Positions 1 through 64,000 of a stretch of DNA of 64,000 bases are shown in pieces. This DNA is from Bradyrhizobium septentrionale. GTDB taxonomy: Bacteria > Pseudomonadota > Alphaproteobacteria > Rhizobiales > Xanthobacteraceae. How positions within the stretch are numbered: the stretch's first letter is position 1; every line of letters begins with the position of its first letter. The stretch is taken from the NCBI RefSeq assembly GCF_011516645.4, contig NZ_CP088285.1, positions 3,676,501 through 3,740,500 of the forward strand, written 5' to 3'. The notes under the pieces were generated by a model. The model ran no database searches. It worked only from the letters and a program-made list of their open reading frames with translations, and was not told the origin of the DNA. A program made the translations under genes and the position numbers.

Positions 1-670
1 ATATGGCCGTCGATCGACGGCTCGGAGACCTCATAGCTCTCCTCCATGATGATGCTGGAGGCCGCCTTGGCGCCGAAACCGTCCTTGGTGCCCTTGAGGT
101 AGTCTTTGCCGAAATCGTCGTTCTGATAGAGGATCGCGACCTTGGCGTCGGGCTTCTCCTCAACAGCCATTTGGCATAGATTTGCGCTTCGCTCTGGTAG
201 CTCGGCTGCCAGCCGATGGTCCACGGGAAGTTCTTCGGATCGTTCCACTTGGTGGCGCCGGTGGCGACGAACAGCTGCGGGATCTTCTTGGAGTTGAGGT
301 ACTTCTGGATCGCGGTGTTCGACGGCGTGCCGAGCGGGTTGAACACGACGAGCACCTCGTCGCTCTCGACCAGCTTGCGCACCTGCTCGACCGCCTTCGG
401 CGGCGAATAGGCGTCGTCATAGCTGACGAAGCTGACCTTGCGGCCGTTGATGCCACCCTGATCGTTGATCATCTTGAAGTAGGCTTCTTCAGTCTTGCCG
501 ATCACGCCATAGGCGGAGGCCGGTCCCGAATACGGCATGATGTTGCCGACCTTGATCTCGGTATCGCTCGCGCCGGTGTCGTATTTCTTTTGGGCGAATG
601 CGGCAGTGGACGTCGCAGCAACAGCGACGATCGCCGCGGAAATCGCGGCGATCCTTAACGTAGAAAGCAT
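1..670 (-). pseudogene. Liv-type ABC transporter substrate-binding protein, frameshifted, cut by window edge
   Basis: Periplasmic solute-binding protein of the branched-chain amino acid (LivK-like, HAAT) family; it would hand substrate to the LivHMFG transporter encoded upstream. The product starts at 670 behind an AGGAGA ribosome site with a signal peptide ending in TAAFA. Mature motifs include KVGNIMPYSGPAS near the N-terminus and GINGRKV. The frame is continuous to codon CTG at 164-166. The homologous reading then continues one frame over (EEKPDAKVAILYQND, from 161 down), with only two bases (162-163) between. This implies a one-base deletion or a sequencing error. The 3' part lies outside the window. 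Context with pim-like beta-oxidation genes suggests dicarboxylates or fatty acids as ligand rather than amino acids (inference). Confidence 0.85.
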
Positions 671-699
671 AATGTCTCCTGGTTTGCTTCGATAGGCTG

Positions 700-1722
700 T
701 TAGTTTTTCTTGAGCTTTGCGGCCAGCTGGTGGGCAACGATCGCAACCTGCCTGGCGCCGTGCGGCACGAGGAAGATGACGAGGAACAGCAGCACGCCGA
801 ACACAGCGCCGGAGAGGCCCTTGGAAATCCCCTCAGCGATGTTGGGCACGAAGATGATGAAGGCGCTTCCGACGATCGAGCCGGGCAGCCAGCCGACGCC
901 GCCGACCACCATGCCGAGGAACAGCGAGATCGCGAGCTGGATGGTGTAGCCGTCGGGCGCCACGAACTGCACCGCGATGGCGCCGAGACCGCCGGCGACG
1001 CCGGTGATGCCGGCCGAGACGCCGAACGCCAGCGTCTTGTAAAGCGCGACGTCGACGCCCATCGCGGAAGCCGCGATCTCGTTGTCGCGGATCGCCATGA
1101 AGGCGCGGCCCGAGCGCGAGCGCAGCAGGTTCACCGAAGCGATATAGATTGCGATCGTGACCACCAGCGTGAAGTAATACAGCCACATGTCCTGCCCCAT
1201 CGGCAGGCCGAACGGCGCATCCGGCTTGGTCACGACCAGGCCCTGCACGCCGCCGGTCCAGTGCTCGAAATAGCCCAGCTTCAAGAGCTGCGGCATCGCG
1301 GTTGCGAGCGCAAAGGTGGCGAGCGCCAGATAGACGCCGGAAAGCCGCAGCGCCGGCTGGCCGAACAGGAAGCCGAAGCCGAAGCAGACGATGCCGGCGA
1401 TCGGCAGCGTGAGGGCATAGTTCATGCCGACATGCTCCATCAGGATCGCCGAGGTATAGGCGCCGACGGCGTAGAACGCGCTCTGACCGAGCGAGAACTG
1501 GCCGGAGCCGCCGGTCAGGATGTTGAGCGCCATCACCGCAAGGCCGTAGATCAGAAGCATCGTCATCTGGAAGATGATGAAGTTCTTCACGAACATCGGG
1601 ATCAGGATCAGCGCGGCGAGCACGACGAGCGACGTGCCGTAGCCCAGCGTCATGGCGCGCTTTGGCACGGCCTCGACGGCCTGGCCTTCGGTGACGACTT
1701 CGACTTCTTCAGCGGCGCTCAT
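700..1722 (-). CDS. livM: Branched-chain/carboxylate ABC transporter permease LivM
   Basis: Inner-membrane permease of the Liv (HAAT) importer family, about 340 aa with roughly ten hydrophobic segments after a short acidic cytoplasmic N-terminus. LivM pairs with LivH to form the translocation channel. The family-typical loop with YLALATFA and the region around GRAFMAIRDNE, the coupling segment facing the ATPases, are present. I chose the ATG at 1722. An in-frame TTG at 1728 would instead overlap livH by 4 nt, so translational coupling is likely either way. It is the fourth gene of a compact livG-F-H-M-binding protein operon. Substrate is uncertain; the regulator and operon next door point to dicarboxylic or fatty acids. 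Confidence 0.93.
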   Translation of the reverse strand: MSAAEEVEVVTEGQAVEAVPKRAMTLGYGTSLVVLAALILIPMFVKNFIIFQMTMLLIYGLAVMALNILTGGSGQFSLGQSAFYAVGAYTSAILMEHVGMNYALTLPIAGIVCFGFGFLFGQPALRLSGVYLALATFALATAMPQLLKLGYFEHWTGGVQGLVVTKPDAPFGLPMGQDMWLYYFTLVVTIAIYIASVNLLRSRSGRAFMAIRDNEIAASAMGVDVALYKTLAFGVSAGITGVAGGLGAIAVQFVAPDGYTIQLAISLFLGMVVGGVGWLPGSIVGSAFIIFVPNIAEGISKGLSGAVFGVLLFLVIFLVPHGARQVAIVAHQLAAKLKKN

Positions 1723-1724
1723 GA

Positions 1725-2603
1725 TCAAACTCGCTTCACGATGGCGCGACCGAACAGGCCTGCCGGTTTGACGACCAGGACGACAATGATCAGCGCAAGC
1801 GCGATCGGAAGTTTCAGCTCATTGCCGACGCCGGGGATGTAGGTGCCGACGAGGTTCTCGAAGATGCCGACCAGGAAGCCGCCCATCACCGCGCCGAACG
1901 GACTGGTCAGCCCGCCCAGCACGGCGGCAGCAAACCCGTAGATCAGCACGCCCAGCATCATGTTCGGCTCGAGGAACACCACCGGCGCGATCATCATGCC
2001 GGCGATCGAGCCGATCGCCGCGGCCATGCCCCAGCCCAGCGCGATCATCCACGAGGTGTTGATGCCGACCAGCCGCGCCGATTCCGGCACCGATGCGGCG
2101 GCACGCATCGCAAGACCCACCCGGGTGAAGCGGAAAAAGAAGAACAGCAGGAGCAGCATCAAGAGCGTAATACCGATCATGCCGGCCTGGTGGGTCGAGA
2201 TCAGCTGGCTGCCGAGGAACGGGGAAGAGCCGAACGGCGTCGGATATTGCTTGATGGTGAAGTCCCAGATCAGGCCGGCGACGCTGTTGATGATCGCATA
2301 CAGCGCGATAAAACCGGCGACGTTGGTCAGGATCGGCGCCTTCGCCAGCGGCTTGAACAAGAGCCGCTCGATCGCAATGCCGGCGGCGAACGAAAACGCG
2401 ACGGTGAGCACGAAAGCGCCCCAATATGGCACGCCCCATTGCATCAGCTGCCAGGATACGAAGGTCGAGAACATCGCCATTTCGCCCTGGGCGAAATTCA
2501 GATGGTCGATGGCCTGGTAGATCATGACCACTGCGAGCGCCATGCAGGCATAGATCGCGCCGGTGGCGATGCCGGCCAGGACCTGGTTGGCAAAAAGCTC
2601 CAT
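1725..2603 (-). CDS. livH: Branched-chain/carboxylate ABC transporter permease LivH
   Basis: Second inner-membrane permease of the Liv-type importer, 292 aa, the usual length for LivH, with about eight hydrophobic helices. Family features seen are the N-terminal GIATGAIYACMALAVVMIY helix, HLNFAQGEMAMF, and the coupling-loop stretch AMRAAASVPESARLVGI that contacts the ATPases. The start ATG at 2603 follows a GAGGAG site. It sits 12 nt after livF and abuts livM, consistent with one transcript. The heterodimer LivH-LivM with LivG-LivF moves substrate into the cytoplasm using ATP. Confidence 0.94.
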   Translation of the reverse strand: MELFANQVLAGIATGAIYACMALAVVMIYQAIDHLNFAQGEMAMFSTFVSWQLMQWGVPYWGAFVLTVAFSFAAGIAIERLLFKPLAKAPILTNVAGFIALYAIINSVAGLIWDFTIKQYPTPFGSSPFLGSQLISTHQAGMIGITLLMLLLLFFFFRFTRVGLAMRAAASVPESARLVGINTSWMIALGWGMAAAIGSIAGMMIAPVVFLEPNMMLGVLIYGFAAAVLGGLTSPFGAVMGGFLVGIFENLVGTYIPGVGNELKLPIALALIIVVLVVKPAGLFGRAIVKRV

Positions 2604-2615
2604 TGTGCCAGCTCC

Positions 2616-3329
2616 TCAGTAGCCGAGATACGATTTGCGGACGTCTTCGTTGTTCGCGATGTCCTTGGCATTGCCCGACATCACGATCCGTCCGGTTTCG
2701 ATCACATAGGCCTGGTCGGCGAGCTCGAGCGCGAGCTGCGCGTTCTGCTCGACCACCAGGATGGTCACCTTTTCCTCGCGATTGATCTTGCCGAGGATGC
2801 GGAACAGGTCGCGCACGATCAGCGGGGCGAGGCCGAATGACGGCTCGTCGAGCAGCATCAGCCGCGGCCGCAGCATCAGCGCGCGCGCCACCGCGAGCAT
2901 CTGCTGCTCGCCGCCCGACAGCGTGCCGGCCTGCTGGGTGTAGCGCTGCTTCAGCACCGGGAAATGCTCGTACATCCGTTCGATGTCGGAGCCGATCGCC
3001 TTCGTGTCGGCGCGGCTGATGGCGCCGAGCTGCAAATTCTCCTCCACCGTCATGTTGGTGAAGGTGCCGCGGCCCTGCGGCACATGGGCGATGCCGAGGC
3101 GGACCACGTTCTCGGTCGAACGGGTGCCGATCGGCTTGCCCTCGAACTCGATCGCGCCGGTGGAGCGCACCATGTTGCAGATCGCCCGCAGCGTGGTGGT
3201 CTTGCCGGCGCCGTTGGCGCCGAGCAGCGTGGTCAACGAACCCTCGTTGAGCGAGAAACTGAGGCCGTGCAGGGCCTGGACCTGACCGTAATAGGCGCGC
3301 AGGTCCTTGACGTTGAGCATCGCTGTCAT
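2616..3329 (-). CDS. livF: ABC transporter ATP-binding protein LivF
   Basis: One of the two ATPases of the Liv-type importer, 237 aa, a standard length. Walker A is GANGAGKTT at about residues 37-45. The signature is LSGGEQQ, Walker B is LMLLDEP with the downstream SFGLAP stretch, and the switch region follows with VVEQN. The start codon overlaps the livG stop by 4 nt (ATGA), a classic coupled arrangement. It forms a heterodimer with LivG under the LivH-LivM channel. Confidence 0.95.
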   Translation of the reverse strand: MTAMLNVKDLRAYYGQVQALHGLSFSLNEGSLTTLLGANGAGKTTTLRAICNMVRSTGAIEFEGKPIGTRSTENVVRLGIAHVPQGRGTFTNMTVEENLQLGAISRADTKAIGSDIERMYEHFPVLKQRYTQQAGTLSGGEQQMLAVARALMLRPRLMLLDEPSFGLAPLIVRDLFRILGKINREEKVTILVVEQNAQLALELADQAYVIETGRIVMSGNAKDIANNEDVRKSYLGY

Positions 3330-4123
3330 TGGTCCTTGCTCCCCAGATAGGCCTTGATGACATCAGGGTCGGCCTGGACCTGGGCCGGCGTGCCTTCGGC
3401 AAGCTTGCGGCCGAAATTGAGCGCGACGACGTGGTCGGCGATCGACATCACGAGACCCATGTGATGCTCGACCAGCAGCACCGTAATTTTACGGTCGTCG
3501 CGGATTTTGCGGATGAGGTCGCCGAGCACATGGACTTCCTCGTGATTGAGGCCGCCGGCCGGCTCGTCGAGCAGCAGGATCTTCGGATCGGCGGCCAAAG
3601 CGCGCGCCAGCTCGACGCGCTTCTGGGTCCCGAAGGGAAGTCCCGAGACCACGGTGTGGGCGACGTCCTCGAGATCGAGATAGCCGAGGATGTCGTGCAC
3701 CTTCTTGTTCATGTCGTGCTCGCCGCGGCGGACCCAGGCGAGGCGCAGCGAGTCGCTGACGATGTCGCTCGAGGTGCGCGCATGCGCGCCGACGCGCACA
3801 TTGTCGATCACCGACAGGTTGGGGAACAGCGCGACGTTCTGGAAGGTGCGGCCGATGCCGATCTCGGCGATCCGGTGCGGCGGGCGCGACAGGATGCTCT
3901 TGCCTTCCATCAGGATGTCGCCGGATGACGGCTGGTAGAGCCGCGACAGGCAGTTGAACAGCGTCGTCTTGCCGGCGCCGTTCGGCCCGATCAGGCCGAG
4001 GATCTGTCCATGACGCATGTCGAACGACACGCCGTTCAACGCGATGATGCCGCCGAACACGACGCTGACGTCGCGAACCGCGAGCAGAGGATCATTCCCC
4101 TGCGCGAGCTGTGCCTGCGTCAT
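3326..4123 (-). CDS. livG: ABC transporter ATP-binding protein LivG
   Basis: Second ATPase of the Liv-type importer, 265 aa. Walker A GPNGAGKTT is at residues 46-54 and Walker B is ILLLDEP. The signature is degenerate (LPFGTQKR instead of LSGGQ), which is usual for LivG proteins. LLVEHHMG holds the switch histidine. It is the first gene of the transporter operon, 69 nt downstream of iclR on the same strand. The whole importer may therefore be co-transcribed with, or sit just behind, its likely regulator. Confidence 0.95.
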   Translation of the reverse strand: MTQAQLAQGNDPLLAVRDVSVVFGGIIALNGVSFDMRHGQILGLIGPNGAGKTTLFNCLSRLYQPSSGDILMEGKSILSRPPHRIAEIGIGRTFQNVALFPNLSVIDNVRVGAHARTSSDIVSDSLRLAWVRRGEHDMNKKVHDILGYLDLEDVAHTVVSGLPFGTQKRVELARALAADPKILLLDEPAGGLNHEEVHVLGDLIRKIRDDRKITVLLVEHHMGLVMSIADHVVALNFGRKLAEGTPAQVQADPDVIKAYLGSKDQ

Positions 4124-4192
4124 CTCGTCTCGCCCGCCGTCTTCGAGCGGTGCGAGCGGCCCTGCGATGTGCTTCGCCGGACGTGATGGAGG

Positions 4193-5059
4193 CTATCTGA
4201 TCCCCTCGGCCAAACGTGCAACTTTCCCTCCTACTCTGGTCTTTTTGCTTGTTTCTTTTTTGGATTGCGGCGCCATTCCACCGAGCGCCTGCTCGATGTT
4301 CCTTACCATCGCGACAAGGCGAGGTCCAATGTCGTTGAGCAATCGATCTTCCGTGAAGCGGAATGCCGGCGCGCCGCAATTGAAAGCATAGGGGCCGGTT
4401 CCGTCGTTCAGTTTCAATGCAACGCCGGCCGCGGCGACATCATCCTGCCAGTCGCCGGTGGACAAGGTAAATCCGTGCTTCGCCACCGTCTCGCCGGAGC
4501 GCTCGATGCCGTCGCGGATCTTGGCCCAGCGGCCGCCATAGTGATCTCGCAGCTCGCGTAATAAAGCCGCACGCTCTTCGGGTGGCAATGCCCAAATATA
4601 GGCACGTCCCATTGCCGTGGTTGCGATCGGCACCCGCGAGCCGACGTCGAGTTGCACGCCGAGCGCCAGGCCGTTCCGGCTCTGGCCGAAATAGATCATG
4701 CTGTGACGGTCGCGGCCGCCGACGGCGACTGCGCCGCCGGTCGCGCGCATCACCTCTTCCCGATAGGGTTCGGACAGATGCCGAACGCCGAGATTTGCGA
4801 GCGCGGCGTAGCCGAGTGCCATCGCCGACGGTGCGAGCTGGTACTTCTCGAACTTCGGTACAGGTGTAAGGTATCCCAGCTTGGTCAGCGTGTAGGTCAG
4901 CCGGGAAATGGTCGGCTTCGGTAATTTGGTGCGGGCTGCAATCTCCTGATTGCCGAGCAGCCCGTCATTGGGCTGAAATGCGCGCAGGACGTCCAGTCCG
5001 CGGGAAAGCGCGACGACGAAATTGCGATCGGTCGCTGCTTTTTTTCCGGCGCGCTTCAT
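4193..5059 (-). CDS. IclR-family transcriptional regulator
   Basis: 288 aa, typical IclR length. An N-terminal winged helix-turn-helix (about residues 15-75; NQEIAARTKLPKPTISRL) is followed by the GAF-like effector domain (about 90-260) containing VPIATTAMGRAYIWAL, conserved in the family. It is divergently transcribed from the pim-like operon and lies upstream of the Liv transporter on the same strand. It very likely senses a pathway acyl compound or free acid and controls both units through the palindrome at 5132-5150 (inference). The lysine-rich C-terminal tail (KKETSKKTR) is unusual and may be a species-specific extension. Confidence 0.93.
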   Translation of the reverse strand: MKRAGKKAATDRNFVVALSRGLDVLRAFQPNDGLLGNQEIAARTKLPKPTISRLTYTLTKLGYLTPVPKFEKYQLAPSAMALGYAALANLGVRHLSEPYREEVMRATGGAVAVGGRDRHSMIYFGQSRNGLALGVQLDVGSRVPIATTAMGRAYIWALPPEERAALLRELRDHYGGRWAKIRDGIERSGETVAKHGFTLSTGDWQDDVAAAGVALKLNDGTGPYAFNCGAPAFRFTEDRLLNDIGPRLVAMVRNIEQALGGMAPQSKKETSKKTRVGGKVARLAEGIR

Positions 5060-5131
5060 TCCCTGACCTTGTCATGCTCGTTGACAAGGCTCGTGCTTCA
5101 AAATAACCCTCCGTGTCAAGATGTGGAATTA

Positions 5132-5150
5132 AATTTCGCAGTGCGAAATT
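5132..5150. promoter_or_regulatory. Candidate IclR operator
   Basis: A perfect 9-bp inverted repeat with one central base, AATTTCGCA-G-TGCGAAATT. It is centred exactly in the iclR/pimF intergenic gap, 72 bp from the iclR start and 73 bp from the pimF start. Symmetry, position and the neighbouring IclR gene make it the obvious candidate for control of both divergent units. Binding itself is inferred. Confidence 0.65.
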
Positions 5151-5223
5151 GGTCTAATCGTAGCGGCTCAACGCAAGTCGTGCAGCTACTCAACGCAAGA
5201 ACAAGCATCCAGGGAGAGTCCCG

Positions 5224-7320
<2,097 letters not shown>

Positions 7321-7341
7321 TTGGCCGAAGGCCTAACCATG

Positions 7342-7447
7342 TGTCGTTCCGGGGCATCGCAAAGCGATGAACCCGGAACCCATTGCGCCCCAGCGCATGT
7401 GGCCTGATGGATTCCGGGTCTGGCCCTTCGGGCCATCCCGGAATGAC
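7342..7447. repeat. Palindromic intergenic repeat (family F)
   Basis: About 106 bp between pimF and pimA. Outer arms GTCGTTCCGGG and CCCGGAATGAC are complementary, and an inner hairpin (GGCCCTTCGGGCC) is visible. It fits the REP-like repeats common in Bradyrhizobium gaps. It lies inside an operon, so it would be part of the mRNA and could form a processing or stability hairpin. Confidence 0.7.
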
Positions 7448-7476
7448 GACTTCATAGAGTCCCTGCGAAGGCATCC

Positions 7477-9162
7477 ATGACCTATCCCGGCGAACAATAT
7501 TATCCCAACGGCGTGCGGTGGAGCGACGAGATCGCGCGCGGCACGCTGCCGGACCTGCTCTCGAACGCGGCCGCCGAATTCGGTGCGCGTCCGGTGCTGG
7601 AATTCCGGGAACGGCAGATCAGCTACAGCGAGCTGGAAGCCCTGGTCGAGACCGCCGCCGCCGCCTTCATGCGGGCCGGCTACGGCAAGGGCACGTCGGT
7701 CGCGCTGTTTCTCGGCAACTCGCCCGATCATCCGATCAATTTCTTCGGCGCGCTGAAGGCCGGCGCCCGTGTCGTGCATCTGTCGCCGCTCGACGGCGAG
7801 ATCGCGCTGTCGCACAAGCTGTCCGATTCAGGCGCACGTGTGCTGGTCACCAGCAACCTCTCGGCGCTGCTGCCGACCGCGCTGAAATTCCTCGCCAAGG
7901 GTCTGCTCGACCGTCTGATCGTTTGCGAGGATGACAATTGGGGCAAGGTCGGCACGCCGCAGACTGCGTTGCCGGACAATCCCGCCATCGTGACGCATCG
8001 GAAATTCATCGACGGCGCGACCAAACCGGCGCAATGGCCCGCGGTCGACGTCGAGGACGTTGCGCTGCTGCAATATACTGGCGGCACCACGGGCCTGCCC
8101 AAGGGCGCCATGCTCAGCCACGGCAATCTCACCGCGGCGGTGTCGATCTACGACGTCTGGGGCAAGCCGGGACGGCTCGAACGCAATGCGGTCGAGCGCG
8201 TGATCTGCGTGCTGCCGCTGTTTCATATCTATGCACTGACCGTCGTGCTGCTGTCGACGATCCGGCGCGGCCACCTGATCTCGCTGCACCAGCGCTTCGA
8301 CGTCGAGGCGGTGATGCGCGACATCGAGGTCAAGCGCGCGACGGTGTTTCCCGGCGTGCCGACGATGTGGATCGCGATCGCCTCGCTTCCCGATCTCGAC
8401 AGGCGCGATCTCTCCTCGCTGGTGGTCGCCGGCTCCGGCGGCGCGCCGCTGCCGGTGGAGGTCGCAAAGGTCTTCGAGCGCCGCGTCGGCATGAAGCTGA
8501 AGAGCGGCTGGGGCATGACCGAGACCTGCTCGCCCGGCACCGGCCATCCGAAGGAAGGGCCGGAGAAGCCGGGCTCGATCGGGCTGATGCTGCCCGGCAT
8601 CGAGATGGACGTGGTGTCGCTGGAGGATTCCACCAGGGTGATGCCGGTCGGCGAGGTCGGCGAAATCCGTATCCGCGGCCCGAACGTCACCAAGGGCTAC
8701 TGGAACCGGCCCGCGGAAACCGCGGAGGCCTTTGTCGGCGACCGCTTCCTCACCGGCGACATCGGCTACATGGACGCCGACGGTTATTTCTATCTGGTCG
8801 ACCGCAAGAAGGACATGATCATCTCCGGCGGCTTCAACGTCTATCCGCAGATGATCGAGCAGGCGATCTATACCCATCCCGCCGTGCAGGAAGTGATCGT
8901 GATCGGCATCGTTGACGACTACCGCGGCGAAGCGGCAAAAGCCTTCATCAAGCTGCGCGACGGCGAAAAGCCGTTCTCAGTCGACGATCTCCGCGCGTTC
9001 CTGACCGGCAAGCTCGGCAAGCACGAGCTGCCGGCCGCGGTCGAGTTCGTCGCTGAATTGCCGCGCACCCCGGTTGGAAAGCTGTCGCGCCACGAATTGC
9101 GCCAGCAGCAGCCGAAGACAGCGCAACCTCAACAACAGACTGCATCAGGACCCCGCTCATGA
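7477..9162 (+). CDS. pimA: Acyl-CoA ligase, PimA-like (dicarboxylate/fatty acid--CoA ligase)
   Basis: 561-aa member of the adenylate-forming (ANL) family. It activates a carboxylic acid to acyl-AMP and then acyl-CoA. The AMP-binding P-loop YTGGTTGLPKG lies near residues 198-208. The core motif GWGMTETC follows, then the hinge region LTGDIGYMDADGY and DRKKDMIISGG. The catalytic lysine is in TPVGKLSRHE near the C-terminus. Position directly after pimF matches R. palustris pimA, whose product is known to act on medium-chain dicarboxylic and fatty acids. The stop codon overlaps an ATG (ATGA), the apparent relic start of the lost downstream thiolase gene. Confidence 0.9.
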   Translation: MTYPGEQYYPNGVRWSDEIARGTLPDLLSNAAAEFGARPVLEFRERQISYSELEALVETAAAAFMRAGYGKGTSVALFLGNSPDHPINFFGALKAGARVVHLSPLDGEIALSHKLSDSGARVLVTSNLSALLPTALKFLAKGLLDRLIVCEDDNWGKVGTPQTALPDNPAIVTHRKFIDGATKPAQWPAVDVEDVALLQYTGGTTGLPKGAMLSHGNLTAAVSIYDVWGKPGRLERNAVERVICVLPLFHIYALTVVLLSTIRRGHLISLHQRFDVEAVMRDIEVKRATVFPGVPTMWIAIASLPDLDRRDLSSLVVAGSGGAPLPVEVAKVFERRVGMKLKSGWGMTETCSPGTGHPKEGPEKPGSIGLMLPGIEMDVVSLEDSTRVMPVGEVGEIRIRGPNVTKGYWNRPAETAEAFVGDRFLTGDIGYMDADGYFYLVDRKKDMIISGGFNVYPQMIEQAIYTHPAVQEVIVIGIVDDYRGEAAKAFIKLRDGEKPFSVDDLRAFLTGKLGKHELPAAVEFVAELPRTPVGKLSRHELRQQQPKTAQPQQQTASGPRS

Positions 9163-9180
9163 CCGACGCCGTCATCGGAC
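9159..9180 (+). pseudogene. Possible relic 5' end of a deleted thiolase gene (pimB)
   Basis: An ATG overlapping the pimA stop (ATGA) opens with codons for MTDAVI. That is how many alphaproteobacterial acetyl-CoA acetyltransferases begin (family knowledge from memory). After that the sequence turns into an unrelated palindromic repeat. In R. palustris pimB (thiolase) lies exactly between pimA and pimC, so this looks like the stump of a deletion. The 65-codon reading frame that continues through the repeat is not thought to be a real protein. Confidence 0.45.
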
Positions 9181-9204
9181 CTGTTCGAGGTGTTGTAGTT
9201 ATTT

Positions 9205-9335
9205 CGTCGTCCCGGCCAAGCGAAGCGCGAGCCGGGACCCATACGCCGCGGCCCTCGCAAGAGGCACAAGCGGCGGCCGGCTTTGCCAGTTGCGATGGCC
9301 GGTGGTTATGGGTCCCTGCTTTCGCAGGGACGACA
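9205..9335. repeat. Palindromic intergenic repeat (family B, copy 1)
   Basis: Begins GTCGTCCCGGCC and ends with GCAGGGACGAC. It contains GGGACCCATA near its left side and TTATGGGTCCC near its right side. Two further copies with the same inner arms occur at 43468-44655 (split by IS630) and 45614-45743. It occupies most of the gap left where a thiolase gene would be expected. Confidence 0.75.
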
Positions 9336-9380
9336 GCGAGAGAGTTAGAAGGGTAATTCAACTTTCAAAAGGAGGATCCG

Positions 9381-10571
9381 ATGGATCTCGCTTTCACCAA
9401 GGAAGAGATAGCGTTTCGCGAGGAGGTGCGGGAGTTCTTCAAGAACAACGTGCCGCCGGAGACACGGCGCAAGCTGCAGGAAGGCCGCCACCTGTCGAAG
9501 GACGAGATGGTGACCTGGTGGCGCATCCTCAACAAGAAGGGCTGGGGCGTCACCCACTGGCCAAAGGAATATGGCGGCACCGGCTGGACCACCGTGCAGC
9601 ACTACATCTTCAACGAGGAGCTGCAGTCCTATCCGGCGCCGCAGCCGCTCGCCTTCGGCGTCAGCATGGTCGGCCCTGTCATCTACACCTTCGGCAACGA
9701 GAAGCAAAAGAAGGAATACCTGCCGCGCATTGCCAGTGTCGATGACTGGTGGTGCCAGGGCTTTTCGGAGCCGGGCTCGGGTTCGGACCTCGCGTCGCTG
9801 AAGACCAAGGCCGAGCGCAAGGGCGACAAGTGGATCATCAACGGCCAGAAGACCTGGACCACGCTGGCCCAGCATGCCGACATGATCTTCTGCCTTTGCC
9901 GCACCGACAACAATGCGAAGAAGCAGATGGGCATCTCCTTCATCGTGTTCAGCATGAAGTCGAAGGGCGTCACCGTGCGCCCGATCCAGACCATCGACGG
10001 CGGCGTTGAGGTCAACGAAGTGTTCTTCGACGACGTCGAGGTGCCTTACGAGAACCTGATCGGCGAGGAGAACAAGGGCTGGGATTACGCAAAATTCCTG
10101 CTCGGCAATGAGCGCACCGGCATCGCCCGGGTCGGCGTATCGAAGGAGCGGCTGCGCCGCATCCGCGCGCTGGCCTCCAAGGTCGAGGCCGGCGGCCGCC
10201 CGGTGATCGAGGATCCGGCGTTCCGCGAAAAGCTCACCGCGTGCGAGATCGAGCTCAAGGCGCTCGAGCTGACCCAGCTCCGTGTCGTCGCCGACGAGGG
10301 CAAGCACGGCAAGGGTAAGCCCAATCCGGCGTCCTCGGTGCTCAAGATCAAGGGCTCCGAAATCCAGCAGACCACCACCGAGCTCCTGATGGAGATCATC
10401 GGTCCGTTCGCCGCGCCCTATGACGAGCATGGCGATGCCGGCTCCAACGAGAGCATGGATTGGACCGCGCAGATCGCGCCGAGCTACTTCAACAACCGCA
10501 AGGTTTCGATCTACGGCGGCTCCAACGAGATCCAGCGCAACATCATCAGCAAGGCGGTGCTGGGGCTTTAG
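9381..10571 (+). CDS. pimC: Acyl-CoA dehydrogenase large subunit, PimC-like
   Basis: 396-aa FAD-dependent acyl-CoA dehydrogenase that introduces the alpha-beta double bond in the first beta-oxidation step. An N-terminal helical domain is followed by the middle beta domain (CQGFSEPGSGSDLASLKTKA) and a C-terminal helical domain ending in IYGGSNEIQRNI, the FAD and dimer contact typical of the family. It has a near-perfect ribosome site, AAAGGAGG, 8 nt before the ATG. It is paired with pimD; PimC and PimD are thought to form one heteromeric enzyme. Electrons would go to ETF. Confidence 0.9.
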   Translation: MDLAFTKEEIAFREEVREFFKNNVPPETRRKLQEGRHLSKDEMVTWWRILNKKGWGVTHWPKEYGGTGWTTVQHYIFNEELQSYPAPQPLAFGVSMVGPVIYTFGNEKQKKEYLPRIASVDDWWCQGFSEPGSGSDLASLKTKAERKGDKWIINGQKTWTTLAQHADMIFCLCRTDNNAKKQMGISFIVFSMKSKGVTVRPIQTIDGGVEVNEVFFDDVEVPYENLIGEENKGWDYAKFLLGNERTGIARVGVSKERLRRIRALASKVEAGGRPVIEDPAFREKLTACEIELKALELTQLRVVADEGKHGKGKPNPASSVLKIKGSEIQQTTTELLMEIIGPFAAPYDEHGDAGSNESMDWTAQIAPSYFNNRKVSIYGGSNEIQRNIISKAVLGL

Positions 10572-10586
10572 GCCGCACATTCAGCT

Positions 10587-10704
10587 GTCGTCCCCCGCCT
10601 TGTGCGCAATTGCGCACAGGTGCGGGGGACCCAGTACGCCGCGGCAGTCATGGCAGACAACGACTGCCGGCGATTACTGGATCCCCGCATTCGCGGGGAT
10701 GACG
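10587..10704. repeat. Palindromic intergenic repeat (family C, copy 1)
   Basis: Sits between pimC and pimD. The left arm is a hairpin around TGTGCGCAATTGCGCACA flanked by CCCCCG/CGGGGG. The right arm is CCCCGCATTCGCGGGG. The internal string CAGTACGCCGCGG recurs in copy 2 at 16729-16829. It would be transcribed within the operon. Confidence 0.7.
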
Positions 10705-10751
10705 AGTGGAGATCAGGGCGGACGCCCGCGTGATTTTGGAGAGATGGTAAC

Positions 10752-11897
10752 ATGGATTTTGATCTGTCCGAGGAGCAGCGGCTTCTCAAGGAAAGCGTCG
10801 ACGGGCTCCTCAGCGATGCCTACGACTTCGATGCGCGCAAGAAGTACATGAAGGAGAAGGGCGGCTGGAGCAAGGCCCTCTGGGGCAAGCTCGCCGAGCA
10901 GGGGTTGCTCGGTCTGCCGTTTGCGGAGACCGACGGCGGCTTCGGCGCCGGCGCGGTCGAGACCATGATCGTGATGGAGGCGCTCGGCAAGGCGCTGGTG
11001 GTCGAGCCCTATCTCGCTACCGTCGTGGTCGCCGGCGGCTTCCTGCGTCATGGCGGCTCGACCGAGCAGAAGGCCAAGTACATTCCCGGCATCATCGACG
11101 GCAGCAAGACCTTCGGCTTCGCGCAGCTCGAGAAGAACTCGCGTTACGACCTCTTTGACGTCGTGACGACCGCGAAGAAAAAGGGCGACGGCTGGGTGAT
11201 CGACGGCGAGAAGTTCGTCGTGCTCAACGGCGAGAACGCCGACACGCTGATCGTGACCGCCCGCACCAAGGGTGCGCAGCGCGACAAGGCCGGCATCGGC
11301 GTGTTCCTGGTTCCGGCAGACGCCAAGGGCGTTACCAAAAAAGGTTACCCGACCCAGGATGGCCTGCACGCGGCCGACATCACCTTCACCAATGTCGAGG
11401 TCGGTGCGGACGCTGCGATCGGCGATCCCGAGAACGGCCTGCCTCTGATCGAGCGCGTGGCGGACGAGGCTCGTACTGCGCTGTGCGCGGAAGCCGTCGG
11501 TGCGATGGACGAGTCGCTGAAGGAGACCGTCGAGTACATCAAGACCCGCAAGCAGTTCGGCGTTGCGATCGGCTCGTTCCAGAGCCTGCAGCACCGTGCC
11601 GCCGACATGTTCGTGGCGCTGGAGCAGGCCCGCAGCATGTCGATGTTCGCGACCATGGCGTCTGATTTCGATGACGCCAAGGAGCGTTCGTCCGCGGTGG
11701 CGGCCGCCAAGGTGCAGGTCGGCAAGTCCCTGAAGTTCGTCGGCCAGCAGTCGATCCAGCTCCATGGCGGCATCGGCATGACCATGGAGGCCAAGATCGG
11801 CCACTACTTCAAGCGGCTGACCATGATCGAGAACACGCTCGGCGACACCGACTACCACCTCCGTCGCGTCAGCGAGGGCGGCGGACTGCTGGGTTGA
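10752..11897 (+). CDS. pimD: Acyl-CoA dehydrogenase small subunit, PimD-like
   Basis: 381-aa acyl-CoA dehydrogenase homologue, the expected partner of PimC in oxidation of dicarboxyl- or fatty acyl-CoA. It starts MDFDLSEEQRLLKESV, has the middle domain with FGFAQLEKNS, and the C-terminal QSIQLHGGIGMTMEAKIGHY segment where classical members carry FAD-contacting residues. It is shorter and more divergent than PimC, as usual for the second subunit of such pairs. Same operon, after a repeat-filled gap of 180 nt. Confidence 0.88.
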   Translation: MDFDLSEEQRLLKESVDGLLSDAYDFDARKKYMKEKGGWSKALWGKLAEQGLLGLPFAETDGGFGAGAVETMIVMEALGKALVVEPYLATVVVAGGFLRHGGSTEQKAKYIPGIIDGSKTFGFAQLEKNSRYDLFDVVTTAKKKGDGWVIDGEKFVVLNGENADTLIVTARTKGAQRDKAGIGVFLVPADAKGVTKKGYPTQDGLHAADITFTNVEVGADAAIGDPENGLPLIERVADEARTALCAEAVGAMDESLKETVEYIKTRKQFGVAIGSFQSLQHRAADMFVALEQARSMSMFATMASDFDDAKERSSAVAAAKVQVGKSLKFVGQQSIQLHGGIGMTMEAKIGHYFKRLTMIENTLGDTDYHLRRVSEGGGLLG

Positions 11898-11900
11898 GCT

Positions 11901-11973
11901 GTCGTTGCCGGGCTTGACCCGGCAACCCATCGCTCTTGAGAAGATGGATGCGCGGGTCATGCCCGCGCATGAC
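11901..11973. repeat. Short palindromic repeat between pimD and SDR
   Basis: Two small hairpins, TTGCCGGGCTTGACCCGGCAA and GCGCGGGTCATGCCCGCGC, flanked by GTCG and GATGAC-like ends. It resembles the other intergenic elements of the operon in layout but not in sequence. Confidence 0.55.
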
Positions 11974-12005
11974 GAGTTCTGGTAGAAGTCAGGGAGACAA
12001 CAACA

Positions 12006-12779
12006 ATGAAAAACACCCCGTTCGATCTCACCGGCCAGGTCGCGGTCGTCACCGGTTCGAGCCGCGGCATCGGCCGCTCCTCGGCGGAGCTGCTGGCAAA
12101 GCTCGGCGCCAAGGTCGTGATCTCCTCGCGCAAGGCGGATGCCTGCCAGGAAGTCGCCGACGGCATCAAGAAGGCGGGCGGCGATGCGCTCGTCATCCCC
12201 TGCAACATCGCGCGCCGCGCGGAGGTCGAAGGATTGATCTCGGGCACGCTGAAGCACTACGGCAAGATCGACATCCTGGTCTGCAACGCCGCGGTGAATC
12301 CCTATTACGGTCCGCTGCTCGACATCACCGACGAGGCCTTCGACAAGATCATGGGCTCCAACGTCAAGAGCAATATCTGGCTTTCCGCGCTGGCGATCCC
12401 GCAGATGGCCGAGCGCGGCAAGGGCTCGGTCGTGATCATCTCCTCGATCGGCGGCCTGCGCGGCTCGACCGTGATCGGCGCCTACGGCATCTCCAAGGCG
12501 GCCGACTTTGCGCTGTGCCGCAGCCTCGCCGGCGAATGGGGCCCGAAAGGCGTGCGCGTCAATTGCGTGGCGCCGGGCCTGGTGAAGACCGATTTCGCCC
12601 GCGCGCTGTGGGAGGACCCGGACAATCTGAAGCGCCGCACCGCGTCGACGCCACTCCGCCGTATCGGCGAGCCCGACGAGATCGCCGGCGCAGTGGCCTA
12701 TCTGGCCTCCGATGCGTCGACCTTCATGACCGGCCAGACCATCGTGGTCGACGGCGGCGTGACGACGGCGGCGACGTAA
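12006..12779 (+). CDS. SDR-family NAD(P)-dependent oxidoreductase
   Basis: 257-aa classical short-chain dehydrogenase/reductase. The cofactor motif TGSSRGIGRS is at residues 16-25 and NAAVN follows. The catalytic serine is in IISSIGG, and the YxxxK active site is in AYGISKAA. The C-terminus carries the family's GQTIVVDGG. It closes the pim-like operon. A role on a 3-hydroxyacyl or unsaturated intermediate of dicarboxylate oxidation is likely but not provable here. Similar enzymes reduce 3-oxoacyl groups or act as DHRS4-type carbonyl reductases. Start ATG follows GGGAGACAACAAC. Confidence 0.9.
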   Translation: MKNTPFDLTGQVAVVTGSSRGIGRSSAELLAKLGAKVVISSRKADACQEVADGIKKAGGDALVIPCNIARRAEVEGLISGTLKHYGKIDILVCNAAVNPYYGPLLDITDEAFDKIMGSNVKSNIWLSALAIPQMAERGKGSVVIISSIGGLRGSTVIGAYGISKAADFALCRSLAGEWGPKGVRVNCVAPGLVKTDFARALWEDPDNLKRRTASTPLRRIGEPDEIAGAVAYLASDASTFMTGQTIVVDGGVTTAAT

Positions 12780-12901
12780 GGTTCACTTGCTTCGCCTCTC
12801 CCGCTTGCGGGGGAGGCCGACACGCGAAGCGTGGCGGGTGGGGGCTCTCTCCGCGATATGATTCGTGGAGAGACCCCCACCCCAACCCTCCCCCGCAAGC
12901 G

Positions 12902-14085
12902 CAGGGGAATCGCATATGGATTTTTCTTGTGTTGAGGCTGAATAGGGATTCTTGAGGGAGGCAGTTTTTCGAAGGAGAAACGGCCATCTGCCTGGAAACC
13001 TGTTTTGGATCGGTTCCCGACCCCCGAGCCGGAAACGCGACGCATCGGTTGGGCGACCTGATCGTGATGATGGTCGCCGCGAGCCTGTGCGGGGCCGCGA
13101 CAGCAACCGAATTTGCGTTGTTCGCGGAGACCCGTAGGGCTGTGCTGTCTCGCCTGATCGATTACGACGTGGCCCCCAGCCACGATACTTTCTCGCGGCT
13201 TTTGCGGCTGCTGGATCCGCGGGCGTTCGAGCAGGCTTTTGCGTCGTTTGCCGCGGGTTTTGCCCGGGCGCTCGGCGAATCCAGCGGCACGACTGTGGCC
13301 ACGCCAGACGAGGTGGTCGCGCTCGACGGCAAGGCCTTGCGGCGCGCCTATGAACAAGGCCAGCAGGCCTATCCGCCGCTGACGGTCTCGGCCTTCGCCA
13401 CGCAAACCCGGCTTTGCCTTGCGGCCGCGTCGCCGACGGCGGCCGAGAACGAGATTGAGGCCGCCCTGAAGGTGATCGCGCTGATTGATCTGACTGACAA
13501 GATCGTCACGGCCGACGCGCTGCATTGCCATCGCCGGATGGCCGAGGCGGTCGTCGAACAGAATGCGGACTATGTGCTGGCGCTGAAAGGCAACCGTGGT
13601 CACTGGCACAAGGAAGCCGAGAGCCTGCTGGCACGAGCGCCCTCGCCACCGGTTGTCGAGCAGACGGAACGCGGTCATGGCCGCGACGAATGGCGGAAAG
13701 CTGAGGTGGTGCCGGTCGAGACCGCGCTGATGCCCGGCCATGCCGCCATCATCCGGATCACTTCCCGGCGTGATCGGTCCGAGCCGCTGACGCGCTTGTT
13801 CATGACCTCGCGCGTGTTCTCGCCGCAGCAGGCCCTCGACATCACGCGAGCCCATTGGCAGGTCGAGAACGGCCTGCACTGGATGCTTGATGTTCATCTC
13901 GCCGAGGATATGAACCGAGCTCGCAAGGACCACGCACCTGCCAACATCGCCATCCTCAAGCGAATCGCAAAAAATATCCTGCAGATGACCGACCCGCCGA
14001 AGGTCCCTATCAGCCACCGCATCAAAAAATGCGCATGGAACGACGACTACCTCCTCAAAGCCCTGGCCCATATGCGATAGCCCTG
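12902..14085 (+). mobile_element. ISAs1-family insertion sequence, complete
   Basis: 1184 bp. The ends form 18-bp inverted repeats with two mismatches: CAGGGGAATCGCATATGG on the left and the complement of CAGGGCTATCGCATATGG on the right. CAGGG ends are typical of ISAs1. A perfect 10-bp target duplication CCCGCAAGCG is seen at 12892-12901 and 14086-14095. It carries one transposase gene. The clean duplication indicates a fairly recent insertion. Confidence 0.92.
12986..14080 (+). CDS. ISAs1-family transposase (start codon apparently ATC)
   Basis: DDE transposase. Conserved protein homology (VPDPRAGNATHRLGDL) begins upstream of the first usable in-frame start, TTG at 13049. An AAGGAG site at 12972-12977 is correctly spaced (8 nt) from an ATC at 12986, which would be ATG in a functional copy. 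The reading frame is open from a TGA just before 12956. Catalytic residues are the first Asp in VALDGKALR, the second in TADALHCHRRM, and the Glu in HWQVENGLHWMLDV. The stop overlaps the right inverted repeat. From ATC it would be 364 aa, the normal family size; from TTG 343 aa, lacking the N-terminus. Confidence 0.85.
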   Translation: MCLETCFGSVPDPRAGNATHRLGDLIVMMVAASLCGAATATEFALFAETRRAVLSRLIDYDVAPSHDTFSRLLRLLDPRAFEQAFASFAAGFARALGESSGTTVATPDEVVALDGKALRRAYEQGQQAYPPLTVSAFATQTRLCLAAASPTAAENEIEAALKVIALIDLTDKIVTADALHCHRRMAEAVVEQNADYVLALKGNRGHWHKEAESLLARAPSPPVVEQTERGHGRDEWRKAEVVPVETALMPGHAAIIRITSRRDRSEPLTRLFMTSRVFSPQQALDITRAHWQVENGLHWMLDVHLAEDMNRARKDHAPANIAILKRIAKNILQMTDPPKVPISHRIKKCAWNDDYLLKALAHMR

Positions 14086-14135
14086 CCCGCAAGCGGGAGA
14101 GGGGGCGCAGTCTCGTTGGGGCTTCTATCCCGGCC

Positions 14136-15329
14136 TCAGACCTGCTCCAGCGCCCGCACAAAATCCTCGATCAAATCGTCGGGATGCTCCAGCCCGGCCG
14201 AGAAGCGAATAAAACCTTCGCTGATGCCGAGCTCGGCGCGGGCCTCCGGCGCCAGGCGCTGATGCGTCGTGGTCGCGGGATGCGTCACCAGGCTCTTGGC
14301 GTCGCCGAGATTGTTGGAGATGCGCGAGATCGTCAGCGCGTTGAGGCAGCGGAAGGCGCCGGCCTTGCCGTCCTTCACCTCGAAGCCGACCAGCGTCGAG
14401 CCGGCGCCCATCTGCTTCTTCACCGTCTCGGCCTGCGGATGATCGGCGCGGCCGGGATAGACCAGCCGGGTGATCTTCGGATGCTGCGCCAGCGCTTCGG
14501 CGATCTTCGCCGCGTTTTCGGTCTGGGCGCGGACCCGGACGGCGAGCGTCTCGAGACCCTTCAGCAGCACCCAGGCGTTGAACGGCGACAGCGACGGACC
14601 GGTCTGGCGCATGAAATTATGGATGTGCTCGGCGATGAAGGATTCCGACGACAGGATGATGCCGCCGAGGCAGCGGCCCTGACCATCGATATGCTTGGTC
14701 GCGGAATAGACCACGACGTCGGCGCCAAGCGACAGCGGGCTCTGCCAGATCGGCGTCGCGAACACATTGTCGACGATCAGCCGCGCGCCGCCGCTATGCG
14801 CGATTTTGGCGATCGCCGCGATATCGAGCACGTCGAGCGTCGGATTGGTCGGGCTCTCCAGGAAGAAGGTCTTGGTGTTCGGCCGCAATGCGCGCTGCCA
14901 CTGGTCGAGATCGAGGCCGTCGACCAGCGTCGTCTCGATGCCGTAGCGCGGCAGCAGGTCCTGCACGACGTAGAGGCAGGAGCCGAACAGCGCCTTCGAC
15001 GCCACCACATGATCGCCGGCCTTCAGCGGCGCGAGGATCGCGGTGGTCACCGCGGCCATGCCGGTCGCGGTCGAGCGCGCGGCTTCCGCGCCCTCGAGCT
15101 CGATCATGCGGCGCTCGAACATCGCAATGGTCGGATTGGAATAGCGCGAATAGATGAACCCGGGGTCCTGGCCCTTGAAACGCGCCTCGCATTGCTCGGC
15201 GCTGTCGTAGACGTAGCCCTGGGTGAGAAACAGCCCTTCCGACGTCTCCCCGAATTGCGAGCGCAGCGTGCCGCCATGGACGAGGCGGGTTTCGGGACGG
15301 AAGCGGGCGGTAGCGTTGGATTCAGACAT
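14136..15329 (-). CDS. metZ: O-succinylhomoserine sulfhydrylase MetZ
   Basis: 397-aa PLP enzyme of the Cys/Met metabolism family. It makes homocysteine from O-succinyl (or O-acetyl) homoserine and sulfide in methionine synthesis. Visible features are GYVYDSAEQCEARF near the N-terminus, IYSRYSNPT, and the PLP lysine in YSATKHIDGQGRCLGG. The C-terminus has FIRFSAGLEHPDDLIEDF. The ATG at 15329 follows GGAGGT. A SAM-II riboswitch and terminator lie directly upstream, which confirms a methionine role. Distinguishing MetZ from MetY or MetB by sequence alone is not absolute, but length and context favour MetZ. Confidence 0.93.
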   Translation of the reverse strand: MSESNATARFRPETRLVHGGTLRSQFGETSEGLFLTQGYVYDSAEQCEARFKGQDPGFIYSRYSNPTIAMFERRMIELEGAEAARSTATGMAAVTTAILAPLKAGDHVVASKALFGSCLYVVQDLLPRYGIETTLVDGLDLDQWQRALRPNTKTFFLESPTNPTLDVLDIAAIAKIAHSGGARLIVDNVFATPIWQSPLSLGADVVVYSATKHIDGQGRCLGGIILSSESFIAEHIHNFMRQTGPSLSPFNAWVLLKGLETLAVRVRAQTENAAKIAEALAQHPKITRLVYPGRADHPQAETVKKQMGAGSTLVGFEVKDGKAGAFRCLNALTISRISNNLGDAKSLVTHPATTTHQRLAPEARAELGISEGFIRFSAGLEHPDDLIEDFVRALEQV

Positions 15330-15367
15330 GTGACCTCCGAGGTGGCCAATTCAAAGAAAATGGCCAC

Positions 15368-15403
15368 AAAAAAAACCGGCCTGGAGAAACCTCCACAAGC
15401 CGG
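15368..15403 (-). terminator. Rho-independent attenuator of metZ leader
   Basis: On the minus strand a two-part stem (CCGGC/GCCGG and TGGAG/CTCCA with a GTTT loop) is followed by eight U residues. It lies between the SAM-II aptamer and the metZ start. It is the expected expression platform: SAM binding would favour termination. Confidence 0.85.
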
Positions 15404-15420
15404 GATCACACTGTCCCCGG

Positions 15421-15476
15421 CCTGTTTAGCGACTTATTTAACGTGGCTGCAAGCCGGCCGGCTCAAATCACCACGG
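15421..15476 (-). ncRNA. SAM-II riboswitch aptamer
   Basis: The minus strand reads CGTGGTGATTTGAGCC, then TTGCAGCCACG, then TTAAATAAGTCGCTAAACAGG. This follows the SAM-II (metA motif) consensus: P1 is CGTGG/CCACG, the GATTTGA segment provides the pseudoknot partner, and the GCTAAA-AGG tail is diagnostic. The class is known upstream of metA, metX and metZ in alphaproteobacteria. It binds S-adenosylmethionine and here would shut off metZ. Confidence 0.93.
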
Positions 15477-15606
15477 GATAAGTGCAGCTGATATTCCCTC
15501 GCGCCCTTTCCGTCAAGACGGTCATCGGATAACCCGTAAAAGCCCATATATTGGGGCTTGATGGCCGCTCAGAGGTTGATTTTGGGCCATCCCGAGGGAC
15601 CGTGCC

Positions 15607-16713
15607 GTGTCGTTCACGCTGGAAGAAGAATCCAACGGAATTCTGCCCGACCGCATGATCGCGGAGATGGCGGAGGCCGGCCTCATTCTGCCCGCCTACG
15701 ACTTTGTCGAGAGCCAGATCCAGCCGGCGAGCCTCGATCTCCGGCTCGGCGACATCGCCTACCGCGTCCGCGCCAGCTTCCTGCCGGGGCCCGGTGCCAC
15801 CGTCGCCGAGCGGATCGACCAGCTGAAGCTGCACGAGATCGATCTCTCCGACGGCGCGGTGCTGGAGACCAATTGCGTCTACATCGTCCCGCTGCTGGAG
15901 AGCCTGGCGCTGCCGCCGGAGATCGTGGCGGCCGCAAACCCGAAGAGCTCGACTGGACGGCTCGACGTCTTCACCCGCGTGATCGCCGACGGCACCCGCC
16001 GCTTCGACATGATCGGTGCCGGCTATCATGGCCCGCTCTATGCCGAGATCAGCCCGAAGACGTTTCCCGTGCTGCTGCGCGAGGGCTCGCGTCTCAGCCA
16101 GGTGCGTTTCCGGATCGGCGAGGCGACCCTGACGGCCGACGAACTCGACGCGCTGCACGCCGCTGAACGGCTGGTCGACGCCGACAATGCCGATCTCACC
16201 CATGGCGTTGCGCTCTCGGTCGATCTCTCCGGCGCGAGCTCGGGCGGCTTTGTCGGCTATCGCGCCAAGCGCCACACCGGCGTCGTCGATGTCGATCGCC
16301 GCGGCGGCTATTCGGTCGACGAGTTCTGGGAGCCGATCAAGGCGCGGTCCGACGGCAGCCTCATCCTCGACCCTGGTGAGTTCTACATCCTGGCTTCGAA
16401 AGAGGCCGTGCAGGTGCCGCCGGACTACGCCGCGGAGATGGTGCCGTTCGATCCGCTGGTCGGCGAATTCCGCGTCCACTATGCCGGCTTCTTCGATCCC
16501 GGCTTCGGCTATGCCGGTGCCGGCGGCAAGGGCGCGCGCGCCGTGCTGGAAGTGCGCTCGCGCGAGGTGCCGTTCATTCTCGAGCATGGCCAGATCGTCG
16601 GCCGTCTCGTCTATGAACGCATGCTCGAGCGTCCCGATGCGCTCTACGGCCAGCGCATCGGCTCGAACTACCAGGCGCAGGGCCTGAAGCTCTCCAAGCA
16701 TTTTCGCGTGTAG
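15607..16713 (+). CDS. dcd: 2'-deoxycytidine 5'-triphosphate deaminase, long tandem form
   Basis: 368-aa dCTP deaminase-type protein. It deaminates dCTP to dUTP in the route to dTTP. It is about twice the length of E. coli Dcd (193 aa), with two trimeric-dUTPase-like domains. The first has the classic QPASLDLRLG (residues about 38-47) and NPKSSTGRLDVF segments. The second half repeats the fold with ILDPGEFYILASKE and a C-terminal IGSNYQAQGLKLSKHF. The long form is usual in Rhizobiales. Start is GTG at 15607, divergent from metZ. Confidence 0.9.
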   Translation: MSFTLEEESNGILPDRMIAEMAEAGLILPAYDFVESQIQPASLDLRLGDIAYRVRASFLPGPGATVAERIDQLKLHEIDLSDGAVLETNCVYIVPLLESLALPPEIVAAANPKSSTGRLDVFTRVIADGTRRFDMIGAGYHGPLYAEISPKTFPVLLREGSRLSQVRFRIGEATLTADELDALHAAERLVDADNADLTHGVALSVDLSGASSGGFVGYRAKRHTGVVDVDRRGGYSVDEFWEPIKARSDGSLILDPGEFYILASKEAVQVPPDYAAEMVPFDPLVGEFRVHYAGFFDPGFGYAGAGGKGARAVLEVRSREVPFILEHGQIVGRLVYERMLERPDALYGQRIGSNYQAQGLKLSKHFRV

Positions 16714-16728
16714 CGGAATTCCTCCGCT

Positions 16729-16829
16729 GTCATTCCCCGCGAAAGCGGGGAATCCAGTACGCCGCGGCCTTTCGATCGACAACGACCGTCTCTGGAATAC
16801 TGGATCGCCCGATCGAGTCGGGCGATGAC
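16729..16829. repeat. Palindromic intergenic repeat (family C, copy 2)
   Basis: Starts GTCATTCCCCGCG with hairpin CCCCGCGAAAGCGGGG and contains CAGTACGCCGCGG as in copy 1 (10587-10704). It ends in a GCCCGATCGAGTCGGGC hairpin and GATGAC. It fills most of the gap between dcd and the next gene. Confidence 0.7.
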
Positions 16830-16903
16830 ACCGCGCTTAGGTTTGGTTGCGTCGTCATGCTGACGATGACACACTCCACCAAAACAAGAGATCGGGAGTG
16901 AAC

Positions 16904-17959
16904 ATGAGCGCCGCGACAGATTCAGCGCAGCAAGAAGCGCAGTGGCGGAGATGGCGCAGCGTCGCCGATCTCTATCATGCCTTCTTCACCGGCCTGATCC
17001 TCACCGTGGTTACGCGGCGCGACACGGCCGCCGCCGCCGAATTCGTCTTCCGCGTGTTTCGCCGCCAGCAGCAGGAGCGCTTCCTGCCCGGCTTGAAGAA
17101 GCTCGGCCTCGATGGTCTGCCGCCTGCGGTCGCGGCCGCGCAATATCACTATCTCTCGAACTGGATCGGCGGCGTGCATGTCGAATACATGTACGAAAGC
17201 GATCGCAAGGCCTGGATCCGCTATCCGCCGCCGCGCTGGATCTGGAAGGGCACCGCGATCTGCGGCGTGCCCGGCGAGGTCTCGCGCGCGATGCTGCGCG
17301 GCTGGCACGCCAACAATGGTGTCGCGCTCGGCGATCTCCGGCTCGGCTTCGTCTGCACCAAGCAGAGCGTCGACGGCCAGGACGGGCTCGAGGGCTACTA
17401 TTGCGAATACGATCATCCGCTCGAGCTCGACCAGCGCCTCGTGTTTGCGCGACATCTCGAGGCGCCGTTGTTTGATCCGAAGACCGCGCCGGCGCTGCCG
17501 GTCGACAGTTGGCCAAAACCGCGGCTGGAAAAGGCCTACCGCAACTACGCGATGGAATATGTGAAGACGGCCGCGCCGGTCATCGTGCAGGTGTTCGGCC
17601 CCGAGGACGCGAGCTATCTGCTGCACCTCACCGGCAAGCTGATTGGCATGCAGTATTATGACGAGGTTGCGCAGGCGCTCGGCGCCACCCGCGGCGGCGC
17701 CAGCGAGTTCGTCAGCTTCCTGCGTATTCTGTTCGAGTCGCAGGACGATGTCGCCGAGATCAGCGAGTCCGAGGGCCAGTTCGAGATCCGCCAGCAGGGC
17801 TGGAAGCTGATGGCCGACGTGGCCGATGATCACCCGGCCTGCGCCAGCGTCCTGACAGGTCTGTTCGAGGGGCTAGCTGCCGGCTGCGGGCGGCATATTC
17901 CGGTGCATCTGAAGCCGAATGGCGCCGCCGGCGCGCCATTGGTCTGGTCGATCGGCTAG
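16904..17959 (+). CDS. Protein of unknown function
   Basis: 351 aa from the ATG at 16904, which follows a GGGAG site; an in-frame upstream start at 16847 lies in the repeat and is unlikely. No signal peptide and no clear membrane segments. Conspicuous features are aromatic-rich stretches (HYHYLSNWIGG-like, VEYMYESDRKAWIRYPPPRWIW), a cysteine in FVCTKQS and YYCEYDHP, and an acidic C-terminal third. I do not recognise a family with certainty; a soluble enzyme is plausible. It is tandem with dcd and the MATE gene but separated by repeats, so co-function is not implied. Confidence 0.8.
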   Translation: MSAATDSAQQEAQWRRWRSVADLYHAFFTGLILTVVTRRDTAAAAEFVFRVFRRQQQERFLPGLKKLGLDGLPPAVAAAQYHYLSNWIGGVHVEYMYESDRKAWIRYPPPRWIWKGTAICGVPGEVSRAMLRGWHANNGVALGDLRLGFVCTKQSVDGQDGLEGYYCEYDHPLELDQRLVFARHLEAPLFDPKTAPALPVDSWPKPRLEKAYRNYAMEYVKTAAPVIVQVFGPEDASYLLHLTGKLIGMQYYDEVAQALGATRGGASEFVSFLRILFESQDDVAEISESEGQFEIRQQGWKLMADVADDHPACASVLTGLFEGLAAGCGRHIPVHLKPNGAAGAPLVWSIG

Positions 17960-18078
17960 CGGCAAGGTTCGCCTGCAATCGCGCAGGCCCCCCTTGCGTC
18001 CCGCGCACGTGGAATCCGCTGTTGCCATGGTAGGGAAACACCATGGCGCGGCTCCCCAGATCGCGCGCGGGAGTGGAA

Positions 18079-19521
18079 ATGTCCGATCTCGGCCTCGCCG
18101 AAATACCTGTCGACGAACAAGAGCGGCCGCTGCCGCCGCCGGTGACGAGACCGGCGCGCAACGCGCTGCTCGATGGGCCGATCCTGAAGACGTTGCTGTG
18201 GCTCGCCTGGCCGAACGTGATCGCGCTTTCCGCCGGCACCTGCGTCGTGATCGCGGAAACCTCCTATATCGGCCGGCTCGGCGTCGAGTCGCTTGCGGCG
18301 ATGGCGCTGCTGTTTCCCTGCGTGATCCTGACCATGACGATGTCCGGCGGCGCGATGGGCGGCGGCGTCGCATCCGCGATCGCACGCGCGCTCGGCGCCG
18401 GCGAGATCGAGCGCGCCTCGACGCTGGCCATGCATGCGCTGCTGATCGGCCTGACCTTTGGCCTCACTTTCATGCTTGGCATGCTGATCTTCGGTCCGCG
18501 CCTGCTCGAACTGCTCGGCGGCCGCGGCAATGTGCTGGCGCAGGCGATCGCCTATTCGCAGATTTTCTTCGGCGGCGCGATCCTGCCCTGGCTGATGAAC
18601 ACGATGGCCGGCATCCTGCGCGGCACCGGCAACATGAAACTGCCGTCGACCATGATCCTGTCGTCGGCGGTGTGGCAGATCATTCTCGGCGGCACGCTCG
18701 GGCTCGGCCTCGGGCCGGTGCCGCAATTCGGCATGCGCGGCGTTGCCGCGGGTTCGCTGATCGCCTATTCGATCAGCATCAGCGTGATGGGCTGGTATCT
18801 GTTCTCGGGCCGCGCCCGCGTGAGGCCGAAGCTCAAGGGACTGCGCGTGCAATGGGCGATGTTCATCGACATCCTCAGGGTGGGCGCCGTCTCCTGCTTC
18901 TCGCCGCTGCAGTCGGTTCTGACGATCTCGATCTTCACCCACATGCTGGCGCAATTCGGCACCGCGGTGCTCGCCGGCTACGGCATCGGCGCGCGGCTCG
19001 AATTCATGCTGACCTCGGTCGCGTTCGCGGTCGGTATCGCCTCGGTGCCGATGATCGGCATGGCCGTGGGCGCCGAGCGCGTCGCGCGCGCGCGGCGCAT
19101 CGCCTGGACCGCGGGCACGCTGTCGTTCCTGTCGGTCGGCGCGGTCGGCAGCTTCATCGCCGTCTTCCCCGATCTCTGGGTCAATCTCTTCACCAGCGAT
19201 CCGCATGTGCGGGCGACCAGCCACCAATATCTCTCCACCGCCGCGCCGATGTACGCCTTCATCGGCCTCGCGATGTCGATGTATTTCTCCTCGCAGGGTG
19301 CCGCGAAGGTGCTCGGTCCGGTGCTGGCGCAGACGGCGCGGCTGATCTTCATCGGCACTGGCGGCTGGTGGCTGTCGACGCATGAGGCGAGTGCGCAAAA
19401 CTTCTTCGCACTCGCCGCCGCCTCGATGGGCGTGCTCGGCGTGCTCTCCTGCCTCAGCGTGATCCTGACGCGCTGGGGCAAGTCAGCGCCGGTCGTCGAG
19501 GCGCAGCCGGCGCTGTCGTAA
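18079..19521 (+). CDS. MATE-family efflux transporter
   Basis: 480-aa inner-membrane multidrug/toxin extrusion protein with about twelve hydrophobic helices in two homologous halves. Each half shows the family pattern: WPNVIALSAGTCVVIAETSYIGRLG in the first and GYGIGARLEFMLTSVAFAVGIASVPMIG in the second. It would use a proton or sodium gradient to export cationic organic compounds. I chose the ATG at 18079 behind CGGGAGTGG rather than the ATG 36 nt upstream. Unlike the second MATE gene in this window (48222-49377), this one is intact. Confidence 0.93.
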   Translation: MSDLGLAEIPVDEQERPLPPPVTRPARNALLDGPILKTLLWLAWPNVIALSAGTCVVIAETSYIGRLGVESLAAMALLFPCVILTMTMSGGAMGGGVASAIARALGAGEIERASTLAMHALLIGLTFGLTFMLGMLIFGPRLLELLGGRGNVLAQAIAYSQIFFGGAILPWLMNTMAGILRGTGNMKLPSTMILSSAVWQIILGGTLGLGLGPVPQFGMRGVAAGSLIAYSISISVMGWYLFSGRARVRPKLKGLRVQWAMFIDILRVGAVSCFSPLQSVLTISIFTHMLAQFGTAVLAGYGIGARLEFMLTSVAFAVGIASVPMIGMAVGAERVARARRIAWTAGTLSFLSVGAVGSFIAVFPDLWVNLFTSDPHVRATSHQYLSTAAPMYAFIGLAMSMYFSSQGAAKVLGPVLAQTARLIFIGTGGWWLSTHEASAQNFFALAAASMGVLGVLSCLSVILTRWGKSAPVVEAQPALS

Positions 19522-19551
19522 GCGCTCTGCTCCATTGTCTCCGACTCTCAC

Positions 19552-19686
19552 ACCGTCATCCTGAGGAGCGGCCTTTTGGCCGCGTCTCGAAGGATGCACG
19601 GCCCCGATGTCTCAACATGCCCGTGGACAAAGCCGGGCCGTCGACCCTTCGAGACGGCCGCTTTGCGGCCTCCTCAGGGTGACGGT
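19552..19686. repeat. Palindromic intergenic repeat (family D, copy 1)
   Basis: Long inverted repeat bounded by ACCGTCATCCTGAG and CTCAGGGTGACGGT. Internal complementary segments are TCTCGAAGGATG and CCCTTCGAGA. The same frame of sequences recurs at 58631-60253, where IS1182 interrupts it. It may act as a bidirectional terminator between convergent genes. Confidence 0.75.
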
Positions 19687-19713
19687 GATAAAGCTTTCCG
19701 GCCGCCAGCCCCG

Positions 19714-20124
19714 CTACGCTGCGCTCTTCGCCGATCGCGCCAGCGCCGCCTGCATTGCCGCAGCACCGAGGTCCATCTGCGCGTCCATGTAGGGCGCGAC
19801 CTCGTGCGGCAGCACGTCCGCAATCCACACCATGCGGCAGCGCCCGTCGCCTTCGGCAAACACCTGCGCCGAGGCGGAGTGCTGCTTCAGCCGTTCGCTC
19901 GTGATCGCATAGACCAGCCGTTGCCGCTTGTCGTCGCAATCGACCAGCGTCTCGCGGGCCACGGTGCCGTTGGCGAAGGTGACGGTGCGGACGTCGCCGT
20001 CGAGTTGCGTGTCGGTCACGAACCCCGGCACCAGCCGCGTATGCAGCGCGCCGAAATCGCGCAGCGCGTCCCAGACATGATCTGCCGGTGCGTCGATCGG
20101 GATGTCCTTGTAGATGGAAGCCAT
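19714..20124 (-). CDS. SRPBCC (START-like / polyketide-cyclase-type) protein
   Basis: 136 aa from the ATG at 20124 (MASIYKDIPIDAP). The pattern IDAPADHVWDALRDFGA at the N-terminus, strand-rich middle and long C-terminal helix match the START-like helix-grip fold, which encloses a hydrophobic ligand. No catalytic residues can be assigned. It lies 41 nt downstream of the broken VOC gene on the same strand, and both sit behind the AraC gene, so they could form one small unit. Confidence 0.85.
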   Translation of the reverse strand: MASIYKDIPIDAPADHVWDALRDFGALHTRLVPGFVTDTQLDGDVRTVTFANGTVARETLVDCDDKRQRLVYAITSERLKQHSASAQVFAEGDGRCRMVWIADVLPHEVAPYMDAQMDLGAAAMQAALARSAKSAA

Positions 20125-20165
20125 GGCAGTTGAGTCCTTTCGCAAATCAGGATGACGATGAAGGC

Positions 20166-20532
20166 TTACGTGGACACCGCTTCGACATTGTTGCCGTCGG
20201 GGTCGAGCAGGAATGCCGCGTAATAGGTCGGGCTGTAGTCCTTGCGATGGCCGGCCGCGCCGCTGTCCTTGCCGCCGACCTTCAGGCCTTCGGTGTGGAA
20301 TTTCCTGATCGCGTCATGGCTCGGCGCACGGAACGCGATGTGTGCGCCGCCTTGCGCCTTGCGCCTTGCCCTTGTGCAGATGCAGCCAGAGCGCGGGCTC
20401 GCCCTTGGGGCCAAAGCCCGCGCCGCTGTCGTCGCGCGAGCAGAGCACGAAGCCGAGCGGTGCCAGCACTGCGGTGTAGAAGCGCACGCTGGCGTCGAGG
20501 TCGGCGACGCGCAATCCGATATGGTCGTACAT
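20166..20532 (-). pseudogene. VOC (glyoxalase/bleomycin-resistance) family protein, frameshifted by a 7-bp duplication
   Basis: Starts MYDHIGLRVADLDASVRFY at 20532, a textbook VOC N-terminus, and reads in frame to WLHLHKGKAQG. The homologous C-terminal half (GAHIAFRAPSHDAIRKFH to LLDPDGNNVEAV) continues in another frame. At the break the unit GCCTTGC stands three times in tandem (20349-20369). Deleting one unit restores a continuous 119-aa protein. The gene is therefore recently inactivated or can revert by slippage. Confidence 0.88.
20349..20369. repeat. Triplicated 7-bp tandem repeat in VOC gene
   Basis: Three exact copies of GCCTTGC (plus strand) inside the VOC coding sequence. Two copies would keep the reading frame and three break it. 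This is the kind of short direct repeat produced and removed by replication slippage. Confidence 0.9.
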
Positions 20533-20589
20533 GATAGAGTCTCCAGTCGTTGGGCGCGTCATGAGACGCGCGGACCGGATGAACCCTAG

Positions 20590-21429
20590 CTATTGCAGTG
20601 CAAGGCGTTCTTGGAAAATCTTGCGGTCGCCGCGGGAGGCCTGGCGGAACTTCAGCGGCGAGGCACCGGCAGCGCGGTGGAAGCTGCGCACGAAATTGGA
20701 TAGATCGCCAAAGCCGACATCATAGGCGATGTCGGTGATCGGGCTGTCGTCGTCCGCCAGCCGTCGCGCCGCATGGCGCAGCCGCGAGCGCACCAGATAT
20801 TGATGCGGGGTGACGCCGAGCACGGCGGAAAACAGCCGCAGGAAATGGAACGTGCTGAGCCCGGCCTGCTCGGCGGCATCGTCGAGATCGATCTGATGGT
20901 GCGAATTGGCGTCGATCCATAGCGCGGCCTCGACGGCGCGGCGGCGATCGCGCAAGCCGGCGGTGAGGGGTCTTGCCTTGCGGTCGGAGACCAGCTCGAC
21001 AAGCCGGCTGGCGAGGAGGTGACCGATCTCGTCGAGACCGACGTCGCTTTTGCCACCTGCCGCCGTCCGGGCGAGCTCTCCAATCACCATCAATTCGGGC
21101 AGCGGCGGCACCGAGCCGACCTGCCAGACCGCCGCGCGGTCGCCGATCGTCTCGACCAGTTCCGGGTCCAGGAAGAACGACAGGCATTCATCGCCGACCA
21201 CATGATCGTGCGTGCAGGTGTATTCGTCACCGGGATGGCCGACCAGGATCGAGCCCGCCACCAGCTCATGGAAGAGGCCGCGGCAATGGCAACCGAAGCT
21301 GCCGCTACGCACATAGGACACCGAATGGCAGGCGAACTGCTCGACGAACGGCTTGTCGCCGGGCTCCGCCGTGCAGCGAAACTCGTTCACCGTGATGCGA
21401 TCGCGCTGCAGCAGCGTGGTCCGGGTCAT
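20590..21429 (-). CDS. AraC-family transcriptional regulator
   Basis: 279 aa. An N-terminal cupin-like sensor (about 1-140, with [15 protein letters not shown]) is followed by two AraC helix-turn-helix motifs in the last 100 residues. The first is [20 protein letters not shown]; the second is [21 protein letters not shown], ending in GASPLKFRQ. It lies directly upstream of, and on the same strand as, the VOC and START-like genes, which it may control. Confidence 0.92.
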
Positions 21430-21681
21430 ACCCCAGATTTAGGGTTGCGGCCGGGGCCGTGCAACGGGCAGCAGCACGTCGAACAGGGTCTTGCTGGTGG
21501 TCGGCTGGGCGCCTTCGATCGAGAGCAGCCGCCGTCGTCCCGCGCATCTGGAATCTTGACGTTTAGTTAAGCATGTCGCGGCCGGCTCTGTGTGACCCGC
21601 CAATTGCCGGTCACCCATCTTAAAGGCTTTGCCCGCTATCTGGTCGCCAGCATGCTGCTCCACGATACGATCGGCGGAACG

Positions 21682-23199
21682 ATGACGAGCACGAGCGCCG
21701 AGACCGCGCCCGGCAGCAAAGGCGTGGCCGGGAGAGCGACCGGGCGTTTTCACCCGCTGGTCGCATTGCTGTTGCTGGCGCTGGTTGTGCGCGTTGCGGC
21801 CGCCGTCTGGCCCAACGTGATGTATCCCGACGAGATCTTTCAGTATATCGAGCCGGCGTGGCGGATGCTCGGCCATGACGGCATTTTGACGTGGGAATGG
21901 CGCGAAGGCATTCGCGGCTGGTTTCTGCCGACATTGCTGGCCGGCCCGGTTGCGCTGGGTGACGCGATTGCGCCTGATGGCGCGGGCGCCTTCCTGGTGC
22001 CGCGTCTGGTCGCTGCATCTGCGTCGCTGTCGATCGTGGTGAGCGCCTGGTTCTTTGGCGCACGGATCTCGCGAACCCATGCGGTCGTTGCGGGTTTCGC
22101 CGCCGCGATCTGGTTTGAGTTGATCCTGCTCGCGCCACACACATTGGGCGAGCCGTTGGCGACGGCGCTGATCGTACCGGCGGCGCTGCTGGTGACCGAT
22201 CGTCCGTCGCAGCTTCGTCTCGCGATCGGCGGCGCGTTGCTTGCCTTCGCCTTTGCCTGCCGCTTCCAGTATGCGCCGGCCATCGCCGTGCTTGCGCTCG
22301 GCGCCTGCTGGACACACTGGCGCAACCTGATTCCGCTGGTCGCCGGCGGGCTTGCCGCGCTGTTGCTTGCCGGCGCGATCGACCTTGCGCATGGTGCCGT
22401 GCCGTTCGCCTGGCTGATCGGCAATATCAAGGAAAACCTGCTGCACGATCGCGCGACCGAATTCGGCGTGACGCCGCCCTCGGCCTATCTCATCAACTTC
22501 CTGATCGTGTGGTCGGTGGCGATCGTGTTGCCGCTCGCCGCAATCTGGCGCGGCGCGCGGCATGCGCCGTTGCTGCTGGCCGTCGCGGTCGCAAACCTCG
22601 TCTTCCACAGCCTGATCGCACACAAGGAATACCGCTTCGTGTTCCTGTCGGTGGTGCTGTTCATCATCGTCGCGGCGCTCGGATCGGCCGATTGGGTGCA
22701 ATGGCTGCGCAAAAAAGGCGGATGGCGCCGCGGGGCATTGCCGATCGTCATGGGCGGTTGGGCGTTGCTCTCGGTGGCGCTCGCCGGCGCCAGCGAAGGA
22801 ATGCGCGACTATTGGACGCGCGGCGTCGGCGCAGCGCAGCTCGCCGCCGAACTGCGCAGCGATCCGCAGATGTGCGGGCTCGCGCTTTACAACGTTCGTT
22901 TCCAGCTGTTGCCGGGGCGGGAACGATTGGTCGGCCCGGTGCCGCTCTATGCGCTTGCGCCCGCCGATCCGCTCGCCGAACTGATCCTGCCGCCGCTGTT
23001 GCAGGCGACCAAGCCGGCCTTCAACCGCATCCTTGCGCGGCCCGAGGCCGCCGGCGATCTGCCGGCGGACTTTTCACGACGGAGCTGTGCCCAAGTCGGC
23101 ATTGCCGATGCCTGCATCTACGCGCGCAGCGGCACCTGCGACGCATCCGCCGCCGCGCCCTTTGTCATCGATGACGTGCTCGTGAGGATGGGCCACTAG
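21682..23199 (+). CDS. GT22-like (ALG9/PIG-B-type) membrane mannosyltransferase
   Basis: 505 aa from the ATG at 21682; a GTG at 21592 would add 30 residues of poor quality. Multiple hydrophobic helices. The first periplasmic loop holds YPDEIFQYIEPAW, with the acidic catalytic-type motif of GT-C enzymes, then WEWREGIRGWFLP. The downstream HKEYRFVFLS is the hallmark of the GT22 family (eukaryotic Alg9, Alg12, PIG-B). It should transfer a sugar from a polyprenyl-phosphate donor on the outer face of the inner membrane. The acceptor is unknown and no glycan genes are nearby. Confidence 0.8.
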   Translation: MTSTSAETAPGSKGVAGRATGRFHPLVALLLLALVVRVAAAVWPNVMYPDEIFQYIEPAWRMLGHDGILTWEWREGIRGWFLPTLLAGPVALGDAIAPDGAGAFLVPRLVAASASLSIVVSAWFFGARISRTHAVVAGFAAAIWFELILLAPHTLGEPLATALIVPAALLVTDRPSQLRLAIGGALLAFAFACRFQYAPAIAVLALGACWTHWRNLIPLVAGGLAALLLAGAIDLAHGAVPFAWLIGNIKENLLHDRATEFGVTPPSAYLINFLIVWSVAIVLPLAAIWRGARHAPLLLAVAVANLVFHSLIAHKEYRFVFLSVVLFIIVAALGSADWVQWLRKKGGWRRGALPIVMGGWALLSVALAGASEGMRDYWTRGVGAAQLAAELRSDPQMCGLALYNVRFQLLPGRERLVGPVPLYALAPADPLAELILPPLLQATKPAFNRILARPEAAGDLPADFSRRSCAQVGIADACIYARSGTCDASAAAPFVIDDVLVRMGH

Positions 23200-23297
23200 C
23201 GGCGGCGGGTCTGAATGCACGCTTGATCCTCCGCCTCCGCCCGGGCTATGGTCCGACTGGTCGCGCTCGACAGGGGCGACCTCAAGCAATTGAGATC

Positions 23298-23371
23298 GCG
23301 GGCGTAGTTCAATGGTAGAACGGCAGCTTCCCAAGCTGCATACGAGGGTTCGATTCCCTTCGCCCGCTCCA
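23298..23371 (+). tRNA. tRNA-Gly (anticodon CCC)
   Basis: 74-nt cloverleaf with acceptor stem GCGGGCG/CGCCCGC, T discriminator and encoded CCA. The D arm has TTCAATGGTAGAA. The anticodon stem is GCAGC/GCTGC with loop TTCCCAA, giving anticodon CCC. The T arm is GAGGG-TTCGATT-CCCTT. It reads GGG glycine codons. No integrated element or duplicated 3' end is visible next to it. Confidence 0.97.
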
Positions 23372-23403
23372 ATCTATTTCGCCGTGATAGCAGGAGACCT
23401 GAT

Positions 23404-23658
23404 GTGAAGTTGCTTGGAGCGCTGCTGCTTGCGCTAGGCGCGCTTTGCACGACAAGGCCGGCATCTGCACAAATGTATGATCCACGCTACCCCGTCTGCA
23501 TGCATGTTTACGGTGCGTTGATTGGCGACCGAATGGACTGCATCTTCGCGTCGCTGGATCAGTGCCAGGCGGCCGCCATGGGGCTTCCGGCGACCTGTCT
23601 GATCAACCCTTATTACGCGCCAAGTTTCGCGCCAAGATCGGTGCGCCCTTACAGGTGA
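23404..23658 (+). CDS. DUF3551-family small secreted protein
   Basis: 84 aa starting at GTG 23404. It has a clear signal peptide (MKLLGALLLALGALCTTRPASA) and a mature part with four cysteines in the pattern YPVCMHVYG, DCIF, QCQAAA, TCLINP. This matches the DUF3551 proteins that are abundant in Bradyrhizobium. The function is unknown; a disulphide-stabilised periplasmic protein is implied. Confidence 0.88.
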   Translation: MKLLGALLLALGALCTTRPASAQMYDPRYPVCMHVYGALIGDRMDCIFASLDQCQAAAMGLPATCLINPYYAPSFAPRSVRPYR

Positions 23659-23707
23659 ACGGTAACTTTTTCGCGCGTATGCGCGAGCGTCCATTTGAGA
23701 TCAATGC

Positions 23708-23878
23708 ATGGAATGGTGGCACTACGCGCTCTTTGCGGTCGTTCTGATCGGATGCGCATTTGTGGTTCGCGGCCGCCGCGGCAAGACTTCGAAAGAGGAC
23801 GAGGAACTGAACCGGCGGATTGACGAGCGCGTCGAGCGTCTCGATCTCACTCGCCGCGATCGCGACAGGGATTCCTGA
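23708..23878 (+). CDS. Small single-pass membrane protein
   Basis: 56 codons from ATG 23708 (MEWWHYALFAVVLIGCAFVV), then a highly charged tail (RGRRGKTSKEDEELNRRIDE and on). One N-terminal transmembrane segment is followed by an amphipathic, possibly coiled-coil cytoplasmic part. It lies 49 nt after the DUF3551 gene. No family is recognised; the codon pattern and clean membrane/charged layout argue that it is real. Confidence 0.6.
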   Translation: MEWWHYALFAVVLIGCAFVVRGRRGKTSKEDEELNRRIDERVERLDLTRRDRDRDS

Positions 23879-24017
23879 CCGAAATTCGTAGAGTAAATCC
23901 GCGGACGGACTTCCCGCGATTCTCCCGGGATAATACGGCGATCTGTTCACGCAACGTGCGCGTCTAACGCACTGTACTCGACCTGTTCTTCTCACAAGGC
24001 GCAGTTATGTTTCCGTA

Positions 24018-24173
24018 GTTCTCCGCGTTTGAGAACGAAGTTCCGCCGGAACGATCTCGCCGGTTCCCGCATTGGCCATATAGAACCGACCATCCTCCGG
24101 CGAGAACGGTCGGTTCAAGCCCGCGGCGGATCGTCCCTTCTCAACCAACCCCCTGGAAGACGGCCGCCGCGGG
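24018..24173. ncRNA. Candidate structured RNA (four successive hairpins)
   Basis: In the 312-bp gene-free stretch 23879-24190, four perfect inverted repeats follow one another: GTTCTC/GAGAAC (24018-24036), GTTCC/GGAAC (24040-24052), GAACCGACC/GGTCGGTTC (24083-24116) and CCCGCGGCGG/CCGCCGCGGG (24120-24173). No credible protein is encoded. Strand is undetermined because inverted repeats fold both ways. It could be a small RNA, or a decayed repeat cluster acting as a terminator between convergent genes. Confidence 0.35.
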
Positions 24174-24190
24174 TCCTGATCCCGCCAAGC

Positions 24191-25210
24191 TCAGCGCCAA
24201 CCCAAGGCGGGCGCGATCTGAGTCAAGATCGTCCCGATCACATGCGCGTTGTAGGCGACGCCGAGTTGATTGGGCACGGTCAGGAGCAGGGTATCGGCCT
24301 CGGCGATCGCCTCATCCGTCTTGAGCTGCTCGATCAGTCTGTCCGGCTCGGCGGCATAGCCGCGGCCGAAGATCGCGCGCGTCCGCTCGTCGATGAAGCC
24401 GATCTGGTCTTCCTCCTGCCCATTGCCGAAATAGGCGCGATCGCGATCGTCGACCAGCGCGAAGATGCTGCGGCTCACCGAGACCCGCGGCTCCCGGGTG
24501 TGGCCAGCCTCCTTCCAGGCAGCGCGGTAGCCCCGGATCTGGGCGGCCTGCTGGATGTGGAAGGCTTCGCCGGTCTCGTCGCTCTTCAGCGTCGAGCTCT
24601 GCAGGTTCATTCCGAGTTTCGCGGCCCAGACCGCGGTGGCGTTCGAGCCGGCGCCCCACCAGATGCGTTCGCGCAGGCCCTCCGAGAGCGGTTCGAGCCG
24701 CAGCAGGCCGGGAGGATTGGGAAACATCGGCCGTGGATTCGGCTGCGCAAAGCCCTGTCCGCGCAGCATGTCGAGGAAGATCTCGGCGTGACGCCGGCCC
24801 ATGTCGGCGTCGGTCTGGCCTTCGCCCGGCTGATATCCGAAATAGCGCCAGCCATCGATCACCTGCTCGGGCGAGCCGCGGCTGATGCCGAGTTGCAGGC
24901 GTCCCCTCGCGATCAGATCGGCCGCGCCGGCGTCCTCGATCATGTACATCGGATTTTCGTAGCGCATGTCGATCACGGCGGTCCCGATTTCGATCCGGCT
25001 GGTTTTTGCGCCGACCGCCGCCAGCAGCGGGAAGGGCGAGGCCAGCTGGCGGGCGAAGTGATGGACGCGAAAATACGCACCGTCCGCGCCCAGCTCTTCG
25101 GCGGCGACCGCGAGGTCGATCGATTGCAGCAGCACATCGGCGGCCGAGCGGGCCTGCGATTGCGGCGAGGGCGTCCAGTGCCCGAACGAGAGGAATCCGA
25201 TTTTTTTCAT
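24191..25210 (-). CDS. LLM-class flavin-dependent oxidoreductase
   Basis: 339-aa bacterial luciferase-like monooxygenase (F420/FMN TIM-barrel family). N-terminal KKIGFLSFGHW, then AEELGADGAYFRVHHFA, and GTAVIDMRYENPMYMIEDA are typical of the family. It would use reduced flavin and oxygen (or act as an oxidoreductase) on an unknown substrate. The gene is monocistronic and convergent with the small genes at 23404-23878. Substrate cannot be predicted from sequence. Confidence 0.9.
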   Translation of the reverse strand: MKKIGFLSFGHWTPSPQSQARSAADVLLQSIDLAVAAEELGADGAYFRVHHFARQLASPFPLLAAVGAKTSRIEIGTAVIDMRYENPMYMIEDAGAADLIARGRLQLGISRGSPEQVIDGWRYFGYQPGEGQTDADMGRRHAEIFLDMLRGQGFAQPNPRPMFPNPPGLLRLEPLSEGLRERIWWGAGSNATAVWAAKLGMNLQSSTLKSDETGEAFHIQQAAQIRGYRAAWKEAGHTREPRVSVSRSIFALVDDRDRAYFGNGQEEDQIGFIDERTRAIFGRGYAAEPDRLIEQLKTDEAIAEADTLLLTVPNQLGVAYNAHVIGTILTQIAPALGWR

Positions 25211-25456
25211 ATCGGCAATGTAGGCATGCCCAGCACAAATTGCGATCGGTGGCGTGATACGGCGGTGACACGAAAGTGTTTACCAACCGGGAAAAATTTC
25301 TGCACCCGGGGCTTCGGGTTCGGATGATTGCCCATCGCGTGCACGGCGCATGCATCCAGGTCCTGCCGCCTGCGCCGTTGTGCAGCTTGCGATGATGCGG
25401 CGCGCCGCCTAGCTTTCGGCGGCCGTTTTCCCGCCACCACGTTCCCGCAGGTCCCG

Positions 25457-26623
25457 ATGTCGCAGCCCGTTCTGTTACAGCCGATCACGCTTCGCGGCGT
25501 GACCTCTCGAAACCGCATCCTGATTTCGCCGATGTGCCAGTATTCGGCGACCGACGGTATCGCCAATGACTGGCACCTTGTGCATCTCGGCAAATTCGCC
25601 CAGGGCGGCGCCGGGCTCGTGATGGTCGAGGCCGCGGCGGTGACGGCCGAGGGCCGCATCACTCATGGCGATGTCGGTATCTGGAACGACGAGCAGATCG
25701 CGCCGCTGGAGCGCATCGCGGCCTTCCTGAAGGACAACGGCGCCGTGCCGTCGATCCAGCTTGCGCATGCCGGCCGCAAGGCCAGCATGCAGCGACCGTG
25801 GTACGGCAATGCCGCACTCGATGAGGCCGACCGCGCCCGTGGCGACCTGCCGTGGCGGACGGTGGCGCCCAGCGCGATCCCGATGGAAGAGGGCTGGCTG
25901 ATGCCGCACGCGCTTGACGTGGCGGAGCTCGCCGCGCTGCGCGAGCAATGGCGGCGCGCCACCTTGCGCGCGGTGGAGGCCGGCTTCGAATTCGTCGAGG
26001 TGCATTGCGCGCACGGCTATCTCTTGCACGAATTCCTCTCGCCCTTGTCGAACCGCCGCAGCGATGCCTATGGCGGCGACCGTGCCGGCCGGATGCGCTA
26101 TCCGCTCGAGATCATCGAGACTGTGCGCGCGGCCTGGCCCGCGGAGCGGCCGCTGTCGGTACGGATCTCCTCGGTTGACGGCATCGATGGCGGCCTCGCG
26201 CTCGAGGACCAGATCGCATTCGCCCGGGAAGCCAGGGCGCGCGGCGCCGATCTGATCGATTGTTCGTCGGGCGGCCTGCTCGGCTCGGCGACGGCGGCGC
26301 GGATCCCGCGCGGCTACGGCTTTCAGGTGCCCTATGCCGCCGAAATCCGCCGCGCCGCCGATGTTGCCACCATCGCAGTCGGCCTGATCCTGCATCCGCA
26401 GCAGGCCGAGGATGTTCTGGCGGACGGCCATGCCGATCTGGTCGCGATCGGCCGCGAGGCGCTGTTCGATCCGAACTGGCCGCTGCATGCCGAGCTTGCG
26501 CTTGGCGGCGGAAGCGGCGAGGTTTTCGCGTCCTGGCCGAAGCAATATGGTTGGTGGCTGGAGCGGCGCGAGCCGGGCCTGCGCAGGCTCGAAGGCCCGC
26601 CGCTGCCGTTCCGCAAGATCTGA
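25457..26623 (+). CDS. Old yellow enzyme family NADH:flavin oxidoreductase (YqjM-like)
   Basis: 388 aa from ATG 25457. FMN-dependent ene-reductase, TIM barrel. It shows the YqjM-type SPMCQYSATDG with the flavin-tuning cysteine, the substrate-anchoring histidine pair in VEVHCAHGYLLHEFLSPLSN, and NRRSDAYGGDRAGRMRYPLE. These enzymes reduce activated C=C bonds of enones with NAD(P)H. An in-frame ATG at 25328 would add 43 residues with no homology, so the later start is preferred. The gene downstream is 25 nt away on the same strand, suggesting an operon. Confidence 0.92.
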   Translation: MSQPVLLQPITLRGVTSRNRILISPMCQYSATDGIANDWHLVHLGKFAQGGAGLVMVEAAAVTAEGRITHGDVGIWNDEQIAPLERIAAFLKDNGAVPSIQLAHAGRKASMQRPWYGNAALDEADRARGDLPWRTVAPSAIPMEEGWLMPHALDVAELAALREQWRRATLRAVEAGFEFVEVHCAHGYLLHEFLSPLSNRRSDAYGGDRAGRMRYPLEIIETVRAAWPAERPLSVRISSVDGIDGGLALEDQIAFAREARARGADLIDCSSGGLLGSATAARIPRGYGFQVPYAAEIRRAADVATIAVGLILHPQQAEDVLADGHADLVAIGREALFDPNWPLHAELALGGGSGEVFASWPKQYGWWLERREPGLRRLEGPPLPFRKI

Positions 26624-26648
26624 CATGAAGCCCTGAGAGGTCGTCATC

Positions 26649-27578
26649 ATGACATCAATCGCAAAGCGTCCCTATCGTGGCGTCTTCCCGGTGGCGCCGA
26701 CCATCTTTGATGCCAACGGCAATCTCGACCTCGACGGCCAGCGGCGCTGCGTCGACTTCATGATCGACGCCGGCTCCCACGGCATCTGCATCCTCGCCAA
26801 TTTCTCCGAGCAGTTCGTGCTGACCGATGCCGAGCGCGAAACCGTGATGCATGCGGTGCTCAAGCATGTTGCGGGGCGGATTCCCGTCATCGTCACGACG
26901 ACGCATTTCTCCTCGGCGGTGTGCGCGGCGCGCAGCCGCGAGGCGGAAGCCGCCGGTGCCGCCATGGTCATGGTGATGCCGCCCTATCACGGCGCGACCT
27001 TCCGCGTGCCGGAGCCGGGCATCTATGAGTTCTATCGGGTGCTATCGGATGCCATCAACATCCCGATCATGATCCAGGACGCGCCGGTTGCGGGCACGCC
27101 GCTCTCGGTGGATTTTCTGGCACGGATGGCGAAGGAGCTTGCCAATATCAGGTACTTCAAGATCGAGGTGCCGATGGCGGCGAACAAGCTGCGCGGCCTG
27201 ATCGAGAAGGGCGGCGCCGAGATCGAGGGCCCGTGGGACGGCGAAGAGGCGATCACGCTGATGGCCGATCTCGACGCCGGCGCCACCGGCGCCATGACCG
27301 GCGGCGGCTATCCCGACGGCATCCGCCAGATCATGGATCCGTTCTTTGCAGGCCGGCGCGACGAAGCGGTGCGGGCCTATGCGCGCTGGTTGCCGCTGAT
27401 CAACTACGAGAACCGCCAATGCGGGCTGCAGGCCTGCAAGGTCCTGATGCGCGAAGGCGGCGTCATCAAGTCCGACACGGTGCGCCACCCGTTGCAGCCG
27501 CTGCACCCGGCGACCCGCGCCGGGTTGATCGAGATCGCACGGACACTCGATCCGGTCGTGCTGCGCTGGGGACGGTGA
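26649..27578 (+). CDS. Dihydrodipicolinate synthase/NAL superfamily lyase (not DapA)
   Basis: 309-aa class I aldolase-type TIM barrel. The Schiff-base lysine is in RYFKIEVP, about residue 173. The GTTGE substrate loop of DapA is replaced by ANFSEQ. The strand that carries the catalytic tyrosine in DapA (LYNVPSRTG) reads MIQDAPVAGTP, without tyrosine. It is therefore probably not the lysine-pathway enzyme but a catabolic aldolase or dehydratase of unknown substrate. It follows the ene-reductase gene by 25 nt. Confidence 0.87.
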   Translation: MTSIAKRPYRGVFPVAPTIFDANGNLDLDGQRRCVDFMIDAGSHGICILANFSEQFVLTDAERETVMHAVLKHVAGRIPVIVTTTHFSSAVCAARSREAEAAGAAMVMVMPPYHGATFRVPEPGIYEFYRVLSDAINIPIMIQDAPVAGTPLSVDFLARMAKELANIRYFKIEVPMAANKLRGLIEKGGAEIEGPWDGEEAITLMADLDAGATGAMTGGGYPDGIRQIMDPFFAGRRDEAVRAYARWLPLINYENRQCGLQACKVLMREGGVIKSDTVRHPLQPLHPATRAGLIEIARTLDPVVLRWGR

Positions 27579-27586
27579 GCGCGCCT

Positions 27587-27682
27587 AGAGCGTTTTCGAG
27601 CGAAGTGGACACCGGTTCGCGTGAAGAAAACGCGTCAAAAAAGAGCTAGAGCTTCGGTTCTGATTCTATCAGAACCGAAGCT
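27587..27682. repeat. Dispersed repeat (family E, copy 1) with 15-bp hairpin
   Basis: Starts AGAGCGTTTTCGAGCGAAGTGG, passes through GTTCGCGTGAAGAAAACGCGTCAA, and ends in a perfect inverted repeat AGCTTCGGTTCTGAT/ATCAGAACCGAAGCT (27650-27682, 3-nt loop). The first part recurs at 29820-29870. The hairpin sits between convergent genes and could terminate both. Confidence 0.8.
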
Positions 27683-28852
27683 TTAGACGTCCCACGTCAC
27701 CGGCAGATCCAGCAGGCCGCGGAACGCCCAGCCGCCGATCCGCGGCGGCTTATCCTCGATCAGGCGCAGTTTTTTCAGCCGGTTGAAGATCGCGGGCAGC
27801 GCGACATCGGCGACCATGGCGCGGGAGGCCCAGGCGCCGGCGCAGAAATGCGGGCCGGCGCCGAACGCGATGCTCTTGCTGGCGTCGCGGCGCACGTCGA
27901 ACGCGTCGGACCTGTCAAAGTGCTTCTCGTCGCGGTTGGCCGAGCCGAACATCAGGAACACGCGCTCATTGGTCTCGAACGCGACGTCCCGGATCGTCCA
28001 GGGCTTTGCGATCCGCCGCGGCGACATGCCGATCGGCGAGATCCAGCGCGCATATTCCTCGAACACCTGCAGCCACGGGACCGCGCCGCTCGTCGCCAGC
28101 GTAAGCTGATCCCGATGGGTCAGCAGCGCCCACACCGTGCCGGCGATCGCGTCGCGCGGCTCGTTCTGGCCGCCCGAGATCGCGAGCTTGATGTTGGCGC
28201 GCACGCTTTCCATCGGCATGTCGGTTTGCAGCATCACGCCGAGCAGGCTGAGATCGGGCGTCTTGCGCAGCCTAGGGACCATGTCGTCGATTGCGGCATC
28301 GATGCCCGAGGTCGCCGCATGGCAGCGCGCCTCGATCGCGGGGTCGCCGACATAATTGGCGATCCCGTCGATCATGCCCTGCGACCAGGCGTTCATGTCC
28401 TGGAAGCGCATGTTGGTGAGGCCGGTGATCGACTTCAGGCATTGGGCCGAGAACGGCAGCGCGAAGGCCTGCACGAAATCGACCACGCCGTCCGGCTTCA
28501 ATTCGTCGAGGATGCGCGCGGCATGCTGCTCGAACTGCGCGGTCCAGTGCGATCTGACGGTCTTCGGCGAGACGGCCGGGAAGATCGCCTTGCGCTCGTT
28601 CATGTGCGCATCGCCGTCCTTGCGCATCATGTTGTGGCCCATCAGCCTGTTCATCAATCCTTCGGGCTGATGCGACGAGAACACGTCGATCTGCTTCTCG
28701 GAGACGAAGATGTCGTCGCGGTTGCACAGCAGCGTGCTGCCGAGCTGCGGCACGAAGGCGATCGGCGCCTGCTTGCGCATCCGCGCGAGCGTCGGATAGG
28801 GGTCCTGCCAGAAGGCTGGCACATCGATGTCGAAATGGGGAGCGGTGCTCAC
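27683..28852 (-). CDS. Cytochrome P450
   Basis: 389-aa soluble bacterial P450, a haem-thiolate monooxygenase. The haem-binding loop FGAGPHFCAGAWASR, near residues 331-345, holds the axial cysteine. An EYARW segment stands at the K-helix position (ExxR). The I-helix reads SGGQNEPRDAIAG, so the usual acid-threonine pair is replaced by Glu-Pro. Substrate is unknown. It lies 109 nt downstream of the LuxR-type gene on the same strand, which may regulate it. No ferredoxin gene is adjacent. Confidence 0.92.
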   Translation of the reverse strand: MSTAPHFDIDVPAFWQDPYPTLARMRKQAPIAFVPQLGSTLLCNRDDIFVSEKQIDVFSSHQPEGLMNRLMGHNMMRKDGDAHMNERKAIFPAVSPKTVRSHWTAQFEQHAARILDELKPDGVVDFVQAFALPFSAQCLKSITGLTNMRFQDMNAWSQGMIDGIANYVGDPAIEARCHAATSGIDAAIDDMVPRLRKTPDLSLLGVMLQTDMPMESVRANIKLAISGGQNEPRDAIAGTVWALLTHRDQLTLATSGAVPWLQVFEEYARWISPIGMSPRRIAKPWTIRDVAFETNERVFLMFGSANRDEKHFDRSDAFDVRRDASKSIAFGAGPHFCAGAWASRAMVADVALPAIFNRLKKLRLIEDKPPRIGGWAFRGLLDLPVTWDV

Positions 28853-28912
28853 GACGTGTATCTCAGGTTGGCCTCAGGTTTCGGACCGAGCATAGGCCGG
28901 AATGCATCACCG

Positions 28913-28938
28913 GTCTGTCCCCACCGTTGGGGACAGAC
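28913..28938. terminator. Hairpin between LuxR and P450 genes
   Basis: Perfect 11-bp inverted repeat GTCTGTCCCCA/TGGGGACAGAC with a 4-nt loop. It lies just after the LuxR-type stop and upstream of the P450 start (minus strand). No T-run follows, so it may be a weak terminator or an operator-like site. Confidence 0.4.
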
Positions 28939-28961
28939 GGAAGCCGCCGCTCAAGGCCCCC

Positions 28962-29759
28962 TCAGTTCAGCTGGCGTGCGGACGCCATCAGGCGCAGCGC
29001 GATCGCGAACAGCTCGTTCTGCGAGGAGATGCCGAGCTTGTCGTAAGCGCGTTTGCGGTAGGTGAGGGCGGAATGCAGCCCGATGCCGAGTTCGGCGGCG
29101 ATCGCTTCCGAGCTGAGGCCCGACAGGATGCGCAGGCAAACCTCCTTCTCGCGCCCGGTCAGCCTGGCGAGCGGTTCGGCGGTCGCAAACAGGGTCTTCA
29201 GCCGTTTGATCGGATCGGCATCCGGCGCCATGTCGGGCTGGAAGTGCCGCGCCACCGCTGCCGTCAACGCGGGCGCGACCGCGGCGAGCCGCGCGATCTG
29301 CTCGCGGCTGAAACGGCCTTGCGCTGTGATCTGGTAGAAGTTGACATAGAAGCAGGTGTCGCCGGTCCAGATCGCCGAGGCGAACTTGTCGACGATGTCG
29401 GAATCGTCGAAGAAGATCTTGCGGTAGCCGTCGCTGTACATCCGGCGGGCAAAGTTCGGCAGCACGATCGGCGTGGCCCGCGCCTGTCCCTCGAACACGG
29501 CATCGCGGTTCGGGTCGGCCTGATGGAAATGTTCGGAATAGGCGATCCCGAGCTCGCGCCCGGTCGGGATGTTGCCGACGTCGAGCAGGCACGCGGCGGA
29601 CCGCGGGCCTGTGAACGAGAACACCATGCAGTGGCCGACACCGGCGACGCGGCGCAGCGAACCGATCAGGGCGTGCGGAAAGCCGTCGCGGCCGATCGCC
29701 AGCAGCGCCGGCGTGATGTCGCTGATGACAGAAGTCTTGAAGGCGAAATCTGCCTTCAT
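28962..29759 (-). CDS. LuxR-family transcriptional regulator
   Basis: 265 aa from the ATG at 29759, behind GGAGG; the longer in-frame start at 29870 runs through a repeat. A C-terminal LuxR helix-turn-helix (about 195-255) contains LTGREKEVCLRILSGLSSEAIAAELGI and YRKRAYDKLGI. The N-terminal part has no receiver aspartate pattern and no clear autoinducer-domain tryptophan set, so it probably binds an unknown small ligand. It lies upstream of the P450 gene. Confidence 0.88.
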   Translation of the reverse strand: MKADFAFKTSVISDITPALLAIGRDGFPHALIGSLRRVAGVGHCMVFSFTGPRSAACLLDVGNIPTGRELGIAYSEHFHQADPNRDAVFEGQARATPIVLPNFARRMYSDGYRKIFFDDSDIVDKFASAIWTGDTCFYVNFYQITAQGRFSREQIARLAAVAPALTAAVARHFQPDMAPDADPIKRLKTLFATAEPLARLTGREKEVCLRILSGLSSEAIAAELGIGLHSALTYRKRAYDKLGISSQNELFAIALRLMASARQLN

Positions 29760-29819
29760 GGCGTCCTCCCTGTGTTTCGGGAAGATTAGCAGCGACATCA
29801 CCGGCGTGGAAGCGGACCA

Positions 29820-29870
29820 TAGCGTTTTCGAGCGAAGTGGGGCACGGTTCGCGTGAAGAAAACGCGTCAA
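29820..29870. repeat. Dispersed repeat (family E, copy 2, partial)
   Basis: AGCGTTTTCGAGCGAAGTGG followed by GGTTCGCGTGAAGAAAACGCGTCAA, nearly identical to the first half of copy 1 at 27587. The terminal 15-bp hairpin is absent here. Confidence 0.8.
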
Positions 29871-29884
29871 GCAAGTATGTCGCG

Positions 29885-30247
29885 TCAGGCGCCCGGCACC
29901 TGGTCGAGGAAGCCCGTGATGCTCCTGATCCGGCCGTCCTTCAGCATGGCGAAGTCGGTGCCCTTGATCGGGCTGTCGACGCCGTCGGGACCGAGGCCCC
30001 AGGAGAAGCGGACATGGTCGCCGAAGCCGTTCGGCTCGCCGATCAGCTTGAAGGTGAAGTCCGGAAACTTCTGCTGCACGCCTGCGATCAGCGCGTCGAC
30101 GCCCTCATGGCCGTCACCGCTCATCAGCGGATCGACATAGCGCGCATCGGCGGTCCAGTTCTGGCTCAGCATCTCGCGACGCCGGCTCGGCGTCCGCTCG
30201 TTCCAGAGCTCGATGTAATTGCGGGCGATGGTGGCGTGGTCGGTCAT
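29885..30247 (-). CDS. NTF2-like / SnoaL-type protein
   Basis: 120 aa, matching the cone-shaped NTF2-like fold in length and pattern: N-terminal helix ARNYIELWNERTPSRRREML, then AEARYVDP-type strand (ADARYVDPLMSGDGHEGVDALIAGV) and alternating strands ending GRIRSITGFLDQ. Members are small-ligand enzymes or accessory proteins; no function can be assigned. ATG at 30247 follows GGAGAGCACC. It has its own start region and is not clearly linked to neighbours. Confidence 0.85.
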   Translation of the reverse strand: MTDHATIARNYIELWNERTPSRRREMLSQNWTADARYVDPLMSGDGHEGVDALIAGVQQKFPDFTFKLIGEPNGFGDHVRFSWGLGPDGVDSPIKGTDFAMLKDGRIRSITGFLDQVPGA

Positions 30248-30340
30248 GGTGCTCTCCTTCGATGGGCCGGACTGTGCGGCTGTCCGGACTATCGAAGGTT
30301 CGCAGGCATCGATCGATTACCTTGGAGGTCATCGCGCGAG

Positions 30341-30661
30341 TTACGGCGCGATTGTCAGCACCGCCTTCATGTTGGGATGGTAGCGGCAGTAATAGTCGAC
30401 CGTGCCGGCCTTGGTCAGAACCGACCTGACCGTCTTGTTCGGCGCGATCGTCACATCGAAGTCGCCGTTCTTCGCGGTGGCGGTGTGCGCCAAGACGTCC
30501 TTGTTGACCCATTCGATGGTGTCGCCGACCTTGGCCGATACCTCGGCCGGCGAGATCACCAAATTCTCCATCACGATCTGGATGGTGGCCGCATGCGCCG
30601 GGACAGCCGTCGCGCCGAGCGCGAACAAAGCCAGCGTTGCGAGATAGCGTCCAGGCGACAT
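30341..30661 (-). CDS. Cupredoxin (amicyanin/plastocyanin-like blue copper protein)
   Basis: 106 aa from ATG 30661, behind AAGGAG. A signal peptide ending VPAHA is followed by a single cupredoxin domain. The type-1 copper ligands are all visible: histidine in VLAHTATA, then cysteine, histidine and methionine in YYCRYHPNMKAVL. It would be a periplasmic electron carrier or copper-binding protein. It follows the DUF4142 gene by 10 nt, so the two are co-transcribed, probably under the ECF sigma factor upstream. Confidence 0.93.
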   Translation of the reverse strand: MSPGRYLATLALFALGATAVPAHAATIQIVMENLVISPAEVSAKVGDTIEWVNKDVLAHTATAKNGDFDVTIAPNKTVRSVLTKAGTVDYYCRYHPNMKAVLTIAP

Positions 30662-30671
30662 CACGCGCTCC

Positions 30672-31193
30672 TTACTTCAGGCTGGCCGCGACATGCTCGG
30701 CATGCTGCTGGTGGCCCTGGAATATCTTCAGGCCGGTCTGCAGCAGGCCCTTCAGCTCGGGATTGCTGGCCGAGGGGATCAGCTGCGTCTCCAGCGCCGT
30801 GTTGACGGTCTTGTGGTAGGCGACCTCGTTGTCGATATAGGCCTTGTCGTAGGCGGCGCCTGTCAGCTTGCCGAGTTCGGCAAGCTTGTCGGCCGCCTGC
30901 TTCGACAGCGCCTTGCTGGTGTCGTTGTCCTCCGGCGTCACCTTCAGCTTCTTGACGAGGTCGAGCGCCTGCTTGTTCACCGCCTCATGGTCGCGCGCCA
31001 TGTCCTGGGCGAACGCCTTGACCTCCTTGTTGGAAGCCTTCGCCTCCGCCTGCTTGGCGGCATTGATGTCGATCACGCCGGCGGTATAGGCGATGTGCGC
31101 GATCTGCGGATCGGTCGGCTTTGCGCCCTGTGCCAGCGCTGCTCCGCTGAGAACGCTGAGCGCGGCGACCGCGATGCTCAATCGAACGAACAT
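30672..31193 (-). CDS. DUF4142-domain (ferritin-like) periplasmic protein
   Basis: 173 aa with a signal peptide (MFVRLSIAVAALSVLSGAALAQ) and a helical DUF4142 region. Histidines and glutamates are placed as in a ferritin-like four-helix bundle: KAFAQDMARDHEAVN, YIDNEVAYHKTVN, HQQHAEHVA. Function is unknown; members often occur beside ECF sigma factors and stress genes. ATG 31193 follows CAGGAG. It forms a unit with the cupredoxin gene. Confidence 0.92.
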   Translation of the reverse strand: MFVRLSIAVAALSVLSGAALAQGAKPTDPQIAHIAYTAGVIDINAAKQAEAKASNKEVKAFAQDMARDHEAVNKQALDLVKKLKVTPEDNDTSKALSKQAADKLAELGKLTGAAYDKAYIDNEVAYHKTVNTALETQLIPSASNPELKGLLQTGLKIFQGHQQHAEHVAASLK

Positions 31194-31286
31194 GGTTTGA
31201 TACTCCTGTTGAGCCGGGCGTAGCGCACGGCACGTTTTGCTTGCACAGGAGTTGGATGGCGCGGACGGGCAGGGGTTCCCGAAAAT

Positions 31287-31988
31287 CTATGCGGTGGCGC
31301 CGAGCCGTTTCAGGACCGCCTCGGTCAATCGCTCGCAGCGTCTGCCCGCAAAGGGAAAGGCCTCCATTACGACGGGGCCGATCTTCCGCTCGACATTGTC
31401 GCGCAGCATGGTCCGGGCACGGTGCAGGCGGGTCTTCACGGTTTCCGGCTTCAGGGCGAGGATTTCAGCGGTTTCCTCGACATTCATGCCCTCGATCACC
31501 CGGGTGATGAAGACGAGGCGGAACGCCTCGGGCAGTTCATCGATCGCGCGCTCGACAACATGCTGGATTTCGCGTTGGGCCATGGATTTTTCCGGATCGT
31601 CCGCTGACGACAAGGGGAACTGGATGATCTGGGCCTCGAGGGCGCCTCTCGGCAGCTCGGACCATTCCACGCTTGTGTGCCTGCTGCGCAGGCGGCCGAG
31701 CGCCTCGTTGATCGCGATCCGCGACAGCCAGGTCGAGAGGCTGGAGTCGCCGCGGAACTGGTCCAGATGGGTGAAGGCGCGCACATAGGCGTCCTGAACC
31801 ACATCCTCGGCCTCGTTGTCGTTGCGCAGGATGCCGCGCGCCAGCCGGAACAGCCGGCGATTGTTCGCCTGCATGATGGCGCGGACCGCGGCCTCGTCGC
31901 GGGCGAGCGCGCGTTGCACCAATTCGGCATCGCCAGAGCTGATCGGCGGGGGTTGCTTTACTGGGTGTTTTACTCGGGCCTGGCGCAT
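31287..31988 (-). CDS. ECF-type RNA polymerase sigma factor
   Basis: 233 aa. Region 2 contains LFRLARGILRNDNEAEDVVQDAYVRAF and the -10 recognition helix; region 4 contains EAFRLVFITRVIEGMNVEETAEIL and VKTRLHRARTMLRD. A C-terminal extension of about 40 residues with CERLTEAV is present. There is no adjacent anti-sigma gene. The DUF4142 and cupredoxin genes follow on the same strand after 93 nt and are plausible targets; envelope or metal stress is a guess. Confidence 0.92.
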   Translation of the reverse strand: MRQARVKHPVKQPPPISSGDAELVQRALARDEAAVRAIMQANNRRLFRLARGILRNDNEAEDVVQDAYVRAFTHLDQFRGDSSLSTWLSRIAINEALGRLRSRHTSVEWSELPRGALEAQIIQFPLSSADDPEKSMAQREIQHVVERAIDELPEAFRLVFITRVIEGMNVEETAEILALKPETVKTRLHRARTMLRDNVERKIGPVVMEAFPFAGRRCERLTEAVLKRLGATA

Positions 31989-32092
31989 GGCTGGATCGCC
32001 TTACCGTTCACTGATTATCGACATTAGATGCCGCGGGGCCGGCCAGGTTCCCGAGAAAATCGCGGTGGGCCAAAACAGCCGTCAATCAGCGG

Positions 32093-33001
32093 TCACGGCC
32101 TGATATAGGCCTCCGGATCGCCCCGCGCATGCGCCTCCATCGCATCGAGGAAGCAGCGCACCTTGGCCGGGACAAATTGCCGCGCGGGCAACAGCGCGTG
32201 CACGTTCAGCGGCTCGCAGGCGTGGTCGGGCAACAGCCGCCGCAGCTCGCCGCCCGCGACCGCGGCGCGGGTGTAGCTCGCAGTGACCCGCAGCACGCCA
32301 TGACCGGCGAGCGCCGCCTGCAGGCGGACATGGGCATTCGAGCTGGTGAGGCGCGCGCGGTCGACCGCAAGATGCTCGACCGCACCGCCGGGAGCGGTGA
32401 TCGCCCATGGCGGATCGCTCGGGCCGGTCAACAGCGGCAGCTTTCTCAGCTCAATCAGCGTGCGCGGCTCGCCGAACTTCTCCAGCAGCGCCGGCGCGGC
32501 GAACAGGCCGCGCTCGAGGGTGAAGACGCGGCGGATCACGATGCCGGCCGACGGCAGCGGCGTCTCCAGCATCGCGAACACGATGTCGTAGTTTTCGGCG
32601 ATCGGGTTGACGATGTCGTGCTCGACATCGATCCGGATTGCGAGCTCCGGATAGCGGCCCATCACCGCGCAGGCGACCGGCCCTGCGTGATGCGCGCCGA
32701 ATTCGTAGGGCGCTTTGATGCGCAGGGTGCCCGCGACCGCGCTGCTCATCGCCAGCGCCTCGCTGTGGGTGTCGTGCAGCGCGGTGAACAGCGGGCGCAC
32801 CTTGCGATAGATGGTCTCGCCGGAATCGGTCAGCCGCAGGTGTCGCGTGGTCCGCTCGATCAGCCGCAGCCCGAGATTGGCTTCGAGACGCTGCACCGCA
32901 GCACTGAGGCTCGATTTGGGATGTCCGAGCACGCGCGCGGCCGCGGTGAAGCCGCCATGCTCGACAACCTCGCAAAACAGCTCCCAATCGCGCCACTCCA
33001 T
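32093..33001 (-). CDS. LysR-family transcriptional regulator
   Basis: 302 aa from ATG 33001 (MEWRDWELFCEVVEHGGFTAAARVLGHPKSSLSAAVQRLE), the standard LysR winged-helix start. A substrate-binding domain follows. It is divergent from the Rieske oxygenase gene, with 106 bp between starts. This is the usual arrangement for a LysR protein activating a catabolic gene in response to its substrate. Confidence 0.93.
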   Translation of the reverse strand: MEWRDWELFCEVVEHGGFTAAARVLGHPKSSLSAAVQRLEANLGLRLIERTTRHLRLTDSGETIYRKVRPLFTALHDTHSEALAMSSAVAGTLRIKAPYEFGAHHAGPVACAVMGRYPELAIRIDVEHDIVNPIAENYDIVFAMLETPLPSAGIVIRRVFTLERGLFAAPALLEKFGEPRTLIELRKLPLLTGPSDPPWAITAPGGAVEHLAVDRARLTSSNAHVRLQAALAGHGVLRVTASYTRAAVAGGELRRLLPDHACEPLNVHALLPARQFVPAKVRCFLDAMEAHARGDPEAYIRP

Positions 33002-33107
33002 GGCCGATTGTCCATCCAGCGGTACAGTGTGTCCAGCCAAATCGGATTATCCCGGGGATCGCAATCACCTAACCTCGTCGCAACCAAATTTGCATCGGGA
33101 GGGCGAG

Positions 33108-34175
33108 ATGGCCGACGACGACGGAATTTTCCTGCGCAATGCCTGGTATGTGGCGGCGCTGAACCACGAGCTGATCGACGGCAAGAAGCTGGCGCGCACC
33201 ATCCTGGAGCGGCCGATCGTGCTCTACCGCGGCGCCAGCGGAAAGGTGGTCGCGCTCGACGACCGTTGCTGCCATCGCGCCGCGCCGCTCTCGATGGGGC
33301 GCGTCGAGGGCGACGACATCAGGTGCATGTATCACGGCATGAAGTTTGCGGCCGACGGCAAATGCATCCAGATCCCCGGCCAGGACGCGATCCCCGCCAA
33401 GCTCGGCGTGCGCAGCTATCCCGTGGTCGAGCGCTACAACATGATCTTCATCTGGACCGGCGATCCCGAGAAGGCCGATCCGAAACTGATCCTGGATTAT
33501 CCGCCGCTCGAAGATCCCAAATGGCGCGGCCTGCCAGGCTACATGCACTACAAGGCCAATTGGCTCCTGATCGTCGATAATCTCAGCGACTTCGCGCATC
33601 TCGCCTTCGTCCACACCAACACGCTCGGCGGTTCCGAGGAATACGCCTACAAGACCAAGCCGGTCGCGATCGAGAAGCTGGACGACGGTTTTCGCGTCGA
33701 GCGTTGGCACATGGGCGCCGATGCGCCGCCCTACCACAAGAAGGTGATTTCCAACCGGGCCGACAAGGTCGACCGCCGCAATATCGGCCGCATGATCGTT
33801 CCGGGCATCTTCACGCTCGACACCACGTTTGCGCCGGCCGGGCAGGGCGTGGAGAAGGGCGCTCAGGTTCCGGGTACGCGCTCATATCGCAACGCGCAAT
33901 TCATGACGCCGGAGACGCGCTCGTCGACGCACTTCTTCTGGAATTACCTGCACGACTTCGACATCGACAACCCCAACATCGCGCTGTCGCTGCGGCATTC
34001 CCTTGAGGAGGCCTTCAATGAGGACAAGGACATCATCGAAGCCCAGCAGAAGGTGTTCGACGTTGATCCGGACTATCAGCTGCTCGCGATCGGCGCCGAT
34101 GCGCCGCTGACCTATTTCCGCTGGCTGTTCGCGCGCAGGCTCGATGCGGAGAAGGGCGCGGCACGCGCGGCATAG
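33108..34175 (+). CDS. Rieske non-haem iron aromatic-ring/O-demethylase-type oxygenase
   Basis: 355 aa from ATG 33108, behind GGGAGGGCGAG. The N-terminal Rieske domain carries CCHRAAPLSMG (Cys-x-His) and CMYHGMKF (Cys-x2-His). The C-terminal catalytic domain has the iron site in DNLSDFAHLAFVHTNTLGG (Asp-x2-His-x4-His). Single-component architecture like vanillate O-demethylase oxygenase (VanA). Substrate is probably an aromatic or methoxylated ring. No reductase gene is adjacent, so electrons must come from elsewhere. Confidence 0.92.
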   Translation: MADDDGIFLRNAWYVAALNHELIDGKKLARTILERPIVLYRGASGKVVALDDRCCHRAAPLSMGRVEGDDIRCMYHGMKFAADGKCIQIPGQDAIPAKLGVRSYPVVERYNMIFIWTGDPEKADPKLILDYPPLEDPKWRGLPGYMHYKANWLLIVDNLSDFAHLAFVHTNTLGGSEEYAYKTKPVAIEKLDDGFRVERWHMGADAPPYHKKVISNRADKVDRRNIGRMIVPGIFTLDTTFAPAGQGVEKGAQVPGTRSYRNAQFMTPETRSSTHFFWNYLHDFDIDNPNIALSLRHSLEEAFNEDKDIIEAQQKVFDVDPDYQLLAIGADAPLTYFRWLFARRLDAEKGAARAA

Positions 34176-34361
34176 TCGCTGAAGCGACGGCCGTCACAGC
34201 CAGACCGCAAGCTGCGCCGGGATCGCGAGATCGTGACGTCCCGGCGTGGCTGCCGCTCCAGCTCGTTTGGCGTAGACTGCTCGACCTGACGTCGGTCCCT
34301 GATCAGGGTCAAGGCTTCGACCTGCGTTGGCCAGACTTTCCTGGTGACGATCAATCGGTGA

Positions 34362-35516
34362 ATGAGCTTGCCCGACAAGGCGGATCCATCGGAACGAAGT
34401 GCGAGCGCCAGCTGGATGCAGGACGCCTGGCTGTGGCCGTTTGAAGCCACACGATTGGCGCTGGACATCTACTCGCAGTGGTACCCCAATCGCGCGCCGG
34501 ATCCGGCGGATGCGCCAGGCGACGCGGCGCTGCCCTGGACGACGGCCCACTCGGTCGCGCTTCAACTGCCGTCGATGCGCGTGCTGGACTTTTCAAGCGC
34601 GGTCAAAGGCCCGCCGCTGCTGGTTTGCGCGCCCTATGCGCTGCACCGCGCGCAGATCGCGGATATTGCCCCCGGCCACAGCCTGATGGAGGCGTTACAG
34701 CAGGCGGGTGTTGCGCGTCTCTATCTCACGGATTGGCGCTCGGCGGCACCTGACATGCGATACTTCTCGATCGACAGCTATCTGTCTGATCTCAACGTGG
34801 CCGTCGACACGATCGGGCCGCCGGTCGACCTTGCAGGTCTCTGTCAAGGCGGCTGGCTGTCGTTGCTTTATGCGGCGCGCTTTCCCGGCAAGGTACGGCG
34901 GCTCGTGCTTGCAGGCAGCCCGGTCGACGTCTCGGTGCCGTCAGCGCTTTCCAGGATGGTCGCCTCGCTGCCGCAGCAAGGCTTCGAGGCGATGGTGCGT
35001 CAGGGAGATGGGATCGTCAGTGGCAAGCACATGCTGCAGCTCTGGAGCATTCCGTTCAGCCTGCCTGACGTGGAAACGGTGCTGCAGCGGCGCCTCGACG
35101 GCAAGTCGGAGGATGCACAAGCGTTGCTCGATCGTTTCACGCGCTGGAACAGCGAGACGCTTGATCTGCCGGGCACCTACTACCTGGAAGTGACCGACTG
35201 GATCTATCGTCAGAACCGGATTGCGGCCGGTGACTTCGTCGCGCTTGGCTGCAAGATCGATCTTGCCGCGGTGAAGCTGCCTGCCTTCCTGCTCGCCGCG
35301 GAGGACGACATCGTTGTTCCGCCCGACCAGGCATTTGCGACAATGCGACTGTTGGGCACGCCGCCCGCGTGGCTGCGAAGGGAGACCGAGCCCTGTGGCC
35401 ATCTCGGCCTGTTCATGGGCTGCAGGGCTCTGGCCGGTTCATGGCGCCGGATTGCCCGCTGGCTGCAGTCCGATCTTGGTGAGGCCGCGGGCGAGCGATC
35501 GCGGATCAGCGCGTGA
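34362..35516 (+). CDS. PhaC-like alpha/beta hydrolase with cysteine nucleophile
   Basis: 384 aa. The nucleophile elbow reads GLCQGGW: the G-x-C-x-G-G box of polyhydroxyalkanoate synthases, not the G-x-S-x-G of esterases. The triad is completed by Asp in AAEDDIVVPPDQ and His in CGHLGLFMG. The upstream strand LTDWRSAAPDMRYFSIDSYLSDL also matches the PhaC pattern. It is far shorter than class I PhaC (about 590 aa), closer to class III/IV subunits. PHA synthase, depolymerase-like or thioesterase activity are all possible. No clear ribosome site precedes the ATG at 34362. Confidence 0.75.
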   Translation: MSLPDKADPSERSASASWMQDAWLWPFEATRLALDIYSQWYPNRAPDPADAPGDAALPWTTAHSVALQLPSMRVLDFSSAVKGPPLLVCAPYALHRAQIADIAPGHSLMEALQQAGVARLYLTDWRSAAPDMRYFSIDSYLSDLNVAVDTIGPPVDLAGLCQGGWLSLLYAARFPGKVRRLVLAGSPVDVSVPSALSRMVASLPQQGFEAMVRQGDGIVSGKHMLQLWSIPFSLPDVETVLQRRLDGKSEDAQALLDRFTRWNSETLDLPGTYYLEVTDWIYRQNRIAAGDFVALGCKIDLAAVKLPAFLLAAEDDIVVPPDQAFATMRLLGTPPAWLRRETEPCGHLGLFMGCRALAGSWRRIARWLQSDLGEAAGERSRISA

Positions 35517-35529
35517 GGTGCGAAATGAA

Positions 35530-35562
35530 ATGCCCCGAACTGCAATTTGCAATCCGGGGCAT
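35530..35562. terminator. Bidirectional terminator hairpin
   Basis: ATGCCCCG/CGGGGCAT stem enclosing a second small palindrome (TTGCAA core). It lies between the convergent PhaC-like and RidA genes. Confidence 0.6.
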
Positions 35563-35605
35563 CCGATATCCGTCGCGACAATTTGCGTCGCGTTAACCGC
35601 AGCGT

Positions 35606-35956
35606 TTACTTCGCCGCGACGACCATGATCTCGACATTGTACTGCGGCGCCGCGAGCTTGGCCTCGACGGTGGCGCGGGCCGGGGTGTTACCCTCCGAGA
35701 CCCAGCCATCCCACACCGCGTTCATCTCCGGGAACGTCTTCATGTCGGTAATGTAGATGGTCGCGCTGAGAAGCTTCGACTTGTCGGTGCCGGCCTTGGC
35801 GAGGTGGCCGTCGATGATCGACAGGATGTCCTTGGTCTGGTCGGTGACGCTGCCGCCCGCGGCCTTGCCGGCAACGACGCCGGCGAGATAGACGGTGTTG
35901 CCGTGCACGACGGCCTGGCTCATGCGCGGGCCGGTTTCGAAACGCTGAATGCTCAT
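35606..35956 (-). CDS. RidA (YjgF/UK114) family protein
   Basis: 116 aa from ATG 35956, behind GTGGAGA. Small trimeric protein family that hydrolyses reactive enamines and imines from PLP enzymes. The active-site arginine is in PARATVEAKLA and the barrel motif GNTVYLAGVVAG is present. It has the usual family length. The enamine deaminase role is likely; some family members act in other catabolic steps. Confidence 0.9.
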   Translation of the reverse strand: MSIQRFETGPRMSQAVVHGNTVYLAGVVAGKAAGGSVTDQTKDILSIIDGHLAKAGTDKSKLLSATIYITDMKTFPEMNAVWDGWVSEGNTPARATVEAKLAAPQYNVEIMVVAAK

Positions 35957-36033
35957 TTGGGTCTCCACTTGAATGGCGGGCACTGTCTACCGCGCCGCGG
36001 GGCTCACCGCCACTGCGCAATTTGCAGTGCCGC

Positions 36034-36231
36034 TCACGGAAATCGTGCAAAGAATGCCCAAATCGTGTCGGCGCCGTCGATATCGCCGTTCTGTGGTCCG
36101 AGCAGCGCGGCCGCCAGTTTTGTAAAATGCGCATCAGGGAAGTGGCCGGGCATGCGATGACCTCCGCCATTCACCCGATAGAGCACGACGTCACGTCCCT
36201 GCGGACAGACCGAGTCGATCCGTGTGACAGT
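36034..36231 (-). pseudogene. 3' remnant of a PHB-depolymerase/LpqC-type esterase
   Basis: About 65 codons on the minus strand ending at TGA 36034-36036. It reads VVLYRVNGGGHRMPG, then GPQNGDIDGADTIWAFFARF. This is the catalytic-histidine end of secreted poly(3-hydroxybutyrate) depolymerase/feruloyl-esterase-like (LpqC) proteins (GGGH, and the IWxFFxRF tail). The 5' two thirds, including the nucleophile serine, are missing. Homology stops at about 36231, exactly where the opposite-strand HxlR remnant begins. Confidence 0.75.
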
Positions 36232-36422
36232 TGACGACCGAACGCCTGCGCGATCTCTGCAATTCAGGCTTCGTCAGGCAGAAGCGCGGCGGCGGCTCCT
36301 CGCGCTATTGCCTGACCAAGCGCGGCGAGATGCTGAAGCCGATGCTGCAGGCGCTCTACGATTGGGGCGAGGCCAACGCCGGCACCTTCGGCGTCCGCTT
36401 CCTCAGCGCCGAGGCAGACTAG
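36231..36422 (+). pseudogene. 3' remnant of an HxlR-family regulator
   Basis: 63 codons reading LTTERLRDLCNSGFV, then the wing RYCLTKRGEMLKPMLQALYDWG. This is the C-terminal half of the HxlR winged-helix domain. The first helices, including the conserved N-terminal cysteine region, are missing. An in-frame TGA lies just upstream (36225-36227). A TTG at 36231 could start translation, but the product would lack half of the DNA-binding fold. Confidence 0.75.
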
Positions 36423-36782
36423 AGCAAGACGAGATTAGGCTGTGGCCGCGAATTAAGGGGCGTTCGTTCTCCCGCCTGCGACGTGGAGCGTCAGTGGCAG
36501 TAGTCCGCAAATGCCATATGCGACAGCCTTTGGGCGAGAGACATTTGCGCAATTTCTGAATATTAGAAATAATATCCTTGAGTTGCCCGACGTGTCAAGT
36601 TGCTTGGTCGAACGCCGGCCACCGCCGGCTACTTTGCATGGGGTTGTTTTCGATATTTTGGCAGCGCCCCCGGCGACGGTCCCATAACTATACTGCACTA
36701 GTCTAGCGAGCGGATTTCCGGCCGGAACCTTAAGCAAGGATAGTCCGTTGTCGCGGGATGTTGGGGGCAATCAACCAAAGGA
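36423..36782. other. Gene-free stretch of 360 bp
   Basis: Locally AT-richer than the surroundings (ATATTAGAAATAATATCC around 36560). A GCCGGCCACCGCCGGC hairpin lies near 36615. No credible reading frame. The part just before 36783 presumably holds the promoter for the secreted protein that follows. The rest may be remnant DNA from the same decay event as the two truncated genes. Confidence 0.5.
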
Positions 36783-37142
36783 ATGCTCATGCGCATCTCT
36801 ACGGCATCCGTCATCGTTGCGGCGCTCTCGCTTGGAACACCTGCTTGGGCGCAAGTGCAGGGAACGCAACCAAAGGCGCCGCCGCAGGCTCAGTCTGACG
36901 AGTCCACCACCATCCGGAGCATACAGGTCGTGAACATCAAGGACCTCCAGCCCGACGTCCGGTCAAAGATCGAGGCTGTCGTAGCAAAGGCAAGCGAAGA
37001 CGACCTGCGGAACCTTCGGGGTTCCATCGAGGGGTCCGCGGAAGCAGTATCCGCGCTTAAAGCGAAGGGCCTGAGCTCGTCACAGGTTGTCGCTGTCAAT
37101 CTCGCCAACGGCGTGCTGACGCTTTTCGCCAAGACAGCCTGA
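36783..37142 (+). CDS. Small secreted protein of unknown function
   Basis: 119 aa with a signal peptide (MRISTASVIVAALSLGTPAWAQ; start at 36783 or the second ATG at 36789). A Pro/Gln-rich linker and a helical domain follow. The pattern KASEDDLRNLRGSIEGSAEAVSALKAKGLSSSQVVAV is regular enough to suggest a folded periplasmic domain. No family recognised. It ends before a strong hairpin at 37195-37222. Confidence 0.75.
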   Translation: MLMRISTASVIVAALSLGTPAWAQVQGTQPKAPPQAQSDESTTIRSIQVVNIKDLQPDVRSKIEAVVAKASEDDLRNLRGSIEGSAEAVSALKAKGLSSSQVVAVNLANGVLTLFAKTA

Positions 37143-37194
37143 AGAGACGGCCTGAAGAAACCTACAGCCTGAAGAAAATTCGGACTCAACAACA

Positions 37195-37222
37195 AAGCCC
37201 GCCGGTTTACCCCGGCGGGCTT
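37195..37222. terminator. Bidirectional terminator hairpin
   Basis: Stem AAGCCCGCCGG/CCGGCGGGCTT between convergent genes. It overlaps the stop codon of the minus-strand flavoprotein gene. The A/T ends give short T-runs on both strands. Confidence 0.75.
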
Positions 37223-38879
37223 AGCCCACCGCCTTCGCCGCCGCGCGTCCGGCGTTGCGGCCCGAGAACAGGCAGCCGCCGAGGAACGTGCCCTCCAGCG
37301 AGCGATAGCCGTGCACCCCGCCACCGCCGAAGCCGGCGGCTTCGCCGGCCGCATAGAGCCCGCGGATGATCTGGTGATCATTGCCGAACACGCGCGAATC
37401 GAGGTCGGTCTCGAAGCCGCCGAGGGTCTTGCGGGTGAGGATGTTGAGCTTCACCGCGATCAGCGGGCCGTGCTCGGGATCGAGGATCCGATGCGGTTTC
37501 GCGGTGCGGATCAGCCGGTCGCCGATATAGCGGCGCGCATTGTGCAGGTTCATCACCTGCGCATCCTTGACGTAGGGATTGGTGATCTCGCGGTCGCGCG
37601 CCTCGATCTGCGTCTTGATGGCATCGAGCTGCAACAGGTCGTTTCCAGCGAGCTTGTTCATGGCACCAACGAGATCGGCAAGATTGTCGCGCACGATGAA
37701 ATCGGCGCCGTGCTGCTTGAAGGCTTCGACCGGCGCCGGCGCGCCCTTGTTGGTGGCGCGCTTGATGGTCATGCGCCAACTCTTGCCCGTGAGGTCCGGG
37801 TTCTGCTCCGAGCCGGACAGCGCGAACTCCTTCTTGATGATGCTCTGGGTCAGGATGAACCACGAATAGTCGTAGCCCGTGCCCGTGATGTAATGCAGTT
37901 GCCCGAGCGTGTCGGAGCCCGGGAACAGCGGCGCCGGCAGCCGCTTGCCTGACGCGTCGAACCATAGCGACGATGGTCCGGGCAGAATCCGGATGCCGTG
38001 CCGCGGCCAGATCGGGTTCCAGTTCTGGATGCCCTCGACGTAGTGCCACATCCGGTCGCGGTTGATCAGCCGGCCGCCGGCGGCTTCGGTGATGCCGATC
38101 ATGCGGCCGTCGACATGTTCGGGCACGCCGGAGATCATGAATTTGGGCGGTTCGCCGAGCCGCTTCGGCCAGTTCTGCCGCACCAGATCATGATTGCCGC
38201 CGATGCCGCCGGAGGCGACGATCACCGCCTGGGCGCGAAGTCTAAAATCGCCGACGACATTGCGCGAGGAACTCTTGCCGCGCTCGACGCCTGTTGGTTC
38301 CAGGATCACGCCGCGCACGCCGTCGACCACGCCGTTGCTGACATCAAGCGCGTCGACCCGATGGCGGAATTTGAACACCAGCCGTCCGCTTTTCGCGGCC
38401 TCGCGTGCGCGACGCTCGAACGGCTCGACGATGCCGGGACCGGTGCCCCAGGTGACGTGAAAGCGCGGCACCGAATTGCCATGGCCCATTGCGTCGTAGC
38501 CGCCGCGTTCGGCCCAGCCGACCACCGGGAAGATGCGATGGCCCATCGCGCGCAGCCAGTCGCGTTTCTCGCCCGCGGCGAACGCGACATAGGCTTCCGC
38601 CCATTTGCGCGGCCAGTGATCCTCCTCACGATCGAAACCGGCGGTGCCCATCCAGTCCTGCAGTGCGAGGTCTGCGGAATCCTTGATGCCAAGCCGGCGC
38701 TGCTCCGGCGAATCGACCAGAAACAATCCGCCGAACGACCAGAAGGCCTGGCCGCCGATGCTCTGTTCCCCTTCCTGGTCGAGCACGATGACGCGCTTGC
38801 CGGCGTCGGCGATCTCGGTTGCGGCGACCAAGCCTGCCAGCCCGGCGCCAATCACGATCACATCCGCATCGTCAGCCAT
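37221..38879 (-). CDS. FAD-binding dehydrogenase (KstD / fumarate-reductase flavoprotein family)
   Basis: 552 aa. The N-terminal dinucleotide-binding motif is DVIVIGAGLAGLVAATEIA (residues about 6-24), followed by the VLDQEGEQSIGGQAFWSFGG FAD contact. The C-terminal end shows GLYAAGEAAGFGGGGVHGYRSLEG. This resembles 3-ketosteroid dehydrogenase-like and fumarate-reductase flavoproteins. Substrate is uncertain; a C=C desaturation or reduction is expected. Monocistronic. Confidence 0.9.
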   Translation of the reverse strand: MADDADVIVIGAGLAGLVAATEIADAGKRVIVLDQEGEQSIGGQAFWSFGGLFLVDSPEQRRLGIKDSADLALQDWMGTAGFDREEDHWPRKWAEAYVAFAAGEKRDWLRAMGHRIFPVVGWAERGGYDAMGHGNSVPRFHVTWGTGPGIVEPFERRAREAAKSGRLVFKFRHRVDALDVSNGVVDGVRGVILEPTGVERGKSSSRNVVGDFRLRAQAVIVASGGIGGNHDLVRQNWPKRLGEPPKFMISGVPEHVDGRMIGITEAAGGRLINRDRMWHYVEGIQNWNPIWPRHGIRILPGPSSLWFDASGKRLPAPLFPGSDTLGQLHYITGTGYDYSWFILTQSIIKKEFALSGSEQNPDLTGKSWRMTIKRATNKGAPAPVEAFKQHGADFIVRDNLADLVGAMNKLAGNDLLQLDAIKTQIEARDREITNPYVKDAQVMNLHNARRYIGDRLIRTAKPHRILDPEHGPLIAVKLNILTRKTLGGFETDLDSRVFGNDHQIIRGLYAAGEAAGFGGGGVHGYRSLEGTFLGGCLFSGRNAGRAAAKAVG

Positions 38880-39155
38880 GTTTGATTCCCCCCGTCCCGC
38901 GGCGATTGAAGACCGCGCGATTGCATGCGGTCAACGCTAAATGGAGCTTGCCTGTGGCGGCCCGGCACCAAGCAGTTGGGGCAGGCTGTTCCAGTTTGGG
39001 ACCTTTTCCACGCTTAACTGCAGCGCGCGCGCAACACCCAATTTGAATTTGTTTTGACCGGCTTCGCTCGTCTGGACAAAAATCCGCGGCCGCAACACGC
39101 TCGCGACATCTTGCATCACAAGACCAACAGATTCGGTTTCGACTGGGGCTGGCCA

Positions 39156-39623
39156 ATGAAGTTGATGACGGGGTTGCTCGCTGCGGTTCTCCTGCTGGCG
39201 GGAATGGGGGCGTCACAGGCAGTGGTCAGAATCGCCGACGATCGCGGCGGCAAGATCGGGATCTATGTCGACAGATATCAGGACCTGCGCACGTCGGGTG
39301 AGACCGTCATCATCGACGGGTTGTGCGCCTCGGCCTGCACCATCGTGCTCGGCAAGGTTCCTCATGACCGGATTTGTGTGACGTCACACGCCAGTCTCGG
39401 CTTCCATGCGGCCTGGGATTACGGCGACGACGGCCGCCCGGTCCCCAATCCCGAAGCCACCCATATGCTGTATTTGATGTACCCGCCGGCCGTCCGCAGA
39501 TGGATCACGGACCGCGGTGGCCTGACCCGCCGGATGATCTTCCTGCGCGGCAAGCAGCTGCAGGCGCTGTACAAGCCGTGCTACCTCAACGCCCAGGCCT
39601 CGGCGTCGAAGCCCGAGCACTGA
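39156..39623 (+). CDS. Secreted protein with ClpP/crotonase-like pattern
   Basis: 155 aa from ATG 39156; an in-frame ATG at 39054 has no signal peptide in front. A signal peptide (MKLMTGLLAAVLLLAGMGASQA) is followed by a domain in which GLCASACTIVLG resembles the serine-containing helix start of ClpP-fold proteins. A nearby HASLGFHAAWD may supply a histidine. Such ClpP-like periplasmic proteins are common in Bradyrhizobium; activity is untested. Upstream 38880-39155 shows nothing convincing. Confidence 0.7.
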   Translation: MKLMTGLLAAVLLLAGMGASQAVVRIADDRGGKIGIYVDRYQDLRTSGETVIIDGLCASACTIVLGKVPHDRICVTSHASLGFHAAWDYGDDGRPVPNPEATHMLYLMYPPAVRRWITDRGGLTRRMIFLRGKQLQALYKPCYLNAQASASKPEH

Positions 39624-39766
39624 GCTCGGACTGATCTCTGCATTTAATCCTCGTCTGCCATCGCCGGCGTGATCCGGCCGCTGCCGGGAGTAGCCTCGCT
39701 ATCATTTGACGGCCTGCGACCGCCGTTGCGCTTGCTGCCTGCCGGAACCCGGCTTATCTCAACCGT

Positions 39767-39955
39767 ATGGTTCAGCCGATCTCCACCCGATCCGAGCTCG
39801 TGACGGCTCCGCAGGGCCGGGTGGCATCTGCGATCCTGTGGGGCGCTGCCGGCATCGGCGGGGTGGTCCTGCTTGCCGCTGCGGCGCTCTGGTTCCACTA
39901 CGGGACTGCGGTGTTTTTTGAAATGATCACGGCCGGCATCTCCGCCTGCTTCTGA
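39767..39955 (+). CDS. Small single-pass membrane protein upstream of Sco
   Basis: 62 aa with one transmembrane helix (AILWGAAGIGGVVLLAAAALWF) and a short polar N-terminus. It ends 16 nt before the Sco gene, so the two are probably co-transcribed. It may help in cytochrome oxidase copper delivery, but no family is recognised. Confidence 0.65.
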   Translation: MVQPISTRSELVTAPQGRVASAILWGAAGIGGVVLLAAAALWFHYGTAVFFEMITAGISACF

Positions 39956-39971
39956 CAAGGATGTCCTGCCC

Positions 39972-40562
39972 ATGCCTCGGACCACTCGCCCGCTGGTGAT
40001 CTTCGCCGCCTTCGCCGGCAGCCTCGCGGTCGGCCTGTTCCTGATGCTGTGGGCGGTCGGGGGCCTCCGCACTGTTGCCGCCCCGGCCGCGATCGGCGGC
40101 CCGTTCCAGCTCACCGACCAGGCCGGCCAGACCGTCACCGACAAGAACCTCCGGGGCAAGCCGACGCTGATCTTCTTCGGCTTCACCCATTGCCCGGACG
40201 TCTGCCCGACCTCGCTGTTCGAGATTTCCGAGGTCCTGAAGGCGATGGGCAAGGACGCCGATCGCGTGAATGCCTATTTCGTCTCGGTCGATCCGGAACG
40301 CGACACCGCCACCGCGATGAAGGATTATCTTTCGAGCTTCGATCCGCACCTCAAGGGCCTGACCGGCGACCCCGCCGCGATCGCCAAGGTGCTGTCGAGC
40401 TATCGCGTCTACGCCAAGAAGGTGCCGCTGAAGGATGGCGACTACACGATGGATCACACCGCGCTGATCTATCTGATGGATCGGGACGGCCGTTTCGTTT
40501 CGCCGTTCAATCTGAAACGGACGCCGGAAGAGGCCGCGGCCGATCTGAAACGATATCTCTGA
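39972..40562 (+). CDS. SCO1/SenC family copper chaperone
   Basis: 196 aa, membrane-anchored by an N-terminal helix, with a thioredoxin-like periplasmic domain. The copper-binding CPDVCP motif (about residue 75) and the third ligand histidine in MDHTALIYLMD are present, and the family stretch FFGFTHCPDVCPTSL is clear. Sco proteins deliver copper to the CuA centre of cytochrome c oxidase. No oxidase genes are in the window. Confidence 0.94.
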   Translation: MPRTTRPLVIFAAFAGSLAVGLFLMLWAVGGLRTVAAPAAIGGPFQLTDQAGQTVTDKNLRGKPTLIFFGFTHCPDVCPTSLFEISEVLKAMGKDADRVNAYFVSVDPERDTATAMKDYLSSFDPHLKGLTGDPAAIAKVLSSYRVYAKKVPLKDGDYTMDHTALIYLMDRDGRFVSPFNLKRTPEEAAADLKRYL

Positions 40563-40653
40563 TCCCCGTTTCCGGCTCAGAATTAACCCAATCGGCGCTC
40601 GCATCAGGCGCCGGATGGTCTATAAGCCGTTCAATTCCCTAAAATTGCCGGTT

Positions 40654-41694
40654 ATGCCAGACCTGTCCGCCCAGCCCCTTGCCGTCCGCTCGCGCCAGTC
40701 CCGTCTGGCCGCGGGGATGACGGTTGTCCTGCTGGCTTTGGCAGGCCCTGCGATCGCGCAGACGCCCCCCACTCAGGCACCGCAAGCGCCCGCCGCCAAG
40801 ACGGCTCCAACTCCGGCTCCCGCTCCGTCCGCCAAGCCGGCTCCTGCACAGACGGCGCCTGCGCCGCCTCCCGCCGCTGCGGCGCCACCGACCCCAACCC
40901 TGCCGCCCAAGGCCGCTGCCGAGGCCGCGCCACAGGCGGTGCCCGGCTTGTGGGACCCGCGGCGGCGCCCGGACCGGCCGGACCTGTCGCGCCTCACCGT
41001 GATCCGCTTCCTGACCGAGACCGACTATCCGCCGTTCAACTTCACCGGGCCCGACGGCAATCCGGCCGGTTTCAACGTCGACTTGGCGCGTTCGCTCTGC
41101 GACGAGATCAAGGTCACCTGCACCATCCAGATGCGCCGCTTCGAGACCCTGATCGATGCGCTGGCCACCAACCGGGGCGATGCCATCATCGCGTCGATGG
41201 CGGTGACGCCGCAGTTGCGCGCCAAGGTCGATTTCACCGATCCCTATTACCGCGCGCCGGCACGCTTCGTGTCGCGCCGCGACAATGTGATGCCGGAAAT
41301 CCGCCCGGAATATCTCGAGGGCAAGAAGGTCGGCGTGATCGCCGGCACCTCGCACGAGGCCTATCTCAAGGCGATGTTCACCGACGCCGAGATCCATTCC
41401 TATCCGGATAACGATGCGCTGCGCGCGGCGCTGCGCCGCGGCGAGGTCGACTTCATCTTTGGCGATGCGATCTCGCTCGCGTTCTGGATCAACGGTACCG
41501 ATTCCGCCGAATGCTGCGCGTTCTCCGGCGGCCCGTTTGTCGAAAGCCGCTTTTTCGGTGAGGGCGTCGGCATCGCCGTCCGCAAGGGCAACGATCTGCT
41601 CCGGCAGTCGCTGAACTGGGCGCTGTTCCGGATCTGGGAGAAAGGCCGCTTCACCGATCTGTGGCTGCGCTATTTCTCGATCAGCCCGTTTTGA
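40654..41694 (+). CDS. Family 3 solute-binding protein with Pro/Ala-rich linker
   Basis: 346 aa from ATG 40654; an upstream ATG at 40615 is also possible. A signal peptide ends AGPAIAQ. An unusual linker of about 60 residues follows, almost wholly Pro, Ala, Thr and Lys. Then a type II periplasmic binding domain: FLTETDYPPFNFTGPDGNPAGF, and ALATNRGDAIIASMAVT. It probably binds amino acids or similar. No ABC transporter genes adjoin it, so the partner is elsewhere. The linker suggests tethering across the periplasm or to peptidoglycan. Confidence 0.85.
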   Translation: MPDLSAQPLAVRSRQSRLAAGMTVVLLALAGPAIAQTPPTQAPQAPAAKTAPTPAPAPSAKPAPAQTAPAPPPAAAAPPTPTLPPKAAAEAAPQAVPGLWDPRRRPDRPDLSRLTVIRFLTETDYPPFNFTGPDGNPAGFNVDLARSLCDEIKVTCTIQMRRFETLIDALATNRGDAIIASMAVTPQLRAKVDFTDPYYRAPARFVSRRDNVMPEIRPEYLEGKKVGVIAGTSHEAYLKAMFTDAEIHSYPDNDALRAALRRGEVDFIFGDAISLAFWINGTDSAECCAFSGGPFVESRFFGEGVGIAVRKGNDLLRQSLNWALFRIWEKGRFTDLWLRYFSISPF

Positions 41695-41700
41695 CGCAAA

Positions 41701-41740
41701 GGGCCCCACCCCTCTCCCCGCAAAGAGCGGGGCGAGGGAG
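41701..41740. repeat. Short palindrome (reduced family A-like)
   Basis: CCCCTCTCCCCGC followed by GCGGGGCGAGGG, a small imperfect inverted repeat resembling the outer arm of family A elements. It lies in the leader of lysK. Confidence 0.4.
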
Positions 41741-41804
41741 CGCAACTTTGCATTTTGCCGCGAAAGCGTTAGTTTTCGCGGCCTTTTTGGAGAAAGCCTG
41801 AAGA

Positions 41805-43445
41805 ATGTCCGTGATTGATCTTGCTGCCAGCCCGAGCGACCTGCGGGCGCTCGCCGAACAATCCAACGCCTGGCCGTTCGAGCAGGCGAAAGCGATTGTG
41901 GCGCGGCTGAAGAAAAATCCGAAGGACGAGGTGCTGTTCGAGACCGGCTACGGCCCGTCGGGCCTGCCGCATATCGGCACGTTCGGCGAGGTCGCGCGCA
42001 CCACGATGGTGCGCCACGCCTTCCGCGTGCTCACCGAGGACAAGATCAAGACCCGCCTGCTCGCCTTCTCCGACGACATGGACGGACTGCGCAAGGTGCC
42101 GGACAACGTGCCGAACAAGGAGCTGCTCGGGCAGCATCTCGGCATGCCCTTGACCAAGGTGCCGGACCCGTTCGGCACCCATCCGAGCTTCGGCCAGCAC
42201 AACAATGCGCGGCTACGCGCCTTCCTCGACCAGTTCGGCTTCGACTATGAATTCGCGAGCTCGACCGAATATTACACCTCCGGCCGGTTCGACGCTGCGC
42301 TGCTCCGCATGCTGGAGCGGATCGAGAAGGTGATGGCGATCATGCTGCCGTCGCTGCGCGAGGAGCGGGCGGCGAGCTACTCGCCGTTCCTGCCGATCTG
42401 TCCGCGCACCGGCCTCGTGCTCTACGTGCCGGTGACGGCACACGACGCCAAGGCCGGCACGATCTCCTATGAGGATCCCGACACCAAGGAGAGCGTCACC
42501 GTTCCCGTCACCGGTGGCCGCTGCAAGCTGCAATGGAAGCCGGACTGGGCGATGCGCTGGTACGCGCTCGGCGTCGACTATGAAATGGCCGGCAAGGACC
42601 TGATCGACTCCGTGAAGCTGTCGGGCAAGATCTGCTCGGCGCTCGGCGGCACGCCGCCGGAAGGCTTCAACTACGAACTGTTCCTCGACGAGAAGGGCCA
42701 GAAGATCTCGAAGTCGAAGGGCAACGGGCTGACCATCGACGAATGGCTGCGCTACGCCTCGCCGGAATCACTGTCGCTGTTCATGTACCGCGAGCCCAAG
42801 GCGGCGAAGCGGCTCTATTTCGACGTCATCCCGCGCAATGTCGACGAGTACCAGCAGTTCCTCGACGGCTTCACGCGGCAGGAGGCGCGGCAGCAGCTGC
42901 AGAATCCGGTCTGGCATGTCCATTCCGGCAAGCCGCCGCAAGCCGACATGCCCGTCACCTTCCAGCTCCTGCTGACGCTGGTGTCGTCGTCGAACGCGGA
43001 GAATGCCGAGACGTTGTGGGGCTTCATCGGCCGCTACCGGCCGGGCGTGACGCCGCAGACCCATCCGAAGCTCGATGCAATGGTCGGCTATGCTATCAAC
43101 TACTATCGCGACTTCGTGGCGCCGACCAAGCAGTTCCGCGAGCCGACCGACGGGGAACGCGCCGCGCTGCAGGATCTGCGCGATGCGCTTGCCAACATTC
43201 CGGCGGATGCGACCGCGGAGGACATCCAGAACGTGGTCTATGAGATCGGCCGCCGCGAGCCGTTCCTCGACGTGGTCAAGAAGGGCAAGGACGGCCGTCC
43301 CGGCGTCTCGCTCGACTGGTTCAACATGCTCTACCAGGTGCTGCTCGGCCAGGAGAAGGGCCCGCGCTTCGGCTCCTTCGTCGCGGTCTACGGCGTACAG
43401 AACGCGGTCAACATGATCGACGGCGCGCTGGCGCGGTCGTCGTAG
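41805..43445 (+). CDS. lysK: Class I lysyl-tRNA synthetase
   Basis: 546 aa. It charges tRNA-Lys with lysine. This is the archaeal-type class I enzyme, not the class II LysS of most bacteria. The HIGH-like motif is [10 protein letters not shown] (about residues 50-59). The KMSKS motif is KISKSKG (about residue 305). The C-terminal anticodon-binding part is helical. Alphaproteobacteria commonly use this form. No T-box or other leader control is evident. Confidence 0.96.
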
Positions 43446-43481
43446 ATCGATGAGCTTTCACACCATGGTCGTCCCTGCCTA

Positions 43482-44525
43482 GAGCGGGATGGGGTTAGGT
43501 TGAATCGATTTGGGATTCCCAAATCGGTGTGTTTCTGATTCACCATGCTGACTGGGTTGGAGGCCAGCATGGATGGGCAAGCCTTATTCTCTGGATCTTC
43601 GCAAGCGAGTCGTGTCGGCGATCGAGGGCGGGATGTCTCGCAATCAGGCGGCCAAGCAGTTTGGGGTCGCGATCAGCACCGCAATCGGTTGGATGCAGCG
43701 GGTCGAGGAGACCGGCAGCGTTGAGCCTGGCCAGATGGGCGGTCATAAGCCGAGGGCGGTTTCGGGAGACCACGCGGCTTGGCTGTCGCAGCGGATCAAG
43801 GACGGCGATTTCACTATACGGGGGCTCGTTGCCGAGCTTGCTGGACGCGGCCTGAAGGTCGACTATCACTCGGTGTGGGACTTCGTGCACGCCGAGAAGC
43901 TAAGCTTCAAAAAAAAGCGTGGCGGCTGGCGAACGGGATCGACCCGCGGTCGCGCGGCGGCGAGCCCAGTGGACAAAATATCAAGGGCGCGTCGAAGCTG
44001 AGCGGCTCGTCTTCATCGACGAGACATGGACCAGAACCGATATGGCGCCTTTGCGTGGATGGGCACCGCGCGGGCACAGACTTCCTGCCACGGTTCCCCA
44101 CGGTCGCTGGAAGACCATGACCTTCCTGGCGGCCTTGCGCCATGACCGGATCGATGCGCCATGGTTCATCGAGGGGCCGATCGATGGCGTGAGCTTTCGC
44201 ACCTATGTCGAGAAGGTTCTTCTGCCTGTCCTTCGACCCGGCGATATCGTCGTCTTGGATAACCTCGGTAGCCACAGGAGCAAAGCAGTTCGCCAACTCA
44301 TCCGTTCGGTCGGCGCCAAACTCTTCTTCCTGCCCAAATACTCGCCCGACCTGAACCCGATCGAACAGGTCTTTGCCAAGCTCAAGCATCTGCTCCGCAA
44401 AGCTGCCGCGCGAACCGTCGACGCGGTCTGCGCCGCAATCGGCCACGCACTCGACGCCTTCACCCCCGAGGAATGCGCCAATTACCTGAAAAATTCAGGC
44501 TATCGAACTTAATGCCATCACGCTT
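43482..44525 (+). mobile_element. IS630-family insertion sequence
   Basis: 1044 bp, flanked by TA on both sides (43480-43481 and 44526-44527), the family's target duplication. The ends form an imperfect inverted repeat of about 26 bp: left GAGCGGGATGGGGTTAGG, right complement AAGCGTGATGGCATTAAG. It carries a transposase in two overlapping frames. Confidence 0.88.
43573..44512 (+). CDS. IS630-family transposase, two overlapping frames
   Basis: Frame A (43573-44001) encodes the helix-turn-helix part: MGKPYSLDLRKRVVSAIE, GMSRNQAAKQFGVAISTAIGW. Frame B (from about 43912 to 44512) encodes the DDE catalytic part: LVFIDETWTRTDM, VVLDNLGSHRSKAV, FLPKYSPDLNPIEQVF with the final Glu. The switch point is a run of eight A at 43908-43915. 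A +1 shift, or loss of one A, gives continuous FKKSVAAGERDRP. This is either programmed slippage or a disabling one-base insertion. Confidence 0.85.
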
Positions 44526-44799
44526 TAGTGCGCAATTGCGCACGGGAGTAGGGACCCATAACCACAGCTGCGAGTCGTCGAACCGCGCGGCGGCCCCAGC
44601 GGCGTAACGTACGACCATTCGTGGTTATGGGTCCCGGCTCAAGGCCGGGACGACAGGGGTGTTTGCGACGCGAGCCCGCAAAATGCGGATGGCTGATCCC
44701 CGGCAATTTCAGCCGAGGTTGCGCCGGATTGCGCTACACTCCGTCCCATAAAATGAGCACGGCCTCCGCCGAGAGGCCGGCACAGATGGGAGCATGCGC

Positions 44800-45585
44800 A
44801 TGCAGTTCAGGGTTTCGCCGACATCGCTGCAGGACAGTTCGAGCGCCGAGGAATGGCAGGCGCGGGTCGATCTTGCGGCGGCGCACCGGCTCGCCTTCAA
44901 CCACGGCTTTTCGGAAGGCATCTTCAACCATCTCACCTTGGTGGTGCCCGGCCGCACCGACCGCTACTACCAGATCCCGTTCGGCATGCATTGGTCGGAG
45001 GTCACGGCGTCATCCTTCATGGAGGTCGGCATCGACGATGCCGAGGTGAAGCGCGGCGAGGGCGAGGTCGAGCGTTCCTGCTATTGCATCCATGCGCCGA
45101 TCCACAAGGCGCTGCCGCAGGCCAAGGCCGTATTCCATACCCATATGCCGTATGCGAGCGCGCTGACCCGCCTCGAGGATCCGCGCATCAAGGAGATCGG
45201 GCAGACCGAGGTCGGGCTGTCGGAGGCGATCGCCTATGACGATCTCTACACCGGCCCCGCGCTCGATCCCGAGGAGGGCGCACGGCTCACCAAGGTGATC
45301 GGTAACAAGACCATTTTGTTCATGGCCAATCACGGCATCTCGACCGTCGGCGCGACCGTCGCCGACGCCTATGACCGGCTCTATTACATCGAGCGCGCGG
45401 CGCAGGTGCAGATCTACGCGATGTGGACCCAGCAGCCGCTCAAGCAATTGCCGCAGCATGTGGTTGAGAAGACCAAGCGCGATTTTCGCGACGACCATCT
45501 CTACAACGGCCCGACCCCGGCGCAGCGGCATTTCGATGCGCTGAAGCGGATGCTGGACCGCAAGGAGCCGGACTACGCGACGTAG
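44800..45585 (+). CDS. Class II aldolase/adducin family protein
   Basis: 261 aa from ATG 44800, spaced 7 nt from GGGAG; an ATG at 44794 is too close. Zinc-dependent aldolase fold related to fuculose-phosphate aldolase. The metal-binding HTHMPYASAL is present, and NHGISTVG supplies a third histidine; GFSEGIFNHLTL is the N-terminal family motif. The usual phosphate-binding residues are not obvious, so it may be a decarboxylase- or adducin-like member. Substrate unknown. Confidence 0.88.
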   Translation: MQFRVSPTSLQDSSSAEEWQARVDLAAAHRLAFNHGFSEGIFNHLTLVVPGRTDRYYQIPFGMHWSEVTASSFMEVGIDDAEVKRGEGEVERSCYCIHAPIHKALPQAKAVFHTHMPYASALTRLEDPRIKEIGQTEVGLSEAIAYDDLYTGPALDPEEGARLTKVIGNKTILFMANHGISTVGATVADAYDRLYYIERAAQVQIYAMWTQQPLKQLPQHVVEKTKRDFRDDHLYNGPTPAQRHFDALKRMLDRKEPDYAT

Positions 45586-45613
45586 GCTACGCAGCGCACC
45601 CGCAATCTCCGCC

Positions 45614-45743
45614 GTCGTCCCTGCGAAAGCAGGGACCCATAACCACAGGGTCATGTTGTCGAGGCGAGATGTGGCCCCAGCGTGCTCAGCACGACGTGCG
45701 GTGGTTATGGGTCCCGGGTCGCGCTTCGCTTGCCCGGGACGAC
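45614..45743. repeat. Palindromic intergenic repeat (family B, copy 3)
   Basis: Begins GTCGTCCCTGCGAAAGCAGGGACCCATAACCAC and ends GTGGTTATGGGTCCC, then a CCCGGG hairpin and GACGAC. It is an uninterrupted copy that shows what the IS630-split copy looked like. It lies between the aldolase gene and the convergent S24 regulator. Confidence 0.8.
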
Positions 45744-45772
45744 ACTTGTTATGCGGTGATCGACCCGCCCGG

Positions 45773-46426
45773 CTACTGACTCGCCCACACGATGCGCGCG
45801 ATCCACACCACCTCTTCGGCATCGAGCATGCGGTCGGGGTGCTCCGGATTGAGCGACGCGAGCTCCAGCACCTTGGCGGTGCGGCGCCTCAATTCCTTCA
45901 CCATCACCTCGCCGCCGGTCGTGCGCACCACGACGCGGTCGCCGCGGCGAATCGCGGTCGCGGGTGACACCACGATGATGTCACCTTCGCGATAGGCGGG
46001 CTTCATCGAGCCGCCCTCGATCTCCAGCGCATAGGCGTGCTCGTCGGTGGTGGCCGGCAGCGCCACTTCGTCCCAGCCCTTGCCGGCGGGAAAACCGCTG
46101 TCGTCGAAAAAGCCGCCGGCGCCGGCCTGGGCGAAGCCGATCAACGGCACCGACTGGCCGCCGCGCGGGCCGTCGCCGAGCAGTTGCACGAAGGTCTCCA
46201 TGCTGGCATTGCTCGCGGCCAGCGCCTTGGAGAGCGATTCGGTCGACGGCCAGCGCTCGCGCCCGTCGCCGGTCACGCGCTTGGATTTGTTGAAGGTGGT
46301 GGGATCGAGCCCGGACTGCTTGGCAAGGCCGGACGGCGACAGGCCGGCGCGTTCGGCGAGCCGGTCGAGCGCGGCCCAGACCTGAGCGTGGGTCAGCGGT
46401 CGGGCGGCTTTGGGCTGTTTGGCCAT
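45773..46426 (-). CDS. S24/LexA-like peptidase transcriptional regulator
   Basis: 217 aa. N-terminal helix-turn-helix (about 15-75; RAGLSPSGLAKQSGLDPTTFNKSKR) and C-terminal S24 peptidase domain. The Ser-Lys dyad is visible: Ser in EIEGGSMKPAYREGD and Lys in EVMVKELRRR. It resembles phage-repressor-type or stress regulators that self-cleave. No prophage genes are nearby. Divergent from DUF952-pyrD. Confidence 0.9.
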   Translation of the reverse strand: MAKQPKAARPLTHAQVWAALDRLAERAGLSPSGLAKQSGLDPTTFNKSKRVTGDGRERWPSTESLSKALAASNASMETFVQLLGDGPRGGQSVPLIGFAQAGAGGFFDDSGFPAGKGWDEVALPATTDEHAYALEIEGGSMKPAYREGDIIVVSPATAIRRGDRVVVRTTGGEVMVKELRRRTAKVLELASLNPEHPDRMLDAEEVVWIARIVWASQ

Positions 46427-46472
46427 CGAGGATGTCCCCGGGTGCAGTCCTAGGAATTATTGCCTGAAACTC

Positions 46473-46483
46473 GCGAATTTCGC
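46473..46483. promoter_or_regulatory. Candidate operator of S24 regulator
   Basis: Short perfect inverted repeat GCGAA-T-TTCGC, 47 bp upstream of the S24 regulator start in the divergent intergenic region. A single site of this length can occur by chance; autoregulation is a guess. Confidence 0.25.
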
Positions 46484-46632
46484 AAATCTGCCCTCTTCTG
46501 TGTCCCGGCGCCGCTTGAGTTGCGCCGCCGCCGCCGATACGGTCCCTCGCTCGCCCGGTGGCGTCTGGGGCTATCCCCATCAAATCCGGATAAAACCCCA
46601 AGAGATTCAAGGACAAAAGGGAGCGCCGGCCC

Positions 46633-46977
46633 GTGCCTATGATCTACAAAATCACCCCCGCTTCGGCCTGGCGTGAGGCCGAGCGGCAGGGCGTGTACCG
46701 GGGCAGCGCGGACGACCAGCGCGACGGCTTCATCCATTTTTCAACTGCCTCCCAGGTCGCCGAGACCGCGCGCAAGCACTACCACGGGCAAACCGGCCTG
46801 TTCCTGGTCGCGGTCGATGCCGATGCGCTTGGCGATGCCCTGCGCTGGGAGCGGTCGCGCAACGACGAGTTGTTCCCGCATCTCTATGGCGAACTCGATC
46901 TCGGCGCTGTCATCGAAATCCTCGACCTGCGCGCGCGCTCCGACGGCGGCCACGACGTTCCGGAGCTCAAGCCGTGA
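46633..46977 (+). CDS. DUF952-domain protein
   Basis: 114 aa from GTG 46633 (GTG CCT ATG; the ATG at 46639 is an alternative). The DUF952 pattern is clear: IYKITPASAWREAE, DGFIHFSTASQVAETA, LFLVAVDADAL, FPHLYGELDL. Possibly a glutathione-S-transferase-like small enzyme, but function unknown. Its stop overlaps the pyrD start (GTGA), so the two are translationally coupled, an arrangement usual in Rhizobiales. Confidence 0.92.
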   Translation: MPMIYKITPASAWREAERQGVYRGSADDQRDGFIHFSTASQVAETARKHYHGQTGLFLVAVDADALGDALRWERSRNDELFPHLYGELDLGAVIEILDLRARSDGGHDVPELKP

Positions 46978-48071
46978 TCCGTGCCTTCGACGCCTTCTCG
47001 CTGCCGCTGCTGCGCTGGTTCGATCCGGAAGATGCCCATCGCATGGCGATCCAGGGCCTGAAGCTGCTGCCGCCGATCCGGCAGCGGGTGGATGATCCCA
47101 AGCTCGCGGTGCGCGCCTTCGGGCTCAATTTTCCGAATCCGATCGGCATGGCGGCGGGCTTCGACAAGAGCGCGGAAGTGCCCGACGCGCTGCTGCGGCT
47201 TGGCTTCGGCTTTGTCGAGATCGGCTCGGTGACGCCGAAGCCGCAAGCAGGCAATCCGCGGCCGCGGCTGTTTCGCCTGGAGCGCGACGAGGCCGTGATC
47301 AACCGCATGGGCTTCAACAATGACGGCGCGGAGGCCGTGCTGCGGCGGCTCGCCGCGCGGGCCGCCGGCGGCGGCATCATCGGGGTCAATGTCGGGGCCA
47401 ACAAGGATTCGTCCGACCGTGTCGCCGACTACGTGAAGCTGATCGAGACGTTTGCCCCGGTCGCGAGCTATTTCACCGTCAATGTGTCCTCACCGAATAC
47501 GCCGGGCCTGCGCAATCTGCAGCAATCGGCGGCGCTCGACGATTTGCTGGCGCGGGTCATCGATACCCGCGAACGCGTGCGCAAGAATGCCGGGGATTCG
47601 CCGGTCCTGCTCAAGATCGCGCCCGATCTGAGCCTCGCGGAACTCGACGATGTCGTGCACATCGCCCGCTCGCGGCGCGTCGACGGCATGATCGTCGCCA
47701 ACACCACGCTGGCGCGTCCCTCGACCTTGCGCGAGGAGAACCGCGCCAAGGAGCAGGGCGGCCTGTCGGGCCGTCCGCTGTTCCGCCTGTCGACGCGGAT
47801 GGTGGCCGAGACCTATGTCCGCGTCGAAGGCGCATTTCCGCTGATCGGCGTCGGCGGCATCGACTCCGGCGGCGCCGCGCTGACGAAAATTCGTGCCGGC
47901 GCCAGCCTGATCCAGCTCTATTCCTCGCTGGTCTACAAGGGCATCGGCCTTGTCGAGGACATCAAGCGCGACCTGTCCTCGACCCTGCTGCGCACCGGCC
48001 GCGACTCGCTGTCGGAAATCGTCGGCGCCGATGCCGCGACCATCACGGCCGAGGACTGGCCGGTGAGGTAA
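46974..48071 (+). CDS. pyrD: Quinone-dependent dihydroorotate dehydrogenase
   Basis: 365-aa class 2 enzyme. It oxidises dihydroorotate to orotate at the inner membrane and passes electrons to ubiquinone, the fourth step of pyrimidine synthesis. It shows the N-terminal membrane-binding helices (PEDAHRMAIQGLKLLPP), FMN-binding GMAAGFDKSAEVPDAL, the catalytic-serine region TVNVSSPNTPGLR, and the GVGGI phosphate site. GTG start overlaps DUF952. Confidence 0.97.
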   Translation: MIRAFDAFSLPLLRWFDPEDAHRMAIQGLKLLPPIRQRVDDPKLAVRAFGLNFPNPIGMAAGFDKSAEVPDALLRLGFGFVEIGSVTPKPQAGNPRPRLFRLERDEAVINRMGFNNDGAEAVLRRLAARAAGGGIIGVNVGANKDSSDRVADYVKLIETFAPVASYFTVNVSSPNTPGLRNLQQSAALDDLLARVIDTRERVRKNAGDSPVLLKIAPDLSLAELDDVVHIARSRRVDGMIVANTTLARPSTLREENRAKEQGGLSGRPLFRLSTRMVAETYVRVEGAFPLIGVGGIDSGGAALTKIRAGASLIQLYSSLVYKGIGLVEDIKRDLSSTLLRTGRDSLSEIVGADAATITAEDWPVR

Positions 48072-48078
48072 CGACTCT

Positions 48079-48209
48079 CTCGTGCCCCGGATGCAGTGCA
48101 GCGCGCCGGAGTTGCGGCGTGGTGCGCTGCTGGTCCGGGGCCCATGGTTGACATAGGTCCCGGCTCTGCGGCGCGTCACTTCGTGCCGCACCGCGTCCGG
48201 GACACGAGA
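48079..48209. repeat. Palindromic intergenic repeat (family G)
   Basis: CTCGTGCCCCGGATGCAGTGCAGCGC with complementary GCGCTGCTGGTCCGGGG, then GGTCCCGGCTCTGCGGCGCG and CGTCCGGGACACGAG. It fills the gap between pyrD and the MATE pseudogene. Confidence 0.65.
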
Positions 48210-48221
48210 GGCTTAGCCGGG

Positions 48222-49377
48222 CTACGCAGCCTTGAACGTTTTCCTGAACAGCGCCGGATAACGCAGGCCCTGCAGGCCGCCGCGCGCGACGTAGAAGCCG
48301 ATCAGCGCGATCCACAGGCCGGTGTTGCCGTATCCGCTGAGCGCCCACCAGGCCGCGAGGAAGATCGCGAGCGAGGCCAGCATCAAATTGCGCATCTCGC
48401 GCGCCCAGGTCGCGCCGACATAGATGCCGTCGAAGCCGAACGCGAACACGCCGGGCAGCGGCGCCAGGATCACGAACGCCAGGGCCGCACAGCTGCTGGG
48501 CGGCGTTGGCGAGGCCGTCGAGGAAGAAGGCGCTGACCAGCAGGAAATTGTTCAGCACCGAATTCGCCGCCAGCGTCACGTCGCCTTCGCGCGCACCCTT
48601 GGCGGTGAAGAACAGGAACACGACGATCAGCGCCGCGGTGCGGACCATGATGTCGCGGTTCACCGCCAGCATGCGCATCAGCTTGGCGCGGTCGAACAGC
48701 GTGGCCGCAGGAACGGCGAAGCCACCCTGCGAGATCCGCCAGGCCGCGATGATGCCGGCTGCAAAGCCTGTGGCTTCGGCCAGCACGGCGGCGATCGCGG
48801 CGCCCGCGATGCCTGCGCCATAGACCTGCACCAGCAGCACGGTGGCGGCCACGTTGATGAGATTGACCACGATCTGTAGGACGAGCGCCAGATTGGCGCG
48901 TGCCTGGCCGACCAGCCAGCCCAGGATGACGTAATTGGCCAGCGCCAGCGGCGCCGACCATATCCGGATCATGAAATAGCTCTTGGCCGCGTGAGTGACG
49001 CCCGCGCTGCCGCCCATCAGCTGGAACGTGACCGTGGCGAGCGGCGCCTGCAGCGCGATCAGCGCGGCGCCGATCAGGCCGGCGACGATGAAGCCGCGCA
49101 CCAGGATCGCGGCATATTCCTTGATCTCGCCCGCGCCCTGTGCCTGCGCGGTGAAGGCCAGCGTGCTCATGCGCAGGAAGGCGAACAGCCAGAACAGGCA
49201 GTCGAAGATCACCGAGGCCATCGCCACGCCGCCGAGCAGCGCGGCATCGTCGAGCCGGCCGATCGCGGTGGTCGAGACGATGCCGATCAGCGGCGTGGTC
49301 AGGTTGGCGACCATCGCGGGGCCGGCGATGGCGAACACCTGGCGGGTCGTGATCTTTGGGTGGATGGGTGCGTGCAT
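48222..49377 (-). pseudogene. MATE/DinF-type efflux transporter with internal deletion and frameshift
   Basis: The reading from ATG 49377 is a good DinF-like MATE protein for about 296 residues, to LANAAQQLC. The last 84 or so residues (VILAPLPGVFAFGFDGIYVGATWAREMRN to the end) are in another frame, from 48473 down to 48222. The junction is near 48480-48490. Family members have roughly 60-70 more residues, about two helices, between these two points (from memory). A deletion therefore removed that part and shifted the frame. The long open frame that continues to 48043 is meaningless. Confidence 0.85.
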
Positions 49378-49497
49378 GGCTACAGTTGCGAGGGATGTAG
49401 GTTTCTATCCCGTCATCCGTCGCGCGGCCATGCTGGAATTGTTCTCAGAGCAATGCGGTGGCGAGGGGGCGGAGCGGCCGACAAGGCAGACGTATGG

Positions 49498-50232
49498 TCA
49501 GAACTCGACCACCATGCCATCGTGTGCCGCCGTGTAGGGCAGGTCGTCGACGCGGCCGAGCATGTCATCGCTCATGTGGGTCAGCACCACGCGCTTCGCG
49601 TTGATGGCGGGCAAATGCGCTTCCAGCGTTGTCAGGCTGAGATGGTTCTTGACCATCTTGTCGTAGGTATAGGCTTCGGCGACGAAGAGGTCGGCATCCT
49701 GTGCGGCCGGGATCAGCGCGTCGGTCCACTCGGTGTCGGCGCTGTAGCTGACGACGCGACCTTCCGCCTCGACGCGATAGGCAAGGTGCGGCCCGCCGGA
49801 TTCGCCATGCACGACCGGGTAGGGCGTCACGGTCACCTCGCCAAAGCTGCGCTGCTCCTGCGGTGCGAGCGTGACGACCGAGAGATCGAAGCGCTGCCTG
49901 ATTTTGGAGGAATGCTCGAACATCACTTCCATCACCTCGGGCAGTTTGGTTTCGATGCCTTGCGGCCCGGCAATCACCAGCGGCCGGGTGCGGCGGGAGA
50001 ACTGCGCGTCGAGCAGGAAGAACGGCAGGCCGGCAAAGTGATCGCCGTGGAAATGCGTGATCAGGATCAGGTCGATTGCATCACGGTCGATATCGAGCCG
50101 CTTCATCGCCGGAAGCGACGAGGCGCCGCAATCGATCAGGAAATTGGCGCGCTCGCCGGTGATATGGAAGCAGGTGTTGAAGCGGCCCCCGGAGCCGAAT
50201 GCATCGCCGCAGCCGACAAATCGCAATTGCAT
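49498..50232 (-). CDS. Metallo-beta-lactamase-fold hydrolase (RNase Z-like)
   Basis: 244 aa. The zinc motif HFHGDH is at about residues 60-65. A further histidine is in YPVVHGES, the bridging Asp in SYSADTEW, and the last His in LTHMSDD. It begins MQLRFVGCGDAFGSGGRFNT, as in RNase Z/arylsulfatase-type members. It lacks the long exosite arm of tRNase Z, so a phosphodiesterase or lactonase activity is possible. Followed by a small membrane protein gene on the minus strand. Confidence 0.9.
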   Translation of the reverse strand: MQLRFVGCGDAFGSGGRFNTCFHITGERANFLIDCGASSLPAMKRLDIDRDAIDLILITHFHGDHFAGLPFFLLDAQFSRRTRPLVIAGPQGIETKLPEVMEVMFEHSSKIRQRFDLSVVTLAPQEQRSFGEVTVTPYPVVHGESGGPHLAYRVEAEGRVVSYSADTEWTDALIPAAQDADLFVAEAYTYDKMVKNHLSLTTLEAHLPAINAKRVVLTHMSDDMLGRVDDLPYTAAHDGMVVEF

Positions 50233-50252
50233 CGGCTGCGAACTCCTTGGGA

Positions 50253-50558
50253 TCAGCGGCCGCGCGGCGCGCCGAACAGCCGCGACAACAGCCAGATCGG
50301 GATCACGATCACCGCGCCGAGCAGGAAGTAGCGCCAGGCCCAGTTGATCGCGTCGAAGCCGAAGTCCCAGATGCTCTGGAACAGCCTGCGGATGCTGTAG
50401 AGAATATTCCAGGGATCCAGGCCGATCGCGGCGAGCACGACGCCGACCAGGATCGAAAGCAGGATCAGCCGGAACGCCACCGCGAGTGGCGATCCGCCGA
50501 GAAAGCGGTACAGGCCGTCACTCTGGCCGGCCGGCAAGTCCCTGACGTCGTTTGGCAT
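50253..50558 (-). CDS. Small two-helix membrane protein (DUF6460-like)
   Basis: 101 aa from ATG 50558, behind AGGAGAAAGCG. Two to three hydrophobic helices: LAVAFRLILLSILVGVVLAA and YFLLGAVIVIPIWLLSRLF, joined by a tryptophan-rich amphipathic stretch (FQSIWDFGFDAINWAW). Pattern and length resemble integrase-like-named DUF6460 proteins of Rhizobiales. Function unknown. It is upstream of the MBL hydrolase gene, 20 nt apart, likely one transcript. Confidence 0.8.
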   Translation of the reverse strand: MPNDVRDLPAGQSDGLYRFLGGSPLAVAFRLILLSILVGVVLAAIGLDPWNILYSIRRLFQSIWDFGFDAINWAWRYFLLGAVIVIPIWLLSRLFGAPRGR

Positions 50559-50656
50559 CGCTTTCTCCTGGCGGAATCGCCCGCGCATTATAGGTCACGG
50601 CGGTGCACATGGGAAACCCGTGAGCGGCGATCAATGGCTGCCATGCGGCGGTCGAA

Positions 50657-52462
50657 TTAATTCGCTGTCATGGTCATTAACAGCCGTTCAAGTGTCTCCA
50701 GGCGATCGGCTTCGCGCGGTGGCTTGTCCCAGCGCAGGCGGCTGATCCGGGGAAAGCGCATCGCGACGCCGGATTTGTGACGCGGTGAGCGCTGCAAGCC
50801 CTCGAAGGCGACTTCGAGCACCAGCCCCTGATCCGGCTCATGCACGACATGCCGCACCGGGCCGAATTTCTCGGTGGTGTTCCGGCGGACGAAGCGGTCG
50901 ATCTGCAGCAGCTCCTCGTCGGTGAAGCCGAAATAGGCCTTGCCGACCGGCACGAGTTCGTCGCCGTTATCGCCGCGGGTCCAGACCCCGAACGTGTAGT
51001 CGGAATAATAGGACGAGCGCTTGCCGTGGCCGCGCTGGGCGTACATCAGCACCGCGTCGATGATGTGCGGATCGCGTTTCCACTTCCACCACGGGCCTTT
51101 AGGGCGTCCCGGCAGATACGGTGCGTCGCGGCGCTTGAGCATCACGCCTTCGACCGCGTCGGCATCATCGCCGGCGCCGGCGCTTTTCGGATCGGCGCGC
51201 GCCGCAGCCAGTTCTTCCCAGCTCGCGAACGGGACAATCGGTGACAGATCGATGCGCGGATCGTTCAGCTTGGCGACGAAACGTTCGAGATGCTCGCGGC
51301 GTTCGACGTAGGGCAGCTCGCGCAAATCTTTTTCGTCATCGCCGAGCAGGTCGTAGGCGCGCAGATGGATCGGAAATTCCTTGATCAGCGTCGGCGAGAC
51401 CACCTTCCGGTTCAGCCGCTGCTGCAGCACGTTGAAGGTCTGCACGCGGCCCTCGCGCAGCACCAGCAATTCGCCGTCGATCGCGCCGGGAAGATGCAGC
51501 GACGGCACCAGGTCGGGGAAGCTGCCGGTGATGTCCTCGCCGGTGCGCGAATAGAGCCGCGCCTGGATGTGGCCTCGCGCATCGCGGCCGGCGACAGCCT
51601 GCACGCGGATGCCGTCCCACTTCCATTCCGCACTGAAATCGGCGGCGTCGAGATTGGCAAAATCGCTATCCTCGATCGCATGCGCCAGCATCACCGGGCG
51701 GAACGGCGTCGGATCGCGGTTGACAGGCTTGTCGCCGCGGCCCTCGAGCCAGGCGAACAGCTCGAGATAGGGCGGCGACAGGCCGGGCCACATCAGCTCG
51801 ATCTCGTGCGGATCCTTAGTCCCGAGCGCCGCCGCCGCGGTCTTCGCCAGCCGCGCGGAAATCCCGATCCGCATCGCGCCGGTGACGAGCTTCAGCAGCG
51901 CCCAGCGGCCGGTCTCGTCGAGCTCGTCCAGCCAGCGCGCCAGCTGCGCCGGCAATTCAGCCTTGCCGAGCGTGCGCAGCGTGGTGACGACGTCCGTCAG
52001 CGTCGGTGGAGGCGGGTTGTTGTGGAGGCTGGACTTGCGGCCTTCTTCACCTCTCCCGCTTGCGGGGGAGGTCGGATCGGCGGACGGCGCGTCAGCGCGG
52101 TCGGCCGATCCGGGTGGGGGCTTTTTCCGCTTGTCGATCGCGTGGAGAGACCCCCACCCCGACCCTCCCCCGCAAGCGGGAGAGGGGGAAGACTTCGGCC
52201 ACATCAGTGCGACGGTCTCGGAGAGATCGCCGACGTAATCATAGGAGTAGCCGAACAGCACCGGGTCCGCGCGTTCGGTGATCAAATCGCGGATCAATCC
52301 CGGCTTGGCGTGCTTGAACGACAGCGCGCCGGTCAGTGCTGCCAGCGCGTAGCCGCGGTCGGGGTCCGCGGTCTCACGGAAATAGGCGACCAGCAGCTTG
52401 ATCTTGTTGTTGCGGCCGGGCTCGTAGGCGAGGCGATCGAGCCGTTGGGCAAAGCGATTCAT
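50657..52462 (-). CDS. ATP-dependent DNA ligase (ligase-associated repair cluster) with in-frame repeat insert
   Basis: 601 aa. It seals nicks through a lysyl-AMP intermediate; the adenylated lysine is in AEWKWDGIR (K-x-D-G). Other nucleotidyl-transferase motifs are SRTGEDITGSFPD, IDGELLV, EGVMLKRRD, and WWKWKRDPH. An N-terminal helical DNA-binding domain precedes these. It corresponds to the PP_1105-type ligase of the Lhr-Core/MPE/Exo/Lig clusters (about 550 aa). The extra roughly 48 residues at about 91-139 (SPACGGG to SPASGRG) are a translated palindromic repeat. Its start overlaps the exonuclease stop by 4 nt. Confidence 0.93.
   Translation of the reverse strand: MNRFAQRLDRLAYEPGRNNKIKLLVAYFRETADPDRGYALAALTGALSFKHAKPGLIRDLITERADPVLFGYSYDYVGDLSETVALMWPKSSPSPACGGGSGWGSLHAIDKRKKPPPGSADRADAPSADPTSPASGRGEEGRKSSLHNNPPPPTLTDVVTTLRTLGKAELPAQLARWLDELDETGRWALLKLVTGAMRIGISARLAKTAAAALGTKDPHEIELMWPGLSPPYLELFAWLEGRGDKPVNRDPTPFRPVMLAHAIEDSDFANLDAADFSAEWKWDGIRVQAVAGRDARGHIQARLYSRTGEDITGSFPDLVPSLHLPGAIDGELLVLREGRVQTFNVLQQRLNRKVVSPTLIKEFPIHLRAYDLLGDDEKDLRELPYVERREHLERFVAKLNDPRIDLSPIVPFASWEELAAARADPKSAGAGDDADAVEGVMLKRRDAPYLPGRPKGPWWKWKRDPHIIDAVLMYAQRGHGKRSSYYSDYTFGVWTRGDNGDELVPVGKAYFGFTDEELLQIDRFVRRNTTEKFGPVRHVVHEPDQGLVLEVAFEGLQRSPRHKSGVAMRFPRISRLRWDKPPREADRLETLERLLMTMTAN
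52046..52190. repeat. Palindromic repeat (family A, copy 2) inside the ligase gene
   Basis: About 145 bp. The outer arms are CCTCTCCCGCTTGCGGGGGAGG and its complement, and the inner arms GGGTGGGGG/CCCCCACCC. A GGATCGGC/GCCGATCC hairpin lies in the left spacer. It is uninterrupted and translated in frame as part of the ligase. Confidence 0.9.
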
Positions 52463-53526
52463 GTTTCGGCCTCGCCGGCGGGCTGGGCCTCGCCGGTGAC
52501 CGCCGCCGTGTCGCCCTCATCCTCGTCGCCATAGCCGACCAGATCGAGCGGCCGCGCGGCAAGGCCCTTGCTCTTGCACCAATGCACCAGCGCGTCTTCC
52601 TGGCCGTGGGTGACCCAGATCTCGCCGGCGCCGGTCGCTGCGATCGTCGCCGTCAGCCCGTCCCAATCGGCATGATCTGATATCACCAGCGGCAGCTCGA
52701 TGGCGCCCTGCCGGGCCCGGGCGCGCACGCGCATCCAGCCCGACGCAAAGGCCGTGACCGGATCGGGAAAGCGCCGGGTCCACACATCGGCTGTCGCGCT
52801 CGGCGGCGCCAGCGTGATGGTGCCGGCAAGCTCGGCCTTCTTCATGCCGCGCGCCGGCCGGAGCTCGCCGAGCGCAATGCCCCGTTCCTGATAATAGTAC
52901 GTGATCTTCTCCATCGCGCCGTGCAGATAGATCGGCGCGTCGTAGCCGGCCTCGCGCAGGAGCGCGATCACGCGCTGCGCCTTGCCGAGCGAATAGGCGC
53001 CGACCAGGTGCGCGCGCTCCGGAAACAGTTTGACCGATGCCAGCAGCTTGTTCACTTCGCCGGCGGCGTCGCCATGGAGAAACACCGGCAGGCCAAAGGT
53101 CGCCTCTGATATGAAGACGTCGCACGGCACGAGCTCGAACGGGGCGCAGGTCGGATCGCGCGCATCCTTGTAGTCGCCGGAGGCGACGATGCGGGTGTCC
53201 TTGCAGGTGACGGAGATCTGGGCGGAGCCCAGCACATGCCCGGCGGGATGAAACGCCACCGTGACGTCGCCGAGCCTGATCTCCTCGCCGTAAGCGACGG
53301 CCTGCGTCGATCCAGCGAAATTCTCGCCATAGCGCAGCCGCATCATGTCGAGCGTTTCCCGGGTCGCGAGCACCGCGCCGTGACCGGCGCGCGCATGGTC
53401 GGAATGGCCATGCGTGATCAAGGCACGTTCGACCGGCCTGACAGGATCGATGTGGAAGCCGCCGGGCTTGCAGCAAAGCCCGGCCGGGACGGGCATCAGG
53501 ATGTCTTGCGGGCGCATGGCAGACAT
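52459..53526 (-). CDS. MBL-fold exonuclease of the ligase-associated repair cluster (Exo)
   Basis: 355 aa from ATG 53526 (or 53517). Beta-CASP-like metallo-beta-lactamase nuclease. The metal motif is ITHGHSDHARAG, with further ligands in HPAGHVLGS, ASGDYKD and SDHADWDG. This matches the 'DNA ligase-associated exonuclease' family. It lies directly upstream of, and overlaps, the ligase gene. In the known four-gene clusters Exo acts with Lig, Lhr-Core and MPE in DNA repair. Longer in-frame extensions upstream to 53712 lack homology. Confidence 0.92.
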   Translation of the reverse strand: MSAMRPQDILMPVPAGLCCKPGGFHIDPVRPVERALITHGHSDHARAGHGAVLATRETLDMMRLRYGENFAGSTQAVAYGEEIRLGDVTVAFHPAGHVLGSAQISVTCKDTRIVASGDYKDARDPTCAPFELVPCDVFISEATFGLPVFLHGDAAGEVNKLLASVKLFPERAHLVGAYSLGKAQRVIALLREAGYDAPIYLHGAMEKITYYYQERGIALGELRPARGMKKAELAGTITLAPPSATADVWTRRFPDPVTAFASGWMRVRARARQGAIELPLVISDHADWDGLTATIAATGAGEIWVTHGQEDALVHWCKSKGLAARPLDLVGYGDEDEGDTAAVTGEAQPAGEAET

Positions 53527-53648
53527 ATAGGCATTGATTCCACGATATCTAACCGTCGTGCGCGGGCTTGACCCGCGCATCCATCTCCGGAAAAAGTCCG
53601 TGCTTTGATGGATGGCCGCACCCGGCCAGGATTGGTTCCTTAAAAGAA

Positions 53649-54575
53649 ATGGCCCCCCGCCTGTTTCTGTCCTCCGGCGACCTCGTCGCCGACCGCCGCT
53701 ACGAGTTCGCACGCGACCTGCAATTGAAGGGCGATCTGCCGGCTGCCGCCGAGGTGCTCGAACAGGCGATCGAGCTGGTGCCGAAATTCCCGTCCGCCTG
53801 GTACACGCTGGGCAAGATCCGCCTCGAGCTCGGCCAGCGCGATGCCGCGATCGCTGCCTTCCGCGCCGCGCGCGACGCCGATCCCGAAGACCGCCATGGC
53901 GCCGGCCTGCATCTGATGCAGCTCGGCGTCGAGGCCGTCAGCGCGATGCCGCCGGGTTATGTGCAGACGTTGTTCGATCAATATGCGCCGCGCTTCGAGG
54001 CCGCGCTGGTCGGCGACCTCGGCTATCGCGGCCCGGCGCTGCTGTTCAAGGCGGTGCTGTCGGTGCGCGCGAGCGCAAAGAAGCCGGCCTTCTTCAAGCG
54101 CGCGATCGATCTCGGCTGCGGCACCGGACTGGCCGCCGGCGCGTTCGCGGAGCATGTCGATCGCTTCATCGGCATCGACCTGTCGCCGCGCATGATCGAC
54201 AAGGCGCGCGCCGCAGCCCTCTATGCCGAGCTCGAGGTCGACGACATGCTCAGCGGCATTTCGGCCAAGCCTGACGCCAGCGCCGAATTGATCCTGGCTG
54301 CCGATGCGATGGTCTATGTCGCCGATCTCGCGCCGGTGCTCGTCGAGGCCGCGCGCGTGCTGGTGCCAGGCGGCGTGCTCGCCTTCACGACGGAGACCCA
54401 TGACGGCGAGGGTGTCATTATCGGCGAGGGACTGCGCTATGCCCATAGTACACCTTACGTGCGCGCCTCCGTCGCCGCCGCGGGGCTGACGCTGGCGCTG
54501 CTCGACGATCTCTCGGCGCGCAATGAAGACAATATCCCGGCGCCCGGACTCGTCGCCGTCGCCGTCAAGCCGTGA
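53649..54575 (+). CDS. TPR-containing SAM-dependent methyltransferase
   Basis: 308 aa from ATG 53649. The N-terminal region (about 1-95) holds tetratricopeptide-like helices (LPAAAEVLEQAIELVPKFPSAWYTLGKIRLELGQRDAAIAAFRAA). A class I methyltransferase domain follows with motif I IDLGCGTGLAAGAF and FIGIDLSPRMIDKA. The methylated target is unknown. It is divergent from the Exo-Lig pair and precedes Lhr-MPE, so it sits in the middle of the repair set. Whether it takes part in repair is open. Confidence 0.88.
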   Translation: MAPRLFLSSGDLVADRRYEFARDLQLKGDLPAAAEVLEQAIELVPKFPSAWYTLGKIRLELGQRDAAIAAFRAARDADPEDRHGAGLHLMQLGVEAVSAMPPGYVQTLFDQYAPRFEAALVGDLGYRGPALLFKAVLSVRASAKKPAFFKRAIDLGCGTGLAAGAFAEHVDRFIGIDLSPRMIDKARAAALYAELEVDDMLSGISAKPDASAELILAADAMVYVADLAPVLVEAARVLVPGGVLAFTTETHDGEGVIIGEGLRYAHSTPYVRASVAAAGLTLALLDDLSARNEDNIPAPGLVAVAVKP

Positions 54576-54581
54576 CCGCTT

Positions 54582-54719
54582 CACCTTCTCCCCTTGTGGG
54601 AGAAGGTGGCGCGGATGCAATCCGCGCCGGATGAGGGGTCTCCATCCGCGGAGACAGACCCCTCACCCGGCTTCAATGCTTCGCATCGAAGCCACCCTCT
54701 CCCACAAGGGGAGAGGGTG
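54582..54719. repeat. Palindromic repeat (family A variant, copy 3)
   Basis: CACCTTCTCCCCTTGTGGGAGAAGGTGGC with complement GCCACCCTCTCCCACAAGGGGAGAGGGTG, and inner arms GGATGAGGGGTC and GACCCCTCACCC. It has the same double-arm plan as the other family A copies but a different arm sequence. Confidence 0.8.
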
Positions 54720-54773
54720 CATGGTCATCTGCCGCACTCAAACTTGAGTCTACACGCTACGCATTTGCCGTGA

Positions 54774-54950
54774 CGCGGCATTGCGCCGCAAAGCGGCGAC
54801 TTCGCGCTTGCCGGCTTCCACTCGCCCTTCTTCCTTGACGGCGTCAATTACAGCTACACGCCCGACGACTACACGCCGATGAAGACGCTCTATATCTCGA
54901 TCTTCAACGGCAAAGACTGGGACATCTCCGACAAGCCCGTGGTGGAATAG
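54774..54950 (+). pseudogene. Orphan 3' gene end of unknown family
   Basis: 59 open codons ending at TAG 54948-54950, with protein-like composition: GFHSPFFLDGVNYSYTPDDY, then TLYISIFNGKDWDIS and DKPVVE. No start codon or N-terminal part is present, because TGA lies at 54771. It is flanked by palindromic repeats on both sides. It looks like the last part of a gene whose body was deleted. The ending is reminiscent of secreted binding proteins, but I cannot name it. Confidence 0.4.
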
Positions 54951-54960
54951 GGCGGGTCTT

Positions 54961-55030
54961 CCTTCTCCCTCTCCCCGCTGTTCGCGGGGATAGGGTTGGG
55001 GCAAGGGCTCTCCCCGCAAGCGGGGCGAGG
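54961..55030. repeat. Short palindromic repeat (family A-like)
   Basis: CTCTCCCCGCTGTTCGCGGGGATAGGG followed by CTCTCCCCGCAAGCGGGGCGAGG: two adjacent hairpins related to the family A outer arm. Together with copy 3 and the orphan gene end it fills the 532 bp before the helicase gene. Confidence 0.6.
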
Positions 55031-55107
55031 CAAGCGTGGCAGCCCCTGCCACCTGCCGCCATTTCCTCGCACTCGACGAAACCGCCTGAACCTCCTACCT
55101 CTTGGGC

Positions 55108-57873
55108 GTGTCGACGCTCGATCTCTTTTCCGTCACGCCGTCGGAAACGGCCGATCTCTTGCCGCGCCGGTTTCGCGACTGGTTCGCCTCACGCGGCTGG
55201 TCGCCGCGCGAGCACCAGCTCGCGCTGTTGGCGAAAGCGCGCGAGGCGCGTTCCGCGCTGCTGATCGCGCCCACGGGTGCAGGCAAGACGCTGGCGGGGT
55301 TCTTGCCGACGCTGGCGGAACTGAGCGGGGAGGGACCAGTCCGTGATGTCGCTTCTCACCTCCCCCTGAAAGGGGGAGGTCGGCTCGCTCGGGCACGCAA
55401 TGGCGCACCTGCGCGGGACGGGTGGGGGTCAGCCGCGGGCGCGGAGCAAGCGGCTGCCCCCCACCCCAGCCCTCCCCCTTTCAGGGGGAGGGAGCCTGAC
55501 GATCTCGCAAGCGGAGAGGCAACGGCGTCCGCGAGATCGCGCCCCAGCCTCAGCTCCACTGGCCGCGGCGTTCGCCGCTCCGCCGGCTTGCACACGCTTT
55601 ACATCTCGCCGCTGAAAGCGCTCGCGGTCGACATCGCGCGCAACCTGGAGACGCCGGTTGCCGAGATGGGGCTCCCGATCAGGATCGAGACCCGCACCGG
55701 CGACACGCCGGTGTCGCGGCGGCAGCGGCAGCGGCGCTATCCGCCGGACATTCTGCTCACCACGCCCGAGCAACTCGCGCTGCTGCTCGCCTCCGACGAC
55801 GCGCCGTTTCTGTTCTCCTCGTTGAAGCGCATCGTGCTCGACGAGCTGCACGCACTGGTCACCTCCAAGCGCGGCGATCTGCTGTCGCTCGGGCTGGCGC
55901 GGCTCCGGACCATCGCGCCGCAGGCGCGCGCCATCGGCCTTTCGGCAACGGTGGCCGAACCTGAGCAGCTGGCGCGCTTCCTGGTGCCGCAGCCGGACGG
56001 CGAGAGCGTGTCCGCCGACGTCGTCATCGCCGGCGGCGCCGCGCCGCCGGTGGTCGAGATGCTCGACACGCGGGAGCGGCTGCCATGGTCCGGCCACAGC
56101 GCGCGCCATGCGCTGCCCGAGGTCTATGAGCTGATCAAGCGCAACAAGACCACGCTGGTGTTCGTCAACACCCGCAGCCAGGCCGAGATGCTGTTCCAGG
56201 ATCTCTGGCGCATGAATGACGACGGGCTTGCGATCGCGCTGCATCACGGCTCGCTCGACGTCGCGCAGCGCCGCAAGGTCGAGGACGCGATGGCCGCCGG
56301 CCGTCTGCGCGGCGTGGTCTGCACCTCATCGCTCGACCTCGGCGTCGACTGGGGCGATGTCGACCTCGTCATCAATATCGGCGCGCCAAAGGGCTCGTCG
56401 CGGTTGATGCAGCGGATCGGCCGCGCCAACCACCGCTTCGACGAGGCCTCGCGCGCCGTGCTGGTGCCGGCCAACCGGTTCGAGGTGCTGGAATGCCGTG
56501 TCGCGATCGATGCCATCGCCGAGAATGCGCAGGACACGCCGCCCTTGCGCTCGGGCGCGCTCGACGTGCTGGCCCAGCATGTGCTCGGCTGCGCCTGCGG
56601 CAAGCCGTTCCTGTCCGACGAACTCTATGATGAGGTCAGGACCGCGGCGCCCTATGCGTCGCTGGCGCGGACGGATTTCGACGACGTCGTCGCCTTCGTC
56701 GCGACCGGCGGCTACGCGCTGAAGACCTATGAGCGTTTCGCGCGGATCAAGCAGGACAAGCAGGGCCGCTGGCGCGTCACCAATCCCAAGGTGCGGCAGA
56801 GCTACCGCCTCAACGTCGGCACCATCGTCGAGGAGACCATGCTGAAGGTGCGGCTGGTGCGGTCACGCGCCGGCGGCACCGGATCGACCGGCGCGATCGC
56901 CCGTGGCGGCCGCATGCTCGGCGAGATCGAGGAAGTGTTCATCGAAGGCCTCGTGTCCGGCGACACGTTCGTGTTCGGCGGCGAGGTGGTGCGCTACGAG
57001 GCGCTGGTCGAGGACCAGGTCTACGTCTCCCGCGCCAATGATAAAGACGCAAAAGTGCCGTCCTATATGGGCGGCAAGTTCCCGCTCTCCACCTATCTCG
57101 CCGAGCGCGTCCGCAAATTGCTCGACAACAGCCGTGCCTGGAACGCGCTGCCGGACCAAGTGCACGACTGGCTGTCGCTGCAGCGAAAGTTCTCCCGCGT
57201 CCCCGCGGTGCGCGAACTGCTGGTGGAAACCTTTCCGCGCGGCGGCAGCCATTATCTGGTCTGCTATCCCTTCGAGGGCCGGCTCGCGCATCAGACGCTC
57301 GGCATGCTGCTGACGCGCCGGCTGGAGCGCGCCCGCGCCCGTCCGCTGGGTTTCGTCGCCAACGAATATGCGGTTGCGGTCTGGGGCGTCGGCGATCTCT
57401 CCTTCATGATCCGGCAGGGCAAGCTCGATCTCAATGCGCTGTTCGATCCCGATATGCTCGGCGACGACCTCGAGGCGTGGCTCGCGGAATCCGCGCTGAT
57501 GAAGCGGACCTTCCGCAATTGCGCCATCATTTCCGGCCTGATCGCGCGCCGCTTCACCGACGAGGAGAAGTCGCGCCGCCAGGTGCTGTTCTCGACCGAT
57601 CTGATCTACGACGTGCTGCGCAAGCACCAAGCCGACCATGTGCTGCTGCGCGCCGCGCGCGGCGATGCCGCCACAGGGTTGCTCGATCTCCGCCGCCTCA
57701 GCGACATGCTTTCGCGCATCCATGGCCGAATCACCCACAAGGCGCTCGATCGCGTTTCTCCGCTTGCCGTCCCCGCGCTGCTGGAAATCGGCCGCGAGTC
57801 AGTTTATGGCGAAGCATCCGACGAGCTCCTGGCCGAGGCGGCCGAGGAACTCGTGCGGGAGGCGACGACATAA
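55108..57873 (+). CDS. Lhr-Core-type DEXH-box DNA helicase (ligase-associated) with in-frame repeat insert
   Basis: 921 aa from GTG 55108. Superfamily 2 ATPase that moves 3' to 5' on single-stranded DNA. Walker A is APTGAGKTLAGF (about residues 53-64), motif Ia YISPLKALAVD, DEVH-like box VLDELHAL, motif III GLSATV, motif V-like SSLDLGVDWGDVD, motif VI QRIGRANHRFDEASRA. A winged-helix region and the Lhr-specific C-terminal core follow. Between motifs I and Ia lie about 46 extra residues (about 83-129; LPLKGGG to PFRGREP), a translated palindromic repeat. Followed by MPE after 37 nt. Confidence 0.93.
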   Translation: MSTLDLFSVTPSETADLLPRRFRDWFASRGWSPREHQLALLAKAREARSALLIAPTGAGKTLAGFLPTLAELSGEGPVRDVASHLPLKGGGRLARARNGAPARDGWGSAAGAEQAAAPHPSPPPFRGREPDDLASGEATASARSRPSLSSTGRGVRRSAGLHTLYISPLKALAVDIARNLETPVAEMGLPIRIETRTGDTPVSRRQRQRRYPPDILLTTPEQLALLLASDDAPFLFSSLKRIVLDELHALVTSKRGDLLSLGLARLRTIAPQARAIGLSATVAEPEQLARFLVPQPDGESVSADVVIAGGAAPPVVEMLDTRERLPWSGHSARHALPEVYELIKRNKTTLVFVNTRSQAEMLFQDLWRMNDDGLAIALHHGSLDVAQRRKVEDAMAAGRLRGVVCTSSLDLGVDWGDVDLVINIGAPKGSSRLMQRIGRANHRFDEASRAVLVPANRFEVLECRVAIDAIAENAQDTPPLRSGALDVLAQHVLGCACGKPFLSDELYDEVRTAAPYASLARTDFDDVVAFVATGGYALKTYERFARIKQDKQGRWRVTNPKVRQSYRLNVGTIVEETMLKVRLVRSRAGGTGSTGAIARGGRMLGEIEEVFIEGLVSGDTFVFGGEVVRYEALVEDQVYVSRANDKDAKVPSYMGGKFPLSTYLAERVRKLLDNSRAWNALPDQVHDWLSLQRKFSRVPAVRELLVETFPRGGSHYLVCYPFEGRLAHQTLGMLLTRRLERARARPLGFVANEYAVAVWGVGDLSFMIRQGKLDLNALFDPDMLGDDLEAWLAESALMKRTFRNCAIISGLIARRFTDEEKSRRQVLFSTDLIYDVLRKHQADHVLLRAARGDAATGLLDLRRLSDMLSRIHGRITHKALDRVSPLAVPALLEIGRESVYGEASDELLAEAAEELVREATT
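55356..55493. repeat. Palindromic repeat (family A, copy 4) inside the Lhr helicase gene
   Basis: 138 bp (46 codons). The outer arms are CACCTCCCCCTGAAAGGGGG and, complementary, CCCTCCCCCTTTCAGGGGG. The inner arms are GGGTGGGGGTCAGCCGC and GCGGCTGCCCCCCACCCC. It has the same plan as the ligase insert but is read on the other strand relative to the GGGTGGGGG arm. Confidence 0.9.
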
Positions 57874-57910
57874 CCCGATTTAATCGGGCTCATATTTTGG
57901 GGAACAGGAC

Positions 57911-58621
57911 GTGACGGCAGGCGCGCAGGTTTTGCGAGACGGTGACGAGATGCGCGTTTCGAGGGTCACGGTGGCGGATGTCGGCTTCGTGGCGGATTTC
58001 TCCGGCGCGCTGTTCTGGGAACAGCAAAGCCTGCTCGTGGTGTCCGACCTGCATTTGGAAAAGGGCTCGAGCTTCGCTTCCTGCGGCGTGCTGCTGCCGC
58101 CCTACGACACGGTCGCGACGCTGAGCCGGCTCGCCGCCGTGATCGCGCGGCACGATCCGCGGCAAGTCATCGCGCTTGGCGACAGTTTTCACGATCGCAA
58201 TGCGCATGAGCGGCTGTCGGAACCGGATCGCGAGGCGCTCGCGGCGCTGCAGGTGCGGCGCAACTGGATCTGGATCTCGGGCAACCACGATCCGGCGCTG
58301 CCGTCCGATCTCGGCGGGGTGGTCGCAACCGAAGTCGCGATCGGCCCGATCGTTTTCCGCCATGAGCCGACGGGCGCGAGCGGCGAGATCGCCGGCCACT
58401 TGCACCCCAAGGCCCGGGTGCCGACCCGCGGCCGTTCGATCGAGCGGCGTTGTTTCGCCTCCGACGGCGAGCGCGCGGTGATGCCGGCGTTCGGCGCCTA
58501 CACCGGCGGCCTGAGCATCCGCGACGCGGCGTTCGCCAGGATCTTTGGATCGCCTGGCTTCATGGCCCACGTGCTTGGCGACAACCGCGTGCATGCGTTC
58601 GTGGCGTCACGGTGTTATTAG
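57911..58621 (+). CDS. pdeM: Ligase-associated metallophosphoesterase endonuclease (MPE/PdeM)
   Basis: 236 aa from GTG 57911. Calcineurin-type metallophosphoesterase with the full metal set: SDLHLEKG (D-x-H), GDSFHD, GNHDP, and GHLHPKA. It matches the manganese-dependent DNA endonuclease that accompanies Lhr-Core, Exo and Lig in the four-gene repair clusters. It follows the helicase by 37 nt, probably in the same transcript. Confidence 0.93.
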   Translation: MTAGAQVLRDGDEMRVSRVTVADVGFVADFSGALFWEQQSLLVVSDLHLEKGSSFASCGVLLPPYDTVATLSRLAAVIARHDPRQVIALGDSFHDRNAHERLSEPDREALAALQVRRNWIWISGNHDPALPSDLGGVVATEVAIGPIVFRHEPTGASGEIAGHLHPKARVPTRGRSIERRCFASDGERAVMPAFGAYTGGLSIRDAAFARIFGSPGFMAHVLGDNRVHAFVASRCY

Positions 58622-58644
58622 GCCGTCTATCCCCGTCATCCTGA

Positions 58645-60153
58645 GAGCTTGTGAGGTTTTTGCCTGTTTGGGGCGAGGCTGGGCTGGTTGTCGGTCGATG
58701 ATGGAGTTTGAGTTGACTGATTAGTTCGCTTTTACGCGGCGCGGAGGCGGATACCTTGCAAGATGTTGTTGGTGAGGGCGAACCAGAGCACGACGGCGCG
58801 GACCTTTTCGATGCCGCGCACGGTCAATTGCCGCAGGTCCCAGTTGCGCCAGCGGGCATGGATGCACTCGCAGGTCGAGCGGGTTTTGTATCGGGCCTTG
58901 CCTGCCTCGCTTGCCATCCGTGCGCGCCAAGCCAACACACCCGGACCGTCGCCGCGTCGCGGCAGGCACGGGTCTGTGCCATGCTTGGATTGCGTGGGCG
59001 GACAAAACACCTCGACACCTTCGGCATGCGCCCATTCGATGTCCTCGGCGCTGCCAAAGCCGCCGTCGACGAGATGGCGCTTGGGTAGACCGCCGGGGCG
59101 CGTACGCTGCTGCTCCAGCATCGGCCGCATCAAGCCGCGATCGGACCCGATGCTGGTAACGTTGAGCCCGGTCACGATCTGCTCGCCGGCCGCACTCGTC
59201 ACCTGCACGTTGTAAGCGGGGCGGAAGCCGCCGCCGGCCATCTTCATGACCCGTGCATCGGCGTCCGTCGTGGAGGCCCGCGGCTCTTTCGGCTTCTTGC
59301 CATTGCCACGCTTTTCTTCACGCTCTTTGCGCCGTTGCTTGATCTCGGCGAGCGCCGTCTGCGCCGCTTTCAGGCGGCCCTGGCGCTCACGCGCAGCCCG
59401 CTCTCGAGCGGCCCGAATGCGCTGATTGCTGGCATCCGAGCGTGCTTCAACCTCTCCTTTGAGGTCTTCAACCACCGCCTCAGCCTGTGCCAGATGCTTG
59501 TCCAGCGTCGCCTCGCGCCGGAATGAGGCGGCCCCGGCGCTGGCGCGGACCCGTACGCCGTCCTGGGCCAGGGTCTCCAGATCGACCAGGCCGGCCTTCG
59601 CCAGCGCCGCCAAATGCTCGCAAAGCAACCGGTCGAGCAGATCGGCGCAGCCCACCCGGAAGTCCGCCAACATGTGATAGTTCACCGATACCCCGCCGCA
59701 CAGCCAGCGGTAGGCGTCGTGGCTCTCGCAAAGGCGCTCCAGGGCACGCGCGCTGCCGACGCCCTCGCTGGTGGCTGAGAGCCACAGCGCCAGCAAAAGC
59801 CGCGGCGATGTCGCGGGGTGACCGGGGCGATCGCCGCGAGCCTTGATCCGGTCCTCCAGATCGCTCAGATCGAGCCCTTCGACATAAGACCAGATCAGGC
59901 GCACCGGATGGTCTTCCCCGATCAGACTCTCGATATCCACCGCACGCAACGCGATCTGGTCGCGTTGCGGCTCGCGCAGCCGCGGCGCCCCGCGCGCTGT
60001 CGCTTCAGCCGGCGGCTTTGCCTGCTCCGGCAAATCCCCAAACAGCTCATCGGCAGCCATCGTCGCCTCCCGCGATTCATCGTCGCCAGACAACCACATC
60101 GCACAACAATCCGGACAAATTTGCTCGGCTCCCCGCAAAAAAATCACATCCTG
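58645..60153 (-). mobile_element. IS1182-family insertion sequence
   Basis: About 1509 bp. The ends form an imperfect inverted repeat (14 of 19 match): left GAGCTTGTGAGGTTTTTGC, right complement CAGGATGTGATTTTTTTGC. TGA is present on both sides (58642-58644 and 60154-60156), a possible 3-bp target duplication. It carries one intact transposase gene. Confidence 0.8.
58732..60060 (-). CDS. IS1182-family transposase
   Basis: 442 aa from ATG 60060, behind GGGAGG. An N-terminal domain with IGEDHPVRLIWSYVEGLDLS and HPATSPRLLLALWLSAT is followed by the catalytic region: DGVRVRASAGAASF, a long charged coiled-coil stretch (residues about 190-270), TTDADARVMKMAGGGFRPAYNVQ, and a C-terminal THAR-type region (STCECIHARWRNWDLRQLTVRG). 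It appears complete. The longer open frame to 60210 runs into flanking repeat. Confidence 0.92.
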   Translation of the reverse strand: MAADELFGDLPEQAKPPAEATARGAPRLREPQRDQIALRAVDIESLIGEDHPVRLIWSYVEGLDLSDLEDRIKARGDRPGHPATSPRLLLALWLSATSEGVGSARALERLCESHDAYRWLCGGVSVNYHMLADFRVGCADLLDRLLCEHLAALAKAGLVDLETLAQDGVRVRASAGAASFRREATLDKHLAQAEAVVEDLKGEVEARSDASNQRIRAARERAARERQGRLKAAQTALAEIKQRRKEREEKRGNGKKPKEPRASTTDADARVMKMAGGGFRPAYNVQVTSAAGEQIVTGLNVTSIGSDRGLMRPMLEQQRTRPGGLPKRHLVDGGFGSAEDIEWAHAEGVEVFCPPTQSKHGTDPCLPRRGDGPGVLAWRARMASEAGKARYKTRSTCECIHARWRNWDLRQLTVRGIEKVRAVVLWFALTNNILQGIRLRAA

Positions 60154-60273
60154 TGAGGTGCGAGCGGAGCGAGCCTCGAAGGATGTACGGCCACCGCCCG
60201 GGCCGTTCATCCTTCGAGGCTCGCCGAAGAGGCTCGCACCTCAGGATGACGGGATGCGGAGCGTTGCCGCGAC

Positions 60274-61137
60274 CTACGCCGCCTTCGCCTGCACGCTTTC
60301 GCAATACTCCGCGAGCCTGTCGGCCAGCCGCAATGTCGCGGGGCTGGCCTCGGGGGCTGCGACAAGCGCGACCTCGGTCCGCTCGATCGGGGCAAAGCCG
60401 TCCTTCGCGGTGAGCACGCGATGCTCGGCCTGGATCGACATCTCCGACAGGATGCTGAGCCCGAGGCCGGCGGCGACCGCGGCCTGGATGCCGGCGAGGC
60501 TGGAGGAGGTGTACGCCATGTGCCAGTTGCGGCCGGCGCTCTCCAGCGCGTGGATGGCGCGGGCGCGATACAGACAGCCGGAGGCGAAGCCGATCAGCGG
60601 CACCGAGCCGGCCGTGATGTCGCGCGGATGGCTCTTGCTAGTGACCCAGTGGACGCGTTCCGGCCACACCGCGATGCCGCCCTTCTCATCGGCGGCGCGC
60701 TTGATCAGCGCGAGATCGAGATCGCCGCGCTCCAGATCGCGATACAGGAACAGGCTCTGGCCGGAGCGCACGTCGAGCCGCAAATTCGGATGGCTGCGCG
60801 AGAAGGTCGCGAGCAATTTTGTCAGCCGATATGCGGCAAAATCCTCGGTGATGCCGATCCGGATCGCGCCTTCGCTGCCGGGGCGCGACACCACGTCACG
60901 CGCCTCTTCGGCGAGCGACAGCAGCCGCCGCGCATAGGTCAACAGCCGCTCGCCGGCTTCCGTCGGGGTGACATCCTTGCCGCTGCGAATCAGCAAGGGC
61001 TGGCCGACGTCCTCCTCCAGCCGCTTGATCTGCTGACTGACAGTCGATTGCGTGCGGTGAACGCGCTCGCCGGCGCGGGTGAAGCCGCCGGCATCGACCA
61101 CCGAGACGAAACTGCGCAGCAGCTCCAGGTCGAGCAT
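60274..61137 (-). CDS. LysR-family transcriptional regulator
   Basis: 287 aa from ATG 61137, behind GGAGG. Starts MLDLELLRSFVSVVDAGGFTRAGERVHRTQSTVSQQIKRLE, a textbook LysR DNA-binding domain, then an effector domain with SEGAIRIGITEDFAAYRL. It is divergent from the EamA transporter gene (97 bp between starts), which is its likely target. Confidence 0.93.
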   Translation of the reverse strand: MLDLELLRSFVSVVDAGGFTRAGERVHRTQSTVSQQIKRLEEDVGQPLLIRSGKDVTPTEAGERLLTYARRLLSLAEEARDVVSRPGSEGAIRIGITEDFAAYRLTKLLATFSRSHPNLRLDVRSGQSLFLYRDLERGDLDLALIKRAADEKGGIAVWPERVHWVTSKSHPRDITAGSVPLIGFASGCLYRARAIHALESAGRNWHMAYTSSSLAGIQAAVAAGLGLSILSEMSIQAEHRVLTAKDGFAPIERTEVALVAAPEASPATLRLADRLAEYCESVQAKAA

Positions 61138-61234
61138 CGCAGCCTCCATTAAGAAATCCACTGAATGTCAGTTTATCATTTAATTTCCAAATATCAAGGC
61201 GCGGGCCTAGATCATGGGCGAAGGAGAAATTCCC

Positions 61235-62158
61235 ATGTCCGCCGCAACCTCGTTGGCCGCCCCCCGCGCCCGCTTCAATACCCTGCCGCTGCTGATCGCG
61301 CTGTTTTGCCTGCTCTGGAGCTACGCCTTCGTGGCCGGCAAGATCGGCGTCACCGACTGCCCGCCGCTGATCCTGCTCGCTGCGCGGTTTTCGCTCGCCG
61401 GCGTCCTGATCCTTGCCGTCTCCTGGCTGCGCAGCGACAGATGGGATCTCACCTGGCGCGACGCGGCGGTGTTTGCCGTGATCGGCGTCGCCAACAACGC
61501 GCTCTATCTCGGGCTCGGCTATACCGGCCTGAAGACGGTCTCCGCCGGGCTCGGCGCGCTGATCGTCTCGGCCAATCCGGTATTCACCGCCATGCTGGCG
61601 GCGATGTTCCTCGGCGAGAGCATGACCTTGCGCAAGGTCGTGGGCCTCGTGCTCGGCATCGTCGGTGTCGCCTTCATCGTCTGGCATCGCTTGAAGGTCG
61701 GCACCGACAGTCCGCACGGCATCCTGTTCACCTTGGCCTCGCTCGCCTCGATCGTCGCCGGTACCATGTTGTTCAAGCTGCTGGCGCCGAAGGGCAGCCT
61801 GTGGATCGGCAACGGCATCCAGAACATCGCCGGCGGGCTCGCGGTGATGCCGTTCGCCTTCACGCTCTCCAACATCAGTGACATCGTGCCGAGCATGCGG
61901 CTCGCCGGCGCCTTCGCCTACCTGGTGCTCGGCGGCTCGATCCTCGCCTATCTGCTCTGGTTTCACCTTCTGAAGGTGTGTGGTGCGACCGCCGCCAGCG
62001 CCTATCACTTCCTGATGCCGCCGCTCGGCATGCTGTTCGCCTACCTCGTGCTCGGCGAGCATATCGAATTTCGCGATCTGCTCGGCATCGTTCCGGTCGC
62101 GCTCGGCATCTACCTAGTGACCCGCCCCGCCGCCGCGCCCAAGAGGAGCGTGACGTGA
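61235..62158 (+). CDS. EamA/DMT-family transporter
   Basis: 307 aa from ATG 61235, behind GAAGGAG. Ten predicted helices in two EamA repeats: LLWSYAFVAGKIGVTDCPPL in the first, HLLKVCGATAASAYHFLMPPLGMLFAYLVLGE in the second. It is probably an exporter of amino acids or metabolites, by family. The divergent LysR gene suggests ligand-induced efflux. Confidence 0.92.
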   Translation: MSAATSLAAPRARFNTLPLLIALFCLLWSYAFVAGKIGVTDCPPLILLAARFSLAGVLILAVSWLRSDRWDLTWRDAAVFAVIGVANNALYLGLGYTGLKTVSAGLGALIVSANPVFTAMLAAMFLGESMTLRKVVGLVLGIVGVAFIVWHRLKVGTDSPHGILFTLASLASIVAGTMLFKLLAPKGSLWIGNGIQNIAGGLAVMPFAFTLSNISDIVPSMRLAGAFAYLVLGGSILAYLLWFHLLKVCGATAASAYHFLMPPLGMLFAYLVLGEHIEFRDLLGIVPVALGIYLVTRPAAAPKRSVT

Positions 62159-62245
62159 GCATCACCACGCTACGGCCATAGAGCCACAGGTTTCATCGGA
62201 GGAACCCCGCGGTATCCGGTTCGTTGTCGCGACGGCCGGAACCGC

Positions 62246-63577
62246 ATGACACACAAGACCTCGCAAAAACATGACGGCAAGTCGGGCAGCGCGCCGACAG
62301 AGCAGGCCCCGCGCCAGCCGTTCAGCGTCCGCAATGTCCTGAAGGCGCTTGGCCCCGGTTTGATCACTGGGGCCTCCGACGACGACCCGTCGGGGATCGG
62401 CACCTACAGCCAGGCCGGCGCGCAACTCGGCTACGGCATCGGCTGGACCATGCTGCTGACTTTCCCGCTGATGACCGCGATCCAGGAGATTTCCGCGCGG
62501 GTCGGCCGCGTCACCGGGCACGGCATATCGGGCAATGTCTGCCGGCATTATCCGAGTTGGCTCCTGGTCGTCGTGGTGACGCTGCTGTCGATCGCCAATA
62601 CCGTCAACATCGCCGCGGACCTCTCGGCCATGGCGGATGCGACAAAGCTCCTGATCGGCGGTCCGGCCATCCTCTACGTCGTGCTGTTCGGTGTGGCGTC
62701 GGTGGCTGCCCAGATCTTCATGAACTACCGGCGCTACGTTGCCGTGCTGAAATGGCTGACGCTCTCGCTGTTCGCCTATGTCGCGGCGCTCGCCTTTGCC
62801 AAGGTGTCGTGGACAGAGGCCTTGGCCGGCGTGCTGCTGCCGCGCATCACCTGGAGCGCGGACTATTTCACCACCATTGTCGCGATCCTCGGCACCACGA
62901 TCTCGCCCTACCTGTTCTTCTGGCAGGCCTCGCAGGAGGCCGAGGAGCAGCGGATCGATGCCAGCAAGCATCCGCTGATCGAGCGGCACTATGGCGCGCA
63001 GCGCGAATTCTCGCGCATCCGCGCCGATACCATCACCGGCATGGCGTTCTCCAACCTGATCGCGCTGTCGATCATCGTCACCGCCGCCGCATCGCTGCAT
63101 GCCGCCGGCAAGACCGATATCCAGACCTCGGCGCAAGCCGCCGAGGCATTGCGCCCGATCGCAGGACCCTTTGCCGAGGTGATCTTCGCGCTCGGCATCG
63201 TCGGCACCGGCCTGCTGGCGATCCCGGTGCTTGCCGGCGCAACGGCCTACGCGGTCGGCGAAGGACGGCGGTGGTCTGTCGGGCTGGCACGCAAGCCGAA
63301 GGAGGCAATCGCATTCTATTCGGTGCTGGCGCTGTCGGGCGGCATCGGCATCGCGCTCAACTTCACCCCGATCGATCCGATCTCGGCGCTGTACTGGAGC
63401 GCGGTCGTCAACGGCGTGCTCGCGGTGCCCGTGATGGTGCTGCTGATGTTCATGGCCCGCCACAAGCCGGTGATGGGACGCTTCGTGATCGGCGGGTGGC
63501 TCTACTGGCTCGGCTGGCTCTCGACCGCTGCGATGGCGCTCAGCGTGATCGCGATGGGCGTCGGGCTGCTCCTATGA
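62246..63577 (+). CDS. NRAMP-related divalent metal (Mg/Mn-type) transporter
   Basis: 443 aa with about eleven helices of the LeuT-like fold. Helix 1 reads GASDDDPSGIGTYSQAG, where true NRAMPs have DPGN. Helix 6 reads TTISPYLFFWQAS, where NRAMPs have MPH. The manganese-selective asparagine and methionine are thus replaced by glycine and serine, as reported for NRAMP-related magnesium transporters (NRMT). Magnesium or broader divalent transport is therefore more likely than manganese/iron uptake. No metal riboswitch is seen in the 87-bp leader. Confidence 0.88.
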   Translation: MTHKTSQKHDGKSGSAPTEQAPRQPFSVRNVLKALGPGLITGASDDDPSGIGTYSQAGAQLGYGIGWTMLLTFPLMTAIQEISARVGRVTGHGISGNVCRHYPSWLLVVVVTLLSIANTVNIAADLSAMADATKLLIGGPAILYVVLFGVASVAAQIFMNYRRYVAVLKWLTLSLFAYVAALAFAKVSWTEALAGVLLPRITWSADYFTTIVAILGTTISPYLFFWQASQEAEEQRIDASKHPLIERHYGAQREFSRIRADTITGMAFSNLIALSIIVTAAASLHAAGKTDIQTSAQAAEALRPIAGPFAEVIFALGIVGTGLLAIPVLAGATAYAVGEGRRWSVGLARKPKEAIAFYSVLALSGGIGIALNFTPIDPISALYWSAVVNGVLAVPVMVLLMFMARHKPVMGRFVIGGWLYWLGWLSTAAMALSVIAMGVGLLL

Positions 63578-63586
63578 TCCCCGCGG

Positions 63587-64000
63587 TCAGAACAGCGAGG
63601 GATCGATCTTGGTCGTCGATTTGACCTTCCGCAGGATGATGGTGGTGCGGTAGCTCGCGATATCGGTGTCGCGCTGCATGAGGCGGTCGAGGATGAACGA
63701 TTGATAACGCGCGAGGTCGGAAGACACGACACGGAGCGAGTAATCCCAATCGCCGGCAATCATGCAGCATTCGACCACCTCCGGAAGGCCGGTCACCTTC
63801 TTCTCGAAGCGCTCGAAGGATTCCCTGGTCTGCTGCTTGAGGCGGACCTCGACGATCACGTCGAACCCGAGCCCGATCTTGGCTGGGTCCACCAGTGCCA
63901 CATAGGAGCGGATGACGCCGGCCTCTTCGAGTGTCCGGACGCGTCGCATGCAGGGGGCGGACGAGAGGCCGATCTGCTCGGCCAGTTCGAGATTGGTGAT
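63587..64000 (-). CDS. Lrp/AsnC-family transcriptional regulator (5' end outside window)
   Basis: The minus strand runs from the window edge through the end of the helix-turn-helix (TNLELAEQIGLSSAPCMRRVRTLEEAGVI) and the full RAM effector domain (YVALVDPAKIGLGFDVIVEV, CMIAGDWDYSLRVV) to the stop at 63587. About 20-25 N-terminal residues are missing. An internal ATG at 63949 is not the real start. Lrp-type octameric regulators sense amino acids; the target is unknown. It is convergent with the NRAMP-related gene. Confidence 0.93.
   Translation of the reverse strand: MTNLELAEQIGLSSAPCMRRVRTLEEAGVIRSYVALVDPAKIGLGFDVIVEVRLKQQTRESFERFEKKVTGLPEVVECCMIAGDWDYSLRVVSSDLARYQSFILDRLMQRDTDIASYRTTIILRKVKSTTKIDPSLF

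Follow-up and report, generated by a model that had tools for sequence, protein, structure and literature searches.

Double-hairpin REP-like elements read in frame within a recurrently occupied loop of the Lhr helicase and within its partner ligase in Bradyrhizobium

The 64,000-nucleotide stretch of Bradyrhizobium septentrionale DNA analysed here (contig NZ_CP088285.1, positions 3,676,501–3,740,500; hereafter the window, numbered from its first letter) carries the ligase-associated DNA damage response cluster (Lig, Lhr, Exo and MPE), whose four members matched TIGR04120, TIGR04121, TIGR04122 and TIGR04123 above the curated cut-offs. The minus strand encodes a cisplatin damage response ATP-dependent DNA ligase of 601 amino acids (TIGR04120, 50657–52462) and the ligase-associated exonuclease (TIGR04122, 52459–53517). 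The plus strand encodes Lhr (55102–57873) and the ligase-associated phosphoesterase PdeM (TIGR04123, 57911–58621). Gene lhr has a TTG start and specifies a 923-amino-acid ligase-associated DNA damage response DEXH-box helicase (named ligase-associated DEXH helicase in NCBIfam, TIGR04121) with the Pfam domains DEAD, Helicase_C, WH_Lhr and DEAD_assoc; its best PDB match was the Lhr of M. smegmatis (5v9x).

A double-hairpin REP-like element lies within lhr at 55352–55497 (plus strand, as are its parts) and encodes HLPLKGGGR...PHPSPPPFRGRE. The outer hairpins, CCTCCCCCTGAAAGGGGGAGG on the left (55359–55379) and CCTCCCCCTTTCAGGGGGAGG on the right (55471–55491), are both perfect, and between them we read off the sequence a left inner G-rich arm (GGGTGGGGGT, 55420–55429) and a right inner C-rich arm (CCCCCCACCC, 55457–55466) that pair with each other in the predicted RNA fold. 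In this REPIN-type dimer fold the left and right arms paired across the whole element, at −113.8 kcal/mol compared with −81 kcal/mol for shuffled sequences (n = 200, z = −6.6), and consensus copies behaved likewise. The original prediction had placed a 138-bp in-frame element between helicase motifs I and Ia, and its position, frame and span were borne out: from outer hairpin to outer hairpin (CACC to GGGAG, 55357–55494) the element measures exactly 138 nt, the frame is kept throughout, and the site falls between GAGKT and YISPLKAL. However, 138 nt is the span of the hairpins and not necessarily the inserted length, because the loop was 150 nt longer than in the element-free near relatives L037 and L054.

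The ligase gene contains a double-hairpin element of subfamily A at 52041–52192 (plus-strand coordinates), likewise in frame, with the antisense reading SPSPACGGGSGWGS...DPTSPASGRGEE. Thus the further claim that two members of one repair set carry the same kind of in-frame insert held for frame and for architecture, but the two copies differ in their hairpins (CGCTTGCG in the ligase, CTGAAAG/CTTTCAG in Lhr), and the ligase reads its element from the opposite strand to Lhr; they are therefore not simply one event copied. A third element of the same architecture, found as a repeat and model match, is intergenic, between the TPR-methyltransferase gene and lhr (54581–54725, plus strand). A model match at 12782–12909 (plus strand) marked a further family-A copy without an open frame across it, in which the right hairpin, judged by eye, is interrupted by an IS-like end.

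We class the insert among the REP/REPIN-like non-autonomous palindromic repeats: its relatives occur as many near-identical dispersed copies, form two inverted hairpins within a larger fold, and are mostly intergenic. Membership of the GTAG or CGTC REP superfamilies was rejected, since these are defined by an unpaired terminal tag and counts of the outer flanks of families A and B contained no terminal GTAG or CGTC, the inner ends being judged by eye. Anywhere in the element, GTAG or CTAC occurred in 10 of 37, 6 of 21 and 9 of 39 copies, and CGTC or GACG in 20 of 37, 18 of 21 and 23 of 39. We found no RAYT (Y1) transposase flanked by elements; the sole PF01797 match of the genome, examined over a 3.3-kb locus with six element models, gave 0 matches.

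Across the genome itself, 146 places matched the right half of the element with at most one mismatch, compared with 0 for a control pattern. Ninety-seven of these were exact copies, in three subfamilies on the 9.8-Mb chromosome, and two of the 97, the Lhr and ligase copies, were detected in frame in genes, a count that rests on an exact-match scan which misses diverged in-gene copies. The other 95 were not detected in a coding frame, and in 69 of the 97 no frame stayed open across the element and its flanks. Stop codons were ruled out as the cause of this rarity, as each frame was open across the element in 30–54 of the 97 copies. The outcome named beforehand as contrary to the original prediction, an unbiased abundance of elements in coding regions, therefore did not occur. 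The coding test behind these counts is imperfect: it passed 36 of 37 Lhr matches but only 13 of 50 ligase matches, and true cases scored as low as −0.15 (L281). In its strict first form it flagged the ligase copy only, whereas a looser reading flagged five copies, of which L158, L177 and L215 were rejected because they look intergenic in six frames. Seven further candidates with scores from −0.10 to −0.14 (L137, L184, L196, L202, L211, L219 and L221) were set aside by eye alone, their open frames looking antisense or leader-like. One copy of another family lies in frame in hrpB of the same genome. GC skew and parB reversed an early impression that family B clusters near the terminus.

Related loci showed how often the Lhr loop is occupied. 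Among 79 proteins (the window plus 78 of 80 loci), a recognisable element was present in 34 loops and absent from 45, and the elements belonged to at least five hairpin families: 13 were A-type, four F2, seven F3, five F4 and two F5, with one F3/F4 hybrid and two single hairpins. The signatures that define F2–F5 and F8 were written by hand, which leaves these counts uncertain by a few, and L055, L058, L059, L068, L076 and L078 were assigned visually. C-rich hairpins are common to the families, which may be distantly related. On a tree of 78 Lhr proteins the eight loop states required at least 26 changes, and the sister proteins L074, L076 and L083 carried F5, the hybrid and F3, respectively.

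The occupied site was nearly constant. All 37 Lhr insert entries of at least 12 amino acids fell between core columns 78 and 85 of 863, and outside this motif I–Ia loop no insert of 12 or more residues was seen in the aligned relatives. In 47 ligases the inserts fell at core columns 106–107 of 565, with one exception (L035). Elsewhere in the cluster, 57 aligned exonucleases yielded one 12-residue insert, near the C-terminus of L046 and not hairpin-like by eye; 80 aligned phosphoesterases yielded one of 14 residues near the N-terminus of L072; and the methyltransferase had no insert of 12 or more residues in aligned relatives. Element models matched 165 places in the relatives' loci, 50 in the ligase gene, 37 in lhr and 78 elsewhere; of the last, 66 are crossed by no open frame, and a coding-like frame was absent from all 78.

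Outside the cluster, inserts were present in seven of 30 UvrB proteins read, where they sit in the tails, in six HrpB proteins (20 read of 41 searched), where they share one loop, and once in PolA, in an interdomain linker. The inserts in UvrB and HrpB were identified visually by their peptide motifs, and the matches L341, L342 and L345 were judged by eye with a rough frame test. Only one other gene was touched, a DUF559 gene at its 3' end (L297). The genomes reached by locus handle had been chosen for an insert-bearing Lhr, and Lhr must be excluded from any test of bias in them. No internal host other than nucleic-acid enzymes turned up among the matches examined, the protein searches covering the best 120 matches, in a single frame and within a restricted span of lengths.

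The AlphaFold model of Lhr placed a loop at the insert position: residues 78–159, between a helix (62–74) and a strand (165–168), had pLDDT below 50. The ligase model (mean pLDDT 40.3) was not used as evidence. In 11 Lhr pairs, dN/dS in the loop was 0.36–0.62 compared with 0.04–0.17 elsewhere in the protein (3.5–15 times higher); the loop values are below 1, so some constraint remains. With one low-confidence loop per protein, several families, a high loop dN/dS and an Lhr otherwise lacking such inserts, the suggestion that these proteins tolerate surface inserts was supported. Many other proteins have disordered linkers. Because no such proteins appeared as internal hosts, tolerance alone does not explain the bias to nucleic-acid enzymes.

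We consider it somewhat probable that selection clears REP-like elements from most genes, whereas a few disordered segments of nucleic-acid enzymes tolerate, keep and exchange them. Elements would land in many places, perhaps moved by a transposase, and selection would remove in-gene copies except where a segment can take 20–60 extra flexible residues rich in Pro, Gly, Arg and Ser; candidate segments are the Lhr motif I–Ia loop, the ligase N-domain loop, the UvrB tails, the HrpB loop and the PolA interdomain linker. There the element, of whose removal we saw no sign, would be translated as part of a flexible loop and be roughly neutral, with strong purifying selection maintained on the enzyme core. 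Copies in frame may persist because most deletions within them would shift the frame, and over time they would be trimmed or swapped for other families, presumably by recombination.

A different history would fit some of these observations. Each loop may have received one early element, with later families targeting or recombining with the resident palindrome, so that attraction at the DNA level, not repeated fresh insertion, would explain the succession of families. By eye, the L076 Lhr joins an F3 left half to an F4 right half, in the L092 ligase an F8-type half comes after F4, and palindromes are nested within the hairpin loops of L061, L063 and L078; IS ends, too, sit in elements. Within a genome, moreover, the Lhr and ligase families tended to agree (F4 with F4 in five of five genomes with F4 in Lhr, F5 with F5 in the one readable case, A with A in three). 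However, several lineages (L085, L096, L111) have short loops without a visible trace of an element, element starts vary by tens of nucleotides, and the idea leaves unexplained why the first seed occurs only in these proteins. We regard it as a tentative possibility. About equally tentative is the broader proposal that the Lhr, ligase, UvrB, HrpB and PolA segments are lineage-wide docking sites that again and again capture any palindrome family active in the genome, with insertion or retention actively favoured through DNA work or second-order selection on repair, and palindromes and repair enzymes co-evolving. A further reading, in which the inserts lower or modulate repair or helicase activity or expression through a strong mRNA hairpin or a bulky loop and gain an advantage, for instance as transient mutators, draws on an idea proposed for in-gene REPs and on their published bias to repair genes (both as given in PMC3733652). 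The hosts found here (Lhr, ligase, UvrB, PolA, HrpB) and the stable RNA fold of the Lhr insert are consistent with it. We nevertheless think it unlikely: the low dN/dS of the rest of Lhr and the maintained frame argue against loss of function, and HrpB is not known to be a repair enzyme.

That selection in nucleic-acid enzymes favours the peptide for its own sake, as a flexible Arg/Pro-rich tether for nucleic acids, seems very improbable. The restriction of internal copies to such enzymes agrees with it, as does uneven use of frames (ligase hairpins were in one codon phase in 32 of 32 cases, and Lhr hairpins in two phases, with 12 and 7, in rows that are not independent), but the raised loop dN/dS and the lack of any element in over half of the Lhr loops and in 18 of 52 ligase loops count against it. 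Hardly credible is a process tied to the locus, such as a fragile site or local recombination, that piles elements around the repair cluster. In its favour is their local density, three within 3.5 kb of the window compared with four in twenty 20-kb stretches (400 kb) spread over the same chromosome; in relatives, too, elements are frequent in the 500-nt bin before Lhr (29 matches, with 80 loci covering it). Such a process, which the original prediction had offered as one option, is not needed because uvrB, hrpB and polA, located elsewhere in the genome, carry the same kind of insert, and the exonuclease, phosphoesterase and methyltransferase of the cluster have no internal hairpin insert.

The closest precedent in the open-access literature searched was Di Nocera et al. 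2013 (PMC3733652), in whose account short palindromic GTAG and CGTC REPs are mostly intergenic and some lie in frame in genes. The in-gene copies are described there as biased to replication and repair genes (uvrA, uvrB, recB, DNA polymerase I, dnaE2, a DNA ligase and RNA helicases of O. terrae). Different REPs occupy about the same recB site in two Xanthomonas species, and that paper already suggests flexible linkers or loops. Our elements differ in being double hairpins of about 130 nt without terminal tags, and the sections of that paper considered here, whose host-ORF list is its additional file 3, name neither Lhr nor HrpB nor any Bradyrhizobium host. The repair bias of in-gene REPs is thus known from that work. 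What goes beyond it is that several families have been captured repeatedly at one loop, and this in two partner proteins: across related genera, at least five families recur at a single loop here. Rickettsia palindromic elements (RPE), as described in the same paper, are likewise in-frame palindromes in likely functional proteins. Their host is different, and the likeness drawn here is one of description. RPE are reported in many kinds of genes, whereas the internal hosts here were nucleic-acid enzymes only. The RIME of Sinorhizobium and Rhizobium are elements of about 130 bp with two large palindromes, and their hairpin motifs resemble, by description, those of the present elements. Within the same genus, Br-REP1 and Br-REP2 are REP elements of intergenic regions and 3' UTRs but have another consensus (Br-REP1, CCGGAATCTCGAGATTCCGG), according to the account in PMC5082802. 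A search of the open-access literature for REPIN in Bradyrhizobium gave nothing relevant. Other reports describe small repeats in intergenic and intragenic regions (PMC2229807), coding palindromes in nematomorph mitochondria (PMC6649704), MITEs in review (PMC10969869) and other repeats (PMC2718517).

For annotators, such inserts resemble genuine coding sequence and not assembly errors or pseudogenes. The Lhr and ligase loops occur in filled, empty and exchanged states in close relatives and so constitute natural replicates, which bear on how repeats become protein sequence and on why repair genes are over-represented as hosts.

The ligase-associated repair set was complete in the window of this 10.4 Mb genome (C2:3676501–3740500), where all four genes scored above the NCBIfam cut-offs: the ATP-dependent DNA ligase (50657–52462, minus strand), the exonuclease (about 52459–53517, minus strand), the Lhr helicase (55102–57873, plus strand) and the phosphoesterase (57911–58621, plus strand). 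The original prediction of an in-frame 138-nt element in lhr was borne out: a double-hairpin element occupied 55357–55494, between motif I (GAGKT) and motif Ia (YISPLKAL). The claim that a second member of the set carries such an insert also held, with an element at 52041–52192 in the ligase gene, read from the opposite strand; a third, intergenic element lay at 54581–54725. Folded as RNA, the lhr copy gave one long stem bearing a pair of side hairpins, at −113.8 kcal/mol over 160 nt; 200 shuffles averaged −81. The nearest Lhr relatives were from Bradyrhizobium (top identity 96%). Directly downstream of the cluster we noted a transposase-like ORF (58732–60210, minus strand), which we take to be IS1182-like, and near it a 24-nt inverted repeat (60169–60224).

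We searched the genome with the asymmetric right-half signature of the element, which matched 146 places at one mismatch or fewer (control pattern: 0). Each of the 97 exact places was read together with its flanks; they comprised 37 copies of subfamily A, 21 of B and 39 of C. No open frame crossed the element plus 150 nt on each side in 69 of the 97. A strict codon test flagged only the ligase copy, a looser codon reading flagged five (three intergenic-looking by eye), and a rescored coding test flagged ligase and lhr; seven other copies scored like weak true cases, with open frames that by eye were antisense or leader-like. The original prediction had proposed counting in-frame copies within genes. 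That count, drawn from the combined codon tests and by-eye reading, came to two detected among the 97 exact copies (ligase and lhr), so such copies are not common in the coding regions of this genome. Internal stop codons were discarded as a filter because every one of the six frames was open across the element in 30–54 of the 97 copies. Twenty stretches of 20 kb across the chromosome held four elements in total, and no open frame ran through any of them.

Exact copies of subfamily B, whose right half is CCCCCATCCCGACCTTCCCC and close variants, lay at 2.25–4.04 Mb in 20 of 21 cases and at 1.53 Mb in the other; the window falls inside C2:1.53–4.04 Mb. They were on the minus strand in 10 of 10 cases below 3.05 Mb and on the plus strand in 8 of 11 above 3.28 Mb (Fisher p about 0.001, for a split point picked after viewing the data). 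GC skew and the best parB match, at 2.86 Mb, suggest an origin near that position, and on this basis subfamily B elements seem to centre on the origin and to share the direction of replication. By eye, IS-end-like sequences adjoined or broke elements: one such end stood in for the left half in six copies (L139, L143, L189, L195, L211, L217), and another cut the right hairpin of the window copy at 12782–12909 and of L140, L148, L184 and L205.

The loop between motifs I and Ia was readable in 79 Lhr genes, namely the window's own and 78 of 80 related loci (L070 and L100 begin after motif I). A recognisable element was present in 34 of these loops and in none of the other 45, some of which held short remnants. 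The 34 comprised 13 A-type, four F2, seven F3, five F4 and two F5 elements, one F3/F4 hybrid and two single hairpins, counts that could shift by a few since the F signatures were hand-written. In a MAFFT alignment, all 37 Lhr insert entries of at least 12 aa fell at core columns 78–85 of 863. On a quick tree of 78 Lhr proteins with the loop left out, in which 28 of the 75 inner branches fell below 80, the eight loop states took no fewer than 26 changes, and presence or absence of an insert no fewer than 20; the sister loci L074, L076 and L083 had three different element types. The insert was absent from 20 of 20 Lhr of other alphaproteobacterial families, which have 22–30 residues between the motifs. 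Most element-free loops among the relatives (L032–L111) contained an extra segment, STGRxVxRSGG, that was not seen in those 20 proteins and may be an old remnant. The gap directly upstream of lhr was also element-rich in relatives (29 matches in a 500-nt bin, 80 loci covering).

Ligase inserts of at least 12 aa (47 proteins aligned) fell at core columns 106–107 of 565, except for a 22-aa insert in L035; among 52 ligase loops read, 31 held an element, three held remnants and 18 were empty. The exonuclease (n = 57) and phosphoesterase (n = 80) each showed one small terminal insert, and the methyltransferase (58 aligned) showed no insert of at least 12 aa. Six element models gave 165 matches in the relatives' loci: 50 in ligase, 37 in lhr and 78 elsewhere. 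In 66 of the last group no open frame crossed the element, and none of the 78 had a coding-like frame, by a test that passes 36 of the 37 lhr matches yet only 13 of the 50 ligase matches. Genomes with F4 in Lhr had F4 in the ligase too (5 of 5), F5 was in both proteins in the single readable F5 genome, and A was in both in three genomes; the remaining combinations were mixed. Such matching fits capture of whatever family a given genome has active. By eye, some elements were hybrid or held nested palindromes (L076, L092 ligase, L061, L063, L078), which suggests that halves and loops of elements were also exchanged.

An AlphaFold model of the window Lhr (37 sequences, mean pLDDT 76.2) gave pLDDT below 50 for residues 78–159, which link helix 62–74 to strand 165–168; the ligase model, at pLDDT 40.3, was too poor to use. 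The closest solved structure, M. smegmatis Lhr (5v9x), has six residues at the insert place by sequence alignment. Across 11 gene pairs, dN/dS was 0.36–0.62 in the loop, counting residues that adjoin the element, versus 0.04–0.17 in the rest (ratio 3.5 to 15). We concluded that the Lhr protein is kept and that its loop is much freer, yet with dN/dS below 1.

Protein searches were run against 5.8 billion proteins, each search covering a single reading frame and proteins of limited length. The window Lhr insert as sole query yielded 23 proteins, every one assigned to Lhr by Pfam. With the ligase insert there were 146 matches, of which the best 120 were ligases; one of these (P0030) had no Pfam assignment, but its N-terminus was that of a ligase. 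With the F4 insert of L082 there were 338, the best 120 being 75 ligases, 44 Lhr and one UvrB. Whole-genome DNA scans, which are independent of reading frame, were run on seven genomes picked for having an Lhr insert. G144 (8 Mb) gave nine matches representing six elements, three of them in genes (Lhr, ligase and the N-terminal extension of UvrB). G145 (7.3 Mb) gave 26 matches, or 15 elements by eye (two at contig ends), again with three in genes (ligase, Lhr, UvrB); in this genome an F4-type half element also makes up the 3′ terminus of a DUF559 gene (L297, G145:C51:64691). Five further genomes gave 13 matches: five in Lhr, one between the two nuclease domains of PolA, and seven outside genes. 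An exact F3 scan across 79 genomes from the window's genus, the own genome among them and chosen without regard to Lhr inserts, gave 12 matches in 10 genomes: three in Lhr (two in the genomes of L073 and L075), eight outside genes, and one in frame within hrpB, the single exact F3 place in the own genome. Setting aside Lhr and the ligase of the window, the gene cases in the DNA scans were two ligases, two UvrB, one PolA and one HrpB.

Hairpin-like peptides were seen by eye in 7 of 30 UvrB read (41 genomes searched), in the N-terminal extension (L309, L324, L325, L328, L331) or the C-terminal tail (L311, L319, L325); the window genome's own UvrB had none. HrpB carried an insert, likewise recognised by eye, in 6 of 20 read (41 searched), all at one loop: the own genome and G172, G181, G176, G184 and G160, the latter five selected because their family match was broken or long. 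Inserts in both proteins recurred at fixed places.

These elements lacked the tag of GTAG/CGTC REPs and an element-flanked Y1 transposase gene was not found, so we filed them as REP-like only. PMC3733652 describes REPs in frame within genes, with repair genes over-represented, offers flexible loops as an explanation, and describes differing REPs at about the same recB site in two Xanthomonas species. As far as our searches show, the new points are Lhr, its partner ligase and HrpB as hosts in this group, how many families share one loop, the pairing between the two partner proteins, and the scarcity that we measured elsewhere in genes.

Tolerance alone does not account for the skew of hosts towards repair and nucleic-acid enzymes. 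The same paper proposes, as an alternative, that in-gene REP inserts alter repair and help to produce mutators. In the mechanism we consider most likely, these REP-like repeated palindromes, which are scarce in genes, are presumably purged from them, and a few flexible segments would accept in-frame copies. Such a copy would be read through and difficult to lose without a frameshift, and would afterwards erode or be swapped; the mobility, translation, neutrality and swapping of the elements are what we infer here. In genomes G190 and G189 the Lhr copy was one of just two matches to its signature, which was derived from Lhr copies and so favours them. Longer survival of copies within genes than of those between genes would be expected to give this pattern.
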